Assembly (NCBI RefSeq): GCF_014874065.1 | Contig: NZ_JADBEE010000002.1 | Coordinates: forward strand, 248,001-312,000 | Direction: 5' to 3' | Source: Nesterenkonia halotolerans | GTDB taxonomy: Bacteria > Actinomycetota > Actinomycetes > Actinomycetales > Micrococcaceae | Length of the DNA: 64,000 nucleotides | In this document: positions 1-64,000 of the stretch, piece after piece | How the letters are laid out: the number at the start of each line of letters is the position of its first letter | How positions within the stretch are numbered: position 1 is the first letter of the stretch | Made by a program: the position numbers and the translations under genes | The notes under the pieces: generated by a model | Seen by the model: the letters and a program-made list of their open reading frames with translations, nothing else | Databases searched by the model: none | Told to the model about the DNA's origin: nothing

Positions 1-2
1 GA

Positions 3-464
3 GCCCCTGTCAGGGACCTGCTGCTCGGCGTCGGACTGTTCCTGCTCATCGGACTGGGCACCGTGGTGATCTACGCGGTGGGACGGGCCACGGGCATCAC
101 TGCGGAGCTGATCCCGGCCGACGTCGGGGAACACTGGTGGACGACCCCGGTGCTGGTGCTCACCGCGCTGCGCCACTCCCTGCTGGAGGAGATCATCATG
201 ATCGCCTACCTCTTCGACCGTGCCCGGCGGATCTGGCCACGGGCCGGGATCTGGATGATCATCCTGGGATCGGCAGTGCTGCGCGGCGCCTATCACCTCT
301 ATCAGGGCTTCGGGCCGGGAATCGGCAACCTGCTGATGGGGGTGATCTTCGGCTGGATCTACCACCGCTGCGGCCGGGTGATGCCGCTGGTGATCGCGCA
401 CCTGCTGCTGGATGTCGTCGCGTTCCTCGCCTTCCCGCTGGTGCTCCAGCTCATCCCGGGATAG
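3..464 (+). CDS. CPBP family intramembrane metalloprotease, C-terminal part (5' end outside window)
   Basis: The reading frame is open from the left edge, so the start lies upstream and only the last 153 residues are present. The visible part is very hydrophobic with several membrane spans. It carries the three conserved CPBP/Abi elements in order: the Glu-Glu pair followed by Arg (LLEEII...FDR, about nt 180-230), an RGAYHLYQG segment with the second-motif His (about nt 280-306), and HLLLD near the C terminus (about nt 397-411). Members are Rce1-like membrane proteases; substrates are usually unknown. It converges on groEL, with a shared hairpin terminator between them. Confidence 0.85.
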   Translation, partial: APVRDLLLGVGLFLLIGLGTVVIYAVGRATGITAELIPADVGEHWWTTPVLVLTALRHSLLEEIIMIAYLFDRARRIWPRAGIWMIILGSAVLRGAYHLYQGFGPGIGNLLMGVIFGWIYHRCGRVMPLVIAHLLLDVVAFLAFPLVLQLIPG

Positions 465-493
465 CGGGCGGGACCCGCAGCCAGCGCACAGCA

Positions 494-529
494 AAGGGGG
501 CCCCGACCGCGAACGGCCAGAGCCCCCTT
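494..529. terminator. Bidirectional hairpin terminator between the CPBP protease and groEL
   Basis: AAGGGGGC at 494-501 is the exact reverse complement of GCCCCCTT at 522-529, around a GC-rich loop. It sits between two converging genes, so it can serve both. No long T run follows on either strand. Confidence 0.6.
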
Positions 530-548
530 CAACGGGAATCAGGCGAGG

Positions 549-2147
<1,599 letters not shown>

Positions 2148-2217
2148 TTACTGCTCCTTTGAGAGTGTGAGAATCGGATCCAAATGAGGTCCGTGAAGAG
2201 ACTTCAGCGGTCCGTTC

Positions 2218-2514
2218 TTACTTCTCGATGATGGCCAGGACGTCGCGAGCGTTGAGCACGAGGTACTCTTCGCCGCTGACTTTGACCTCGGTGCCGCCGA
2301 ACTTCGAGTAGATGACGACGTCGCCCTCGGAGACGTCAACGGGGATGCGCTTGCCCTTTTCGTCGAAACGACCTGGGCCTACTGCGACGACCTTGCCCTC
2401 CTGGGGCTTTTCCTTGGCGGTGTCCGGGATGACCAGACCGGAAGCGGTGGTCTGCTCTGCTTCCAGGGGGCGGACAACAATGCGATCCTCGAGAGGCTTG
2501 ATGGAGACTGACAC
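2218..2514 (-). CDS. groES: Co-chaperonin GroES (10 kDa)
   Basis: A 98-residue co-chaperonin, the usual family length. It has the typical opening ([19 protein letters not shown]), a flexible mobile-loop region around residues 20-35 ([19 protein letters not shown]), and the [15 protein letters not shown] ending. The heptameric ring caps GroEL. It is the first gene of the groES-groEL operon. The promoter lies about 220 nt upstream, leaving an unusually long leader that contains one of two CIRCE copies. GGAGAG just upstream of the ATG serves as ribosome-binding site. Confidence 0.97.
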
Positions 2515-2701
2515 GTCAGTACTCTCCTTTGCGTGGGGTGGAATCGGTCAATGGCACAGGCCCGTACCGGGCATCCCGGTGACGCCGGGGTGCTTGACAG
2601 GCCGAAATCTGTTGCACGCCTTAGGAGTGGCCAACCGTCGTCGCGGTGCCGGATGGTGCCCCGTCAGGCTGATATCCGCAGGTTGACGGCCCGCGGACAC
2701 G

Positions 2702-2728
2702 CTGGCACCCGAGGGTCTCGAGTGCTAA
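2702..2728. promoter_or_regulatory. Second, degenerate CIRCE operator
   Basis: A perfect right arm GAGTGCTAA (2720-2728) is preceded, after exactly nine bases, by CTGGCACCC (2702-2710), which matches six of nine positions of the left arm. It sits at or just after the predicted groES start site. Double CIRCE sites are known at actinobacterial groESL promoters. Confidence 0.7.
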
Positions 2729-2735
2729 GTGAAAC

Positions 2736-2763
2736 TTTATAGACGGGCTTAGCACTCGGTCAA
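2736..2763 (-). promoter_or_regulatory. groES promoter (-35 TTGACC, -10 TATAAA)
   Basis: On the minus strand TTGACC (2763-2758) and TATAAA (2741-2736) are separated by 16 nt. The -35 hexamer lies inside the spacer of the perfect CIRCE element, so a bound HrcA would block polymerase. The start site should fall near 2729, immediately before the second CIRCE half-sites. Confidence 0.75.
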
Positions 2764-2775
2764 GCAGAGTGCTAA
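2749..2775. promoter_or_regulatory. CIRCE operator (HrcA site), perfect copy
   Basis: TTAGCACTC at 2749-2757, nine bases, then GAGTGCTAA at 2767-2775. This is the exact HrcA consensus with the canonical 9-bp spacer. It overlaps the -35 box of the groES promoter. Confidence 0.95.
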
Positions 2776-4392
<1,617 letters not shown>

Positions 4393-4405
4393 TAAAGGAG
4401 CTGTT

Positions 4406-5548
4406 TTGAGCAACGAGATCCCCATCGGCCTGGCCAAGAACGGTCGAAGGGCCTGGGCGCTGGACGATGTCGCCATCGTCCCGAACCGGCGTACTCGCAG
4501 CCCGCAGGACGTGAGCCTGGACTGGCGCATCGACGCCTACTCCTTCAACATGCCGGTGATCGGTGCGCCTATGGACTCGGTCATGTCCCCAGCCACCGCC
4601 ATCGAACTGGGCAAGCAGGGCGGCCTGGGCGTGCTGAACCTGGAGGGGCTGTGGACCCGCTACGAGGATCCCGAGCCGGTGCTCGCCGAGATCGCGGCGC
4701 TGGGTGCCGATGAGATCTCTGCGGACAACACTCGCCGCCTGCAGGAGCTCTACTCCGAGCCCATCAAGGCCGAGCTGATCACCGCACGACTGGCAGAGAT
4801 CCGTGACGCCGGCGTCGTGGTCTCCGGGTCGCTGACTCCGCAGCGCACCCAGGAGTTCTACGAGACCGTGGTCGCGGCCGGGGTGGACATGTTCGTCATC
4901 CGCGGCACCACCGTCTCCGCCGAGCACGTGGCGCAGAACGGTGACCCGCTGAACCTCAAGGAGTTCATCTACGAACTCGATGTGCCCGTGATCGTCGGCG
5001 GCGCCGCTGGGTACACCCCGGCGCTGCACCTGATGCGCACCGGTGCCGCCGGCGTGCTGGTCGGCTTCGGCGGCGGGGCGGCCACGACCACCCGGCGCGC
5101 CATGGGCATCCGCGTCCCGATGGCCACGGCGATCAGCGACGTCGCGGCCGCGCGCCGGGACTACCTGGATGAATCCGGTGGGCGCTATGTCCAGGTGATC
5201 GCCGACGGCGGTATGGGTTCCTCCGGGGACCTCGTCAAGGCACTGGCCATGGGGGCCGACGCCGTCATGCTCGGCACCACGCTCGCCCGCGCCGAAGAGG
5301 CACCGGGCAAGGGCTGGCACTGGGGGCTCGAAGCGGTGCACCCGGACTTCCCGCGCGGGCACCGGACCCGGGTGGGCACCGTCGCTCCGCTGCAGGAGCT
5401 GCTCTGGGGCCCCGCGCACCACACCGATGGTTCCTCGAACCTGATGGGTGGACTGCGCCACGCGATGGCCTCCACGGGCTACGTGGATCTGAAGTCCTTC
5501 CAGCGCGTGGATGCGATCGTCTCCCCGATGGGCCAGCAGACCCGCTGA
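4406..5548 (+). CDS. GuaB3 family IMP dehydrogenase-related protein
   Basis: A 380-residue member of the IMPDH/GMP reductase barrel superfamily without the CBS module, the actinobacterial GuaB3 type normally found right behind guaB. The N terminus (GRRAWALDDVAIVPNRRTR) and the phosphate-binding glycines (IADGGMGSSGDLVKALAMGADAVMLG) are characteristic. The TTG start at 4406 is fixed by AAAGGAG at 4394-4400. The precise reaction of GuaB3 proteins is less certain than that of GuaB, though the family clearly acts in IMP/GMP metabolism. The gene ends 13 bp before a large nested palindrome that probably terminates it. Confidence 0.9.
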   Translation: MSNEIPIGLAKNGRRAWALDDVAIVPNRRTRSPQDVSLDWRIDAYSFNMPVIGAPMDSVMSPATAIELGKQGGLGVLNLEGLWTRYEDPEPVLAEIAALGADEISADNTRRLQELYSEPIKAELITARLAEIRDAGVVVSGSLTPQRTQEFYETVVAAGVDMFVIRGTTVSAEHVAQNGDPLNLKEFIYELDVPVIVGGAAGYTPALHLMRTGAAGVLVGFGGGAATTTRRAMGIRVPMATAISDVAAARRDYLDESGGRYVQVIADGGMGSSGDLVKALAMGADAVMLGTTLARAEEAPGKGWHWGLEAVHPDFPRGHRTRVGTVAPLQELLWGPAHHTDGSSNLMGGLRHAMASTGYVDLKSFQRVDAIVSPMGQQTR

Positions 5549-5561
5549 CAGGACGCACGCA

Positions 5562-5656
5562 CGCCCCCTCGGAAAAAATCGTAGAGCTGTCGCAGAATCG
5601 TAGAGCTATAGCTCTACGAGAAGCTACAGCTCTACGATTTTTTCGTGGAGGGGGCG
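5562..5656. repeat. Nested palindrome A (95 bp, cruciform-forming)
   Basis: Outer arms of 18 bp (5573-5590 and 5626-5643, AAAAAATCGTAGAGCTGT and its exact complement) enclose a perfect 22-bp palindrome at 5598-5619 with half-site TCGTAGAGCTA. A further GC stem (CGCCCCCTC 5562-5570 with GAGGGGGCG 5648-5656) extends the base. The motif TCGTAGAGCT thus occurs four times, two in each orientation. It lies between converging guaB3 and nuclease genes. The T run after the outer stem would make it a good terminator, but the internal palindrome is not needed for that. Confidence 0.85.
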
Positions 5657-5741
5657 GTCCGGTGAGGTGCGGGGTCGTGTCGAGGCCCGCGGCGCACGCG
5701 GGGCCACTTCCCGTGGCGGTCCTGGACGAAGGACCCCTAAA

Positions 5742-5816
5742 CGCAGTTTGTCGTAGAGCTGTAGAGAATCGTAGGGCTATAGCTCTACGATTTGCTACAG
5801 CCCTACGACAAACGCG
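5742..5816. repeat. Nested palindrome B (paralogue of palindrome A)
   Basis: The same architecture 170 bp further on: outer arms 5746-5764 and 5795-5813 (one mismatch), an internal palindrome at 5769-5790 (TCGTAGGGCTA / TAGCTCTACGA, one G-T change), and a short CGC/GCG base with one bulged A. The outer sequence differs from copy A (GTTTG instead of the A run) while the TCGTAG-GCT core is kept. Between the copies (5657-5741) I see no gene. Confidence 0.8.
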
Positions 5817-5902
5817 CGGGGCGGGGTCGGTCAGTTGCAGGCTCAGCGGGGCCGCGTGGGCTGGGCCGACTCGTCAGCCCAGCCCACTCGGTTCAGCTCA
5901 GC

Positions 5903-8900
5903 TCAGCAGCTGCCGTTCTCCTCCCAGGGGCCGTACTGATCGCCCGGCTCCTGGTTCCGGGTGTACCACTTGGCGGTGTAGCTGGTGCCCTCGTGGACGA
6001 TGGTCTCGCCACCGTCGAACTGTGAGCTCGGTGCCCACTGCGGCAGGGTCTCCTCGCCGCATTCGGCGGGGGTTCCCACCTCGGACCAGGCGCTCCACGG
6101 GGATGCCCCGGGGACCTGGTTCTTGGAGTACCAGAGCGCGGTGTAGACGCCACCCTCATGGCTCACGGTGTCTCCGTTGGTGTAGACCGCGGCGGAGTCC
6201 CAGGCCTCATAGCTGGGAGTCTCCTCGCCGCCGTCGTCGCCCTCTCCATCTTCGTCCTCGTCACCGTCGCCGGGGGTGCCGGCTCCCGAGAGGGTGAGGT
6301 CGGCCACGATCGGATCGTGGTCGGAGGAGCGCCACTGATCCGGGGCGTAGAGCATGGTGCCCACGGAGTTGTAGCGGCTGTACTCCAGCGCGAGAGGCTC
6401 CACGGCGTTGATGTTCCAGATCTGCGTCTGGTCCACATCACCGGCGGCGGCCTCGGTGGCGAAGAGGTGATCCAGGGATCCCACCGCGCCGTCGAACATG
6501 TAGCTGTATCCACCGGTCTCCGCGGAGAGGTTGGTGTACCCCGCCTCGGTGATGACCTGGATCGGGTCCTCCAGCTCGTAGGAGTTGAAGTCGCCCATCA
6601 GGAACAGCCTCTCGGTCTCCGCGTCTTCCTGGAGGGCGTCGGCGAACGCAACGAGCGCCTCGGCCTGCCGGACACGGTCGCCGTTGAAGGAGCCCTGCCC
6701 GGTGGTGTCGGCATTATCACCGGTGCCGCTGCCACCCTTGGACTTGAAGTGGTTCACGACGGCGAGGAAGCTCTCCGCGCCGTCGGCGTTCTCGCCGGAG
6801 CCGTCCACCTCCGTGAACTCCTGGGCCAGGGGTTCACGTGCGTTGGAGAAGATCTCATCGAGGTCCAGCTCGCCGAGCTGGCTCTGATCAAGGTCATCGA
6901 CGCCGTCCTCGAAGAGGATGCGCGAATCGCCCTCGGGTGCGACGCGATCGGTGCGGTAGATGAATCCGTTGCGGATCACATCTTCCTCGGCGGGAACCTC
7001 TTCCGGGGACTCGACGTAGTCCCAGGTCCCGGCGCTGTTCTCGGCGCCGTTGAGCGCCTCGACCAGAGCGGCCAGGGCGCGGTCACGGTCCTCGTCTGCG
7101 AAGAAGTACCGAGTGTTCTCGATCTCCTGCAGTGCCACCACGTCGGCGTCGAGTCCGCTGATGGCGGCCACGATCTTGGCCTCCTGGCGCTCGAAGCTAT
7201 CCTGGCTGTAGGCGCCGCGCGCGTCACAGTAGTCGTTGGTGGTGGGGTTGCCGTCGATGTCGGTGTAGTACTCGCACCCGGCCTCGTCCTCGCCGAGGGA
7301 GATGAAGTAGTTCAGCACGTTGAATCCGGCGATGCGCACATCTCCGGTCCGCTCCGCAGGGGACTCGTTGCCCTCGCGGGTGTTCTCGAACTCTGCGGGC
7401 TGGACCTGCTCGGCGGTCTCCGGGGTGAGCTTGCTCAGCGGCTGCAGCCGCCATTCCTCGAACCGGTAGTCCATGATCACGTCGGTCTGCCACAGCACCT
7501 CGGCGCCGATGCGGATCGGATCCTCGAGCGTGAGATACGGCAACGGCTGGTCGCGATCCTCGCTCCAGGCCTGCCAGGAGGTCGACGCCGCGTCGTCGAG
7601 GTAGATGACGCGCTCATCGTTCTCAGCGGCCAGCGCCTCAGCCTCGGGGCCCGGGCGGAACGCGGAGGTGGGGTTCACCAGCGGCTCCTCGCCCAGAACG
7701 ATGCCGATCTCGCCATACTGATTCAGCGTGTAGTGGTCGGTGACCGTGTAGGTGCCCTGCGGGTCGATCAGCATGCCCAGCAGAGATTCGCGCGCATCGG
7801 CGGTCTCCGGAACCTCCACGGAGGCGGGCTTGACCGCTTCGAAGGGCTCATCCTCGATCAGGCTGAACTCATGGTGCGGGGTCTGCGTGGACTCCGGGTA
7901 GAGGCTGATCTGCGGAGCGTCGTAGTAGACCTCTGCGTCGCCGGTGATCTCGACGAAGTCGCCGACCTGCACACGCTCCTCAGCGACCGACCACGGCGAA
8001 TACACGAAGATCGCGTCCGAGGTCTCGTGCGTGCTCAGGTCCACGTCCCCGCCCGAACCGGCGGTCTGCAGATAGAAGCCGTTGAAGCTCTGCTCCGCGG
8101 GATAGACGGCGGTCACCACGCCGCGAGTGGTCACGGCGAACTCCTCGTCATCACCTGCCAACGTGGAGTTGATCTCGTCGATCTCCAGCTCCGTGGGATC
8201 CGTCTCGGGGTCCGTGGGTTCGGGATCGGTCGGCTCAGGATCCGTCGGCTCAGGATCCGTCGGTTCGGGATCCGTGGGTTCTGGATCGCTGGGTTCCTCG
8301 CCGGGCTCAGAGGGCTCAGGATCCGTAGGCTCGGGATCCGTGGGCTCGGGATCCGTGGGCTCCGGTTCGGGCTCCGCGCCGGAGCTGGTCTCGCCCGACG
8401 CGTTGGTGGGCGAGGGAGTCCCGCGGCTGAAGTCCACGGAGTTGTCGTCGGTGTCGGATCCCTCGGTGCGGTTGAGCGACGAGGCGTTGGTCCCCGACGT
8501 CGCCGCAGCGGTCTCGAAGGTGTTGGTGCTGCCGAAGCCTAGCAGGTCTGCCACCTGCGGCTCATCGACCACTGATTCCAGCGGCAGTGCCTCGAGGGTC
8601 TCGGTCGTGGTGGCCAGGATGAAGGTGCCGCCCGCGGCAGCGCCGATCGCCGCACCGGTCTCGGCGTCGGCCGCGGGGAGCTCGGCGCCGTCGCCGCTGT
8701 TGCCTCCGCCCTGGATCAGGTAGTGCCCTCCGGGCTGGATCTCACCGCTCAGCGGCACAGTCGAGGTCGGCGCACCGGTGGAGGACCTGGCGCGGTACTG
8801 CAGCGACCAGTCGCCGAGGTCCACGCTCTCCTCACAGGTGTTGAGCAGCTCGATGAAGCGGTTGGTCAGTGCGGCCGAGCCGCTGCCGCCGTTGGGAAAT

Positions 8901-9088
8901 GCCTCATTGATCACGACGCAGTCTGCGCCGGGGGCCGCTTCGGGGGCCGCTTCGGGGGCAGGAGTCTCGGGGGTGGCAAAGGCTGGGGCTGGTGCCAGGA
9001 GGGCGGTGCTCAGCCCAAGGGCGGCGAGGCCGCGGGTGAAGCGTCGTCGTCGTCCTGGTGGGGGAGCATTGCTGGGGGATCTCGTCAC
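5903..9088 (-). CDS. ExeM/NucH-type secreted endonuclease with lamin-tail and chitin-binding domains
   Basis: A 1061-residue secreted multidomain nuclease. It starts at GTG 9088 behind GAGGAC; an ATG five bases earlier is out of frame. Order: signal peptide about 1-38 (RRRR, hydrophobic core, AFA-TP cleavage); lamin-tail domain about 55-205; a D/E/P/T repeat linker about 233-305; an OB-like region; an endonuclease/exonuclease/phosphatase domain about 560-860 with LQEIENTRYF, NHFKSKGG, GDFNSYE and SSDHDPI; an acidic linker; and two type-3 chitin-binding modules (about 960-1014 and 1015-1061, each with ALWY/AKWY and an NQ-PG turn). The family degrades extracellular DNA; the chitin modules suggest tethering to a polymer surface. 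The protein is very acidic. A LacI-type palindrome lies 33 bp upstream. Confidence 0.9.
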   Translation of the reverse strand: MTRSPSNAPPPGRRRRFTRGLAALGLSTALLAPAPAFATPETPAPEAAPEAAPGADCVVINEAFPNGGSGSAALTNRFIELLNTCEESVDLGDWSLQYRARSSTGAPTSTVPLSGEIQPGGHYLIQGGGNSGDGAELPAADAETGAAIGAAAGGTFILATTTETLEALPLESVVDEPQVADLLGFGSTNTFETAAATSGTNASSLNRTEGSDTDDNSVDFSRGTPSPTNASGETSSGAEPEPEPTDPEPTDPEPTDPEPSEPGEEPSDPEPTDPEPTDPEPTDPEPTDPEPTDPETDPTELEIDEINSTLAGDDEEFAVTTRGVVTAVYPAEQSFNGFYLQTAGSGGDVDLSTHETSDAIFVYSPWSVAEERVQVGDFVEITGDAEVYYDAPQISLYPESTQTPHHEFSLIEDEPFEAVKPASVEVPETADARESLLGMLIDPQGTYTVTDHYTLNQYGEIGIVLGEEPLVNPTSAFRPGPEAEALAAENDERVIYLDDAASTSWQAWSEDRDQPLPYLTLEDPIRIGAEVLWQTDVIMDYRFEEWRLQPLSKLTPETAEQVQPAEFENTREGNESPAERTGDVRIAGFNVLNYFISLGEDEAGCEYYTDIDGNPTTNDYCDARGAYSQDSFERQEAKIVAAISGLDADVVALQEIENTRYFFADEDRDRALAALVEALNGAENSAGTWDYVESPEEVPAEEDVIRNGFIYRTDRVAPEGDSRILFEDGVDDLDQSQLGELDLDEIFSNAREPLAQEFTEVDGSGENADGAESFLAVVNHFKSKGGSGTGDNADTTGQGSFNGDRVRQAEALVAFADALQEDAETERLFLMGDFNSYELEDPIQVITEAGYTNLSAETGGYSYMFDGAVGSLDHLFATEAAAGDVDQTQIWNINAVEPLALEYSRYNSVGTMLYAPDQWRSSDHDPIVADLTLSGAGTPGDGDEDEDGEGDDGGEETPSYEAWDSAAVYTNGDTVSHEGGVYTALWYSKNQVPGASPWSAWSEVGTPAECGEETLPQWAPSSQFDGGETIVHEGTSYTAKWYTRNQEPGDQYGPWEENGSC
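8195..8375. repeat. In-frame short repeats encoding the DPEPT linker of the nuclease
   Basis: About ten near-identical 15-bp units of the kind GGATCCGTNGGCTCN encode tandem DPEPT pentapeptides on the minus strand. The block is interrupted once by a SEPGEE segment. It is a flexible, acidic spacer between the lamin-tail domain and the rest of the nuclease, and a likely site of slippage between strains. Confidence 0.85.
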
Positions 9089-9120
9089 GTCATAGTCCTC
9101 ATCAGGTCAGGGTGATCGCT

Positions 9121-9132
9121 GTGAGCGCTCAC
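9121..9132. promoter_or_regulatory. LacI-family-like operator palindrome upstream of the nuclease
   Basis: GTGAGCGCTCAC is a perfect 12-bp palindrome with the central CG of LacI/GalR-family operators; it equals the core of the symmetric lac operator. A second small palindrome (CACCATGGTG) follows directly. The rest of 9089-9344 holds no gene that I can support. Confidence 0.5.
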
Positions 9133-9344
9133 CATGGTGGTCGTATCAGTGCGAATGTTCAGACCGATCTGCGAAGCCCCGCGAGTGAGATCAAGCACAG
9201 TCCGGCCCGTGATGAATCCAAGCAGGGTCATGTGAACGGCGTGCTACATGAAGGGAAATGCCCGTGACCTGCGGGCTTCCGGCAGCCGTCCGCGCGGGTT
9301 TGTTGCGCCTACGATGCTCCAGCGCGACGCCGCCTACCCGTCGT

Positions 9345-9364
9345 GTATACCCCCGGGGGTATAC
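9345..9364. promoter_or_regulatory. CsoR/RcnR-family-like operator
   Basis: GTATACCCCCGGGGGTATAC is a perfect 20-bp palindrome. Its A/T-flanked C-run/G-run layout is that of CsoR-type (copper) and CstR-type (persulfide) operators. It overlaps a TATACT (9360-9365) that could be the -10 of the small Cys-rich gene starting at 9397. No csoR gene is in the window. Confidence 0.7.
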
Positions 9365-9396
9365 TGGAGTAACAGTATCGATCAGAGGAGGACGCG

Positions 9397-9558
9397 ATGT
9401 GCCGTGCAGTGACCTGCAGTACCTGCGGAAAGACCACCTGGGCCGGATGTGGGCAGCACGTGGATGACGTGGTGCGCGGAGTCAGTGCCGGGCAGCGCTG
9501 CCCGGGCCATGAGTCCGCGCCGCGCAGCGGGTTCTTCGCCCGCCTGCTCGGCCGCTGA
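9397..9558 (+). CDS. Small Cys-rich protein, probably metal- or thiol-responsive
   Basis: A 53-residue reading frame beginning MCRAVTCSTCGKTTWAGCGQ, with ATG at 9397 and GAGGAG at 9385-9390. Cysteines are at 2, 7, 10, 18 and 35 and histidines at 21 and 38, a CxxC-containing cluster that could bind copper, zinc or another soft metal. I recognise the N-terminal pattern as a recurrent actinobacterial small protein but know no assigned function. The perfect CsoR-like operator 33 bp upstream points to copper or persulfide induction. It ends before a strong terminator, so it is a monocistronic unit. Confidence 0.75.
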   Translation: MCRAVTCSTCGKTTWAGCGQHVDDVVRGVSAGQRCPGHESAPRSGFFARLLGR

Positions 9559-9615
9559 GCCGGCGCTCCGTCCGTCTCCCCGGCGGCTCGCCTGCTCGGG
9601 GGGTCCAGATACAAA

Positions 9616-9650
9616 GAAGCCCGTCAGCCTGAATCAGGCTGACGGGCTTC
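9616..9650. terminator. Strong bidirectional terminator
   Basis: GAAGCCCGTCAGCCT (9616-9630) pairs perfectly with AGGCTGACGGGCTTC (9636-9650) around GAATC. On the minus strand a T-rich tail (TTTGTAT) follows. It can end both the tRNA-Ser (minus) and the Cys-rich gene (plus). Confidence 0.9.
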
Positions 9651-9656
9651 ATGTTG

Positions 9657-9741
9657 CGGAGGATGGGGGATTTGAACCCCCGAGGGCGTGAACCCAACAC
9701 GCGTTCCAAGCGTGCGCCATAGGCCGCTAGGCGAATCCTCC
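9657..9741 (-). tRNA. tRNA-Ser (anticodon GGA)
   Basis: On the minus strand the acceptor arms GGAGGAT / ATCCTCC (9741-9735 and 9664-9658) close an 85-nt class II tRNA. The anticodon loop is CTTGGAA, giving GGA, which reads serine TCC/TCT. A long variable arm and a T loop with GGTTCAAATCC are present. The discriminator is G, as usual for tRNA-Ser, and the 3' CCA is not encoded (CAA follows). Confidence 0.95.
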
Positions 9742-9928
9742 TGGCTGCTTCTCGCTGGCCTGCCTGATCGGCGCGGCCCTCGAGAGCAGACTTCATACTA
9801 GCGGAGATGCATCCCAGAATGCACATCGGCGCCGCGTAGGATGGATCACCCCCGCCCAGTGACCAGCACATTCACCCCCCGAGCAGGTCTCGGCTCGGCC
9901 CAGTTCAACCCCGACAGAGGAGTCCCAG

Positions 9929-10861
9929 GTGCACGCAGGACGCTATGCGCCCAGTCCCTCCGGAGACCTGCATCTCGGGAACCTGCGCACCGGAATGCTG
10001 GCCTGGCTCTTCGCGCGGTGGAGCGGACGGGAGTTCCTGCTCCGGTTCGAGGACCTGGATGCCGAACGCACCGTGGAGGGTGCCGAGGCCCAGCAGCTCG
10101 AGGACCTGCACGCGGTGGGCCTGACCTTCGACTCCCAGCATGGCCACAGCTCCATCAGGCAGTCCGAACGGCTGAGCCTCTACACACGAGCCATCGAGCA
10201 GCTCACCGAGTCTGGGCTGACCTTTGAATGCTTCTGCTCGCGCAAGGACATCCGGGAGGCCACCCGGGCTCCGCATGCGACTCCCGGGGTCTATCCCGGC
10301 ACCTGCCGGAACCTCAGCGAGGCGGAACGGGCGCACCGTCGCGCCGAGCGCCCGGCCTCGCTGCGGCTGCGCGCCGACCGGGACGACGACGGCGCCGCCC
10401 CACAGGTCAGCGCTCAGGACCTGCTTCTGGGCGAGATCACCGCCGGAGTGGATGACTTCGTGCTCCAGCGCAACGACGGCGCCCCGGCCTACAACCTGGC
10501 AGTGGTGGTCGATGACCACCTCACCGGGGTGGACCAGGTGGTCCGCGCGGACGACCTCGCCGCCTCGGCGCCGAGCCAGGCCTACCTGAGGGGCCTGCTC
10601 TACGGGACCGAGGCGGCCTCGGAGGTCGTCTACGCCCATGTGCCCCTGGTGCTCAATGCCGACGGACGGCGCCTCGCCAAACGGGACGGGGCCGTGACCC
10701 GCTCGGCACTGCGGGAGCAGGGCCTGAAGGACGAGGCCCTTCGCGAGATGCTGCTGGACTCGCTGGGCCTCCCCGCCGGGACGCTGGCCGCAGCACTGGA
10801 GTCCTTCGACCCCGCCAGCCTGCCGCGGGAGCCCTGGGTGTTCAGGCCGACAGACCTCTGA
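9929..10861 (+). CDS. gluQ: Glutamyl-Q tRNA(Asp) synthetase
   Basis: A 310-residue truncated glutamyl-tRNA synthetase paralogue that, in characterised members, charges glutamate onto the queuosine base of tRNA-Asp. The catalytic fold is complete: RYAPSPSGDLHLGN carries the HIGH-type motif, RFEDLDAERT follows, CFCSRKDI with a later GTCR forms the zinc-type cluster, and RLAKRDGA is the KMSKS-equivalent loop. The anticodon-binding domain is absent, which separates it from GluRS. GTG start at 9929 with AGAGGAG at 9916-9922. Confidence 0.92.
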   Translation: MHAGRYAPSPSGDLHLGNLRTGMLAWLFARWSGREFLLRFEDLDAERTVEGAEAQQLEDLHAVGLTFDSQHGHSSIRQSERLSLYTRAIEQLTESGLTFECFCSRKDIREATRAPHATPGVYPGTCRNLSEAERAHRRAERPASLRLRADRDDDGAAPQVSAQDLLLGEITAGVDDFVLQRNDGAPAYNLAVVVDDHLTGVDQVVRADDLAASAPSQAYLRGLLYGTEAASEVVYAHVPLVLNADGRRLAKRDGAVTRSALREQGLKDEALREMLLDSLGLPAGTLAAALESFDPASLPREPWVFRPTDL

Positions 10862-10882
10862 TCACGGGCGGGAGAGCTGCAC

Positions 10883-11860
10883 TCACGGGCGCAGCATGAT
10901 CTTTCCCGTGCGGCCGGGCACGAAGTTCGCCTGCGCGGCCTCGCGCACCTGCTCGAAGGAGTAGGTGGCCTCGGTGGTCAGCGAGATCGAGCCGTCCTGG
11001 ACCCGAGTGAGCAGCTCGGTGAAGAGCTCTCCGCGGCGCTGCGGCGCCAAGGAGCCCATCACGCGGCTTCCCCAGAAGCCCTTGACGGTGACGTTCTTGA
11101 AGATGATGGCGCCGGAGTTCAGCTCCATGGTGCCCCCGGCCATCGCGCCGAAGATCACCAGCGTGGCCTCCTCGCCCAGCTGGGAGAGGACCTGGTTGCT
11201 GGACTCGCCGCCCACCGAATCGATGCCGGCAGTGATTGCCGCGCCGCCGGTGATCTCAGCGACGCGATCCTCCCATCCGGCGGTCTCGGTGGAGACGATC
11301 TGGGTGATGCCCTGCTCGGCGAGCTCATCGACACCTGCATCCCGGCGCACGAGACCCACCACGTTGATCCCGCGGGTGGGGGCCAGCTGCGCGAGCAGAC
11401 GTCCGACAGCGCCGTTGGCGGCGTTCTGAATGATCCAGTCGCCCTCCTTCAGGTCGAGCCAGTCCAGCAGCGCCAGCGTGGAGAACGGCATGGCCACCAG
11501 CTGGGCGGCGACGTCGTCGGCGGCAGCCTCATCCACCGGGATCAACCCGGCAGCTGCGGCTGTGAAGTACTCCGCCCAGACACCGAAGGTGCCGCCTGCT
11601 GCCACGCGCTGACCCACGGAGAGCCCCTCCACGCCTTCGCCGAGCGCGTCGATGACGCCCACTGCCTCGGTGCCTGCACGCGCGGGAAGCTCGGGCTTGA
11701 AGCCGTAGCTTCCACGGATGGTCCAGAGGTCATGGTTGTGGATCGGGGACATCAGCGTCCGGATCCGAACCTCGCCCTCGCCGGGCTCAGGGACGGTGAC
11801 GTCCTCCACTGTGAGGACGTCCCAGGGCTCGCCGAATGTTTCATGGGTGACAGCACGCAT
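10883..11860 (-). CDS. Zinc-independent MDR oxidoreductase (quinone / enoyl reductase-like)
   Basis: A 325-residue medium-chain dehydrogenase/reductase. The N-terminal GroES-like half has SPIHNHDLWTIRGSYG and GTEAVGVI, and the nucleotide-binding half has AANGAVGRLLAQLA. The cysteine/histidine ligands of zinc alcohol dehydrogenases are missing, and the SPI-ND-type segment resembles mitochondrial-type trans-2-enoyl reductases and quinone oxidoreductases. It is probably an NADPH-dependent reductase; the substrate cannot be read from sequence. It is divergent from the keto-acid decarboxylase gene and converges on gluQ across 21 bp. Confidence 0.85.
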   Translation of the reverse strand: MRAVTHETFGEPWDVLTVEDVTVPEPGEGEVRIRTLMSPIHNHDLWTIRGSYGFKPELPARAGTEAVGVIDALGEGVEGLSVGQRVAAGGTFGVWAEYFTAAAAGLIPVDEAAADDVAAQLVAMPFSTLALLDWLDLKEGDWIIQNAANGAVGRLLAQLAPTRGINVVGLVRRDAGVDELAEQGITQIVSTETAGWEDRVAEITGGAAITAGIDSVGGESSNQVLSQLGEEATLVIFGAMAGGTMELNSGAIIFKNVTVKGFWGSRVMGSLAPQRRGELFTELLTRVQDGSISLTTEATYSFEQVREAAQANFVPGRTGKIMLRP

Positions 11861-12063
11861 GATGGCCTACTTTCCTAGTGTCTATCGCTGATATATCTCC
11901 TGATGAGGTACGCGAGCCGCAACAGTCACCGCGACAGGGCTATTCCTGGCGCGAAGGTCTCTGTGACCCCTCCCACGTAGACTGGATCCACCGAAGACCG
12001 TTGGAGGTCCCGGCCGATCCACCCGCATCCCCGCAGGCCTCCGAGACCAGAAGGCGAGAACCC

Positions 12064-13746
12064 ATGCCCGAAGACGTTCAGGACCAGAACAGCGCCGACT
12101 ACACTATCGGCGACTACCTGCTGGACCGGCTGGCCGAGCTCGGACTGACCGAGCTGTTCGGCGTTCCCGGAGATTTCAACCTCCACTTCCTCGACCACGT
12201 GGTGGACCACAGCAAGATCCGCTGGGTCGGCTCTGCCAACGAGCTCAACGCCGGCTACAGCGCGGACGGCTATGCCCGCATCCGCGGCATCGGTGCCTTC
12301 CTGACCACCTACGGGGTGGGAGAGCTCTCCGCGATCAACGCCGTCGCGGGCTCCTACGCCGAATCCGTGCCGGTGGTCCAGATCGTCGGGGCCCCGCCCA
12401 AGGAGACCCAGGCCTCCGGACGAAAGATCCACCACTCGCTGGGAGATGGGGACTTCAAGCACTTCCTGCGCATGGCTGAAGAGGTCACCTGCGCCCACGC
12501 CGACCTCGACGCCGCCACCGCGACCTGGGAGATCGATCGGGTGCTGCGCGACGTCGTCTTCCGCCGTCGGCCCGGTTATCTGATGCTGGCCGCCGACGTC
12601 GCCGAGGTCCCGGCCTACCCGCCTGCTGAACCGCTGACCACGGACCTGCCGGTGACCACCCCGCGCGCCGTCGCCGCCTTCGAAGAGGCCGTCCGTCGTT
12701 TCCTGCCCGGCCGGCGCACCGCCGTGCTGGCCGACCTGCTGGTGCACCGGCTCGGCGCCACCGAGGAGCTCGCCTCCTTCCTGAAGGATTCACAGCTGCC
12801 CTTCGCGACCCTGGCCTGGGGCAAGACGCTGGTGGATGAATCGGACCCGAACTTCGTGGGCATCTACGCCGGTGCCGCGTCCCAGGACCGCGTTCGCGAC
12901 GTCATCGAGGGCGCAGACGCGCTGATCACGCTGGGTGTGGAGTACACCGACAACACCACCGCCGGCTTCTCCATGAACCTGGATCCCGCTCGGCTGATCG
13001 ACGTCTCGCGCTTCGGGGCCCGCGTGGGGGAGGAGGTCTTCACCCCGATCTCGCTGCAGGACGCACTCGCGGTGCTGCACCGGGTGACAGAGGACCTCGA
13101 CGACGTCGTGCCCATGCCCGCCGCAGAGGCCCCCGCCCCGGAGACGCCGCGCGAGCCCTCGGACGAGCCGCTGACCCAGGACGGCCTGTGGCGAGTGCTG
13201 GCCTCCCAGCTGGAGTCGGCGAACATCGTCGCGGCGGACCAGGGCACCAGCTATTTCGGGATGGCCTCCCACCGGTTCCCCGCGAAGTCCACGTTCATCG
13301 GCCAGCCCATGTGGGGCTCCATCGGATACACCCTGCCCGCCATCCTCGGCGCCGGCCTCGCAGACCCCAGCCGACGCCCGGTGCTGCTGATCGGTGACGG
13401 CTCGGCCCAGCTGACCATCCAGGAGATGGGTGTGATGATCCGGGAGAAGCTCCCCACGGTGATCGTGCTGGTCAACAACGACGGCTACACCGTGGAGCGT
13501 GCCATCCACGGGCCCGACGCCGTCTACAACGACATCGCGCCGTGGCGATGGGAGCTGGTGCCGCAGCTCTTCGGCGCCGCGGAGGAGGACTACCTCTATC
13601 GCCGCGTCACCACCGAGGCGCACCTGCTGGCGGCCTGCCGCGACACGATGAGCAACCGCGAGAAGCTGGTCTTCATCGAGGCGATCACCGACCGGGACGA
13701 CATCCCGCAGCTGCTCGAAGATGTGGCGAACGCGCTCAAGCGCTGA
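12064..13746 (+). CDS. Thiamine diphosphate-dependent alpha-keto acid decarboxylase (IpdC/Pdc type)
   Basis: A 560-residue TPP enzyme of the pyruvate / indolepyruvate / branched-chain keto acid decarboxylase group. Pyr domain: YLLDRLAELGLTELFGVPGDFNLHF, with the catalytic Glu in NELNAGYSADGYARI. A middle domain follows. PP domain: GDGSAQLTIQEMG...NNDGYTVE, the GDG-NN magnesium/TPP motif. A frame-open stretch begins at 11878, but I chose ATG 12064: AGAAGGCGAG precedes it and homology begins there. A TAGACT box near 11978 could be its -10. Substrate is unknown; aromatic or branched keto acids to aldehydes is likely. The adjacent divergent reductase might use related products. Confidence 0.88.
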   Translation: MPEDVQDQNSADYTIGDYLLDRLAELGLTELFGVPGDFNLHFLDHVVDHSKIRWVGSANELNAGYSADGYARIRGIGAFLTTYGVGELSAINAVAGSYAESVPVVQIVGAPPKETQASGRKIHHSLGDGDFKHFLRMAEEVTCAHADLDAATATWEIDRVLRDVVFRRRPGYLMLAADVAEVPAYPPAEPLTTDLPVTTPRAVAAFEEAVRRFLPGRRTAVLADLLVHRLGATEELASFLKDSQLPFATLAWGKTLVDESDPNFVGIYAGAASQDRVRDVIEGADALITLGVEYTDNTTAGFSMNLDPARLIDVSRFGARVGEEVFTPISLQDALAVLHRVTEDLDDVVPMPAAEAPAPETPREPSDEPLTQDGLWRVLASQLESANIVAADQGTSYFGMASHRFPAKSTFIGQPMWGSIGYTLPAILGAGLADPSRRPVLLIGDGSAQLTIQEMGVMIREKLPTVIVLVNNDGYTVERAIHGPDAVYNDIAPWRWELVPQLFGAAEEDYLYRRVTTEAHLLAACRDTMSNREKLVFIEAITDRDDIPQLLEDVANALKR

Positions 13747-13811
13747 TCAACTCCGCGGAGGCCGCCCGACCCATTCGCGTTCGGACGCAGCCTCACGATA
13801 AGATGATTTCC

Positions 13812-13899
13812 GGCCCCACGTGCGGTGCCATCCTGCTGAACTCCCCCAGGACCGGAAGGTAGCAAGGGTAAGTGGGCTCTGGCAGGTGCACGTGGGGCT
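13812..13899 (+). ncRNA. ffs: Signal recognition particle RNA, small bacterial type (4.5S)
   Basis: The ends pair (CCCCACGTGC 13814-13823 with GCACGTGGGG 13888-13897). The tip contains the domain IV signature: a CCCCAGGACCGGAAGG hairpin with the GGAA tetraloop, followed by AGCAAGGGTAA. The size of about 88 nt fits the actinobacterial short SRP RNA lacking an Alu domain. A TAAGAT -10 box at 13799-13804 places transcription start at the 5' end. Confidence 0.93.
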
Positions 13900-14024
13900 C
13901 TTAATGTCTTTGGCAGCCTCGGCGGCACCCGGTTGACGCACCGGAGCGCGACCTGCACCACTCGAGCGCAGGATCATTCTGTGGGTGGATGTCCCTGGTC
14001 CTCTGCCGCTTCTACGCTCGAGGC

Positions 14025-14564
14025 ATGGACTCAGCACAGCCCCGGACCTCCCCACCCCGTCGAGCGAACCGATGGTTCCAGGCCCCCTGGGTGCAGGGGA
14101 TCGGCACGACGCTGGGCACGCTGGTCCCCGCCCGGAGCTACCCGGCCTGGCTGCGACAGACGATGATGTGGGTGCCCGCCGTCGGGCTCGGCGCACTGGT
14201 GTCGAGCCCGACGGTCTGGCGATCCCTGGCGGAATCCGCCCAGGCGCAGCCCGACTCGCCGGGTGCTGAAGCAGCAGATTCGGCGAGGAACGAATCCGCC
14301 GAGCAGCTACTGGACACTTCTGCCGCAGACCGCTCCCGCCGCAGACCGTTCACGCGATGGCTCGGCCGAGCCGGTGGCGGGATCGCCGTCGGAGCCCTGG
14401 TCTACGGCAACATGCGGATGGGCTTCTGGCTCGACGGGGCCATCGAGCGCGGCCTGCGCCGGGTCCATGTCCCGGCGCCCCGGGTGGTCATGGCCCTCGC
14501 CGCTGGGGGAGCGGCCGTCTGGACTGCCAAGGCCGATAGGATCCGGGCGGCGTCTGACTCATAG
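14025..14564 (+). CDS. Hypothetical membrane-associated protein
   Basis: A 179-residue protein not recognised by name. Two hydrophobic stretches are visible: around residues 35-60 (MMWVPAVGLGALVSS) and in the C-terminal third (GGGIAVGALVYGNMRMGFWLDGAIERGLRRVHVPAPRV is interrupted by charged residues). A low-complexity S/A/E linker separates them. A TACGCT box at 14013-14018 lies six bases before ATG 14025, so the mRNA is probably leaderless; an ATG at 13989 is in frame but has no such signal. Another leaderless-type gene follows after 10 nt. Confidence 0.6.
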   Translation: MDSAQPRTSPPRRANRWFQAPWVQGIGTTLGTLVPARSYPAWLRQTMMWVPAVGLGALVSSPTVWRSLAESAQAQPDSPGAEAADSARNESAEQLLDTSAADRSRRRPFTRWLGRAGGGIAVGALVYGNMRMGFWLDGAIERGLRRVHVPAPRVVMALAAGGAAVWTAKADRIRAASDS

Positions 14565-14574
14565 ACTTGCAGCC

Positions 14575-15102
14575 ATGGATCACAGGACCGCAGGCACGCG
14601 CACCCAGCGGCTGCTCATCTGGCTGAGCACGCTCGCGATGATCGGGATCATCACCGGGATGAGCTGGCTGCTGATCAACGGGACCCTGCCGCTGAGCGTC
14701 TTCGGCAGGGGTGCGATTCCCGCGGCGGAGGAATGTCCCCGGGGCACCCAGCAGCCGGTGGTCCCCGATCGGGTTCAGATCTCGGTGTTCAACACCACCA
14801 ATGCGCCGGGTCTCGCCAGCGAGGTGGCTGGTGACCTGGATGACCGCCGGTTCCGCATCGCCGAGGTCGACAACGACTATCTGGCCGACACCGGCTTCGC
14901 CGCCATCATTCGGGTGGGTGACCGCGGCCTGCGCCAGGCCTACACGCTCCAGCAGCACATCCCGGCCTCCATGGTGGTCTTCGATGACCGTGCCGACTTC
15001 AGTGTGGATCTGGTGCTGGGATCGGAGTTCCAGGAGGAAGGCATAGAAGAGGCCGAGGACGTCGAGATGGTCCCCGGCCTGCTTCACTGCTCCGCGAAGT
15101 GA
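14575..15102 (+). CDS. LytR C-terminal domain protein, single membrane anchor
   Basis: A 175-residue protein with a short cytoplasmic N terminus, one transmembrane helix (about residues 12-35, LLIWLSTLAMIGIITGMSWL), and an outside LytR_C domain (about 70-160). The domain begins with the family pattern VQISVFNTTNAPGLA and includes the FRIAEVDN segment. LytR_C domains accompany cell-wall glycopolymer ligases; stand-alone copies like this have no assigned activity. Start at ATG 14575 is supported by TAGACT at 14562-14567, seven bases upstream: a leaderless promoter. Confidence 0.8.
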   Translation: MDHRTAGTRTQRLLIWLSTLAMIGIITGMSWLLINGTLPLSVFGRGAIPAAEECPRGTQQPVVPDRVQISVFNTTNAPGLASEVAGDLDDRRFRIAEVDNDYLADTGFAAIIRVGDRGLRQAYTLQQHIPASMVVFDDRADFSVDLVLGSEFQEEGIEEAEDVEMVPGLLHCSAK

Positions 15103-15127
15103 GACCCCGTGCTCGCGACGAACCGGC

Positions 15128-15523
15128 TCAGCGAGCGGTCTTCCAGCGGCGAGCTGCGATGAAGCTGCGCACGCCGAGGACGATGTAGACCACGAGCACG
15201 ATCACGGTGATCAGCGCCGAGATCACCGCACCGGGGTTCTCTGACTCGCCCGCGAAGAGCTCCCCCAGGTTCGTCAGCGGCATGATCATGCCCAGCGCGC
15301 CGAGCAGCGCGATGACCAGGGCGATGTGCACACCAAGCTTGGTGTTCTTCTTCGCGATGGCGCCGCTGATCAGCAGCAGCACACCCACCACGGAGGGGAG
15401 CAGCGCCGTCATGCTTGCGAAGGAGGTGGCGACGTATCCGATGATTCCGACGGCGAGCAGCAGGCCTCCGACGATCAGGGTCAGGCGGGGCATGGGGCTG
15501 GCGGGTGCGGCGGGTGTGGTCAT
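15128..15523 (-). CDS. Hypothetical four-span membrane protein
   Basis: A 131-residue hydrophobic protein. About four transmembrane segments are evident (LTLIVGGLLLAVGIIGYVATSF; ALLPSVVGVLLLISG; HIALVIALLGALGMIMPL; ALITVIVLVVYIVLGVRSF), with a positively charged C-terminal end. The ATG at 15523 has AAGGAG at a good distance on the minus strand; an upstream extension to 15700 would run through the operator region and is unlikely. Function is not recognisable. It shares its upstream region with aceA, and two dyads lie between the two starts. Confidence 0.75.
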   Translation of the reverse strand: MTTPAAPASPMPRLTLIVGGLLLAVGIIGYVATSFASMTALLPSVVGVLLLISGAIAKKNTKLGVHIALVIALLGALGMIMPLTNLGELFAGESENPGAVISALITVIVLVVYIVLGVRSFIAARRWKTAR

Positions 15524-15553
15524 GATGCTCCTTACAGATACGTGGTGATCAAT

Positions 15554-15574
15554 TCTTCTACACAGTGTAGAAGA
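15554..15574. promoter_or_regulatory. Dyad operator 1 in the aceA / membrane protein divergent region
   Basis: A perfect 10-1-10 palindrome: TCTTCTACAC, central A, GTGTAGAAGA. It lies about 30 bp upstream of the minus-strand membrane protein start and 145 bp upstream of aceA. It shares its outer half-site TTCTTC with the second dyad 46 bp away. Confidence 0.7.
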
Positions 15575-15599
15575 GATGGGGTGTGCGAATCTTCCGCTG

Positions 15600-15621
15600 T
15601 TTCTTCGATCTGTCGAAGAAA
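15600..15621. promoter_or_regulatory. Dyad operator 2 upstream of aceA
   Basis: TTTCTTCGA, four bases (TCTG), TCGAAGAAA: a perfect 9-4-9 inverted repeat. The TTCTTC-A half-site resembles operator 1. It is neither the AAAGTTTGCAAA type bound by Corynebacterium RamB nor a GlxR site, so the cognate regulator is unknown. Confidence 0.65.
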
Positions 15622-15718
15622 CGCAGATCTTTGATGAGAAAACTGTGGTCTGGGGCTTCCATAGGCCGTGAACTGGTGTTGTCCCCGAAACACGGTCCAC
15701 GATTCAAAGGAGATTCCG

Positions 15719-17092
15719 ATGACCGAGACACTCATCTCACAGCCGAAGACCTCGCAGAACCAGAACGCCCAGCGCGAGGGCGGGCTGAGTCCCGAGACCA
15801 CGCAGGTATTCCAGCACAAGGTCGACGCGCTGCAGCTGGACTGGGACACCAACCCGCGCTGGGCGCAGACCACCCGCGAATACTCGGCCGCCGAGGTCGT
15901 GCGCCTGCAGGGCAGCGTCCAGGAGGAGCACACGCTGGCCAAGCGCGGATCCGAGAAGCTCTGGAGCCAGCTCACCGCCGAGCATGCCGAGGGCAAGTAC
16001 ACGAATTCCCTGGGGGCGCTGACCGGGAATATGGCGGTCCAGCAGGTCAAGGCTGGCCTGCGCGCCATCTACCTCTCCGGCTGGCAGGTCGCCGGCGACG
16101 CGAACCTCTCGGGCCACACCTACCCGGACCAGTCGCTCTACCCGGCCAACTCGGTGCCGAGCGTGGTCCGACGGATCAACAACGCGCTGCTTCGCGCGGA
16201 CCAGATCGATTACCTCGAGGGCACCCGCACCGTGGAGGATTACCTGGTGCCGATCATCGCCGATGCCGAGGCGGGCTTCGGCGGGCCGCTGAACGCCTAT
16301 GAGTTGATGAAGTCCATGATCGCCTCCGGGGCGGCCGGCGTGCACTGGGAGGATCAGCTCGCCTCGGAGAAGAAGTGCGGCCACCTCGGCGGCAAGGTGC
16401 TGATCCCGACCGGTCAGCACATCCGCACGCTGCAGTCGGCTCGGCTGGCGGCTGACGTGCACAACACTCCCAGCGTGGTCATCGCCCGCACCGACGCCGA
16501 GGCCGCGACGCTGATCACCTCCGACGTCGACGATCGTGACGCTCCTTTCATCACCGGTGAGCGCACGGCCGAGGGGTTCTACAAGGTCCGCAACGGGATC
16601 GAGCCCTGCATCGCCCGGGCCAAGGCCTACGCCCCCTATTCGGACCTGATCTGGATGGAGACCGGCACACCTGACCTCGAATACGCCAAACAGTTCGCCG
16701 AGGCGGTCAAGGCTGAGTACCCAGACCAGATGCTGGCGTACAACTGCTCTCCCTCCTTCAACTGGAAGAAGCACCTCGATGACGCGACCATCGCGAAGTT
16801 CCAGCGTGAACTCGGGGCCATGGGATTCACATTCCAGTTCATCACCCTCGCCGGATTCCACGCGCTGAACTACTCGATGTTCGAGCTGGCACGCGGATAC
16901 AAGGACGAGCAGATGAAGGCCTACGTGGAACTCCAGGAGAAGGAGTTCGCCGCAGAAGCCGACGGGTACACCGCTACCAAGCACCAGCGCGAGGTGGGCA
17001 CCGGATATTTCGATGCCATCTCCACCACCTTGAACCCCGAGTCCTCCACCGTGGCTTATAAGGGATCCACCGAAGAGGGCCAATTCCACTGA
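15719..17092 (+). CDS. aceA: Isocitrate lyase
   Basis: A 457-residue isocitrate lyase, the first glyoxylate-shunt enzyme, cleaving isocitrate to succinate and glyoxylate. The family core is intact: [30 protein letters not shown] metal site, the active-site loop KKCGHLGGK with Cys220, and the NCSPSFNW motif. ATG 15719 has AAAGGAG upstream; an earlier in-frame ATG (15668) lacks one. It is followed after 28 nt by a gene that is a malate synthase missing its core, so glyoxylate must be used by another malate synthase or pathway elsewhere. Confidence 0.97.
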
Positions 17093-17120
17093 TAGACCGG
17101 CAGTGACAAAGGAGTCAGCC

Positions 17121-17771
17121 ATGAACGCACAGACCAGCATCGCACCGAAGCCCAGCACCCGCCCCGAGACCCACGCCGAGCGGATGGCCGATCCCGGCAA
17201 TGGGATTACCATCAACGGGATCACGCTCACGGCAGCCCGGGCATCGCGCCAGAACGAGGTCTTCACCGCGGATGCGTTGAGCTTCCTGAGCAGCCTGCAC
17301 CGTGAATTCGGCGAACGGATCGCGGCACTGGACCCGACGCAGCTGCAGCCCGAGCGCAACTTCGCGCCGAGCCCCGCGGGTCACAAGGAACGTGCGATGG
17401 AGGCTGAGGCCTCATGGAAGGCGCTGGTGGACAAGCACCTGGCGCAATCGGGCTGCGCCTTCGCGACTCCGCGGCGGCTCACCCGCTCGGAGGATCGGAT
17501 CTTCAGTCAGGGCCAGCCGCTCTCGGCAGGGCTGGTGGACTTCGGCCTGCACATCCAGCGCTGTGCTCGGCGACTCGTCGCTGAGAAGCGTGCTCCGTTC
17601 ATCTCTTTGCTGGGGCTGGAGCGTGAGGAGGAGCTGGAGATCTGGCAGGAGATGTTCGCTCGCGCCGAGGAGCTGATCGGCCTCCCAGCCGGCACCATCC
17701 GGGCCATCACGTTCAGCTCGGCGGACGACGACCGCGGCGGCGCCATCCTCGTGGAGAAGCGCGCCCGCTGA
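17121..17771 (+). CDS. Truncated, internally deleted malate synthase A-like protein
   Basis: A 216-residue frame with a good start (AAAGGAG at 17108-17114, ATG 17121). Residues about 30-75 match the malate synthase A N terminus (VFTADALSFLSSLHREF). Residues about 125-205 match its middle (PRRL...GQPLSAGLVDFGLH, then a WQEMFARAEELIGLPAGTIRA block). Between them the DRRVEITGP / metal-site segment is missing, and after GTIRA the protein ends with an unrelated acidic tail instead of the LIET Glu, the GRWDY segment and the whole C-terminal half. It should therefore be inactive as malate synthase. The frame is undamaged and codon use is normal, so it is either a decayed gene still open or a retained derivative with another job. 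Confidence 0.75.
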   Translation: MNAQTSIAPKPSTRPETHAERMADPGNGITINGITLTAARASRQNEVFTADALSFLSSLHREFGERIAALDPTQLQPERNFAPSPAGHKERAMEAEASWKALVDKHLAQSGCAFATPRRLTRSEDRIFSQGQPLSAGLVDFGLHIQRCARRLVAEKRAPFISLLGLEREEELEIWQEMFARAEELIGLPAGTIRAITFSSADDDRGGAILVEKRAR

Positions 17772-17791
17772 CCCGGCCGCTGAGGCACGAC

Positions 17792-17844
17792 GAGGCCCCC
17801 AGCTCGATGCGCAGCCTGAGCTCTGCATCGAGGCCGGGGGCCTC
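17792..17844. terminator. Long hairpin terminator between converging genes
   Basis: GAGGCCCCC (17792-17800) pairs with GGGGGCCTC (17836-17844), with an inner TCGATGC (17804-17810) / GCATCGA (17825-17831) stem. It lies between the malate synthase-like gene and the betaine operon, which converge. Confidence 0.75.
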
Positions 17845-17874
17845 GGTCGTTCAGCGGCGTTCAGTCTCCGGTGA

Positions 17875-18789
17875 TCAGCCCTTGAGGGAGTCGATCATGT
17901 CGGAGTTCTCTTCCAGCCACACATCGGCTGCTTCTTCTTCGTTGTCCGCGTACTCGTTGACCATCATGTTCTCGAGCTCCGCGTACTCCTCGTCGGAGAG
18001 GGTGAAGCCGCTCATCCACTCAGCGACATCCGGGAACTCGCTGGAGAACTCGGAGTTGGCGACGAAGTTCAGCGTCTCTTCCTCGCCCAGGGCGCCGGCC
18101 GGATCTTCGAGATCCTTCAGGTCGTAGTCGCCGTAGGCGTAGAAGGGCCGCCACAGCGTGACGACGATGTCTTCCTCGTCGTCGATGGCGGAGCCGAGCT
18201 CGGTGAGCATGGCGCTGGTGGAGGACTCCACAAGTTCGAAGTTCTCGTCCAGCTCGTACTCCGGGAAGACCGAGTCGGCGGTGACGCCCATGTGGCCGGA
18301 GCCCGGCTCGATGCCGACCACGCGGTTGTCGAAGTCCTCCGCGTTGTCGTTGAGCTCCTCGATGGAGTTGATCTCGCTGTATTCCGGCACTGCGAAGGTC
18401 AGGACTGCACCCTCGTAGTAGGCGCCCAGATCCTCGACATCGTCGCCGTACTCCTCCATGTAGTCCGCGTGGGTGACCTCGGGCCATGCGGAGGGATAGA
18501 CGTCGATATCGCCCTCGGCAACACCGGTGTAGAGCAGCGCGGCGTCGTTGATCTCTTCGATCTCGACGTCGTAGCCCTCATCTTCGAGAATGCCCTGCCA
18601 GAGGTAGGCCATGCTCAGGCCATCGGTCCAGCTGGGGATGATGCCGAGGGTGATGGTGCCACCACCCTCACCCTCGCTGGCGTCACCGTTCTCCTCGTCG
18701 TCGCCACCACCGCCGCAGGCGGTCAGGGCCAGCGCCGCAGCCGCTGTGATGCCGACGAATTTGGATGCTCTTGCTGTGCGTGTACTCAT
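17875..18789 (-). CDS. Glycine betaine/proline ABC transporter substrate-binding lipoprotein (OpuAC/ProX type)
   Basis: A 304-residue lipoprotein. The signal is MSTRTARASKFVGITAAAAL followed by a lipobox (LTAC) and a Gly/acidic linker, typical for a membrane-anchored binding protein of a monoderm. The mature part has the OpuAC fold (IIPSWTDGLSMAYLWQGILE, VVGIEPGSGHMG, VTLWRPFYAYGDYDL); the aromatic residues fit a quaternary-amine cage. Two ATGs stand in tandem (18792 and 18789) behind GAGGAA; I chose the second on spacing. The protein is strongly acidic. Last gene of the ATPase-permease-binding protein operon for compatible-solute import. Confidence 0.9.
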   Translation of the reverse strand: MSTRTARASKFVGITAAAALALTACGGGGDDEENGDASEGEGGGTITLGIIPSWTDGLSMAYLWQGILEDEGYDVEIEEINDAALLYTGVAEGDIDVYPSAWPEVTHADYMEEYGDDVEDLGAYYEGAVLTFAVPEYSEINSIEELNDNAEDFDNRVVGIEPGSGHMGVTADSVFPEYELDENFELVESSTSAMLTELGSAIDDEEDIVVTLWRPFYAYGDYDLKDLEDPAGALGEEETLNFVANSEFSSEFPDVAEWMSGFTLSDEEYAELENMMVNEYADNEEEAADVWLEENSDMIDSLKG

Positions 18790-18842
18790 CATGTTCCTCA
18801 TCTCATTGAAGGTGCAGTTCGCAGTGTTGGTGTGTGGAGGCC

Positions 18843-19783
18843 TCACATGTGCGCTGAGGCCCTGCTGCGCGTGGCGGACTTCTCGGCATCATTGCGACGC
18901 CGCGTGAGCTTGGCGATGCGGCCGGAGAACACCCCGCCGCTGCCGATCGCGGCGGTGACGCGATCCAGGAAGATCGCCAGGACGACGACGGAGAGGCCGG
19001 CCTCGAAACCGAGTCCGATGTCCAGGCTGCCGATGGATCGTGTGACTTCTCCGCCCAGACCGCCGGCTCCGACGAGACCGGCGATCACGGCCATCGACAG
19101 TGCGAGCATGATCACCTGGTTCACGCCCGCCATGATGGTCTGCAGGGCGAGTGGGAGCTGAATCTTGTAGAGGATCTGCCAGGGCGTGCTGCCGAAGGCA
19201 TGGCCGGCTTCGACGACTTCAGGGTCCACCTGTCTGACCCCCAGCTCCGCGAAACGAAGGCCTGGCGGCAGTGCGAAGATCACCGTGGCAATCACAGCGC
19301 CGGCCACACCGATGCTGAACAGCGTCACCACGGGGACCAGCCAGACGAAGGCCGGCATGGTCTGCATCAGGTCCATGACGGGTCGCACTGTGGTGCTGAC
19401 GCGCTCGGAGCGGGCCGCAAGAATGCCCACGGGTATCCCGATCAGCAGAGCCAGCGCGGCGGCGACGATCACCAGCGCCAGCGTCGCCATGGCCTGCTCC
19501 CACTGGTCCACGCTGATGATGAACACCAGCAGCACGAAGGAGAGCAGGGCGAGCTTCCAGTTCCGGACCAGCCAGGCCAACAGAGCGAAGACCACGGCGA
19601 GCAGCATGGCGTCCGGCGTATTGAGCAGATCGTCGAGGCCATCGACCAGAGCGGTCAGTGAATCTCGGATCAGGTCCAGGAAGCCTCCGAGGTTGTCGTT
19701 CAACCAGTCGAATCCCGATTCGATCCATTCACCGACGTTGAGCCGGGGGACGCCGGTTCCTTCGGTCTCCTCCGCGGCGGCGA

Positions 19784-19787
<4 letters not shown>
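18843..19787 (-). CDS. Glycine betaine/proline ABC transporter permease
   Basis: A 314-residue permease of the ProW/OpuAB type. The N terminus is amphipathic; six or seven spans follow (LLAVVFALLAWLVRNW; LALLSFVLLVFIISV; ALVIVAAALALLIGIPVGILAA, and others). The conserved cytoplasmic coupling loop EAGHAFGSTPWQILYKIQLPLALQ is at about residues 205-230. The start codon overlaps the stop of the ATPase gene by 4 bp (ATGA), so they are translationally coupled. The binding-protein gene follows after 53 nt. Confidence 0.92.
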
Positions 19788-21019
<1,232 letters not shown>

Positions 21020-21058
21020 TCCCTCGCTGAAGTAGTGGGGTCCGACCTTACCAAAAGC

Positions 21059-21086
21059 ACCATAAAAGCTGTTTACAGGCTGTTAA
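21059..21086 (-). promoter_or_regulatory. Promoter of the betaine transporter operon
   Basis: On the minus strand TTAACA (21086-21081), 16 nt, TATGGT (21064-21059). The box region also contains an 11-bp-spaced direct repeat on the plus strand (GCTGTTTAC at 21068-21076, GCTGTTAAC at 21079-21087), one helical turn apart, which could be a regulator site. Confidence 0.6.
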
Positions 21087-21207
21087 CGTGACGCGTCTGC
21101 GGGCAGCACCAGGGGTGTCCCGCGCGCTGTTGCTTACAGTACTTGCCAGTGTCGGCCAGTGGTGTGGATCACCGCCCAGGCGGCCGTGGGCGGTAGAATC
21201 CTCAAGT

Positions 21208-22737
21208 ATGCGCGCAGCACAGGGAACCTCATCGGTGAGGCCGGGGCAGGGCCGCGCCCCGCTGCGTTCGATCGAGAAGGTCTCGGCCGAGGCGTCTGAG
21301 GAGGGTTTCGATCTGATCGCCCTGGGTCGCCGCGTCCGGCATCTGCGCAAGCAGGCCGGAATGACTCTCGATGCGCTCGCCGAAGCGCTGGGCACTGCGC
21401 CGAGTCAGCTCTCCCTGCTGGAGAATGGCCGCCGTGAGCCCAAGCTCTCCCAGCTGCAGCAGCTGGCCAAGGTCCTGCAGGTCAGCCTCGATGATCTCTT
21501 CGGCGCCGAGCCGCCCTCACAGCGGGCCGCCCTGGAGATCGAGCTGGAGAAGGCCCAGCGGGGTCCGCTCTACGCGGCGCTGAACCTTCCCGCGGTCAGG
21601 ATCAGCTCCCGGCTTCCGCTGGATGTCCTGCAGTCGCTCGTGGCTCTGCAGGGTGAGCTGCGCCGTCGTCTGGAGGAGCAGGCGGCGACGCCCGAGGAGG
21701 CGCGGCGGGCCAACACCGAGCTGCGTGAAGAGATGCGTGCCAAGAACAACTATTACCCGGAGATCGAGGCGGCGGCCCAGGAGCTGCTGGACGCGGTGGA
21801 CCACCGCGACGGCCCGCTGTCTCATCACGTGGTCGCCGATATCGCGGCGCACCTGGGATTCTCCCTGCGCTTCGTGCCGAATCTGCCTGAGTCCACCCGG
21901 TCGGTCACGGATCAGAAGAACCACATCATCTACCTGACCCAGGGCAGCTCGCGGCAGTGGGACGCGCGCTCGGTGCTGCTGCAGGCGCTGGGTCATCAGG
22001 TGCTGGGTCACACCGAACCCGCGGACTACTCCGAGTTCCTCCGCCAGCGGGTCTACACCAACTACTTCGCGGCCAGTCTGCTGATGCCCGAGGCCACCAC
22101 GGTGCGCTTCCTCAAGGAGGCCAAGGCGAGCAAAGAGCTGGCCATCGAGGATCTGCGGGATGCGTTCGCAGTCTCGTATGAATCGGCGGCCCACCGGTTC
22201 ACGAACCTGGCCACCGAGCATCTGGGCATCACGTGTCACTTCCAGAAGGTCCATGAATCCGGCATCCTGCACAAGGCCTATGAGAACGATGGGGTGAACT
22301 TCCCGGCAGATCACTCGGGAGCGATCGAAGGCCAGACCATCTGCCGGCAGTGGACCTCGCGCCAGGTCTTCGACATCGATGACAAGTTTCGATCCTTCCA
22401 CCAGTACACCGACACCACAGTCGGCACCTTCTGGTGCACAGCGCGCACGGAGGCGCATTCCTCCGGGGTCTACTCGCTGTCCATCGGGGTGCCCTTCGAG
22501 CACGTGAAATGGTTCCGCGGCTCCGACACCACCTCACGCTCGGCGTCGCGCTGCCCGGATGACCCCACCTGCTGCCGGCAGCCTCCGGCCGAGCTGGCCG
22601 CCCGCTGGGAGGGCAAGGCCTGGCCCGCCGCGCGCGCCAACACCCATCTGCTCGCCGCCATGCCGCAGGGCGCCTTCCCCGGAGTGGACACCACCGAGGT
22701 CTACGAGTTCCTCGAGCGGCACGCTCGCCAGGACTGA
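21208..22737 (+). CDS. RamB-like transcriptional regulator (XRE HTH, IrrE-like and short-chain fatty acyl regulator domains)
   Basis: A 509-residue regulator of the RamB/Rv0465c family that controls acetate and glyoxylate-cycle genes in other actinobacteria. An XRE helix-turn-helix (LGRRVRHLRKQAGMTLDALAEALG...SQLSLLENGRREP) is at about residues 38-95. An IrrE/ImmA-like domain (ALGHQVLGH in place of a full HExxH, so probably not a peptidase) is in the middle, and the Cys-containing C-terminal domain has CPDDPTCC. ATG 21208 is supported by TAGAAT at 21194-21199: a leaderless promoter. The last codons and stop are tandemly repeated downstream. Closest candidate for control of aceA, about 5 kb away. 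Confidence 0.88.
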   Translation: MRAAQGTSSVRPGQGRAPLRSIEKVSAEASEEGFDLIALGRRVRHLRKQAGMTLDALAEALGTAPSQLSLLENGRREPKLSQLQQLAKVLQVSLDDLFGAEPPSQRAALEIELEKAQRGPLYAALNLPAVRISSRLPLDVLQSLVALQGELRRRLEEQAATPEEARRANTELREEMRAKNNYYPEIEAAAQELLDAVDHRDGPLSHHVVADIAAHLGFSLRFVPNLPESTRSVTDQKNHIIYLTQGSSRQWDARSVLLQALGHQVLGHTEPADYSEFLRQRVYTNYFAASLLMPEATTVRFLKEAKASKELAIEDLRDAFAVSYESAAHRFTNLATEHLGITCHFQKVHESGILHKAYENDGVNFPADHSGAIEGQTICRQWTSRQVFDIDDKFRSFHQYTDTTVGTFWCTARTEAHSSGVYSLSIGVPFEHVKWFRGSDTTSRSASRCPDDPTCCRQPPAELAARWEGKAWPAARANTHLLAAMPQGAFPGVDTTEVYEFLERHARQD

Positions 22738-22812
22738 GTGCGGCACGCTCGCCAGGACTGAGTGCGGCACGCTCGCCAGGACTGAGTGCGGCACGCTCGC
22801 CAGGACTGCGTG
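22717..22812. repeat. Four tandem 24-bp copies of the gene's last codons plus stop
   Basis: The unit CGGCACGCTCGCCAGGACTG plus AGTG (24 bp) occurs at 22717, 22741, 22765 and 22789. The first contains the true end of the RamB-like gene (RHARQD, stop at 22735-22737). Since 24 is a multiple of three, copies two and three repeat the same peptide and stop in frame; in copy four TGA has become TGC. A degenerate fifth copy may follow. Confidence 0.95.
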
Positions 22813-22856
22813 GCTCGCTCTCCAGGATCGATGATCTTTGTAGATAGCCGCGGCTA

Positions 22857-22871
22857 GATTGTTGAACAATC
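22857..22871. promoter_or_regulatory. Operator GATTGTT-G-AACAATC upstream of pxpA
   Basis: A perfect 7-1-7 dyad, overlapping a TAGATT (22855-22860) that could be the -10 box of the pxp operon. Two near-identical dyads lie in front of the NRAMP-type transporter gene at 33330 and 33354. The TTGT-n-ACAA core is typical of FadR-type GntR regulators, one of which ends this gene cluster. Confidence 0.75.
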
Positions 22872-22940
22872 CCTGGAACTGGGGCATCCTTGACTCAGCT
22901 CACATTGAGACGTGGGCAACACCGGCTCCAGGAGGTTCAC

Positions 22941-23711
22941 GTGGCACATATCGACATGAACAGCGACGTCGGGGAGTCCTTCGGCAATTGGACCATCGGC
23001 GACGACGCCGCGATCCTGCGCACGGTCTCCAGCGCCAACATCGCCTGCGGATTCCATGCCGGGGACCCCATGACCATCCGCGCGACGGCGGCAGAGGCCG
23101 TCGCCAATGAGGTCACCATCGGAGCCCATATCGGCTACCGTGACCTGGCCGGATTCGGCCGACGCCACCTGGAGTGCTCCCCGGAGGAGCTCGCCGCCGA
23201 CGTTCTTTACCAGCTCGGCGCACTGGAGGGCATTGCGGGCGCGGTGGGCTCCCACATCCGCTACGTGAAGCCCCATGGCGCGCTCTATCACTCCATGATC
23301 TCCCACACCGGTCACGCCCACGCCGTGATCGACACCATCGCGGAGTACCAGAGCAGCACCGGACGCGAGCTGCCGGTTCTGCTGCTGCCCGGATCCATCG
23401 CCCTGGACTACGCCGCCGAGGCGGGGCTGCGCGGAGTCTCTGAGGCGTTCGCCGACCGGAGCTACAACCCCGATGGCACCCTCGTCTCCCGGCGCGAACC
23501 CGATGCCGTGCTCCACGACACCGATCAGGTGGTGGAGAACATGCTCCGCCTGGCCGAGGACTCGGTGCTGATCGCCCGCGACGGCACGCGGATCGAGACT
23601 CAGGCCGAGTCCATCTGCACCCACGGCGACACCGCCGGAGCGGTCGCGATGGCGCAGGCCGTGCGCAGCGCGCTGCAGGATGCCGGAATCGACATCCGCA
23701 GCTTCGCATGA
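22941..23711 (+). CDS. pxpA: 5-oxoprolinase subunit A (LamB/YcsF family)
   Basis: A 256-residue LamB/YcsF protein, the PxpA component of the ATP-dependent 5-oxoprolinase that opens pyroglutamate to glutamate. Family motifs are clear: [67 protein letters not shown] and ICTHGD. The start is GTG 22941 with AGGAGG at 22930-22935; an earlier in-frame ATG has no such site. It heads a tight four-gene set, with a 4-bp ATGA overlap into the PxpB-PxpC fusion. Confidence 0.94.
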
Positions 23712-25387
23712 TCAGTGCCATCCGCGAGGCGGGACCCCGAGCGCTGCTGCTTCAGCTGCAGAGCCTGGACGATGTCCTGGCCTGTCACCAGCAGCTCACC
23801 AGCGCGCCGTTTCGCGGGCAGGTCGATGCCGTGGCGGCAGCGCGCACCGTGCTGCTGCGCTTCAGCTCCCGGCCCGCGCTGCGCGAGGCACGCCAGCATC
23901 TGGACGATCTCGAGTTCCCGGCGTTCTCCGCCGAGGGTGCCCGCCACGTGGAGCTCGAGGTCATCTATGACGGCGAGGACCTCGAGGAGCTCGCAGCCCA
24001 CCTGGGGATGAGCACTGAGGCGCTGATCACCTGGCACAGCGGACAGGCGTGGACAGGGGCCTTCGGCGGCTTCGCCCCGGGGTTCACCTATTGCGTGCCC
24101 AGCCACAACGACGACGACGCCGCGGAGTCTGCGGACCCGGCCGCCGCCGCGCTGGACGTGCCTCGGCGCAGCAGCCCGCGCAAGGCAGTCCCAGCGGGCG
24201 CCGTCGCGCTGGCCGGGGAGTTCTCCGCCGTCTACCCGCGAGTCTCACCCGGGGGCTGGCAGCTCATCGGACACACCCCGGCCGTCCTCTGGGACCTTGA
24301 GCGGGAAGCCCGGGGAGAGTCTCCCGCGCTGGTGCGCCCCGGCGATTCCGTCCGTTACACGCCGGTTCAGGGACGGGCCGCCACGACCACGTCGACCTCG
24401 GACGCCTCCTCGACCTCGACCGTCCCCTCCGCGCCAGAGGCTGAGTCTCCCGCACAGGAGGCCGTGCTCAACGTGGTCGACCCCGGACTGCAGACGCTGA
24501 TCCAGGACCTCGGCCGCGTCGGCTTCAGCGACCTCGGGGTCTCCCGGGCCGGGGTCGCGGATGAAGCGTCGATGCTTCAGGCCAACCGACTGGTCGGCAA
24601 CGAGCCGCATGCGGCGGTGCTCGAGTCGCTGCACGGCGGCCTGTCGGTGCGCGCGGAGTCCACGGCGGTGCTGGCCGTCTGTGGAGCCGAGGTGCCGCTC
24701 ACCGTCACGGGGGTCGCCGGTGCCAGACGACCCGCCCCGCTGCGGGCCCCGTTCGCGCTCTCAGCAGGAGAGACGCTGAGCCTGGGTGCCCCGGAACGTG
24801 GACTGCGCAGCGTCCTCGCACTGCGTGGAGGCATCGCCGCCACAGAGGTTCTGGGAAGCGTCTCCACCGACACCATGTCCGGGCTGGGCCCTGCCCCGCT
24901 GGCCGCCGGCGATCACGTCTCCCGGGCCGAGCTGGACACCCGCGCCGTGGGCATGCCGGAAGCCGCGTCCACGGCGGGGGCGACCTCGCTGCGGTTCACC
25001 TATGGCCCCCGGGAGGACTGGTTCAGCTCCGAGGAGGCGCACCGACTGACCACCCAGTCCTGGACGGTCACCCAGGCATCGAACCGGATCGGTATACGCC
25101 TGGAGGTGGGGGAGACCAGTTCAGGGGAGCCGGGCCGTCCACTGGAGCGCCTCGAGAACGGCGAGCTCCCCAGCGAGGGCGTGGTGCGCGGCTCGCTGCA
25201 GATGCCGCCGGCCGGAGCCCCGGTGCTCTTCCTCAACGATCATCCGGTCACCGGTGGCTACCCGGTGATCGGCGTCGTCATCGAAGAGGACCTCCCCGCC
25301 GCCGCCCAGCTCGTCCCCGGAGACACGATCCACCTGACTCCGGTGGATCCCGACACCCTGACCTCGGAGAAAAGACCTCACCCATGA
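23708..25387 (+). CDS. 5-oxoprolinase subunits B and C as one fused protein (KipI-KipA fusion)
   Basis: A 559-residue fusion. Residues 1-225 are PxpB/KipI: an N-terminal subdomain ([14 protein letters not shown]), then the carboxyltransferase-like core with [13 protein letters not shown] and [16 protein letters not shown] Ser/Thr-rich linker occupies about 225-255. Residues 255-550 are PxpC/Kip[53 protein letters not shown] segment, RIGIRLEG-like segment, and [14 protein letters not shown]. Fusion guarantees 1:1 stoichiometry of the BC part of PxpABC. It overlaps both neighbours by 4 bp. Databases often call KipA a biotin-dependent carboxyltransferase, which matters here because a biotin carboxylase follows. 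Confidence 0.92.
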
Positions 25388-27180
25388 AGCGCATCCTGAT
25401 CGCCAACCGCGGCGAGATCGCCGTCCGCATCATCCGCAGCGCCCGCGAATCGGGCTACACCGCCGTGGCGGTCTACGCCGATCAGGACGCCGATGCGCTG
25501 CATGTGCAGCTCGCGGACGAAGCCCTCGCCCTGCACGGCACCACCTCAGGCCAGACCTACCTGGATCAGGGCAAGCTGCTCGACGCCGCGCGGCAGGCCG
25601 ACGCCGACGCGATCCATCCCGGCTATGGGTTCCTGTCCGAGAACGCCGATTTCGCGCGCGCGGTGCGCGAAGCCGGCCTGACCTGGATCGGTCCTCGACC
25701 GGAGACGATCGAGAGTCTTGGGAACAAGGTCACCGCGCGGGCGCTCGCGGTCCGGGTCGGTGCGCCCCTGGTGCCTGGCACCGACGGCCCTGTCGCCTCC
25801 TCGGATGAGATCCGTGCGTTCGTCGCCGAGCACGGACTCCCGGTGGCGATCAAGGCCGCCCATGGCGGGGGAGGCCGCGGCATGCGGATCGTGCGGGAGG
25901 AGGCCGAGATCGATGAGGCCTTCGCCTCCGCAGTGCGGGAAGCCGAATCTGCCTTCGGCCGCGGCGAGTGCTTCGTGGAGCGGTTCCTGGATCGCCCCCG
26001 ACACGTGGAAGCGCAGGTGCTGGCGGATGAGCATGGCAGCGTCGTCGTCGTCGGGACCCGAGACTGTTCGCTGCAGCGGCGGAACCAGAAGCTCGTGGAG
26101 GAGGCCCCTGCGCCGTTCCTCAGCGACGACCAGCGTGCCGAGATCCACCGCTCCGCGCGCGCGATCTGTGCCGAGGCTGGCTACGTCGGGGCCGGCACCG
26201 TGGAGTACCTGCTCAGCCCGGGACAGGAGGGTCGACCTGGCCTGTTGAGCTTCCTGGAGGTCAACACCCGCTTGCAGGTGGAGCACCCGGTCACCGAAGA
26301 GACCTCGGGCGTGGATCTGGTGTCCGAGCAGCTGCGCATCGCGGAGGGTCACCCGCTGCGACTCACCGAAGACCCCCAGCCCACAGGTCATTCAGTGGAG
26401 TTCCGACTCAACGCCGAAGAGCCGGCCCACGGATTCCTGCCCACCCCCGGGCCCGTGGAGGTCTTCGCGCCGCCCACCGGGCCAGGCATCCGGGTGGACA
26501 CCGGTGTGCGCAGCGGCGACGAGGTCTCGGGGGCCTTCGATTCGATGCTCGCCAAGCTGATCGTCACCGGCCCAGACCGGGCGACCACGCTGCGCAGGGC
26601 CCAGATGGCACTGGCCGAGATGCGCATCGAAGGCCTGCCCACGGTCCTGCCGTTCCACCGCCAGGTGCTTGAGGCCGAGGACTTCCTCGCCACCGAGGGT
26701 GCTGCGGGATTCCGGGTGCATACCCGGTGGATCGAGACCGAGTTCGACGCCGCATTTGGGGAGGGGATGCAAGAGTCCGAGCATATGGCCGCCGCGCTGC
26801 GCCACCGCGAACAGGCGATGCGTCGCACCACGGTGGAGATCGACGGTCATCCGGTCACCCTGGGTCTGCCCGGGGCGCTGGTGCGCCTGCTGGCTGGTGG
26901 TCAGACCGGCGCGACCGGTGAGGATGCCGCCGCCGACGGCGCCCCCGCCGGCCCCGGTGAACCGGGGGAGGGGGCCGTCACCACCAAGCTGGCGGGCAGC
27001 CTGGTCCGATGGTCCCTGGAGGATGGCGCCGGCGTCTCCGCCGGTGATGCTGTCGCGGTGGTCGAAGCGATGAAGATGGAATCCACTGTGGCAGCTCCGA
27101 GCAGCGGGACGTTCTCCCGCGAGGAGCTTCAGCCCGGGGCCGCCCTGAAGGCCGGGCAGGTCCTCGGGCGGATCGACTGA
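25384..27180 (+). CDS. Biotin carboxylase fused to a biotinyl (BCCP) domain
   Basis: A 598-residue AccA3-like protein. The biotin carboxylase part (1-450) shows [20 protein letters not shown], the ATP-grasp glycine loop [35 protein letters not shown], and the C-terminal subdomain. A variable linker ends in an Ala/Gly/Pro-rich stretch, and a biotinyl domain follows at about 525-598 with VEAMKMEST, biotinylated at Lys564. It overlaps pxpBC by 4 bp. No acetyl/propionyl carboxyltransferase is nearby, so its partner is either elsewhere or the KipI-KipA-like carboxyltransferase fold encoded just upstream, as in urea carboxylase. Confidence 0.92.
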
Positions 27181-27241
27181 GAACTCCGACCGCGAGCGAG
27201 CGCTCCGATCGTAAGCCCCGGCACTCGGTTAGATTGGTGGG

Positions 27242-27919
27242 ATGACCGACGTGATGTGGCACTCCCTCTCGGCCGAGGGGCTCAGCGAACACGCCCACGC
27301 TCCGGAGCGTGTGGCGGAGCTGCTGCGCGGCGCCATCTCGGCCGGTGCGATCCGCCCCGGCACCAAGCTTCCCGAGGTCCAGCTGACCCATCAGCTGGAG
27401 ATCTCCCGGCACACCCTGCGCAGCGGATTTCAGATACTCGCCGCCGAGGGGCTGGTGGAGAAGCACCCGAACCGTGGAGTCTTCGTCCACCAGCCCACCG
27501 CCGAGGACATCGAGGAGATCTATCGGGTACGTCGGGTGCTCGAGGTGGGAGCGGTACGGACGGCAGATTTTCCGCCCGAGGAGCTGGAACAGCTGCACCT
27601 GATCGTCTCTGGGGCTGAGCTGGCGCGCGAACTCGGTGATGTGCCCGCGATGGCCCAGGCCAATCAGGTGTTCCACCGGACGATCGCCGCCCAGGTGCGC
27701 AGCCCCATGATCGACGCGCTCATGGAGCAGGTGCTCGCCCGCATGCGCCTGGCGTTTCATGCCAAATCCGAGCAGCCGAGCTTCCACCACACCTATATCC
27801 GGCGCAACGGCGAGCTTGCGACGCTGCTCAGCTCCGGCGATCGCCAGGCTGCCGAGGACTACCTGGTCGAGTATCTCGGAGCCGCTGAGGCGGAGCTGCT
27901 AGAACACCTGGACAGCTGA
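27242..27919 (+). CDS. GntR family transcriptional regulator (FCD domain)
   Basis: A 225-residue FadR-subfamily regulator. A winged HTH is at about residues 20-85 (VAELLRGAISAGAIRPGTKLPE...LEISRHTLRSGFQILAAEGLVEKHPNRGVFV). An all-helical FCD ligand domain with its metal-type histidines (FHRTIAAQVRSPMIDALMEQV...HHTYIRRNGELATLL) follows. TAGATT at 27230-27235 lies six bases before ATG 27242: leaderless. It closes the pxp cluster and is the best candidate for the protein binding the GATTGTT-N-AACAATC dyads at 22857, 33330 and 33354. Confidence 0.9.
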   Translation: MTDVMWHSLSAEGLSEHAHAPERVAELLRGAISAGAIRPGTKLPEVQLTHQLEISRHTLRSGFQILAAEGLVEKHPNRGVFVHQPTAEDIEEIYRVRRVLEVGAVRTADFPPEELEQLHLIVSGAELARELGDVPAMAQANQVFHRTIAAQVRSPMIDALMEQVLARMRLAFHAKSEQPSFHHTYIRRNGELATLLSSGDRQAAEDYLVEYLGAAEAELLEHLDS

Positions 27920-27937
27920 AACTGGGTGCCGTGAGCT

Positions 27938-28789
27938 CTACTCGCGGCGTCGGTAGGGGTCCACCTGGGGTCGCTGATACGCCAGCTCCCCACCTTGGCG
28001 TCCTCCGTAGGGGCGTCCGTGATCGGCGTACTCCTCGCGCAGGAACACCAGCCGCCACGCTCCCAGGTCGATCCGCGAACCGGTGCGCAGGGTCACCGGC
28101 GCGCCAGGTTCGGCGCTGCGGCTGCCCCCGATGGAACCATGGCGGACGATCACGTATTCATCGAAATCATCGTGAAAAATCTCCGCGTGGACTGGTTCCA
28201 GGCCTGCCAGCTGAAGATCGGAGTTCTCGTCGCTGCCGATCAGGGTGCGGTCGGCGATGAGGTTGAACTCCAGCGGACCCGCGTCGTGCTGGTCTGCCCG
28301 GCTCATGATCAGCCGAGGTCGTCCGGAACCACGCGGCGCGTGAGTGGTGGTGATTCTGCGCCGGATGCGGCGGTTGAACGTGGGGATTGGCGGCCACGGC
28401 GTCTCCGGGGGAATCAGCGAGCCGGAGCTCTCTGCCCCGGAAGCTCCGGCATTCGCGAAACGCGGCAGCGATTTCATCGACCCCAGCCGAATGTGCTTCG
28501 AACGAGTCAGCAGGCGGCTCATCACCGTCGTCTTCACCGCGCCGAGGCTGACGATCTCCCCTGCAGGACCTGTGATGGACAGGGTGAGACCCTGAGCCGC
28601 CAATCGTGAAGCGAAGGCATCGGCCGCGCGAGTGATGGACCGAGGCATCCCGTCCAGCAGTGAAGCGTCCTCGGTGTGGATCTCGATGTGCTGACCTTCG
28701 GCCCTGATGCTCGCGTTCACCTGGCCCGACTCGGTGCCGTCCGCCTCGATCTGCGTGATCGAGGCGCTGATGTCGATGTCTAGTCGCAT
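27938..28789 (-). CDS. FHA domain-containing protein
   Basis: A 283-residue protein. The N-terminal ~90 residues form an unrecognised domain (MRLDIDISASITQIEADG). A disordered Pro/Arg linker follows, then a C-terminal FHA-like domain (about 170-260; RTLIGSDENSDLQLAGLEPVHAEI with the Arg/Ser phospho-threonine pocket residues). It finishes with EEYADHGRPYGGRQGGELA. FHA domains read phosphothreonine, usually from Ser/Thr kinases; none is in the window. A small acidic protein lies upstream on the same strand, 30 bp away. Confidence 0.85.
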   Translation of the reverse strand: MRLDIDISASITQIEADGTESGQVNASIRAEGQHIEIHTEDASLLDGMPRSITRAADAFASRLAAQGLTLSITGPAGEIVSLGAVKTTVMSRLLTRSKHIRLGSMKSLPRFANAGASGAESSGSLIPPETPWPPIPTFNRRIRRRITTTHAPRGSGRPRLIMSRADQHDAGPLEFNLIADRTLIGSDENSDLQLAGLEPVHAEIFHDDFDEYVIVRHGSIGGSRSAEPGAPVTLRTGSRIDLGAWRLVFLREEYADHGRPYGGRQGGELAYQRPQVDPYRRRE

Positions 28790-28819
28790 GGTGGCCCCTG
28801 ACTCACCCGACGCAGCCCC

Positions 28820-29065
28820 TCAGGAGCTTGCTTCGTCGCTTGTGGTCACGCGGAGCGTCCCATTGAACTTCCATACGGCGCGCGGAGCGTCGGGTCCGAT
28901 GTCCCTCGGGACCTCGACGGTCATGTCTTCCAGCGTGTAGTTCACCGCGGCGCCCCGGCCGGTGAGATAGGACCACATCTCCTGGCCCAGATCGGCCCAG
29001 TCACCGATCTGATGGGGTTGATTGCCTCCGGGATTCACGTTCTCAGAACGGGTGCTCTCAGTCAT
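28820..29065 (-). CDS. Small hypothetical acidic protein
   Basis: An 81-residue protein starting MTESTRSENVNPGGNQPHQIG, acidic and without membrane segments. CAGGAG precedes the chosen ATG at 29065; a longer start at 29101 is possible but lacks one. It has a compact predicted mixed fold (LEDMTVEVPRDIGPDAPRA...WKFNGTLRVTT). I do not recognise it. It lies 30 bp upstream of the FHA gene on the same strand, so the two may be coexpressed. Confidence 0.65.
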   Translation of the reverse strand: MTESTRSENVNPGGNQPHQIGDWADLGQEMWSYLTGRGAAVNYTLEDMTVEVPRDIGPDAPRAVWKFNGTLRVTTSDEASS

Positions 29066-29212
29066 TGCTGTGGCTCCTGACCAGTTTCGGCGCCGCTGCA
29101 TTGCGGTGCAGGTGATGGTGAGCTTTCGCTCACGGTCATCTTCTCCCCGCTGAGCCCGTTTAGGAAGACCTCACAGGCCGCTGACCTCATATGACGTGAT
29201 ATTACGCAGTGT

Positions 29213-29917
29213 TCACTGGCGGATGCCCACGTAGACGGTGTTCGAGGACGTCCCGCCGGTGAGGTGATTGTCGAAGTCGACGACATGGGCCTGAGTGTCG
29301 GCGAACACCGAGGCGAGGGTGGCGTGGAAGTCCTCGTCCGGCGCGTCGTCGGACCACAGCGTGAAGACGCCGCCGTCGTTGAGATGCTCAGCCAGCGCGG
29401 TGAGTCCGGGAGCCGTGTAGAGGTCAGCGTGACTCGGCGCGAGCGTATGCCGAGGCGAGTGGTCGACGTCGAGCAGGATCACGTCGTAGCGGGGGGCGTC
29501 CGCGGCTGGAGCCTGCCGGACGACGGCGAAGAAGTCGTCCCGACGCAGGCGCGTCCTGGGGTCCTCGACCAGAGCGGGGGAGACCGGAAGAAGCTTGCGC
29601 TGATGCCACCCGATGACTACACCGAGCGCATCGATGACCTCCAGGCTGCGGACGCGGGGATCGCCGAGCGCGGTGACGGCCGTGTAGCCCAGCCCCAGTC
29701 CGCCGACCAGGACATCCAGCTCGTCTCCGGCGGCCGCTGCCAGGCCGAGTGTGGCCATCTGCTCCTCCGCGACCGTGAAGAGGCTGGACATCAGGAATTC
29801 CTCACCGAGCTTCACCTCGTAGATGTCGGTGCCTGTGCCGACTTCGGTGCGTCGCCGGAGCATCAGCTCTCCCATGGGCGTCTGCTGGAAGTCGAGTTCT
29901 TCGAAACGTGCTTTCAT
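29213..29917 (-). CDS. Spermidine synthase-like methyltransferase-fold protein
   Basis: A 234-residue protein with the Rossmann core of spermine/spermidine synthases: DVLVGGLGLGYTAVTAL (nucleotide loop), SLEVIDALGVVIGWHQ (acidic strand end) and YDVILLDVDHSPRHTL. The N-terminal beta domain has MGELMLRRRTEVGTGTDIYEVKLGEEFLMSS. Whether it makes polyamines is unclear; such stand-alone actinobacterial homologues often lack the full substrate pocket. The start at 29917 is chosen for AGAGG seven bases upstream; TAGGAT about 20 bases further up fits a -10 box. Confidence 0.8.
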   Translation of the reverse strand: MKARFEELDFQQTPMGELMLRRRTEVGTGTDIYEVKLGEEFLMSSLFTVAEEQMATLGLAAAAGDELDVLVGGLGLGYTAVTALGDPRVRSLEVIDALGVVIGWHQRKLLPVSPALVEDPRTRLRRDDFFAVVRQAPAADAPRYDVILLDVDHSPRHTLAPSHADLYTAPGLTALAEHLNDGGVFTLWSDDAPDEDFHATLASVFADTQAHVVDFDNHLTGGTSSNTVYVGIRQ

Positions 29918-29963
29918 CCTGGTGCCTCTCATTGGCTGGCTCTCCATCCTACGGAGCGCCCCG

Positions 29964-31829
29964 TCAGCCCTCGGTGGCGAACTGGGTGCGGTAGAGCTCG
30001 GCGTAGCGTCCGTCGGCGTCCAGGAGCTCTGGGTGGGTTCCGCGTTCGACGATCTGGCCCGCTTCGACGACCAGGATGGAGTCTGCGGCGCGGACCGTGG
30101 AGAGACGGTGTGCGATCACCAGGGCTGTGCGGCCCACGAGCGCCTCGGTGAGCGCTGCCTGCACTGCCGCCTCCGAGGTGGAGTCCAGCGCGGCCGTGGC
30201 CTCGTCGAGGATCACCACCTGGGGCTGGGCCAGCAGCAGGCGGGCGAGCGTCATCCGCTGGCGCTCTCCGCCGGAGAGTCGGTAGCCACGTTCGCCGACC
30301 ACAGTGTCCAGCCCGTCGGGCATGGAGTGCACCAGCGCCTCGAGCCTGGCGCGGCGCAGCGCGTCCCAGACCTCCTCGTCGCTGGCCTCCGGTGCGGGCA
30401 GCGTCAGGTTCGCCCGAATGCTGTCGTGGAAGAGGTGCCCGTCCTGCGTGACCACGCCGAGCGTCGCGCGCAGGGAGGCGAAGCTGGTGTCGCGCAGATC
30501 CACGTCACCGACCTTCACCGAGCCCGAATCCACATCGTAGAGTCGCGCGAGCAGCGCGGCGATGGTCGATTTTCCGGCTCCCGATGAGCCCACCAGCGCC
30601 ACGGTCTGGCCAGGTTCCACACGGAAGTCGATGCCGTGCAGCACCTCCTCGCCTCCGCGGGTGTCCAATGTGGCCACCTCTTCTAGGGAGGCGAGCGAGA
30701 CCTTCTCCGCTGATGGGTAGGCGAAGGTGACCCCGTCGAACACGACCGACGCAGGACCCGCGGGGATCAGCTCGGGATGGGCCTTCTCCGTGATCAGCGG
30801 CTTGAGATCCAGCACCTCGAAGACCCGTTCGAAGCTGACCAGCGCGCTCATGACCTCCACGCGGGCACTCGCCAGCGCCGTCAGGGGTGCATAGAGACGG
30901 GTCAGCAGCAGAGCCAGGGAGACCACCGCGCCGGCCTCCAGCTCACCGACGATCGCGTAGAAGCCGCCCAGCCCATAGACCAGGGCGAGCGCCAGCGCGG
31001 AGACCAGAGTCAGCGCGGTGACGAAGCTGGACTGAAGCATGGCTGTCTTGACGCCGATGTTCCGGACGCGGCGGGCGCGCTTCTCGAACTCCACCGACTC
31101 CTCCTCGGGGCGGCCGAAGAGCTTGATCAGCGTGGCCCCCGGAGCCGAGAACCGTTCGGTCATCTGGGTTCCCATGGCGGCATTGTGGTTGGCCGCTTCG
31201 CGCTGCAGCACGGCGAGGCGACGACCCATCCGGCGAGCGGGCAGGACGAACACGGGAAGCATCAGCAGGGCAAGCACCGTCACCTGCCAGGAGAGGGACA
31301 ACATGGCGATCAGCGTCAGGATGACCATGACCAGGTTGCCGACCACTCCGGAGAGCGTCCCGCTGAAAGCTCGCTGGGCTCCGATCACATCATTGTTGAG
31401 CCGGCTGACCAGGGCCCCGGTTCGGGTGCGGGTGAAGAAGGCGATCGGCATCTTCTGCACGTGATCGAAGACGGCCGTTCGCAGGTCGAGGATCAGGCCC
31501 TCGCCGATCTGTGAGGACAGCCAGCGGCTCAGGACGTTGAATGCGGCATCGGCCAGGGCGATGAACGCGATCAGCACCGCGAGCCTGATGACCACGCTCA
31601 CGGCCGCCTCGCTGGTGATCGCGTTGACGACCTGTCCCGCCAGCAGCGGCGTCGCCACGGCGAGCGCAGCGGTGATGACCGAGAGGATCAGGAACCAGAT
31701 CAGCTTGACGCGATGGGGGTGGGCGAATCCGCCGATCCGCTTCAGCGTCTCCTTGTTGAACGGCCTGTAGTCCTTCTTCGCATGGGTCATGCTGTACAGC
31801 GAGCCCCATGCCGCGCGTTCCATGCTCAC
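29964..31829 (-). CDS. ABC transporter, fused permease and ATPase (multidrug/lipid exporter type)
   Basis: A 621-residue half-transporter. Six membrane spans occupy about residues 40-320 (LIWFLILSVITAALAVATPLLAGQ onward). The ATPase domain has Walker A GSSGAGKST, signature LSGGERQRMTLARLLL, Walker B VVILDEATAALD, and switch His in ALVIAHRLSTV. One type I exporter chain, functioning as a dimer. The family covers drugs, lipids and peptides. Start: GTG 31829 (VSMERAAWGSLY), the N terminus common in actinobacterial relatives; an ATG two codons later is an alternative and further extension upstream is unlikely. Confidence 0.9.
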   Translation of the reverse strand: MSMERAAWGSLYSMTHAKKDYRPFNKETLKRIGGFAHPHRVKLIWFLILSVITAALAVATPLLAGQVVNAITSEAAVSVVIRLAVLIAFIALADAAFNVLSRWLSSQIGEGLILDLRTAVFDHVQKMPIAFFTRTRTGALVSRLNNDVIGAQRAFSGTLSGVVGNLVMVILTLIAMLSLSWQVTVLALLMLPVFVLPARRMGRRLAVLQREAANHNAAMGTQMTERFSAPGATLIKLFGRPEEESVEFEKRARRVRNIGVKTAMLQSSFVTALTLVSALALALVYGLGGFYAIVGELEAGAVVSLALLLTRLYAPLTALASARVEVMSALVSFERVFEVLDLKPLITEKAHPELIPAGPASVVFDGVTFAYPSAEKVSLASLEEVATLDTRGGEEVLHGIDFRVEPGQTVALVGSSGAGKSTIAALLARLYDVDSGSVKVGDVDLRDTSFASLRATLGVVTQDGHLFHDSIRANLTLPAPEASDEEVWDALRRARLEALVHSMPDGLDTVVGERGYRLSGGERQRMTLARLLLAQPQVVILDEATAALDSTSEAAVQAALTEALVGRTALVIAHRLSTVRAADSILVVEAGQIVERGTHPELLDADGRYAELYRTQFATEG

Positions 31830-32003
31830 GCATCTACCCCCAAAGATCTCTTGATGTCGCTGCGGCGTGCGCAGGTGCGCGGTCCGCAGCACCAACCACA
31901 ACCGTCCCGTGGATGTTCCCATTCCGGGGTGTGGGAATCCTCATGTGCATAGGCGGGTGACGGTCCTTGTGGGGCGCACGCGTCCCGGCCTAGAGTCAGG
32001 AAC

Positions 32004-32945
32004 ATGAGCACTGAATCGAACGCTACTTCATTTCCCGATATCACCGAACTCCAGGGCACTCAGCTGGCCTTCGACGATCCGACGACCCGCCACAGCAAGA
32101 TCTCCCCGCCGAAGCAGGACCAGTCCGAGCCGGGCCTTGAGGTCGACGCCGATCCGGTGCCAGACATCGGCCTGGAGACCTACCGCGGACTTGGTCGTCT
32201 GCAGGGCCGCAAGGCTCTGGTGACGGGTGGCGACTCGGGCATCGGTGCCGCCACCGCCATCGCGTTCGCCCGTGAGGGTGCCGACGTGGCCATCGCGTAT
32301 CTGCCCGCCGAGGGCAAGGATGCGGAGCGCGTCATCTCGGCGATCGAGGGTGCCGGCCGCACCGCCGTCGCGCTGCCCGGTGACCTGATGGACAAGCAGT
32401 ACCGCGACAGCCTTGCCGATTCGGCCGCCGAGAAGCTGGGCGGACTCGACATCCTGGTCAACAACGCTGGCAAGCAGATCGTCAACGACTCGCTGGAGGA
32501 GCTGACCGACGAACAGGTCGATGAGGCCTTCCAGATCAACATCAAGTCGATGTACACGCTCACCCGCGCCGCGCTGAAGCACATGGGCCCGGGTTCGACG
32601 ATCGTGAATTCCACCTCGATCCAGGCCTACGCGCCGAACCCGATGCTGCTGGACTACGCGGCCACCAAGGCTGCGATCAACAACTTCACCAAGGGTCTGG
32701 CACAGCAGCTCGCCCCCCGCGGCATCCGCGTCAACGCCGTGGCACCCGGTCCGGTCTGGACCATCATCCAGCCCACCGAGGGTCAGCCGAAGGAGAAGCT
32801 GCCCGAGTTCGGCCACGATACGCCGCTGGGCCGCCCCGGCCAGCCGGTGGAGATGGCGCCCGCCTTCGTGTTCCTGGCCTCACCCGAGTCCAGCTACGTC
32901 ACCGGTGAGACGCTCAACGCCAACGGTGGCACCCCCACCGCTTAG
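32004..32945 (+). CDS. Short-chain dehydrogenase/reductase (YghA-like)
   Basis: A 313-residue SDR with an N-terminal extension of about 60 residues typical of the YghA/stress-associated group. The cofactor loop is VTGGDSGIGAATA (TGxxxGIG form), then NNAGKQ, and the catalytic Ser/Tyr/Lys in NSTSIQAY...LDYAATKAAINNF. The end VTGETLNANGGTPT is usual. NAD(P) alcohol/aldehyde oxidoreductase; substrate unknown. TAGAGT at 31991-31996 lies seven bases before ATG 32004, suggesting a leaderless mRNA. A hairpin follows the stop. Confidence 0.92.
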   Translation: MSTESNATSFPDITELQGTQLAFDDPTTRHSKISPPKQDQSEPGLEVDADPVPDIGLETYRGLGRLQGRKALVTGGDSGIGAATAIAFAREGADVAIAYLPAEGKDAERVISAIEGAGRTAVALPGDLMDKQYRDSLADSAAEKLGGLDILVNNAGKQIVNDSLEELTDEQVDEAFQINIKSMYTLTRAALKHMGPGSTIVNSTSIQAYAPNPMLLDYAATKAAINNFTKGLAQQLAPRGIRVNAVAPGPVWTIIQPTEGQPKEKLPEFGHDTPLGRPGQPVEMAPAFVFLASPESSYVTGETLNANGGTPTA

Positions 32946-32989
32946 CGGTCCTTCGTGGTGCTCTGCTGGGAGCATCACTCGGAACATCC

Positions 32990-33023
32990 CGTGCGGGGCG
33001 GCGCCTATGCGTCGCCCCGCACG
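32990..33023. terminator. Hairpin after the SDR gene
   Basis: GTGCGGGGCG (32991-33000) pairs with CGCCCCGCAC (33013-33022) across a short loop. There is no T run, so it may be a factor-assisted or mRNA-stabilising hairpin. Confidence 0.5.
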
Positions 33024-33086
33024 TGTGTCCGGCGGGTTCCTGCGCGGCGCTTTTCCTCCGTGCGCCGCTGGCGTAGCGTCGCTGAC

Positions 33087-33308
33087 ATGGAAGCAACAGT
33101 TCTCGTCGTGCTGCTCGGGGGACTCGCCGCCCTGGCCGTCCTGACCTTCATCGTCGTCGCCGTGGTCCAGGTGGTGCGCGAGCCGCAGCTTCCGTTTCCA
33201 CTGCGAGCCCTGTGGATCATCGTGCTGCTCGCGGCGCCGGTGATCGGCTCGCTGGTGTGGTTCGCCTTCGGCGCGTCCATCAACCGGCGCATCGCCCAGG
33301 ACATATGA
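33087..33308 (+). CDS. Small two-span membrane protein, PLDc_N (phospholipase D N-terminal-like) domain
   Basis: A 73-residue protein with two hydrophobic helices (TVLVVLLGGLAALAVLTFIV and WIIVLLAAPVIGSLVWFAFG). The second matches the PLDc_N pattern (LWIIVLL-PVIGSLVWFAFG) found as a stand-alone domain in many actinobacteria. No activity is known. TAGCGT at 33074-33079 stands seven bases upstream of the ATG, so it is probably leaderless. Confidence 0.8.
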   Translation: MEATVLVVLLGGLAALAVLTFIVVAVVQVVREPQLPFPLRALWIIVLLAAPVIGSLVWFAFGASINRRIAQDI

Positions 33309-33329
33309 CGGTCATGTAAAACCTGGCGC

Positions 33330-33344
33330 GATTGTTCCACAATC
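33330..33344. promoter_or_regulatory. Operator 2a (GATTGTT-C-CACAATC)
   Basis: One mismatch from the perfect dyad at 22857. It lies just upstream of the -35 of the promoter at 33347-33375. Its centre is 24 bp from that of operator 2b. Confidence 0.7.
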
Positions 33345-33346
33345 CC

Positions 33347-33375
33347 TTGCCCGGATTGTTGAACAACAGTACTGT
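33347..33375 (+). promoter_or_regulatory. Promoter of the NRAMP/DUF1445 pair
   Basis: TTGCCC (33347-33352), 17 nt, TACTGT (33370-33375). Start near 33382, giving a leader of about 80 nt to the GTG at 33465. Flanked and overlapped by operators 2a and 2b. Confidence 0.7.
33354..33368. promoter_or_regulatory. Operator 2b (GATTGTT-G-AACAACA)
   Basis: Left arm and centre are identical to the pxpA operator; the last two positions of the right arm differ. It occupies the spacer between -35 and -10, so binding would block transcription. Confidence 0.7.
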
Positions 33376-33464
33376 GAGCTGTGATCTACGGAATAGACCT
33401 GCGTCACATCCTGCACCTCCGGCTGCCGCAGCTGTTCCTTCCTACTGACCTCAGGAGGGCTCCT

Positions 33465-34766
33465 GTGGCTGACGCCTCAACCCCCGACGCATCATCGGCG
33501 AACATCCCGCCTCACCAGCGCACCGCGGACACGCCCCCTTCTGGGCAGGACCCTGCGCCCCACGGCCCGGTGTTGAACCGCACCCGACGCACCGCCCTGC
33601 TCGGCGCGATGTTCCTCATGGCCACCAGCGCGGTCGGGCCGGGCTTCATCACCCAGACCGCGACCTTCACCTACCAGCTCGGCGCCGCCTTCGGCTTCGC
33701 CATCCTGATCTCGGTGCTCGTGGACATCGCCGTGCAGCTCAACGTCTGGCGTGTGCTGGGCGTCTCCGGGCTCTACGCGCAGACGCTGGGCAACAAGATC
33801 CTCCCGGGCCTCGGCTGGGCCCTGGCCGCCCTGATCTTCTTCGGCGGCGTGGTCTTCAACATCGGCAACATCGCCGGCGCCGGCCTCGGCGTGAATGCGA
33901 TGACCGGCATGGACGCTCGCATCGGGGGCGCCATCTCCGTCGTGATCGCGCTGCTCATCTTCCTCTCCAAGAAGGCCGGGGTCGCCCTGGATCGCATCGT
34001 CGTCGGCTGCGGCGCCGTGCTGATCCTGCTGATGATCTTCATGGCCATCACCACCGCCCCGCCGCTCGGGGAGGCGCTGCGCCAGACCTTCGTGCCTGAT
34101 CAGATCGAGTTCCTGGTCATCACCACACTCATCGGCGGCACCGTCGGCGGCTACATCACCTACGCCGGAGCACACCGGCTCATCGCTTCAGGCAACACCG
34201 GCATCGACAACGTCAAGGCGATCACGCAGACCTCGGTGCTCGGCATCGCCGTCGCCTCGGTCATCCGCTTCCTGCTCTTCCTCGCCATCCTCGGTGTGGT
34301 CTCCACCGGGACCGCACTCGCGGAGGACAACGTCGCCGCCGATGCCTTCTCGGTCGCCCTCGGGGACATCGGGCTGCGCGTGTTCGGCGTCGTCTTCTGG
34401 GTCGCCGCGATCACCTCGATCCTCGGCTGCACGTATACGACCGTCTCCTTCCTGACCACCTCCAAGACCAAGGACCGCACCAAGAACTGGTACTTCCTGG
34501 GCTTCCTGGTGCTGACCAGCGTGGTGTTCCTGCTGCTGGGACAGGCCCCGCAGACCCTGCTGATCATGGCCGGCGCCTTCAACGGGACGGTGCTGCCGCT
34601 GGGCTTCGCGGTGATCCTCTACGCCGCCTGGCGCCGACGTGATCTGCTGCAGGGCTACAAGTACCCGAAGTGGCTGCTGATCCTCGGCGTGCTCACCTGG
34701 CTGCTGACCATCTACATGGGCATCAGCTCACTGGGTGGTCTTGCCAGCCTCTGGACCGAGGGATGA
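33465..34766 (+). CDS. NRAMP-family transporter (YcsG-like)
   Basis: A 433-residue polytopic protein with about eleven spans of the NRAMP/divalent-metal fold ([23 protein letters not shown] in span 1; [17 protein letters not shown] in the middle). The start is GTG 33465 with AGGAGG at 33453-33458; a longer frame from 33381 lacks a site. The canonical NRAMP metal motif DPGN in span 1 is replaced (AVGPGF), as in YcsG-like members that travel with pxp genes and may carry organic substrates rather than metals. It overlaps the DUF1445 gene by 4 bp and shares operators with the pxp operon. Confidence 0.85.
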
Positions 34767-35590
34767 GTCAGCCCCGCACGGAGCCTCAGGCACCTGGACC
34801 CGAGGCGCTGACACCGGCCGCGGCCCGCGCACAGTTCCGTGCCGGGCTGCGCCGGCCCACCAGCGGGTTCAGCGCGGGCTACGCCCAGGCCAACCTCTTG
34901 GCGCTGCCCCGCGAGCTCGCCTTCGACATGCTGCTCTTCGCCCAGCGCAATCCCAAGTCCTGTCCCGTGCTGGGGGTCTTCGAACCGGGTCAGCACGACG
35001 ACGCCGGCTCCGCGTCCCCGCTGCTGGCCGACGGAGACGTCAGGACTGACATCCCCGCCTATCGGTTCTACCGCGAGGGTGCGCTCGTCGCCGAACCCGA
35101 TGATGCCACACAGCACTGGCGTGAGGACCTCGTCGCGTTCCTGATCGGCTGCAGCTTCACCTTCGAGGCTCCGCTGCTCGACGCCGGAATCCCGATCGCG
35201 CATCTGGAGCAGGGCGTCAACGTTCCCATGTACAAGACGGCCATCCGCTGTGCACCAGCCGGTCGGCTCAGTGGTCCGCTGGTGGTCTCCATGCGTCCGA
35301 TGCCCGCGCACCGGATCGCCGACGCCGTGCGGATCACCTCTCGGTATCCGGGCGTGCATGGGGCGCCGGTGCATATCGGCAGCCCTGCTGAGCTGGGCAT
35401 CCGGGACCTCGCGGCACCGGACTTCGGCGATCCGGTCGAGGTCCCCGCGGGATGGACGCCGGTCTTCTGGGCCTGCGGGGTCACCCCGCAGGCGGCGGTG
35501 ATGGAATCCAAGCCTGAACTAGCGATCAGCCACGCTCCGGGACACATGCTGATCACCGACCTGCCGAACACCGCGCTGCAGGTGCCCTGA
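34763..35590 (+). CDS. DUF1445 family putative hydro-lyase (YcsI-like; D-glutamate cyclase-related)
   Basis: A 275-residue DUF1445/YcsI protein. Conserved stretches include [62 protein letters not shown] and [13 protein letters not shown]. The same domain in the vertebrate D-glutamate cyclase converts D-glutamate to 5-oxo-D-proline, so a role feeding or draining the oxoproline pool is plausible. It is coupled to the transporter gene by an ATGA overlap. Its last codons and stop are tandemly triplicated. Confidence 0.9.
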
Positions 35591-35644
35591 ACCGACACCG
35601 CGCTGCAGGTGCCCTGAACCGACACCGCGCTTCAGGTGCCCTGA
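35564..35644. repeat. Three tandem 27-bp copies of the gene's last codons plus stop
   Basis: Unit ACCGACACCGCGCTGCAGG plus TGCCCTGA (27 bp) at 35564, 35591 and 35618. The first holds the real C terminus (NTALQVP, stop 35588-35590). Copies two and three repeat the peptide and the TGA in the same frame, with one G-to-T change in copy three. Confidence 0.95.
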
Positions 35645-35653
35645 CGGGCAGAC

Positions 35654-36937
35654 TCAGCTCTCCTGAGGACTGGCCCCGGCGCCGTCGCCGTCCTTGGCCC
35701 GAGGACCCGAGCGTGGGGTCCTGCGCGCGGTGCCCTGCAGCACGTCATGCCGGCCATGCACCAGCCAGTAGAGCACCAGCGAGAGCACGACGACGCCGGC
35801 GCAGGCCGCGTACATGAAGCGATAGTCCGCGAAGCTGACCAGCGGGCCCAGCAGCAGCGGGGAGAAGCCGAACCCGGTGTCGAGCAGGATGAAGAAGGTC
35901 GAGATCCCGATGCTCGTGCGGTGGGCGGGCAGATCCGAGGCGATGATCGCCTGGAGCACCGGCAGCAGGGACCCGAACCCGAACCCGGCCAGCACCCCGG
36001 CGACGAGCAGCACTCCCTGGTTGGGTGCCCAGGCGAGCAGCACCATCGCCACGATGTAGAACAGCACGGCAGGATAGACCGCCCAGTTGTCCCCATAGCG
36101 GTCCTGGACCTTGCCCATGAACAATCGTGAGACCAGCACGGCTCCGGCGTAGATGACGAAGAACAGCGAAGCGGCATCCACCATGTCGAGACTGCGTGCA
36201 TAGCCGTTGAGGAAGGTCATCACCGAGGCGAAGCCGATGCCCAGCAGCATCGCCACCATCGAGATCTTGAACGCCCGGGGTTCGATGATGTCCCGCGGGC
36301 GCAGGGTGAGCTTCTCGCGCAGGCTGGTGCGCCAGGGGCTGTCCTCCGGGAGCTTCAGGAAGAGCGCGAACACCAGCCCGATCACGGAGACCAGGGTGAC
36401 CGCCAGGAACATCGCCCAGAAGTCGTAGCGCTGGGTCAGCTGGATCGCTGCCAGCGGTCCGATGGCCGGTGGCAGCGAGTTCGCCAGCAGATAGTATCCG
36501 GCGCCCTCGCCACGCCGGGAGCGCGGGATCATCGCAAAGACCCCGGCGTTGAGCGCGGTCTGGCCGAACCCGAAGGAGATTCCGTGGACGGCGCGCAGCG
36601 CGATGAGCATCGCGTAGCTGTCCACCCAGAGGTAGGCGAGTCCGGCGAGCACATAGACGGTCAGGCAGACCAGAACCGTGCGACGCCGACCGAGGAAGTT
36701 CACATACTTGCCCGCGAAGACGCGAGCACACAGTGCCCCGACCACAAACGCCGAGGCGGCGAATCCGGCGGCCGTCTCACCGGCCGCGAACTCCTCCGCG
36801 GCGTAGACCGCGAGCCCGGTGATCAGGATGAAGAAGACCGTGGCCAGCAGCAGGTTGATGACGATGGCCAGCAGGAAGTCCTTGGTGAACAGCGGCTCCT
36901 TCTGCTCATGAGCTGCATGCTTGTTCTGGGCCATCAC
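35654..36937 (-). CDS. MFS transporter
   Basis: A 427-residue major facilitator with twelve predicted spans. The loop 2-3 motif reads GKYVNFLGRRRTVLV, with the matching loop 8-9 element FMGKVQDRYGDNWAVY. Substrate is unknown. A GTG (36937) is followed directly by ATG (36934); either may be used, and no ribosome-binding site is obvious. Just upstream is a GATTGTT half-operator (36943-36949). The gene converges on DUF1445 and diverges from the second PxpB-PxpC fusion, so it may carry a substrate of the same pathway. Confidence 0.88.
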   Translation of the reverse strand: MMAQNKHAAHEQKEPLFTKDFLLAIVINLLLATVFFILITGLAVYAAEEFAAGETAAGFAASAFVVGALCARVFAGKYVNFLGRRRTVLVCLTVYVLAGLAYLWVDSYAMLIALRAVHGISFGFGQTALNAGVFAMIPRSRRGEGAGYYLLANSLPPAIGPLAAIQLTQRYDFWAMFLAVTLVSVIGLVFALFLKLPEDSPWRTSLREKLTLRPRDIIEPRAFKISMVAMLLGIGFASVMTFLNGYARSLDMVDAASLFFVIYAGAVLVSRLFMGKVQDRYGDNWAVYPAVLFYIVAMVLLAWAPNQGVLLVAGVLAGFGFGSLLPVLQAIIASDLPAHRTSIGISTFFILLDTGFGFSPLLLGPLVSFADYRFMYAACAGVVVLSLVLYWLVHGRHDVLQGTARRTPRSGPRAKDGDGAGASPQES

Positions 36938-37041
36938 AGGCCGATTGTTTCATGGTTCGCAGGGGAAACGACCAAAACCGGACCTCCACGTGCCATGGTG
37001 CACCTCACAGATCCGTCTCCGCCATATGGGACCCTGGTGAG

Positions 37042-38373
37042 ATGATCCACAGCGTCCGGGAGATGGGGCAGCGGGCCCTCGTCATCGAGGTCACCGCCGA
37101 GAAGGACCGCCCCCGCCTCTCGGAGCATCTTCAGGAGCACCCTTTCCCCGGACAGGTCGAGGTGATCCCCGGCGTCAGGACCGTCCTGGTGGACTTCCGC
37201 CGTCGTCGTGACGCGCAGGCGGCGCTCAAGCTGGCCAGACGCCTCAAGCTGCGACGCCGCCGCGCCGGGTCAGCCGATTCACCGGAACACCCGGTGCGCC
37301 CTGAGGTGAACCTGCCGGAGTCCTACGTCGAATGCGCACCCCTGGAGGATCGGGAAGCCGTGCTCGAGGTCCTGCGCATCGGTGCCGAGGATGCCGCTGT
37401 GCCCGCGGCTGAGGATCGTGGTCCGTCCGCGGGCGTGCTCATCCAAGACATCGGTCGCTACGGCTTCGGGGACCGAGGTCTCGGACGATCAGGGTCGGTG
37501 GACCTCGCCGCCGCGCGACAGGCCAACCGCCTGGTGGGCAACGACGATTCAGCCGCGGTGTTCGAAGTCTGCGCGGGGGAGTTCAGCCTGAGGATCTGTC
37601 AGACCTCGATCCTCGCCGTGACCGGTGCCGAGGTGAGCATGGAGGTCGTCACCGAAGAACCCGTCCAGAACTTTCGAGGGGGGCAGGAGGCGGCGACGAC
37701 GGCGTCCCGTTCTCGACCGGCACCGGTCCGGGCGCCCTTCTGGGTGTTTCCCGGCGAGACCCTGCATCTGCGCATGGTCCACCGCGGGGTCTACAGCTAC
37801 GTGGGCATCTCCGGGGGAGTCGATGTGCCGCTGCAGCTCGGCAGCGCATCGACGGACACCGCCGCGGGAATCGGGCCCGAACCGGTACAGGTGGGACACC
37901 GATTCGGCCTCTCCGGCGCCGCCTCGAGGTTCGTGGGCATCGCTTCGGTGGCGCCCACCCCATTGCCCGAGCTCGAGGACGCCACCATGCTGCGCTACGT
38001 CCCCGGGCCGAGGACAGAGTACTTCGGCACCCGCCGGGCCGCCTCGGCAGGGCTCTCCCGCCTGGAGAGTCAGCCCTGGGAGACGGTGGCACCCTCAGGC
38101 CGCGCGGGCCTGCTGCTGGACGGAGACGATCCGATCCAGCGCACCATCGCAGAACCGATGCCGGAGGAGCCGCTGCTGCGAGGGGCCATCACGGTCTCCT
38201 CCTCGGGACAGCCCACCGTCGCACTCGCGGAGCACCCCGTGACCAGCGCCGACCCGGTGCTCGGAGTGGTGGTGCGAGAGGATCTCGCGCTCGCGGCCCA
38301 GCTGCCCGCCGGTGCTCAGGTCCGATTCCAGGCGGTGGATCCCGAGTCGCTGGGCGCAGTCCGGACTCGATGA
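37042..38373 (+). CDS. Second PxpB-PxpC (KipI-KipA) fusion with most of the PxpB catalytic part missing
   Basis: A 443-residue paralogue of the fusion at 23708. Residues 1-70 match the PxpB N-terminal subdomain (VREMGQRALVIEVTAE, GVRTVLVDFRRR), and about 95-125 match the next short segment (PLEDREAVLEVLRIGAED). Then the PxpB core containing the [17 protein letters not shown] loop is absent, and PxpC begins directly ([51 protein letters not shown]). The PxpC half keeps its landmarks. It may have lost 5-oxoprolinase activity or work on another substrate with the PxpB part supplied by the first fusion. Start chosen at ATG 37042; the frame is open to 36952. Confidence 0.8.
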   Translation: MIHSVREMGQRALVIEVTAEKDRPRLSEHLQEHPFPGQVEVIPGVRTVLVDFRRRRDAQAALKLARRLKLRRRRAGSADSPEHPVRPEVNLPESYVECAPLEDREAVLEVLRIGAEDAAVPAAEDRGPSAGVLIQDIGRYGFGDRGLGRSGSVDLAAARQANRLVGNDDSAAVFEVCAGEFSLRICQTSILAVTGAEVSMEVVTEEPVQNFRGGQEAATTASRSRPAPVRAPFWVFPGETLHLRMVHRGVYSYVGISGGVDVPLQLGSASTDTAAGIGPEPVQVGHRFGLSGAASRFVGIASVAPTPLPELEDATMLRYVPGPRTEYFGTRRAASAGLSRLESQPWETVAPSGRAGLLLDGDDPIQRTIAEPMPEEPLLRGAITVSSSGQPTVALAEHPVTSADPVLGVVVREDLALAAQLPAGAQVRFQAVDPESLGAVRTR

Positions 38374-38457
38374 GACAATGATCCCCGTCGCGCTGCACCG
38401 TTCCCCGGGCACCGGCTCCGATGCCAGCATTCCGCGTCCCTGACCAAGGAGTCCACC

Positions 38458-39447
38458 ATCTCTGCCGAGTCTTCCCCCTCCCACTCCGGCCCGACAGGCC
38501 CCGCCGCGACCGAGGAGCCGATCCAGGACGCCCCGACGCCGCCCGAGGCGCGGCGCACCTCCGTTCCAGGCAACCTCGTCCGCGGCGCGCTCATCGGAGC
38601 GGTGGAGACCGTCCCGGGAGTCTCCGGCGGCACAGTGGCGCTGGTCGTCGGAATCTACCGACAGCTCATCGAGTCCGCCTCCCATGTGGTCTCCGCGGGG
38701 CGAACCCTGATCACCGGCCCTGATCGTCGCGCCGGGTTCCTGCATCACATCCGTCAGGCCGACTGGAAGATCATCATCCCCGTCATGATCGGGATGATCA
38801 TCACGGTGTTCACGGTGGCAGGTCCGATGTCCACCGCGGTGGAGACGTACCCGGTGCTCACCCGCGCGGCCTTCTTCGGAATGGTGCTCGCCTCCATCGC
38901 GGTGCCGCTGCGCATGGCCCTGCAGGATCGAGACGGGCCCATCCGGATGCGCCACGTGCTCGCCGGCATCGTGGCGGCTGCCGTGGTGTTCTGGCTGGTC
39001 TCCCTGCCGCCCACGGAGGTCGAGCCCGCCTGGTACATCATCCTTCCGGCGGCCGCCATCGCCGTCTCGGCGCTGCTGCTGCCCGGTCTCTCCGGCTCCT
39101 TCCTGCTGCTGACGTTCGGCCTGTACGAGCCCACTCTGCAAGCGGCCTCCGAGTTCGATCTGGGGTACCTCGGCATCTTCGCGCTGGGTCTCGCGATCGG
39201 GCTGATCGCCATCGTGAAGGGACTCAAGTGGCTGCTGGATCATCATCACCGCGTCACCATGGTGGTGCTCACCGGAGTGATGGTCGGCGCGCTGCGCACG
39301 TTGTGGCCCTGGCAGGATGAAGGTCGCGGCCTTCAGGGGCCCGGTGATGACCTCGGACCGGTGCTGCTGCTGGGAGCCGCAGGCTTCGCCGTCGTGCTGG
39401 TGCTGGTGCTGCTGGACTACCGACTGTCCCAGCGCCAGTCGCGCTGA
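38458..39447 (+). CDS. DUF368 membrane protein, apparently starting at an ATC codon
   Basis: A 329-residue DUF368 protein, a polytopic family with a conserved GAxxGAVETVPGVSGGTVALVVGIY segment, here at about residues 45-70. About nine spans follow. Frame and homology extend well upstream of the first GTG (38602), which would delete the family's start. The only well-placed ribosome-binding site, AAGGAG at 38446-38451, is followed after six bases by ATC at 38458; back to the in-frame stop at 38371 there is no ATG, GTG or TTG. Some DUF368 proteins are polyprenyl-phosphate transporters; that role is possible here. Confidence 0.8.
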   Translation: MSAESSPSHSGPTGPAATEEPIQDAPTPPEARRTSVPGNLVRGALIGAVETVPGVSGGTVALVVGIYRQLIESASHVVSAGRTLITGPDRRAGFLHHIRQADWKIIIPVMIGMIITVFTVAGPMSTAVETYPVLTRAAFFGMVLASIAVPLRMALQDRDGPIRMRHVLAGIVAAAVVFWLVSLPPTEVEPAWYIILPAAAIAVSALLLPGLSGSFLLLTFGLYEPTLQAASEFDLGYLGIFALGLAIGLIAIVKGLKWLLDHHHRVTMVVLTGVMVGALRTLWPWQDEGRGLQGPGDDLGPVLLLGAAGFAVVLVLVLLDYRLSQRQSR

Positions 39448-39450
39448 GCC

Positions 39451-39603
39451 TCAGGGCTTGGTCCAGATGTGCAGGAGGTATCCGTAGGAGAGGCCTGAGC
39501 GATCGGGATGGCTGCTGAGCCATTCTTCGGCGACGTCCTCCGGAAACTCCAGGTGCAGGACCTGCTTGAACTCGTCGCGTGTCTGGAACTGCCATGCGCT
39601 CAT
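39451..39603 (-). pseudogene. Probable C-terminal remnant of a class I SAM-dependent methyltransferase
   Basis: A 50-residue frame (MSAWQFQTRDEFKQVLHLEF...SYGYLLHIWTKP) that looks like the last strand-helix-strand of methyltransferases of the W-F-L-VL-EFP type (EFPEDVAEEWLSSHPDRSGLSYGY). Nothing upstream encodes the SAM-binding core, so it is a fragment, perhaps left by a deletion next to the gcv regulatory region. ATG at 39603 has no clear ribosome-binding site. It could also be a small gene in its own right. Confidence 0.45.
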
Positions 39604-39759
39604 GATCGTGCCCGCGAGGCCGCCCGCTGGACCGACCCGAGGAACCTCCCCAAGACATCCCGGAACTGATCCCCGAACGGTGAATGAGCACTTTGTGAAA
39701 CGTGGCGGAAAACACCGCTGTGGCACAATGAGGGAAACTGAATCAACGCCACGTCCCCT

Positions 39760-40015
39760 GTGTGGGAGAGTCCGGCAGGTCTCCGAGGAGCGCAGAATCT
39801 CCTCGGAATCACCAAGGTCGGCGCCGAAGGAGCAATATCCTCCCCGGGAACCTCTCAGGCACTCAGTACCGTGCAGGGGTGGCAACTCTGGAAAGCAGCA
39901 CGCCAGGCCGCAGCGCCCGACGAGCTCACCCAAGGTGCAAGCCGGTCTTTCCCGCTCTTCATGCGGGCAGAGACCGGGGAATCTCTCAGGTCCATCACAG
40001 AGCGGGGGAGGAACC
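39760..40015 (+). promoter_or_regulatory. Tandem glycine riboswitch
   Basis: Two glycine aptamers in series upstream of gcvP. Aptamer 1 (about 39762-39894) begins GGGAGAG and contains GCGCCGAAGGAGCAA, then ACCTCTCAGGCA and GGCAACTCTGG. Aptamer 2 (about 39900-40015) contains CACCCAAGGTGCAAGCC, AATCTCTCAGGTCCATCACA and GCGGGGGAGG. These are the family's conserved joining sequences in the right order. The distance to the gcvP start (40047) leaves little room for a separate terminator, so control may be translational; actinobacterial gcv riboswitches usually turn expression on with glycine. The promoter is probably near the CACAAT at 39724. Confidence 0.93.
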
Positions 40016-40046
40016 CTCGCCATATCTATGCCTGGAAGGTTCCTCT

Positions 40047-42988
<2,942 letters not shown>

Positions 42989-42992
<4 letters not shown>

Positions 42993-44140
42993 GAGAAACA
43001 GCGCTGACCGCTGCGCACGCCGAACTCGGCGCCAGCTTCACCGACTTCGGCGGCTGGAAGATGCCGCTGAAGTACACCTCCGAGCTGGAGGAGCACCATG
43101 CGGTGCGCACCACGGCCGGGCTCTTTGACCTCTCCCACATGGGTGAGATCCGCATCATCGGACCCGAGGCCGCCACCTTCCTGAACACTGCGCTGGTCGG
43201 CAACCTTGCCGCGGTCGCGATCGGCAGGGCGAAGTACTCGCTGATCTGCCGCGAGGACGGCGGGATCCTCGATGACCTGATCGTCTACCGGATCGACGAG
43301 AACGAGTACCTGGTGGTGCCCAACGCCGCCAACCGTGAGGTGGTGGCCGCGGCGCTGACCGATCTGGCAGAGAACGGCCGCGCCGGATCTGCATCGGGCT
43401 ACGACGTCGAGGTCTGGGACGAATCCGAGGGGATCAGCCTGATCGCCGTCCAGGGCCCCGCGGCCGCGGCCATCATCGGCTCCGTGGTCCGCGCCAACGA
43501 GACCTTCCTGGTGGAGGAGCTGCGCTACTACGCGTTCACCACGGTCAGCATCGGCGGGGACGAGATCCTGCTCGCCCGCACCGGATACACCGGTGAGGAC
43601 GGCTTCGAGCTCTTCCTGCCCAACGACAAGGCCGGCGCCCTCTGGCTCGCGCTGCTGGAGGCCGGCTCCGATCACGGGCTGATCCCGTGCGGGCTCGCCT
43701 GCCGGGACTCGCTGCGCCTGGAGGCGGGCATGCCGCTCTACGGCAACGAGCTCACCACGGACCGGATCAGCTTCGAGACCGGACTTCCGGTGGTCTCCTT
43801 CTCCAAGGAGGAGGACTTCGTGGGACGCGCCGCGCTCGAGCAGGCCAAGGCCGAAGGACGCGGCAAGACCTCCGGGCAGCGGCTCGTCGGGCTCCGCGGC
43901 CTGGGCAGGCGCGCCGGGCGCAGCGGCTACCCGGTGATCGCCACCGAGGGCGAGCATTCCGGTGTCACCATCGGTGCCGTGACCTCGGGGCTTCCCAGCC
44001 CGACGCTGGGCTATCCCATCGCGATGGCCTACGTGGACCTCGGCTTCACCGAGCCCGGCACCCGGGTCGACATCGATCTGCGCGGCAAGCCGCAGCCCTT
44101 CGAAGTGGTCGCACTGCCGTTCTACACCCGCAAACGCTGA
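42989..44140 (+). CDS. gcvT: Aminomethyltransferase, glycine cleavage T protein
   Basis: A 383-residue T protein that releases ammonia from the aminomethyl-lipoyl H protein and passes the one-carbon unit to tetrahydrofolate. Motifs: [44 protein letters not shown], and [21 protein letters not shown]. The C-terminal barrel holds GRSGYPV and [18 protein letters not shown]. Start overlaps the gcvP stop by 4 bp. No gcvH is downstream, which is the usual next gene. Confidence 0.96.
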
Positions 44141-44167
44141 CCACAACCTCAGGATTCGAGGCCTCAC

Positions 44168-45628
44168 ATGACCATCAGCATCTTCGACCTCCTGCGGGTG
44201 GGGATCGGACCATCCTCCTCGCACACCGTGGGTCCTATGCGCGCCGCGCGGCGGTTCGTCCTCGAGGAGCTGTGCGAGACCGGCGCCCTGGCGCGCACGG
44301 AGGCGCTGCGCGTCGATCTCTACGGCTCGCTCTCAGCCACCGGACGCGGACATGGCACGTTCACCGCCGTCCTGCTCGGGCTCGAAGCCTGGGATCCGGA
44401 GACGATTCTTCCGGACCAGGTCGAGTCCCGGTTGGAGGCGATGGAGTCTTCCGGCACGGTCCAGCTCGCAGCCCAGCATGACGACGACGGCGGCCGCGAG
44501 CTGCCGCTGCGGGTCGAGGACATCGTGCAGCGCCCGCTGACCGTCCTGGACCGGCACACCAACGCCATGACGCTGACGGCACTGGATGGCCACGGCGAGC
44601 AGGTGGCGAAGGAGACCTACTACTCCATCGGCGGCGGCTTCGTGCTCTCCGAATCAGACGCGGTGGCCTCCGACGCCTCCCTGGGAGTGGCGCTGGCCAA
44701 CGACGACGAGAAGGTGCCCTATCCGTTCACCACGGGCGCCGAGCTCATGGAGCACTGTGCACGCTCCGGGCTGCCGGTCTCACGGATCATGATGGCCAAC
44801 GAGCGTGCGCTGCACGTCACCCGTCACGGCGGGACGGAACAGGACGCGGAGCAGGAGATCGCGGCCAAGGTGTTGCACCTGTGGCAGGTGATGGAGGACT
44901 GCAAGAACTTCGCCCTGGAGCGTGAGGGAAACCTGCCCGGCGGACTCAAGGTGCGCCGTCGTGCGCCTGACTGGCATGCCCGCATGTGGAAGGACGATCC
45001 GAGCCGGACCCACGCCTATTGGCAGGAATGGGTGAACCTGGTCGCGCTCGCGGTCAATGAGGAGAACGCCTCCGGCGGGCGGGTCGTCACCGCGCCCACC
45101 AACGGTGCGGCCGGCATCATCCCCGCCGTGGGCTTCTACGCCACGCACTATGGCCCCGGTGCCAGCTATGCGGGGGAGGAGGACCGCGAGGAGATCGCTG
45201 TGCGCTACCTGCTCACCGCCGCCGCCGTGGGCGTGCTCTATAAGGAGCAGGCGTCCATCTCCGGCGCCGAGGTGGGCTGTCAGGGCGAGGTCGGTTCAGC
45301 CTCCTCGATGGCGGCCGCCGGACTCTGCGAGGTGCTCGGTGGCACTCCGCGACAGGTGGAGAACGCCGCCGAGATCGCCATGGAGCACAACCTCGGCCTG
45401 ACCTGTGACCCGATCGCGGGACTGGTACAGGTGCCGTGCATCGAGCGCAATGCCATGGGCGCGACCAAAGCGGTGAATGCCGCACGGATGGCGCTGATGG
45501 GCGACGGTGATCACCGGGTGTCTCTGGATGAGGTCATCGTGACCATGCGTGAGACCGGCAAGGACATGTCCTCGAAGTATAAGGAGACTGCCCTGGGTGG
45601 GCTCGCGGTCAACGTCGTCGAGTGCTGA
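44168..45628 (+). CDS. sdaA: L-serine ammonia-lyase (iron-sulfur type)
   Basis: A 486-residue single-chain L-serine dehydratase, converting serine to pyruvate and ammonia. The beta domain is N-terminal ([27 protein letters not shown]). The alpha domain carries the cluster cysteines in [43 protein letters not shown] and the ending. It lies 27 nt after gcvT, so it probably belongs to the riboswitch operon: the glycine cleavage system plus SHMT would yield serine, and SdaA carries it to pyruvate. Converges on an acyl-CoA dehydrogenase gene six bases on. Confidence 0.95.
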
Positions 45629-45634
45629 ACAGGC

Positions 45635-46876
45635 TCAGGCGAAGGCGGAGTAACCGGTCAGATCCCGACCGATGATCAGGGTCTGCACGGACTCGGTGCC
45701 CTCGTAGGTGTGGATCGCCTCGATGTCGGCCATGTGGCGGGGCACCTTGTTCTTCAGCAGGATGCCGTTGCCGCCGAGCATGTCGCGGGCCACGTGGGCG
45801 ATCGCGCGGGCCTTGCGAGTGTTGTGATACTTCGCCAGCGAGGCCTGCGGTCCGGTGAGGGTGCCGGCGATGTCGCGTTCGGTCACCTGCCGCACATGCA
45901 TCTGCATGGAGGTCAGCTCCGAGACCATCCAGGTCAGGCGCTCCTGGACGAGCTGGAAGCTGGCCAGCGGGCGGCTGAACTGCTCCCGCTGCTTGGAATA
46001 GCTCAGCGCCGCCTCCACCAGGGCCGAGGCATGGCCGACGGCGGACCAGGCCACTCCCAGCCGGGTCGCGAAGAGCACCTTGGAGGCGTCCTTGAAGTTC
46101 TTCGACCCGGGAAGCACAGCGTGAGCAGGAACTTCGACGTCCTCGTACTGGATCAAGGCCTGGTGGATGGCCCGCAGCGAGGCCTTGCCCTGGATGACCT
46201 CGGCCTTGTAGCCGCGTGTGGCCTGATCCACCAGGAAGCAGCGAACGCTGCCGTCGTGGACACCACCGGAGACCCTGGCCCAGGTGAAGGTGATGCCTCC
46301 GGAGGCCCCGTTGCCGATCCACTTCTTGGCGCCATTGATCACGTAATAGCCCGAGTCCTCGTCACCTACCAGGCGGGCGGTGGTCTCCAGGGACACCGAA
46401 TCGGAGCCGTGGGTCGGTTCGGTCAGCGCGAAGGAACCCAGGGTCTCAGCGGTGGCCAGCTTGGTGAGATGCTCGGCCTTCTGATCGTCGGATCCGAAGT
46501 ACGCCAGCGTGCGCAGCGCCAGTCCGCCCTGGACCGCCAACGCTGTTCCCAGCGAGCCGTCTGCCCGGGAGGTCTCCATGTTCACCAGTCCGGCCGCCAT
46601 GGGGGAGAGCGTCTCCATACCGGCCTCCGTGACGTCGACTCCGTCGGTGAGCAGTCCCAGGCCTCCGGCCCTGCGGACCAGGTCCACCGGGTACTCCGCA
46701 TGCTCCCAGTGCTGGGCCATACGGGTCTCCAGTCCGCTGGAGAACTCGCGGGCGCGCGTCCACCACTGGCGGTCCGCCACGGGCAGGTCCTCGAACACCC
46801 CGTAGTAATCCAGATCGAGCGCGGTGGAGACGTCGTAGATGGGGTCCACGGAGGCATCGGGAGCGTGGTGTGTCAT
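45635..46876 (-). CDS. Acyl-CoA dehydrogenase family protein (glutaryl-CoA dehydrogenase-like)
   Basis: A 413-residue FAD flavoprotein of the acyl-CoA dehydrogenase fold. Features: ALTEPTHGSDSVSLETTARL, KKWIGNGASGGITFTWARV, RLGVAWSAVGHASALVEAALSYSKQREQF, and a catalytic-base region MLGGNGILLKNKVPRHMADIEAIHTYEGTESVQTLIIGRDLTG. The layout resembles glutaryl-CoA dehydrogenase and the actinobacterial 4A-type members. Start at ATG 46876: TAACAT (46889-46884 on the minus strand) stands seven bases upstream, a leaderless promoter; an ATG nine bases earlier overlaps that box. Confidence 0.9.
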   Translation of the reverse strand: MTHHAPDASVDPIYDVSTALDLDYYGVFEDLPVADRQWWTRAREFSSGLETRMAQHWEHAEYPVDLVRRAGGLGLLTDGVDVTEAGMETLSPMAAGLVNMETSRADGSLGTALAVQGGLALRTLAYFGSDDQKAEHLTKLATAETLGSFALTEPTHGSDSVSLETTARLVGDEDSGYYVINGAKKWIGNGASGGITFTWARVSGGVHDGSVRCFLVDQATRGYKAEVIQGKASLRAIHQALIQYEDVEVPAHAVLPGSKNFKDASKVLFATRLGVAWSAVGHASALVEAALSYSKQREQFSRPLASFQLVQERLTWMVSELTSMQMHVRQVTERDIAGTLTGPQASLAKYHNTRKARAIAHVARDMLGGNGILLKNKVPRHMADIEAIHTYEGTESVQTLIIGRDLTGYSAFA

Positions 46877-46889
46877 GGCACACATGTTA

Positions 46890-47087
46890 CTCGATAGTCA
46901 CAAGAAGGTGGAGCTTAGTTGAATCTTCGAACTGTAGACCAAAGTCCACTGGTGTTGCGGAGGGAATCTCTCCGATAATAGAAACTGGACGTGCAACAGT
47001 GGTGCACGATTCAGGGAGAAGCATTGGCCTTGAGGCGCTCCGAATTACGGTGCAAGGGTTCGGAGCAGGGCCTCGGCTGGTGTTAGT
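46890..47087. other. AT-richer intergenic stretch with no supported gene
   Basis: About 200 bp between the acyl-CoA dehydrogenase promoter and the kinase terminator, visibly lower in GC than its flanks. Short frames exist on both strands (a 45-codon minus-strand one ends at 46887) but none has a ribosome-binding site or recognisable sequence. The low GC continues, on and off, to about 48780. Confidence 0.5.
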
Positions 47088-47118
47088 GCTCGGGCGGTGG
47101 GAACGGCACCGCCCGAGC
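47088..47118. terminator. Terminator hairpin of the histidine kinase operon
   Basis: GCTCGGGCGGTG (47088-47099) and CACCGCCCGAGC (47107-47118) are exact complements with a 7-nt loop. It lies 58 bp beyond the kinase stop codon. The T tract is weak on both strands. Confidence 0.65.
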
Positions 47119-47175
47119 CTCTCTGTGTCAGGGGTGATTTCCTCTGTGCCCGAGGGTGTCTTGGCCAGGGATGTC

Positions 47176-48354
47176 TCAGCGCGGAAGCCGCAGCTGGATT
47201 CCAGAGACCTGCACGCTCCAGATGCCTTCAGCGGGCGACCCCGCCTCGATCGTTCCGCCATAGGTCGCCGCGCGATCCTCCATGCTGATCAGCCCGGTGC
47301 CGGATGTCGCGTGTTTCGGTGCGGGTGCCTGATTCGCATCGGTTCGGTTCGTCACGGCCAGATCGACAGTGGCCTCTTTGACCTCGAGTTCGATCGTGCA
47401 GTCATTCGTGTCGTGTCCACGGGCTCCGTGTTTGACCACGTTCGTCGTGCACTCCTGCAGGATGCGGTACAGGCAGGCCTCCACTGATTGGGAGATCGAG
47501 CTGATGTCCCCATGCACCGAAGTGTCGACGGTGAAGCCAAGGTCCTGCAGGCGCTCGGTGAAGCGTGCAAGCCCCGATTCCAGGTCCAGCTCCGGGGCGT
47601 CGCCCGGTCCCGAGCCGATGATGTTCTCGCGCTGCAGGACAAGCAGCACGCGGCGCAGGTCATGCAGCGCCGCACTTGCCGATTGGGAGATCTGACTCAG
47701 GGCAGCCGCCCGGGATTCGGGTGTTCCGGTGGCCGCCGCGACCTGAGTCTGCATTGAGATGACCGTGAGGTCGTGGGCGAGGATGTCGTGCAGGTCTCGC
47801 GCGATGGAGCGTCGCTCGCCCGCAAGTGCGTCTTCGTGGGCAGCGCGCAGCTCTACGAGCTCTTGGTCAGCGGACATTCGGGAGACCAGCTGCTTCCTCG
47901 TGGCGTGCCCAGCGAAGTAGCAGAGAAGCATCAGCGCGCCGATCGTAATTCCGAAACCAGCTGCCAACAGTGCGTCGCTCTGCACTAGGCCCGCGTTCAC
48001 CGCGAGGCACAGGGCTAGAAGCGCATACAGACGGCGTACCCACCGTGAGCAGTACATGGCGCTGAGTCCGCAGAAGAGTATGACCAGCAGCATCGTTTCG
48101 AACTGCGAACTCGCAAGGACTCCTAGAACCCCACCGGTCAAGGCCGCCAGTGCCCCCGCGGCTGGGTGCAACCAGAACAGCGCCACCGCGAGAATCCAGA
48201 TCAGATAGCCGAATTGAAGTGTCTCGCTGAGGTACGTGGCGTCCAGGATCAACGCGAGCCCAATATCGGCGCTTATGCCACCGATCGTCGCCAGCGTGAG
48301 GATGGTGAGCACTCTTCGGCTGGGGGCAACATCGCTTGAGAAGGTCACGCTCAA
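47176..48354 (-). CDS. Sensor histidine kinase, NarL/HisKA_3 type
   Basis: A 392-residue kinase. Residues about 14-150 are a compact block of five or six membrane spans with short loops and no large extracytoplasmic domain. The HisKA_3 dimerisation segment is ERRSIARDLHDILAHDLTVIS with the phospho-acceptor His189. The ATPase domain holds RILQECTTNVVKHGARG (N box) and GTGLISMEDRAATYGG (G box). The start is probably TTG 48354, or GTG two codons later; it has only a weak ribosome-binding site and probably depends on the peptide gene 33 bp upstream. A sensor built only of membrane helices fits a small hydrophobic or peptide signal. The divergent regulator at 48782 is the likely partner. Confidence 0.9.
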   Translation of the reverse strand: MSVTFSSDVAPSRRVLTILTLATIGGISADIGLALILDATYLSETLQFGYLIWILAVALFWLHPAAGALAALTGGVLGVLASSQFETMLLVILFCGLSAMYCSRWVRRLYALLALCLAVNAGLVQSDALLAAGFGITIGALMLLCYFAGHATRKQLVSRMSADQELVELRAAHEDALAGERRSIARDLHDILAHDLTVISMQTQVAAATGTPESRAAALSQISQSASAALHDLRRVLLVLQRENIIGSGPGDAPELDLESGLARFTERLQDLGFTVDTSVHGDISSISQSVEACLYRILQECTTNVVKHGARGHDTNDCTIELEVKEATVDLAVTNRTDANQAPAPKHATSGTGLISMEDRAATYGGTIEAGSPAEGIWSVQVSGIQLRLPR

Positions 48355-48387
48355 GAGTATGCCGAACGATGCTCAGCCGGCGAAGAC

Positions 48388-48540
48388 TCAGCAGCCGGAG
48401 GCGTTGGGGAATGCCCGGCAGATGAATGAGCGGAAGAATCCTGCAGTTTCCAGGTTTGAAAGATCAAGGAAAGTGATAACAGTAGTAAGAACGAGGGCGG
48501 AAACGATGGCGATACGGTAAGCAAACAATGCGAGTGACAT
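48388..48540 (-). CDS. Small one-span peptide with C-terminal Cys-X8-Cys, candidate signal peptide precursor
   Basis: A 50-residue frame with ATG at 48540, AAAGGA at a good distance on the minus strand, and a consensus-like promoter 18 bp further up. MSLALFAYRIAIV begins a hydrophobic helix (about residues 3-25). A polar/aromatic tail follows (DLSNLETAGFFRSFI) and the last ten residues are CRAFPNASGC, with Cys41 and Cys50 able to form a small disulfide ring. It is upstream of, and on the same strand as, the histidine kinase gene. I know no homologue. The gene order peptide-kinase resembles Agr/Com-type pheromone loci, but no processing protease or transporter is adjacent. It could instead be a regulatory small membrane protein for the kinase. 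Confidence 0.6.
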   Translation of the reverse strand: MSLALFAYRIAIVSALVLTTVITFLDLSNLETAGFFRSFICRAFPNASGC

Positions 48541-48557
48541 TTTTTGTTCCTTTCGGG

Positions 48558-48586
48558 GGTATACCTGCTGATGTTGAACGTGTAAA
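48558..48586 (-). promoter_or_regulatory. Promoter of the peptide-kinase operon
   Basis: On the minus strand TTTACA (48586-48581), 17 nt, TATACC (48563-48558), the best sigma-70-like promoter in the window. Transcription would start near 48551, giving a leader of about ten bases that contains the AAAGGA site. Confidence 0.75.
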
Positions 48587-48600
48587 ATTAGAATAAGGTG

Positions 48601-48635
48601 TGCCTAGATTCAGGCATAGTGGACTTAAGTGCCTA
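48601..48635. promoter_or_regulatory. Candidate regulator sites upstream of the LuxR-type gene
   Basis: TGCCT-AGATTC-AGGCA (48601-48616) is an inverted repeat, and GTGCCTA recurs at 48629. They lie between the divergent peptide and regulator promoters in markedly AT-rich DNA, where a phosphorylated NarL-type regulator would be expected to bind. TATACA at 48639-48644 may be a -10 box for the regulator gene. Confidence 0.45.
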
Positions 48636-48727
48636 ATTTATACAGAACCGCTCAGTTTCAGTGTTGTTTCCCTCTGGAGGAGTCGAGCATCCCTGGAGCT
48701 CGGAGAGTTCGGATAAAGTGAGACTCC

Positions 48728-48754
48728 GCACCGGGTGTCGTTGCACCGGGTGTC
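48728..48754. repeat. Direct repeat GCACCGGGTGTC x2
   Basis: Two exact 12-bp copies at 48728-48739 and 48743-48754 (15-bp period), in the leader of the response regulator gene 30-55 bp before its ATG. Either a DNA site or an RNA leader element. Confidence 0.6.
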
Positions 48755-48781
48755 ACAGGCCGAGGAAGAACAGGTTCAGCC

Positions 48782-49477
48782 ATGCTCCGTCTCGTCGTTG
48801 CAGACGACCACCCGATCATGCGGGCAGCTCTCCGCGCCTACGTAGACTCCGCCCCAGACATGGTCTGTGTGGGTGAAGCGCAGAATGGGCTTGAGGTGAT
48901 CGAGCGGGTCCGTGAGGAGATGCCTGATGTGGTGATCATGGACCTCAAGATGCCGGAGATGGGTGGCGTCGAGGCCACCGCCGAGGTCATGGCGATCGCC
49001 CCGAAGACCTCCGTGCTGGCGGTCACCACGTTCAGCTCTGAAGGGCATGCGCTGCAGGCATTGAACGCCGGGGCCAAGGGTTACATCGTCAAGGACGCGA
49101 CGGCGGATCAGGTGCTCGAGGCTATTCGTCAGGTTCACGGCAGTTCCGTGCCGATCTCACCTGATGTGGCGCGACGGCTTGAGTTCAATGCCGTCAATGA
49201 GGCCGAGGAATTCTCGGTAGCGCTGGCGGGCTCGGACTATCTGCCGCGGGTCCCGCCGCGTGAGACGGAGGTTCTGACCCTATTGGCGCGCGGGTTCAGC
49301 AACCGGGAGATCGCCACGCGCATGGTGTTGACCGAAGGCGCGGTCAAGGCGCATCTCGGGCGTCTGTGTGCCCGTTTCGGGGTGCGGGATCGCGTGCAGC
49401 TGCTGATCCGCGCGACCCAGCTGGGTCTGATCGAGCCTCAGCTCGAGGACGTCGCCCCGGAGGGCGACGGCAGGTAG
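48782..49477 (+). CDS. Response regulator, NarL/LuxR family
   Basis: A 231-residue regulator. The receiver domain (1-120) begins LRLVVADDHPIMRAAL, has the acceptor Asp54 in VVIMDLKMPEMGG, then the conserved Thr and Lys in VTTFSSEGHALQALNAGAKGYIVKDAT. The C-terminal LuxR HTH (about 155-215) has PRETEVLTLLARGFSNREIATRMVLTEGAVKAHLGRLCARFGV. Partner of the kinase transcribed divergently from the other side of a 430-bp region that also encodes the small peptide. The ATG at 48782 has only a weak ribosome-binding site. Confidence 0.93.
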   Translation: MLRLVVADDHPIMRAALRAYVDSAPDMVCVGEAQNGLEVIERVREEMPDVVIMDLKMPEMGGVEATAEVMAIAPKTSVLAVTTFSSEGHALQALNAGAKGYIVKDATADQVLEAIRQVHGSSVPISPDVARRLEFNAVNEAEEFSVALAGSDYLPRVPPRETEVLTLLARGFSNREIATRMVLTEGAVKAHLGRLCARFGVRDRVQLLIRATQLGLIEPQLEDVAPEGDGR

Positions 49478-49523
49478 CCAGCCGCGGGATCGCGAGGACC
49501 CGCCACGGCCAGCCGCCTGCAGC

Positions 49524-50348
49524 TCAGCGGCGCAAGCCGCCCTGCCAGAGCGCGTCGAACGGGGTGTTCCCGGCCACGCGCTGGTGGATGCCCGCGGTGA
49601 CGAAGGCCTTGGCGTGACGCGCGGCCTCACGTGGCGAGGAGCCCTTGGCGAGCTCGGCTGTGACGGCGGCGGCCAATGAGCAGCCGGCACCGGAGACGGC
49701 GTGCTCGCCGATCTTCGGTGCGGTGAGCACCTCCATGCCCTCGGCATCGACGAAGACATCGACGGCGTCTGCTCCTGCCAGACGGATCCCGCCCTTGGCG
49801 AGCACGGCGGCCCCGGAGATGCGATGGATCTCTGCGGCCGCCGCCTGGAGGTCCTCCAGCGACTCGACCTTCATGCCGGAGAGCTGCTCGGTCTCGAAGT
49901 GATTCGGCGTCACGAAAGTCGCCAGCGGAAGCAGCTCCGCCTTCAGCGCATTGTCGGTGTCCTGGGCGTGACCGGGCTCCTGACCCTTGCAGATCAACAC
50001 GGGGTCCAGCACCAGGTGCTTCGGCTTTCGAGCTGAGACCGCGGAGGCCACGGTGGAGATGGTGGCGGGCGAGCCCATCATCCCGAGTTTGACCGCGTCC
50101 AGTGACTCGGGCCCGTAGTTTCCAAAGATGGCCTCGAGCTGGTCATTGATCACCTGGGTCTCCACGGGAACGAACCGGTGGTTCCAGTTGTCCTCGGGAT
50201 TGAAGGACACGATGCAGGTCAGCGCCACCATTCCGAAGGTTCCCAGCTCCTGGAAGGTCTTCAGATCGGCCTGAGCTCCGGCGCCGCCGGTGGCCTCGGA
50301 GCCTGCAATGGTCAGAGTCATTGCCGGATGTGCAGTGGTCTCAGTCAT
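49524..50348 (-). CDS. pdxK: Pyridoxal/pyridoxamine kinase of the PdxK/ThiD family
   Basis: A 274-residue ribokinase-fold kinase. LTIAGSEATGGAGAQADLKTFQELGTFGMVALT and NWNHRFVPVETQVINDQLEAIF closely follow the Bacillus pyridoxine kinase, a ThiD paralogue. LDPVLICKG and the anion-hole/catalytic GAGCSLAAAVTAELAKG with its Cys are present. It phosphorylates B6 vitamers; hydroxymethylpyrimidine activity cannot be excluded. ATG 50348 overlaps the stop of the upstream membrane gene by 8 bp. Converges on the response regulator. Confidence 0.9.
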   Translation of the reverse strand: MTETTAHPAMTLTIAGSEATGGAGAQADLKTFQELGTFGMVALTCIVSFNPEDNWNHRFVPVETQVINDQLEAIFGNYGPESLDAVKLGMMGSPATISTVASAVSARKPKHLVLDPVLICKGQEPGHAQDTDNALKAELLPLATFVTPNHFETEQLSGMKVESLEDLQAAAAEIHRISGAAVLAKGGIRLAGADAVDVFVDAEGMEVLTAPKIGEHAVSGAGCSLAAAVTAELAKGSSPREAARHAKAFVTAGIHQRVAGNTPFDALWQGGLRR

Positions 50349-50883
50349 GCTCAGGGTCCTTTGTCTGTGGGTCCTTGGTGGTCTGTGATGCATCGAGCCC
50401 GGGCGTCGTGGCTTCCCGCTCGGGGTCATCCACCCGGGTCAGGGGCTGAGCCATCCAGCGGCCGAGCCCCAGCAGGATGCCGGCGGGAAAGCCGATGAGT
50501 GGGATGAGCATGGGCACCAGTCCGCCCGCGCCCACGACGAGCACGACAGGGCCATAGAGCAGACCCACGAGGACGTAGCCCAGGATGTGCACCGTGGGGC
50601 GCGGCTGATGTCGGAAGAGCCAGGTGACCAGCAGTGTCCCCGGGATGCCGACGACGACGGCGGCAGCGCCGATCAGCGGGATCAGTGGCGCGAGGAATCC
50701 CTCGCCGTCGAGTCCCGGCATGAGACTCAGCGCGAGGAGCAGACCTCCCATCACCGCAGTGGGGATCAGCCAGGAGACTATCCACCCAGCGAAGCCCAGC
50801 CGAAGGACTGGTCGGGGCTCCGTGCTGGCGCGCTGGGACGGCCGCCTGCGGCGCGTCGTCTTCTCTGGTGCGGGAGTGGTCAT
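50341..50883 (-). CDS. Hypothetical four-span membrane protein
   Basis: A 180-residue protein with a basic N-terminal tail (RRRRPSQRAS). About four spans follow (FAGWIVSWLIPTAVMGGLLLAL; PLIPLIGAAAVVVGIPGTLLVTW; ILGYVLVGLLYGPVVLVV; LVPMLIPLIGFPAGILLGL), with an acidic/Lys C-terminal tail. Unrecognised. TAGAAT (50896-50891, minus strand) lies seven bases before the ATG, a leaderless promoter. It overlaps pdxK and may be cotranscribed with it; a vitamin B6 transport role is only a guess. Confidence 0.75.
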   Translation of the reverse strand: MTTPAPEKTTRRRRPSQRASTEPRPVLRLGFAGWIVSWLIPTAVMGGLLLALSLMPGLDGEGFLAPLIPLIGAAAVVVGIPGTLLVTWLFRHQPRPTVHILGYVLVGLLYGPVVLVVGAGGLVPMLIPLIGFPAGILLGLGRWMAQPLTRVDDPEREATTPGLDASQTTKDPQTKDPEHD

Positions 50884-50915
50884 TGCCTAGATTCTACCGG
50901 CGGGGCGAGCTGGGT

Positions 50916-51455
50916 TCAGCCCGTGTGACCCAGGTGGGCGAGGGCCTGCCGGATGAGTCGTTCACGTCCGCCCAGGAACTCCGCCTGGACCTCGGGACTG
51001 AGCACCTGGTCCGGTGTCATCCAGCTGAGTTCCAGAGCGTCCTGACGGGGTGAGCACTCACCCGAGACGGGCACGATATAAGCCATCGAGACGGCATGCT
51101 GCCGGTCGTCGACGAGTCCTGTCTCCGAGGGGTAGGGGAAGTACTCGGCCACGGTGAACGGGGTGGGGGAGGGTGGAATCTGCGGCAGCACCAGGGAACC
51201 GAGGTCCTTCTCGATGTTGCGCAGCAGGGCAGCGCGAATCGTCTCGCGGTACATCACCCGTCCGGAGACCACAGTGCGGTAGAAGTGCCCCTCGGTGTCG
51301 GCCGTGTAGAGCAGGCCGAGTTCAGTGATGCAGCCCAGTGGATCCAGTCGCACCGGGATGGCTTCCACGTAGACCATGGGAAGCCGGCGGCGGGCCTCGT
51401 AGAGGTCATCCTCGTTCAACCATCCGGGGTTCGGATCAGGGGTTCGAATGCTCAT
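50916..51455 (-). CDS. DUF4916 (Nudix-like) protein
   Basis: A 179-residue protein of the actinobacterial DUF4916 family, related in fold to Nudix hydrolases. Conserved stretches: NPGWLNEDDLYEARRRLPMVYVEAIPV, VVSGRVMYRETIRAALLRNIEKDLG, PFTVAEYFPYP and DDRQHAVSMAYIVPV. The full Nudix box with its REXXEE is not evident, so hydrolase activity is doubtful. The ATG at 51455 is chosen as the start of family homology; nine more codons upstream are open. Confidence 0.85.
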   Translation of the reverse strand: MSIRTPDPNPGWLNEDDLYEARRRLPMVYVEAIPVRLDPLGCITELGLLYTADTEGHFYRTVVSGRVMYRETIRAALLRNIEKDLGSLVLPQIPPSPTPFTVAEYFPYPSETGLVDDRQHAVSMAYIVPVSGECSPRQDALELSWMTPDQVLSPEVQAEFLGGRERLIRQALAHLGHTG

Positions 51456-51498
51456 AGTTCCATCATGCACCACAACGGACACTGCCGTTTCTCCGGCG

Positions 51499-52263
51499 TC
51501 ATTCCCCGCGGTTCTCGAGGTCCACCACGAGTCGGGTGGGGTCTTCGAGCAGCTCCACTGAGAAGGGGACCTCCTGCGGCAGACCGATCAGATACTGCGA
51601 GAGGGCTTCGAAGGGGCCCTGCACGTATACCTCTTCCGGGAGGGCAGCGGTATCGCGCTCGTAGTACTGGTCCGAGGCAAGCTGATCCTCGACCTCCTCC
51701 TCGGGCAGCCATGAGGGGCCGCTGACGTAGATCTGGAGAATCGCCTCGCCTGCCATCTCGATACGGTTGCCGCGGCCCAGCTCAGCGGCTGAATCGACGT
51801 ACTCGGCGCGCCAGCTGGGCAGGCCCTCGCCGCTGAATTCAAAGACGACCCGATCGAAGCCATCGTGAACGCCGGAGCGCAGGGCGACCAGCTGCTGATC
51901 GCTCGGCCCCGAGCCATCCGGAAACCCGTCGGTCTCTTGTGGCTCAGTGGTGAACTCTCCAGTGATCGGATCTGTTCCGGGCTGCCCTGAGGTGCTGGAA
52001 GAGGGTTCGCTCTCAGTCGGGGTGGAGCTGGAGTCGGACTCTTCTTCGGGGCTGGGTTGCTCGGACTCAGTCTCGGACTCGCCCTCGGTGCCTGACGCAC
52101 CCCCCGGTTCTTCGTTCTCGGAGGCGCCGGCGGAGGCGCTCGCTGAGGAACTGGGTGAGGCGGAGGCGGTCTCCGTGGAGTCGGCCGGATCCTGGTCGGA
52201 TCCGCAGCTGGTGAGCATCAGCAGCGCGGCGGTGCTGGCGGCGATGGTCAGACGGTGCGTGAT
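51499..52263 (-). CDS. AMIN-like domain lipoprotein, apparently starting at an ATC codon
   Basis: A 254-residue lipoprotein. From ATC 52263 the product reads THRLTIAASTAALLMLTSC, a complete lipoprotein signal with the lipid Cys at 20. A very acidic Ser/Glu linker (about 25-110) follows, then a domain of about 135 residues (LRSGVHDGFDRVVFEFSGEGLPSWRAEYV...VELLEDPTRLVVDLENRG) of the AMIN-like type. GAGGAG lies five bases before the ATC, and the in-frame stop is four codons above it. The only in-frame ATG (52218) is inside the signal core, four residues before the Cys, too late to be the start. It lies 20 bp after the upstream gene. Confidence 0.75.
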   Translation of the reverse strand: MTHRLTIAASTAALLMLTSCGSDQDPADSTETASASPSSSASASAGASENEEPGGASGTEGESETESEQPSPEEESDSSSTPTESEPSSSTSGQPGTDPITGEFTTEPQETDGFPDGSGPSDQQLVALRSGVHDGFDRVVFEFSGEGLPSWRAEYVDSAAELGRGNRIEMAGEAILQIYVSGPSWLPEEEVEDQLASDQYYERDTAALPEEVYVQGPFEALSQYLIGLPQEVPFSVELLEDPTRLVVDLENRGE

Positions 52264-52283
52264 AGCAGCTCCTCAGCGTGGGA

Positions 52284-54056
52284 TCAGATGATGTCTTCGA
52301 GCGGGCGCCCCATGGCGGCGCGGCGTTCCGCGTGGTTGATCTTGTGCCTGCGTGATTCCGTGGCGAGGATGACGACGAACGCACCCATGGCGGCGCAGAG
52401 CGCCACCCACACGGAGGTGACGTCGGAGAGGATGCGAGGGAAGATCAGCCAGAACATTCCCCAGCCCATGCCGAGGGCGAGCGTGATTCTGCCGCGTTCG
52501 GTCATCGCATAGTACGAGGCCGCCCAGATGCAGATGCCCAGTCCGATCAGCGCCCAGATCACTGCCGGGAAGCCGGGAATGTGCCAGCCCATGGCGGTGA
52601 GCCAGATCGACAACGAGGACATGGCGGCCACGAGCGCCCAGCCTGCGAAGAGACCCGTGGTGGTGTCGGCGAGCCGGCGTTCCAGCGAGTTGCGCGCCGT
52701 GCGGAAGGTGAACTGACGGATGGCATCGATCAGCGCCAGTGCCGCAGCCAGTGCGGCCAACACAGCGAGGGTGAGCATCCCGGTGTGGATGGACGCTGTC
52801 CAGATGAGCATGAGCACCGAGGCGGAGCCGACCTGCCAGCCGGAACGACGCTGACGAGGCGTGGCGGTCTGGGTGGTGGTCCACTGATAGACCGCGTGGG
52901 CGAGGAGCCCGATCACGATGAACGGCCAGAGCCAGTAGAAGTTCGCCTCGGGAGAGAGCAGTGCCCGGTTCCCGGAGTACCAGCCCTCGGCGAGCTCATC
53001 CAGCCCGTTTCCGCCCAAGATGGCAGGCGCCGAGGTGAACATGCCGAACATCCAGCCCAGCGAGACCAGCGCAGCCAAGGCGCCGATGCTCACGAACACC
53101 TGTCGATAAAGGTCGGTGCGCACCGGTGCCGGGTCGGGGTCGCGCGAGGGGAGGTTGTACGGCGGAATGTAGGTGAAGAGGTCTTCCTCATCATCGGCGA
53201 ACTCCACGAACTCGCGGCCGGTGGGCCGGTAGTTCCGCGCGGTGGCAGCCTCGATGGCCGCTGCCTTCTCCAGGATCACGTCGCGCTGGCGGCGTTCATC
53301 CAGCGCCCGGCGTGGCTTGGGAAGTGTCACGGGGGCAGGCTCTTGCTCGGTCTGGGTTTCAGTGAGCGGGCCTTGGACGGCGTCGTCCTCCTCGGCAGAG
53401 GGGCTCGGGAGGCTGCTCGGATCCTCCGCGAACCGACGTTCGGGGTCCTCGAGCGGGCCTTCTACCGGGATCTGGTCGGGCTCGCTGGTGTTCCCGGGCT
53501 CCTTGGTCGCCTCGGTCGCCGTCGCAGGGGAGGCGTTCTCGGTCTCCGCTGTGGCATCGGGGCGCCGGAAGGCGTCGCCCACGCGGCGGGCAGCGGCGAA
53601 GAACTTCTCGTCAAGGTTGTCGAAGAAGCCGCTGATCCCCGACTGCTCATGACCGGTCTCGGCGGTCATCGGTCGCGCGGGAGTGGGATGGCTTGAACGG
53701 ACGACGGAAGGCGCAGGTGCGTCGTCGTCCTGATGGCCGACTTCTGGCTCGGGCTCGCGGTCCTGATCGCTGACCGTAGTGTCGGCGTCGCTGGTGTCCG
53801 TGTCGGACTCGGTGGTGTCCTTCGCAGCGGGGTCCTCTTCGAGGGCGTTCTTGTCTTCGGCGGCGGGACCGTCGGTGGGGTTCTCGTCCCGGGCGGGGGC
53901 CTCGTCGTCGGGGGTCTGCTGATCAGTGGGGGTCTCCGCAGTACCCGTCTCTGCATCGCCGTCCGCAGCGGAGGCATGGGGGGCCTCGGCTTCCTCGGCG
54001 GAGGTCTCGGAGACAGGCAGCGTCTCGATGGACTCATCCTGGGACTTTTCAGTCAA
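52284..54056 (-). CDS. Large acidic membrane protein with a C-terminal multi-span (TspO-like) part
   Basis: A 590-residue protein. Residues 1-270 are low-complexity and strongly acidic (D/E/T/A repeats), with a short amphipathic stretch near 140-165 (FDNLDEKFFAAARRVGDAFRR). Residues about 320-570 contain eight or more spans with aromatic-rich edges (ANFYWLWPFIVIGLLAHAVYQW; GWHIPGFPAVIWALIGLGICIW) reminiscent of tryptophan-rich sensory / TspO-type proteins, though I cannot confirm the family. The start is TTG 54056 behind AGGGGAAA. It is followed by the AMIN-like lipoprotein, probably coupled. Confidence 0.65.
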   Translation of the reverse strand: MTEKSQDESIETLPVSETSAEEAEAPHASAADGDAETGTAETPTDQQTPDDEAPARDENPTDGPAAEDKNALEEDPAAKDTTESDTDTSDADTTVSDQDREPEPEVGHQDDDAPAPSVVRSSHPTPARPMTAETGHEQSGISGFFDNLDEKFFAAARRVGDAFRRPDATAETENASPATATEATKEPGNTSEPDQIPVEGPLEDPERRFAEDPSSLPSPSAEEDDAVQGPLTETQTEQEPAPVTLPKPRRALDERRQRDVILEKAAAIEAATARNYRPTGREFVEFADDEEDLFTYIPPYNLPSRDPDPAPVRTDLYRQVFVSIGALAALVSLGWMFGMFTSAPAILGGNGLDELAEGWYSGNRALLSPEANFYWLWPFIVIGLLAHAVYQWTTTQTATPRQRRSGWQVGSASVLMLIWTASIHTGMLTLAVLAALAAALALIDAIRQFTFRTARNSLERRLADTTTGLFAGWALVAAMSSLSIWLTAMGWHIPGFPAVIWALIGLGICIWAASYYAMTERGRITLALGMGWGMFWLIFPRILSDVTSVWVALCAAMGAFVVILATESRRHKINHAERRAAMGRPLEDII

Positions 54057-54132
54057 GCCCGATTTCCCCTCTAGCGTCTCAGCTGGCGTATGCGTTCGAT
54101 GCGACGGACCCTGGTCCGTGCGAATCCGCTGG

Positions 54133-54786
54133 TCACGTGGTTGCCGTCTTCCGCTGCGCCCCCCGACGCGACCGGTTCCGGGTCATCACCACCGTGATTC
54201 CCAACCCCACCAGGGTACCCACAACGATGCCCGCGACCGTGCTCGCCCAGGGTGGGAGCCCGGTAGTTGTTCCCGTAATGTAACCTAATCCGACCATCCA
54301 GAGGGACCACGTGAGGGCGCCCAGCAGGGCAAGCGCGACCATGGCGCCGCCGCCGAGTCCCATCATGCCGGCGGTGGCCATCGAGGCGGCGCGGCCTCCG
54401 GGGATCCAGCGGATCAGCAGCAGTCCTGCCCAGGTGGTGGCGCCCCCGGCCCGGATCGAGATCCGCAGCAGCTTCCGATGTAGATTGCGGCCCCACTTCC
54501 AGCGGTAGAGCAGACGGATCAGTTTGTAGCGGAAGAGCAGGTACAGCCCGATGTCCCCGGCGAGGCAGCCGAGGAACGTCACCGCGAGCACCAGCAGGAC
54601 CGGGAAGATCTCGTTCGCGGCCATCGTGCCGGAGGCGATGACCATGACCTCGGAGGGGAAGGGCGGCACGATCGCGGTGAACGCCACAGCGATGGCCAAG
54701 AAGATGAAGTAGTAGAACCCCCACTCCTGGTACAGCGCCGGATCGCTGAGGTCATTGACGCCCAAGGCGATCGCGGGGTTGGTCAC
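54133..54786 (-). CDS. DedA family membrane protein
   Basis: A 217-residue DedA/VTT-domain protein. Signatures: FYYFIFLAIAVAFTAIVPPFPSEVMVIASGTMAAN (acidic residue in a re-entrant region), LGCLAGDIGLYLLFRYKLIRLL, and LLIRWIPGGRAASMATAGMMGL (the conserved Arg-Phe/Trp-x-PG-R). Family members flip undecaprenyl phosphate or phospholipids and affect envelope homeostasis. Start overlaps the pseudouridine synthase stop by 4 bp. Confidence 0.9.
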   Translation of the reverse strand: MTNPAIALGVNDLSDPALYQEWGFYYFIFLAIAVAFTAIVPPFPSEVMVIASGTMAANEIFPVLLVLAVTFLGCLAGDIGLYLLFRYKLIRLLYRWKWGRNLHRKLLRISIRAGGATTWAGLLLIRWIPGGRAASMATAGMMGLGGGAMVALALLGALTWSLWMVGLGYITGTTTGLPPWASTVAGIVVGTLVGLGITVVMTRNRSRRGAQRKTATT

Positions 54787-55802
54787 TGCGGAGACTCCTG
54801 GAGGGTTCGAGGGGAGGTGAAGCTGCGGGGCACGCCGTTGAGCGGATCAGTGAAGGACAGGGTCTTCGCCAAAAGCTGCAGCGGCTTGTCGAACTCGTCG
54901 GGGGCGTCGTCGAGGAGTTCCGGGTAGAACCGGTCATTCAGAATACCCAGTCCCAACAGCGCCATATGGATGCGCAGCTGGTGAGTCTTTCCGGTGTGCG
55001 GAATCAGCTGAAAGTGGCCCACCTGTTCCCCCGAGGGACTGGTGCCTGCTCCGAGCAGCTCCACCCTGGAGGAGGAGTTGGCCCCGGGGATGGCCTCCGT
55101 GCGGCGCTTGCCCGTCCGGGCCCTTCTGTCGTGGGGCCGGTGACCTGAGTGCTCGGGGGCATAGGACGCGAGCTGGGAGACCACGACCCCTTTGGTCTTC
55201 TCGATCCGGTTCCGCACGCTCAGCGGGAATCGCGACGCGAGGGTCTCCGCCGTCATCCCGCGAGGGACCGCGCTGACGCATTCGTAGGTCTTGTTGACCT
55301 GGCGGTTCTCGAAGAGCAGCTGGTACTTGCCCCGGGTGGAGGGCTCCTTGGAGAAGATCACCACTCCGGCAGTGCCGCGGTCCAGCCGGTGGATCGGCAC
55401 GAGATCCGGGACGCCGAGCGTATTGCGCAGCCGCACCAGCAGCGACTCCTGCACGTACCGGCCGGCGGGCGTGGTGGGAAGGAAGTGTGGCTTGTCCACC
55501 GCGACGAGGTGCTCATTCTCGTAGATGATCTCCTCGCGCACCGGCAGCGGCACCTCTTCGCTGACGGAGCGGTAGTACCAGAGGAACTCCCGCTCGCCCA
55601 AGGGGGTCGTGGTGCTGAGCGGGGCACCGTCGATGTCGACGACTTCGCCGGCGTGGAAGCGTTCGGTGATGCCTCCGTGGTCGATGTGCCCGAAGGTCTC
55701 CAGGACGTAGTCATGGATGGTGGGCCAGCGGCCGGTCAGCGGCAGGCGCAGGCGGGTGGCATTGACCCCGTTGCGCACGGGGAGAGGGGACTTCTGAGTC
55801 AC
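54783..55802 (-). CDS. RluA family pseudouridine synthase
   Basis: A 339-residue pseudouridine synthase. The active-site motif is HRLDRGTAGVVIFSK with the catalytic Asp, and later HTGKTHQLRIHMALLG binds RNA. Upstream is a degenerate S4-like N-terminal part (HIDHGGITERFHAGEVV). The C-terminal third carries a basic insertion (HRPHDRRARTGKRRT). The RNA target is not readable; such actinobacterial RluA proteins modify 23S rRNA or tRNA. GTG start at 55802. First gene of a coupled pair with DedA. Confidence 0.9.
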   Translation of the reverse strand: MTQKSPLPVRNGVNATRLRLPLTGRWPTIHDYVLETFGHIDHGGITERFHAGEVVDIDGAPLSTTTPLGEREFLWYYRSVSEEVPLPVREEIIYENEHLVAVDKPHFLPTTPAGRYVQESLLVRLRNTLGVPDLVPIHRLDRGTAGVVIFSKEPSTRGKYQLLFENRQVNKTYECVSAVPRGMTAETLASRFPLSVRNRIEKTKGVVVSQLASYAPEHSGHRPHDRRARTGKRRTEAIPGANSSSRVELLGAGTSPSGEQVGHFQLIPHTGKTHQLRIHMALLGLGILNDRFYPELLDDAPDEFDKPLQLLAKTLSFTDPLNGVPRSFTSPRTLQESPQ

Positions 55803-55837
55803 AGGTCAGGTTCGCGGAGGTTCGGCGGCATGGAGGC

Positions 55838-56569
55838 TCAGCCCCAGACCGGTGCCTCAGCGGTGGCAGTCGGCTCTGGCTGGGCGAGCGGTTGGTTGAC
55901 CTGCCAGGACATGTCGAAGCGGTCCTTGATCCAGGCGAAATTGGTCGCGAAGTCGTAGTCGCCCGGCTCCATCAGGAACTCGCCGCCGGGTGCCAGGCTG
56001 TTCACGATCTGGTTGAACTCCTCAGTGGAGTCCACCACCACGGCGATGGAGACGGACGGGGTGAAGCTGAACTGGTGCTTCACGAGACTGTCCTGGATCA
56101 TCAGCACCTGGCCGCCGATCTTCAGCTGAGCGGTGGCCACCAGCGGGACGGGGACGTCGACGACCTCGTCGGGATCATCCTCCTCGGCGAGCTGCAGGTC
56201 GGTGTGGTGCGTCTCGGGGGCCGCTGCGACTGCGTGGTGGACCTCGGAGGGCTCCTCCGCATCGACCACCGCGTCGTCGGCTTCCTCGTCGACGTTCTCG
56301 GCGGTGAGATCGTCGGCGGCGAAGTCCTCCTCGGACTCTTCGCCGAGGTCCAGCTGGACCTCCACCTCGGAGAGCTCATCCTCCTCCGCCTCGTCGAGGT
56401 CATCAGGCTCGGTCGAGTCCTCGGAAGAGGGAGTGGGGTCATAGATCTCAGTGCCCTCGGGGTGATGCACGATCTCCAGCAGCTCGGCGTCGGGGAAGAC
56501 GCTGAGGTAGTGGTCAATGGCTTCTTGGGCCTGACCCTGGAACATCAGAAACGGAATGCAAAGAGTCAT
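55838..56569 (-). CDS. PhnB-like VOC protein with a large acidic insertion
   Basis: A 243-residue vicinal-oxygen-chelate protein. The first ~40 residues (MTLCIPFLMFQGQAQEAIDHYLSVFPDAE) and the last ~95 (VSIAVVVDSTEEFNQIVNSLAPGGE...DFATNFAWIKDRFDMSWQV) form a normal 3-demethylubiquinone methyltransferase/PhnB-type fold. Between them, about residues 45-135, is a run made mostly of Asp and Glu with a few alternating Val/Ala, not found in the family. TAGGGT (56581-56576, minus) six bases before ATG 56569 implies a leaderless mRNA. Function unknown. Confidence 0.8.
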   Translation of the reverse strand: MTLCIPFLMFQGQAQEAIDHYLSVFPDAELLEIVHHPEGTEIYDPTPSSEDSTEPDDLDEAEEDELSEVEVQLDLGEESEEDFAADDLTAENVDEEADDAVVDAEEPSEVHHAVAAAPETHHTDLQLAEEDDPDEVVDVPVPLVATAQLKIGGQVLMIQDSLVKHQFSFTPSVSIAVVVDSTEEFNQIVNSLAPGGEFLMEPGDYDFATNFAWIKDRFDMSWQVNQPLAQPEPTATAEAPVWG

Positions 56570-56629
56570 GTGCTCACCCTAACGGGAAATCCTGGGTCTG
56601 GAACGTCTGTGCGCTGTTGGCGTGAGGCC

Positions 56630-59600
56630 TCACGGGGCGAATCGAAGCCCCGAGGGAGAGGAGTTGAATCCGGCGTCACGCAGCAGCTGTCCCAGCGGGT
56701 GAGTCAGGATCCGCTCCCCGTTGACGCGTTCCACCGCGATGCGCCCGGTCTTCGCTGAGCGCAGCGTCGGGACCAGGGCCCGGGCGATCAGGTCCATCAC
56801 GGCCTCGTCCTCGGTGAAGAGCAGCATGGTGCGGCCCCCGCGCTCCATGTAGAGCGCCAGGTCACCGCGGTAGAGCACGACGACGGCGCCCGCCTTGCGT
56901 CCGGGCCGGTGGGTGGAGCTCTCGAGCTCCGGCCAGTCCAGCGACGCCCCGTAGGGATTGGCGGGATCGGTGGCGGCGAGCACCACGGCCGCCTCCTGCC
57001 GCTTCCCTTCTCCGGTCTTCTCTGCTGCGTCCTCCAGCCGCTCGGCGATCCAGCGCAGCTGGTCGATGGTGGCGGAGGAGGTGAACTGGGCGGCTCCGAG
57101 CTGTTCGATGAAGTAGCCGCGGCGAATCTGACCGGAGTCTTCTGCTGCCGAGAGCACCTTGTAGACCGCCGCGAATCCGCCCTTGGAGGTGGTGCCGAGT
57201 CCGGACTGCTGTTCGGACATCACCGATCCGCGGGTGACCACGCCGTAGCGATCCAGCAGGATCTCGGCGCGGGTGTGCGCGGCGAGGGTGGGTTCGGCGG
57301 AGGTGCTGGGCACCAGCTGCCAGCGCCCACCGGCCCCGGCTCCGCTGAACCCGCCGCTGGCAGCCCCGACACGGCTTCGATGGGATTCCGCGGCCTGCCG
57401 CAGCGCCATTCTCCGGGAGGTGTGCCGGGGCCGCGCCGGAGTGGGCTGCTTCTTGTGCGCGGTGGTGCCCGTGGACATGAAGCGACGCAGCGCGCTGAAG
57501 CTGTCCGGGGTCACCCTTCCGGCCCAGAACAGTTCCCAGAGTGCGTTCTTGGTGGTCTCACGGGAGACTGTGAGGCCTGGATCCAGCTGATCGTGCAGCG
57601 GCTCGATGAACCAGGCGCCGCCCCGGGTGAGCACCTCGAGAATCGCCTCCTGGAGCGCCGTCGGGGTGAAGTCCTCGGTTCCGCCGGGCTGGTTGTTCAG
57701 CAGCACGGCGGCGTCTTCGCGCGGGTAGAAGGCCAGCCACCCGTCGTGCCCGCTCAGGGCGCCTTTGCCCACCGCGAGAAACTCTCCGGCGGCCAGCAGC
57801 TCGTCCAGCATGGCGGGCCGGTAGTCGGGAACGCGTGCGGGAAGGATGAAGGATTCCCAGGCGCTCGCCGGAGCCGCGGCCCCGGAGAGCTGCGCCAGGG
57901 ATTCGGCCAGTGCGGCCGTGCCTGAGCTTGAGGATCCCTTCCCGCGTGCGGCAGAGATGCCCTGCCACTCGAGCAGGAACTGTCCATACGCTGCTCCCGA
58001 CACCGGCTCCACCTGGGCACGCAGGGCCGCGAGGGAGCGGCGGCGGATCCGGCGCAGCATCTCGGCATCGCAGTACTCCACGGTGCCGGACCGGGCGTCG
58101 ACGGGCAGCTCACGGTCGGGGCGGAACAGGCCTTCGACCACGCGATGCTCGCGGACCAGCCGGGTCAGTGTATCGGCGACCACCGCGCGGCTGAGCCCCA
58201 GCTCGTCCGCGGCCTCCTCCACCAGGAAAGGCCCGTGCGTGCGCGCATAGCGGCCGACCAGGTCCCCGAGCGGATCTTCCACGGGGTCCAGAAAGGCGTA
58301 GGGAATGCCCACCGGGATGGGCGTGCCCAGGCCGTCCCGAAGCCGAGAGGCGTCCTCGATCGCCGCGTAGCGCTCTTCCACGTGATCGGTGCCCGTGGCG
58401 GATGTGCCCGCGAGGCCAGTGGCGCCCGGCGCGATGGAGGTGCCGGTCCGCCACATCACCTTGAATGCCCGCTGGCTGGAGACCAGCCCTTCCGCATGTT
58501 CCTTTGCCGGTTCGCCCTCTTCCAGCCGGGCGGCCAGCTGCTCCGCGGTCAAGGGGCCCAGCAGGCGGAGCAGGTCCGCGACCCCCTCCTGTCCGCGGAC
58601 GTGTCGGGAGGGGGTGAGTCGCTGCGCGTAGGCCTCGGAATCGGCGATGATCGCGGCATCGAGGAACTCGCGCAGCTCCACGCGGCCGAGCAGCTCGCCT
58701 AGCAGCGCCGGGTCTACCGAGAGCGCCGCGGCTCGGCGCTCTGCCAGCGGGGAATCCCCCTCGTAGAGGAACTGGGCGATGTAGCCGAAGAGGATGGACT
58801 GCGCGAACGGGGAGGGCTTCGGAGTGGTGGTCTCCACGATCTTCAGCTTGCGTGCCGAAATGCTGCGGAGCAGATCCAGCAGTGCGGGCATGTCGTAGAC
58901 GTCCTGCAGGACTTCGCGCATGGCCTCCATGATGACCGGGAAGTCGGGATACCCGGAGGCGACCTCCAGCAGTTGAGAGGAGCGTTGGCGCTGCTGCCAC
59001 AGCGGGGTGCGCTGGCCCGGATTCTGCTTCGGCAGCAGCAGGGCACGCGCGGCCGCCTCACGGAAGCGTCCGGAGAACAGCGCTGAAGAGCTGACCTGGG
59101 CGGTGACCAGGTCTTCGAGCTCATCCGGGTCGAACGCGAACAGCTCCGCCCCGGGAGGATCCTCATCCATCATCGGCACGCGCAGCACGATTCCGTCGTC
59201 GCTGGCCATGGCGGAGCCGTCGAGACCGAAGCGATCATGCAGCCGTTCACCGACCGCCAGCGCCCAGGGGGCGTGCACCTGAAGTCCATAGGGGGAGAGC
59301 AGCACGATCCGCCAGTCGCCGAGCTCATCACGGGTCTGCTCGACCACCAGTGTGGTGTCGCTGGGCAGGACCCCGGCGGCCTCCTGCTGCTCGGTGAAGT
59401 AGCGCAGCAGGTTCTCCTGCGCCCAGGTGTCCATGCCCAGGGAGGTGAGTCGTGCGGCGGTCTCCTCCGGGGCGCCGGCGTGGACCTCTCGGGTGAAGCG
59501 GCCCAGCGCCTGGCCGAGTTCGGCGGGGCGGCCGAATCCGTCGCCGCGCCAGAACGGCAGCGAGGCGGGCTGCCCGAAGGCGGGGGAGACCAGCACCCGG

Positions 59601-61489
59601 TCAAAGGTGATCTCCTCGATCTTCCAGCTGGTCGCGCCCAGGGCGAAGACGTCGCCGATGCGTGATTCGTAGACCATCTCCTCATCGAGCTCACCCACCC
59701 GCCGCCCACCGGAGCGGGCCGAGCCGGAGTCCTCGCCCCCGGCGAGGTAGACCCCGAAGAGTCCCCGGTCGGGAATCGTGCCGCCGGAGGTGACCGCGAT
59801 CCGCTGGGCACCGGGCCGGCCGGAGACGGTGCCGGCGTCGCGGTCCCAGATGATCCGAGGCCGGAGCTCGGCGAAGCGGTCCGAGGGATACTTGCCCGCC
59901 AGCAGGTCCAGGGTCGCCTCATAGGCGGAGCGGGGCAGGGTGGCGAAGGGAGCGCTGCGGCGCAGGGTCTCGAACCAGGACTCCACGTCCAAGGTCTCCA
60001 TGGAGGACGCCGCGACGGTCTGCTGAGCCAGGATGTCCAGCGGATTGCGCGGGATGTGCAGCGCTTCGATCTGCCCCGCCAGCATCCGTTCGACGATGAC
60101 GGCGGTGCTCACCAGATCACCGCGGTGCTTCGGGAAGAACCAGCCCACCGAGACCTCACCGACCTGGTGGCCCGCGCGACCGATGCGCTGGAGTCCGGCG
60201 GAGACCGCGAAGGGCGCCTCCACCTGGATGACCAGATCCACCGCACCCATATCGATGCCGAGCTCCAGGGAGGAGGTGGCCACCACGCAGCGCAGCCGGC
60301 CCGACTTGAGTGCCTCCTCGGTGAGCTTGCGCTGTTCCTTGGAGACCGAGCCGTGGTGCGAGCGTGCGAGAGGATCCGGCTCTCCCGCTTCGGTCTGCTC
60401 CCCGTGGGCGGCGGCGACGTCGTCGTCGGTGGCATCCTGCCCGGCGGGAGGCTGACGTTCGGCCCAGATCTCATTGATCCGACCGGTGAGCTTCTCGGCC
60501 AGGCGGCGTGAGTTCACGAAGACGATGGTGGAGCGGTTCTCGGTGACCAGGTCCACGATTCGGTGCTCCACGTGCGGCCAGATGCTGGGCTGCAGGGGCT
60601 GGTCGCTGAGGAGCGCCTCATCCGGTGCGAAGTCCGCGAGCACCTCGGAGAGCACCTTCGGCTGGCCGTCGTCCGCGGAGTCCTCCGCCTCGTTCTTCTG
60701 CGAGCCGGGGGCGGCCGGGAACGGCGTCGCGCCCTGAGGCGGAGCGGTGCTGGGCGAGGCCAGGTCCTCCACCGGCACCGAGACGGTGATGTCCCACTTC
60801 TTCTCGGACTTCGGCGCGACGATCTCCACGGCCGCGGAGCCGCCCAGGAAGCGGGCCACCTCTTCGCGCGGCTCCACCGTGGCGGAGAGGCCGATCCGCT
60901 GGGCGGGGGTCTCGAGCAGGTTGTTGAGCCGTTCCAGGGAGACGGCGAGGTGGGCGCCGCGTTTCGTCCCGGCCAGCGCGTGGACCTCGTCGAGGATCAC
61001 GGTCTTGACCCCGGTCAGGGTGCTGCGCGCCTGGGAGGTCAGCATCAGGTAGAGCGACTCGGGGGTGGTGATCAGGATCTGTGGGGGCTTGCGGACCAGG
61101 TCGCGGCGTTCTTTGGGGGTGGAGTCGCCGGTGCGCACGCCCACGGTGATCTCTGCCGGCTCGGTGGCTGCGCCCTCGGCGGCGAGGCGCCGGGCGGTGT
61201 GCGCGATCCCGACGAGCGGGCTGCGCAGGTTGCGTTCGATGTCCACGCCGAGCGCTTTCAGCGGGGAGATGTAGAGCACCGAGGTGCCCTTGGTGGGGGC
61301 GGCGAAGAGCTGATCGATGGACCAGAGGAAGGCCGAGAGCGTCTTGCCGGATCCCGTGGGAGCGACCACCAGGGCGTTCTTGCCCTGGGCGACCGCGTTC
61401 CAGGCGCCGGCCTGAGCGGCGGTGGGCTGACCGAAGGAGGCTTGGAACCAGCGCCGGGTGGGCTCGGTGAACGGTTCCAGGGCGGTCAT
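56630..61489 (-). CDS. lhr: ATP-dependent helicase Lhr
   Basis: A 1619-residue Lhr-type superfamily 2 helicase, the long actinobacterial form. Motif I: VVAPTGSGKTLSAFLW. Motif II: LDEVHALAGTKRG. Motif III: SATVEPREEV. Motif VI: QRIGRAGHQVGEVS. The helicase core occupies about residues 1-560, with a spacer of acidic, Ala-rich sequence between the RecA domains (about 250-300). The winged-helix and Lhr-core follow, and the long C-terminal domain reaches 1619. DNA-damage-inducible 3'-5' helicase in mycobacteria. TAGAGT six bases upstream of ATG 61489 suggests a leaderless mRNA. Confidence 0.95.
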   Translation of the reverse strand: MTALEPFTEPTRRWFQASFGQPTAAQAGAWNAVAQGKNALVVAPTGSGKTLSAFLWSIDQLFAAPTKGTSVLYISPLKALGVDIERNLRSPLVGIAHTARRLAAEGAATEPAEITVGVRTGDSTPKERRDLVRKPPQILITTPESLYLMLTSQARSTLTGVKTVILDEVHALAGTKRGAHLAVSLERLNNLLETPAQRIGLSATVEPREEVARFLGGSAAVEIVAPKSEKKWDITVSVPVEDLASPSTAPPQGATPFPAAPGSQKNEAEDSADDGQPKVLSEVLADFAPDEALLSDQPLQPSIWPHVEHRIVDLVTENRSTIVFVNSRRLAEKLTGRINEIWAERQPPAGQDATDDDVAAAHGEQTEAGEPDPLARSHHGSVSKEQRKLTEEALKSGRLRCVVATSSLELGIDMGAVDLVIQVEAPFAVSAGLQRIGRAGHQVGEVSVGWFFPKHRGDLVSTAVIVERMLAGQIEALHIPRNPLDILAQQTVAASSMETLDVESWFETLRRSAPFATLPRSAYEATLDLLAGKYPSDRFAELRPRIIWDRDAGTVSGRPGAQRIAVTSGGTIPDRGLFGVYLAGGEDSGSARSGGRRVGELDEEMVYESRIGDVFALGATSWKIEEITFDRVLVSPAFGQPASLPFWRGDGFGRPAELGQALGRFTREVHAGAPEETAARLTSLGMDTWAQENLLRYFTEQQEAAGVLPSDTTLVVEQTRDELGDWRIVLLSPYGLQVHAPWALAVGERLHDRFGLDGSAMASDDGIVLRVPMMDEDPPGAELFAFDPDELEDLVTAQVSSSALFSGRFREAAARALLLPKQNPGQRTPLWQQRQRSSQLLEVASGYPDFPVIMEAMREVLQDVYDMPALLDLLRSISARKLKIVETTTPKPSPFAQSILFGYIAQFLYEGDSPLAERRAAALSVDPALLGELLGRVELREFLDAAIIADSEAYAQRLTPSRHVRGQEGVADLLRLLGPLTAEQLAARLEEGEPAKEHAEGLVSSQRAFKVMWRTGTSIAPGATGLAGTSATGTDHVEERYAAIEDASRLRDGLGTPIPVGIPYAFLDPVEDPLGDLVGRYARTHGPFLVEEAADELGLSRAVVADTLTRLVREHRVVEGLFRPDRELPVDARSGTVEYCDAEMLRRIRRRSLAALRAQVEPVSGAAYGQFLLEWQGISAARGKGSSSSGTAALAESLAQLSGAAAPASAWESFILPARVPDYRPAMLDELLAAGEFLAVGKGALSGHDGWLAFYPREDAAVLLNNQPGGTEDFTPTALQEAILEVLTRGGAWFIEPLHDQLDPGLTVSRETTKNALWELFWAGRVTPDSFSALRRFMSTGTTAHKKQPTPARPRHTSRRMALRQAAESHRSRVGAASGGFSGAGAGGRWQLVPSTSAEPTLAAHTRAEILLDRYGVVTRGSVMSEQQSGLGTTSKGGFAAVYKVLSAAEDSGQIRRGYFIEQLGAAQFTSSATIDQLRWIAERLEDAAEKTGEGKRQEAAVVLAATDPANPYGASLDWPELESSTHRPGRKAGAVVVLYRGDLALYMERGGRTMLLFTEDEAVMDLIARALVPTLRSAKTGRIAVERVNGERILTHPLGQLLRDAGFNSSPSGLRFAP

Positions 61490-61591
61490 GCTCCCACTCT
61501 AAATGGCGCCGGGGACATGGCCGGACGCAGGTGCCGGCGCAGACGCTGACGCGCGCGCCCGCGGTCCCACCCGGTGCCTCTTCCACATCCA

Positions 61592-61653
61592 TTGGGCGCA
61601 AATCGTCGGAATCCGCACCCGCCGAGGCTCCTATTCCGACGTTTTCTGCCCAA
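61592..61653. repeat. Imperfect inverted repeat (21-bp arms) upstream of lhr
   Basis: Left arm 61592-61612 and right arm 61633-61653 match at 18 of 21 positions when one is reversed (TTGGGC--AAA-CGTCGGAAT), separated by 20 bp. It is AT-richer than its surroundings and lies in the gap between lhr's start and the end of the oxidoreductase gene. It could be a terminator for the latter, an operator, or a degenerate small element. Confidence 0.6.
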
Positions 61654-61707
61654 TCGATGACGGTCATCGCTCGAGGTGCCCGCCCTGCGCACCGCACGGG
61701 CCAGCGC

Positions 61708-62403
61708 TCAGCGGGCGTAGTGCAGGATGTCCTCGCGGCGCAGCGGGCGGTTGAACAGCGGACCGTCGGGCTCCATGATCCGACCCGCCGCCAGTGACCC
61801 GACCGAGACCGGGTCGAACCCCATGCGGAACAGCAGCCCCATGACCAGGCCGCGGGCGGACTCGTCATCGCCGGCGACCGCCAGGGCCCGGCGACCGGAC
61901 AGGTCGGCACCGGGCCGGGCGGCGTCGTCGAAATCTGCGTGGGCGATATGGTTCAGCGCCTTGACCACCCGTGCCGCACCGAAGCGTCCGGCCAGCGCCA
62001 TCGAGGTGGGCAGCTGCTCATCCACCGCTGCCTGCAGCCACCCGGGGAGCAGCTCGTCCTGCCAGGTGTTGGTGGCATCGACGAGCACCGTGTTCGCGAC
62101 CCAGTCCGGATCCAGCTCGTCGAGCTCCTCCTGCGGCACCGCGAGGATGATGATGCCGCTGGAGTTCCGGGCACGCGCGGCGATGTCCTCGGCATGCACC
62201 GGCTGCGCGCCGGGGGCGTAGATCTTCAGGTGGTGCTGCAGCGCACGCGGGGGCCGGGTGGAGGCGATGTCCACGGCCACTCCGGCGCGCAGCAGGGTGC
62301 GGGCGAAAGCGGTTCCGGCCCGACCGGCGCCGAGGATCCCCACCACAGGTTCTTCGGGAGCGGCAGAGGAGGACGCGTCAGACGCCTTGGGGGACTCACT
62401 CAT
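61708..62403 (-). CDS. NADP oxidoreductase, coenzyme F420-dependent family
   Basis: A 231-residue Rossmann protein: VVGILGAGRAGTAFARTLLRAG is the dinucleotide loop, followed by IIILAVPQEELDEL and NTVLVDATNTW (the F420-dependent NADP reductase fold). The C-terminal part has FGAARVVKALNHIAHADFDD and AVAGDDESARGLV. It is often annotated as F420:NADP oxidoreductase-like; whether the organism makes F420 is not shown here. ATG 62403 overlaps the rlmH stop by 8 bp. Confidence 0.85.
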   Translation of the reverse strand: MSESPKASDASSSAAPEEPVVGILGAGRAGTAFARTLLRAGVAVDIASTRPPRALQHHLKIYAPGAQPVHAEDIAARARNSSGIIILAVPQEELDELDPDWVANTVLVDATNTWQDELLPGWLQAAVDEQLPTSMALAGRFGAARVVKALNHIAHADFDDAARPGADLSGRRALAVAGDDESARGLVMGLLFRMGFDPVSVGSLAAGRIMEPDGPLFNRPLRREDILHYAR

Positions 62404-62854
62404 GGTGGTAGGACCGCCCTGCTGAGATCTCCTGGGCGCGGTAGACCTGTTCGGCCAGCAGCATCCGCACCAGCTGATGCGGGAAGACCAGCTTGGACAG
62501 CGACCAGACGAGATCGGCGCGGTGCTGAAGCTGGTCGGTGACCCCATAGGCGCCTCCGATGATCGCGACGACGTGCGCCCCGTCATCGAAGCTGCCCTGC
62601 AGGTGGGCGGCAAAGCCAGGTGAGCTGATGTTCTTGCCGCGCTCATCGAGCAGGATCACGTGGTCCTTGGGCTTCAGGGCGGCAAGGATCCGTTCCGACT
62701 CCTCCTGGCGCGCGGCATCGTGTTCGCGGGAGGAGTGGGGGAGCAGCTTCCAGTCCAGGTCATAGGGCTTGCGCAGGCGCTTGGTGTAGCGCTCGATCCC
62801 TTCCACGGCCCACTTCTCATGCTTTTTGCCGACGGCCAGGGCGGTGATGCTCAT
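62396..62854 (-). CDS. rlmH: 23S rRNA (pseudouridine1915-N3)-methyltransferase RlmH
   Basis: A 152-residue SPOUT methyltransferase. LAVGKKHEKWAVEGIERYTKRL, HVILLDERGKNISSPGFA, IIGGAYGVTDQLQHRADLVWSLSKLVFPHQLVRMLLAEQVYRAQEI is the SPOUT knot, and YHHE is the near-invariant end. TAGTGT (62867-62862 on the minus strand) lies seven bases before ATG 62854: leaderless. It is divergent from the GNAT gene, 36 bp away. Confidence 0.96.
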   Translation of the reverse strand: MSITALAVGKKHEKWAVEGIERYTKRLRKPYDLDWKLLPHSSREHDAARQEESERILAALKPKDHVILLDERGKNISSPGFAAHLQGSFDDGAHVVAIIGGAYGVTDQLQHRADLVWSLSKLVFPHQLVRMLLAEQVYRAQEISAGRSYHHE

Positions 62855-62861
62855 ATGGGCG

Positions 62862-62883
62862 ACACTACCGGCAACCCTAGGAT
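62862..62883. promoter_or_regulatory. Back-to-back -10 boxes of two leaderless genes
   Basis: TAGTGT on the minus strand (62867-62862) serves rlmH; TAGGAT on the plus strand (62878-62883) serves the GNAT gene. Each is seven bases from its ATG, so the whole divergent promoter is only 36 bp between start codons. Confidence 0.65.
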
Positions 62884-62890
62884 GGAGCCC

Positions 62891-63445
62891 ATGTCTGCAC
62901 AGTTTCACATCGCCTCGCTGGCTCAGATGGACCCGGTCTCGCTCTATCGCGTGCTTCAGCTCAGAACCGACGTGTTCGTCGTGGAGCAGCAGTGCGCGTA
63001 CCCGGAGCTGGACGGGCGGGATCTGGAGCCAGGTGCTGTCATGGTATGGGCGGTAGACGCTCCTGAGCATCGAGCCGACGACGACGGCGCCCCCGCAAGT
63101 TCCGACGCTCAGGCCGCTGGCGCGGTGCTGGCCACCCTGCGGGTGCTGCACGAGCCGGAGGGGTTCCGGATCGGACGGGTGGTCGCCCGGGAGGAGGCGC
63201 GGGGGACCGGTGTGGCGCGTGAGCTGATGCAGCGCGGGCTGGAGTACTGCGCCGCGCAGTCACCGGAGAGCGCTGTGGTGCTGGACGCGCAGCAGCCGCT
63301 GGAGGGGTGGTACGGATCCTTCGGCTTCACCCGCACCGGGGAGCCGTTCCAGGAAGATGGCATTCCGCATGTGCCGATGCGCCGCGGGAGCTCAGATCTT
63401 CCGGCGGGGACCGGCGACGAGGGTGGCCAGCAGCAGGATCGATAG
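62891..63445 (+). CDS. GNAT family N-acetyltransferase (ElaA-like)
   Basis: A 184-residue acetyltransferase of the ElaA group. It opens LYRVLQLRTDVFVVEQQCAYPELDGRDLEP, and the acetyl-CoA loop is IGRVVAREEARGTGVARELMQ (V-x4-R-G-G/T-A pattern). GWYGSFGFTRTGEPFQEDGIPHVPM closes the family domain, followed by a polar tail. Substrate unknown. Its last 54 bp overlap the end of a small gene on the other strand. Confidence 0.9.
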   Translation: MSAQFHIASLAQMDPVSLYRVLQLRTDVFVVEQQCAYPELDGRDLEPGAVMVWAVDAPEHRADDDGAPASSDAQAAGAVLATLRVLHEPEGFRIGRVVAREEARGTGVARELMQRGLEYCAAQSPESAVVLDAQQPLEGWYGSFGFTRTGEPFQEDGIPHVPMRRGSSDLPAGTGDEGGQQQDR

Positions 63446-63598
63446 CCAGGCCAGCAGATACCACCCGCCGGTCAGACGCAGGTCCTGCGGCGCGAAGTAC
63501 ATCCACGCGATCAGCGGGACGCCCAGCGCGGCCATCACAGTCTGCCAGGTCGTCCAGAACCGGCCCTTCTGCTCACGCTCCGGGGTTTCTGTCGCCAC
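63392..63598 (-). CDS. Small two-span membrane protein
   Basis: A 68-residue protein with two hydrophobic helices (WQTVMAALGVPLIAWMYFA and WYLLAWLSILLLATLVAG), charged ends, and GTG start at 63598 behind GGAGGAG. Unrecognised. It overlaps the 3' end of the GNAT gene tail to tail by 54 bp; both look real. Confidence 0.7.
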   Translation of the reverse strand: MATETPEREQKGRFWTTWQTVMAALGVPLIAWMYFAPQDLRLTGGWYLLAWLSILLLATLVAGPRRKI

Positions 63599-63648
63599 GA
63601 AACTCCTCCATAGGTCTGCTGCAACAAATTCTTCAGCACCCTAACGTG

Positions 63649-64000
63649 TCAGCCGTTCGAGTCGCATCCGATGCCGTCGCCATCGGCGTCGAGACCGTGC
63701 ACGTCCGTGCCGATCACCCGGACGGCTGAGCTCAGGTCTCCGCAGTTGATGTCCGGCGGGTACACGGGGATGCAGGGCGTGTAGTTCGGATCGCAGTTGC
63801 CGGCCTGCTGCTCGGGTGCCGGAGCTGGGGCCGGGGCGGGTGCTGGGGCCTGCTCGGCGGCGCAGCCCTGCAGCGCCGTGGCATTGTCCGCAGCGATGTA
63901 GTCAGGCTCGCGGGAGTGGAAGTCATAGCCATCGCGGGAGTCATAGCGGGCCGTGGCGAGGCCTTCTTCGATCAAAGTCATGCCCGCGTCGGTGTCGCCG
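63649..64000 (-). CDS. Thermonuclease-like protein with C-terminal excalibur domain (5' end outside window)
   Basis: The frame is open to the right edge. The visible 5' part (MTLIEEGLATARYDSRDGYDFH...DNATALQ) resembles the end of a staphylococcal-nuclease fold. An (AP)n/PE linker follows. The last ~40 residues have two cysteines, and the end GLDADGDGIGCDSNG is the excalibur calcium-binding motif. Probably a secreted or cell-wall-bound nuclease. The codon at 63981 that reads ATG is internal. Confidence 0.75.
   Translation of the reverse strand, partial: GDTDAGMTLIEEGLATARYDSRDGYDFHSREPDYIAADNATALQGCAAEQAPAPAPAPAPAPEQQAGNCDPNYTPCIPVYPPDINCGDLSSAVRVIGTDVHGLDADGDGIGCDSNG

Follow-up and report, generated by a model that had tools for sequence, protein, structure and literature searches.

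The locus described here lies in a window of 64,000 nucleotides from the 2.97 Mb genome of Nesterenkonia halotolerans (genome G000; positions 248,001 to 312,000 of contig NZ_JADBEE010000002.1), and coordinates are given in the window unless stated otherwise. It comprises a histidine kinase gene, a divergent response regulator gene, a short peptide gene in the gap between them and a structured small RNA beyond the end of the kinase, together with two promoters that carry a putative common operator box. The features are listed below, with the basis of each assignment in brackets.

46934..46950, plus strand: putative operator box GTAGACCAAAGTCCACT of the small-RNA promoter (motif search and promoter alignment)
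46974..46979, plus strand: likely -10 hexamer GATAAT of the small RNA (promoter alignment)
46984..47118, plus strand: new structured small RNA with four helices, both ends predicted (covariation, covariance model, folding)
47088..47118, plus strand: strong, terminator-like hairpin at the 3' end of the small RNA, followed by CTCTCTGTGTC instead of a T run (alignment)
47176..48354, minus strand: NarL-type histidine kinase with six membrane helices and no outer domain (Pfam, hydropathy, AlphaFold2)
48388..48540, minus strand: peptide gene, 50 aa, one hydrophobic helix and a C-terminal tail with Cys41 and Cys50 (conservation, selection, hydropathy)
48547..48553, minus strand: ribosome-binding site AAAGGAA of the peptide gene (letters present; orthologs similar)
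48587..48592, minus strand: likely -10 hexamer TCTAAT of the peptide-kinase operon (TATAAT, TCTAAG or TATAAC in orthologs)
48601..48616, no strand assigned: palindrome TGCCTGAATCTAGGCA between box and -10 hexamer of the peptide promoter (alignment)
48617..48630, minus strand: putative operator box ACTTAAGTCCACTA of the peptide promoter (motif search and promoter alignment)
48782..49477, plus strand: LuxR/NarL-type response regulator, divergent (Pfam)

An earlier note on this DNA had described a membrane-only kinase beside a divergent LuxR-type regulator, and both genes were confirmed by Pfam, with a HisKA_3 domain in the former and Response_reg and GerE domains in the latter. Hydropathy and an AlphaFold2 model of moderate confidence (mean pLDDT 74.7, pTM 0.43, alignment of 13 sequences) agree with the membrane-only description, giving six helices before the catalytic part and no outer domain. 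The helices, placed by AlphaFold2 and hydrophobic by Kyte-Doolittle, span residues 13-37, 44-62, 64-80, 84-101, 104-123 and 128 onward, and the modelled loops between them are at most 6 residues long. The peptide frame ends 33 nt upstream of the kinase frame. Pfam assigns the flanking frames to kinase, regulator, acyl-CoA dehydrogenase and phosphomethylpyrimidine-kinase types; neither a protease nor an exporter, whose absence the note had held against its own proposal, nor a modifying enzyme was seen at the locus.

Comparisons were based on a genus set (g1) of 30 Nesterenkonia genomes. Some kinase match occurs in 28 of them; nine kinases form a tight set with 73-100% identity, and 15 further kinases, 34-39% identical, apparently stand at the corresponding locus. 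The gap between kinase and regulator was read in the loci of these 9 close and 15 distant kinases (L002-L025), and the regulator adjoins the kinase in 24/24 (in L025 in part, at the edge of the locus).

The peptide frame with Cys41 and Cys50 pointed out in the note was confirmed from the sequence, and its AAAGGA site is borne out by AAAGGAA. Conservation beside orthologous kinases holds for one clade, with an intact frame of 50-51 codons and a ribosome site before the kinase in 9/9 close loci (nine of the 30 genomes), but fails for the other, where no look-alike was seen by eye in the gap of the 15 distant-kinase loci and no profile match occurs. A profile search of 395 genomes of the family returned the nine peptides and one chance match, beyond which no peptide was found in the 365 genomes of related genera. 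A protein search of 5.8 billion sequences gave eight matches, all from contigs of 1-3 kb, of which one is the peptide of G011 and seven are further variants. As two of these eight relatives are named 'hypothetical protein', the frame is only partly absent from ordinary gene calls, as had been claimed. Six of the seven named records with the peptide are from Nesterenkonia and the seventh is a chance match; one database copy comes from N. lutea, and the peptide is also present in Nesterenkonia sp. Act20, a strain with published proteome data (PMC8965627). No relatives were found in Pfam, NCBIfam, PHROGs or PDB. Matches outside the genus in L043 (G182; a frame of 29 aa, 18 bits at E 0.0085) and L050 (a stretch of 31 residues within another frame) are ascribed to chance, and a plasmid match (43%, E 0.8) lying under an annotated pycC gene was ignored.

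Among the 50 codons of the nine frames, 29 first, 19 second and 43 third positions are variable, and codon-by-codon dN/dS values range from 0.06 to 0.44 in 34 of 36 pairs, the other two being saturated. By these measures the frame is under purifying selection, and on the codon-position pattern together with the low dN/dS it is very likely a translated gene. The N-terminal part and the tail are equally constrained (pN 0.20 and 0.21). Across 16 peptide variants the residues M1, F6, Y8, A11, E31, F35, C41, F44, P45 and C50 are invariant, position 9 is Q and not R in six, and all 16 carry a small residue (T, S, A or V) at -3 and G or S at -1 relative to F35. The AlphaFold2 model of the peptide is a single helix running through residue 43.

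Co-divergence of peptide and kinase was measured from pairwise distances over nine related loci, a small sample, with a label permutation that leaves shared ancestry in. Residues 35-50 of the peptide correlate with residues 1-150 of the kinase at a raw r of 0.89 and, once the catalytic part is controlled for, a partial r of 0.86 (0 of 10,000 permutations), whereas the partial value of the same tail with the catalytic part is 0.26. Residues 1-34 show partial values of 0.33 with the membrane domain of the kinase and 0.59 with the catalytic part. The correlation between tail and membrane domain ranges from 0.79 to 0.89 when single loci are left out and is 0.86 without both near-duplicates. Divided into segments, the peptide follows the membrane domain at 0.72 (residues 41-50), 0.45 (35-40), 0.44 (18-34; p 0.008) and 0.05 (1-17), and the kinase block that tracks the tail most closely is 39-76 (raw 0.87). 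As tail and N-terminus belong to one and the same peptide, the difference between them serves as a useful internal control, and the co-divergence of residues 35-50 with the membrane domain supports the suggestion in the note that the C-terminal tail would be what the kinase reads.

The promoter TTTACA-17-TATACC that had been assigned to the peptide gene is present letter for letter, but TATACC occurs at that place in only three of nine orthologs (L002, L003 and L005; by eye) and as a -10 hexamer would place the transcript start inside the ribosome site of the peptide gene. A -10-like TNTAAN 30 nt past a conserved box is kept in 9/9 peptide promoters. A consensus promoter scan found neither TTTACA-17-TATACC nor the box-linked promoter. 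The box is present in 9/9 peptide promoters and 24/24 RNA promoters. A -10-like hexamer (at least 4/6) follows AAGT/TAGT at exactly 30 nt in all nine peptide promoters and at 26-31 nt in 22 of the 24 RNA promoters, with 3/6 in L020 and L024; most of these hexamers are singly no better than shuffles, and it is therefore their recurring position that counts. The box would thereby sit about 40-45 bp upstream of the predicted starts of peptide operon and RNA. Activators in contact with RNA polymerase commonly bind at this distance.

In the peptide clade the right half AAGTCYACT is common to both promoters while the left halves differ, and TAGT replaces AAGT in three of the nine peptide boxes. Exact sites of the motif ACNNAAGTCYACTR in G000 are two, at the peptide (contig positions 296617-296630) and at the RNA (294938-294951), with no third. 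Exactly those two sites are likewise found in G011, G019, G023 and G026, and those two plus one more in G018; there are no exact matches in G004 and G022 and one in G024, the boxes being visible by eye nonetheless. Over the 30 genomes ACNNAAGTCYACTR has 19 sites (13 at the peptide-kinase-RNA locus, 6 elsewhere) against 19 in the reversed control. Both box motifs were written from the very sites they find, and at a chance rate of about 0.6 sites per genome in the reversed control the evidence from ACNNAAGTCYACTR is therefore one of place, not of count. The motif TAGACNAAAGTNGACTR has one site each in 14 of the 16 RNA-bearing peptide-less genomes (no exact match in G006 and G021), 14/14 of them directly before the RNA, and 0 sites in the reversed control over 30 genomes. 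Since TAGACNAAAGTNGACTR is found solely before the RNA in the peptide-less clade, the small RNA appears to be the main target of the regulator, to which the peptide clade would have added the peptide operon; further targets with a looser box may exist.

An earlier, looser box motif, allowed one mismatch, had given three sites in G000 (one at the RNA) against six in the control. In L008 both arms of the peptide-promoter palindrome change together (TGTCC/GGACA). An inverted repeat of variable sequence seemed, by eye, to lie generally between box and -10 hexamer, but this was rejected on comparison with shuffles (mean arm 4.0 against 3.3, 33 promoters), and only the peptide-promoter palindrome is retained as a feature. 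The box of the RNA also lies 49 bp before the start of the acyl-CoA dehydrogenase gene (45635-46885, minus strand), in the interval 46886-46950, and this gene is a possible third box target, in the peptide clade only.

The small RNA sits in a conserved non-coding stretch between the end of the kinase and the acyl-CoA dehydrogenase gene, and the succession of operator box, conserved stretch and strong end hairpin is found in 24/24 loci (in L021 the hairpin was recognized by eye). The alignment of 24 copies shows four helices with 32 pairs, of which 19 have double changes that preserve pairing, and all copies carry a GGTGCAA loop. Pairing is possible in 96.9% of the cells, compared with 84.4% in shuffled alignments and 35-40% when the partners are slid, and none of 500 shuffles attains even one of the five measures used. 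The copy in the window folds 5.85 standard deviations below shuffles (z -5.85), and the nine close copies differ in length by 1-2 nt, which speaks against a coding sequence. With a covariance model, 25 of the 30 genus genomes show one copy each; the 25th copy (G021), left out of model building, scores 100.7 bits. With an E value of 0.001 no copy was found in 365 other genomes of the family. Among 297 genomes of the order there are 12 matches outside the genus (E up to 0.01), none above 31.2 bits, whereas the copies within the genus score 91-138, and at least two of the 12 cover solely the 3' hairpin part. Rfam 15 gave no match at the locus at gathering score, the best weak one being sX11, which overlaps the RNA stretch on the same strand (23.4 bits, cut-off 70, E 0.11).

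Five genomes lack the RNA. Four of these are without a regulator match at 1e-40; of the four, one genome is only 65% and another only 79% complete, and in G016 a fetched locus contains masked bases. G028 (82% complete) has no RNA match although one small contig carries both a kinase and a regulator of 46% identity, which makes it a case against strict coupling. The gap of this diverged kinase/regulator pair (L029) contains a box-like ACTTTAGTCTAGAG. In G021 regulator gene and small RNA are found side by side (L099 4813-6148) and no kinase was found in 8 kb. The sequence TTGCACC, the complement of the loop, was considered as a target; it stands before the regulator gene in just 4 of the 24 loci (L002, L003, L014 and L020), and therefore no RNA target is claimed. 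The small RNA and the common box, both new beyond the earlier note, are the strongest evidence for one circuit.

Kinase, regulator and RNA occur without the peptide in 15 loci and with the peptide in nine. In L025 and the nine loci with the peptide, RNA and kinase are antiparallel; in the other 14 they run in the same direction. Neighbouring genes suggest that the loci of the two clades correspond: relatives of the frames 49524-50429 and 50341-50883 stand beside regulator and RNA in G021, and the end of a 50341-50883-type frame stands beside several loci of the other clade (both by eye).

We consider it quite possible, at slightly below an even chance, that the locus is a positive-feedback (autoinducing) peptide-signalling circuit with an agr-like layout and NarL/LuxR-type parts. 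Peptide and kinase would be made from one operon, and the N-terminal half of the peptide would insert in the membrane. The C-terminal 16 residues (F35-C50) would reach the outer face and are probably released. This tail, in which a Cys41-Cys50 disulfide or some other linkage probably forms a ring, would be sensed by the six-helix membrane domain of the kinase, which would then phosphorylate the LuxR-type regulator. The regulator would bind the box ~40-45 bp before the two starts and activate both targets: (i) the peptide-kinase operon, which would be autoinduction, and (ii) the small RNA of roughly 135-150 nt, presumably the older output, which would act on mRNAs, perhaps via its invariant GGUGCAA loop.

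For release of the tail, the small residues before F35 would suit the general signal peptidase; signal peptidase I needs small residues at -3 and -1 of its cleavage site. Against the circuit stand the lack of an exporter, protease or modifying enzyme at the locus and of an AgrB match in the genome, as well as the Q9 variants (6/16), because of which the helix has no fixed positive charge in front of it, as a signal peptide usually would. Further points against it are the modelled helix through residue 43 and the N-terminal part being as constrained as the tail. The missing protease and exporter, the objection of the earlier note, are a weak argument, because the exit route of ComX, whose signal lies near the C-terminus of its precursor, is likewise not known (PMC4008528).

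A serious alternative, though somewhat improbable on balance, is that the peptide is a small membrane protein tethered in the producing cell that sets the activity of the kinase as a feedback brake or redox sensor, in the manner of MgrB on PhoQ, with a loop that is private to the cell and perhaps negative. The size of the peptide (50 aa), its single hydrophobic helix, its two invariant cysteines and the box before its gene fit this reading, as do the constrained N-terminal half, the Q9 variants without charge before the helix and the fact that no processing gene was seen at the locus. A tethered tail touching the kinase would also fit the co-divergence as well as a released one. Helix packing, however, predicts co-divergence of the membrane part of the peptide, and residues 1-17 (r 0.05) and 18-34 (0.44, p 0.008) fall well short of the tail (0.86); here it would be the tail rather than the helix that tracks the kinase. 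The mgrB gene is not in the operon of the PhoQ kinase, and the large sensor domain that PhoQ carries on the outside has no counterpart in the model of this kinase. MgrB itself is described as a protein of 47 aa with one helix, whose outer cysteines C28 and C39 are both important; it belongs to the regulon of its own two-component system, acts on the kinase and restrains the system (PMC8404706). The likeness is one of layout: in its size and its pair of cysteines the peptide comes closest to MgrB, with the outer position of the tail here a prediction.

An antimicrobial or toxin-like role of the peptide, with its operon under the system and a kinase responding to damage or to the peptide itself, is unlikely. 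Antimicrobial activity does occur among short hydrophobic peptides with cysteines, and the box is common to the promoters of peptide and small RNA, but no immunity or export gene was seen at the locus, the tail varies in step with the membrane domain of the kinase, and no family in Pfam, NCBIfam or PHROGs and none among solved structures was found for it. Very improbable is a leader peptide without a role of its own as a protein, whose translation controls the downstream kinase: the frame does end 33 nt before the kinase frame, but its amino-acid conservation extends along the whole length at low dN/dS, and the invariant positions do not form a run of a single amino acid.

The autoinducing circuit proposed here resembles in layout staphylococcal agr, which is described as comprising a peptide, a membrane kinase and a regulator with two regulator-driven promoters, P2 for the signalling operon and P3 for a regulatory RNA (PMC5789755). 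Both have a peptide before a membrane-only kinase, and here a putative box with the same right half stands before the peptide operon and before the RNA. In contrast to agr, the kinase is of the HisKA_3 type, the regulator has Response_reg and GerE domains and no LytTR regulator is involved, the peptide ends at its second cysteine without an acidic tail, the regulator gene is divergent and outside the peptide-kinase operon, and the RNA has about 140 nt, against about 500 nt for RNAIII. AgrB (PF04647) had 0 matches in the genome of the window; of 14 control genomes three gave matches, none over the cut-off, so that the search had no strong positive.

The Bacillus ComQXPA system is described with a precursor gene of 52-73 residues before a multi-span PF07730 kinase and a PF00072/PF00196 regulator (PMC4008528). 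The multi-span HisKA_3 kinase with a LuxR-type regulator is found here as well, and the gene types are nearer to ComX-ComP-ComA. Differences are the lack of tryptophan in 16/16 peptide variants, the lack of ComQ or another isoprenyl transferase among the flanking frames (Pfam), the divergent regulator as opposed to four genes on one strand, and the adjacent small RNA with its box. By the defining parts tested, the locus belongs neither to agr nor to ComQXPA.

The locus thus looks like a quorum-sensing or feedback circuit in some Nesterenkonia. As a tentative extension, about which we have more doubt than confidence, the agr layout may have been reached independently in actinobacteria, with an autoinduced cysteine-ring peptide, a membrane-sensing kinase, a regulatory RNA as the main output, NarL/LuxR-type parts and general secretion replacing a dedicated protease-exporter, the peptide gene and a second box having been added to an older module of kinase, regulator and small RNA. 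The peptide-less and peptide-bearing loci may represent the states before and after this addition, and with both in one genus the origin of a peptide-sensing circuit would be directly testable. With a single regulator, a single RNA and two boxed promoters, in bacteria that can be cultured, the locus is a compact system, and it adds a new small-RNA family. Among the literature matches listed, titles and abstract beginnings contained no treatment of the peptide, the RNA or Nesterenkonia peptide signalling, and a term search of a review of quorum sensing in Actinobacteria did not return the genus name Nesterenkonia.

Elsewhere in the window, a small signal recognition particle RNA (RF00169, 67.7 bits) was found at 13809-13905 (plus strand) and a glycine riboswitch (RF00504, 49.3 bits) at 39753-39881 (plus strand). 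Beyond the riboswitch lie frames that we take to be glycine-cleavage T-protein-like (42989-44140) and serine-dehydratase-like (44168-45628).
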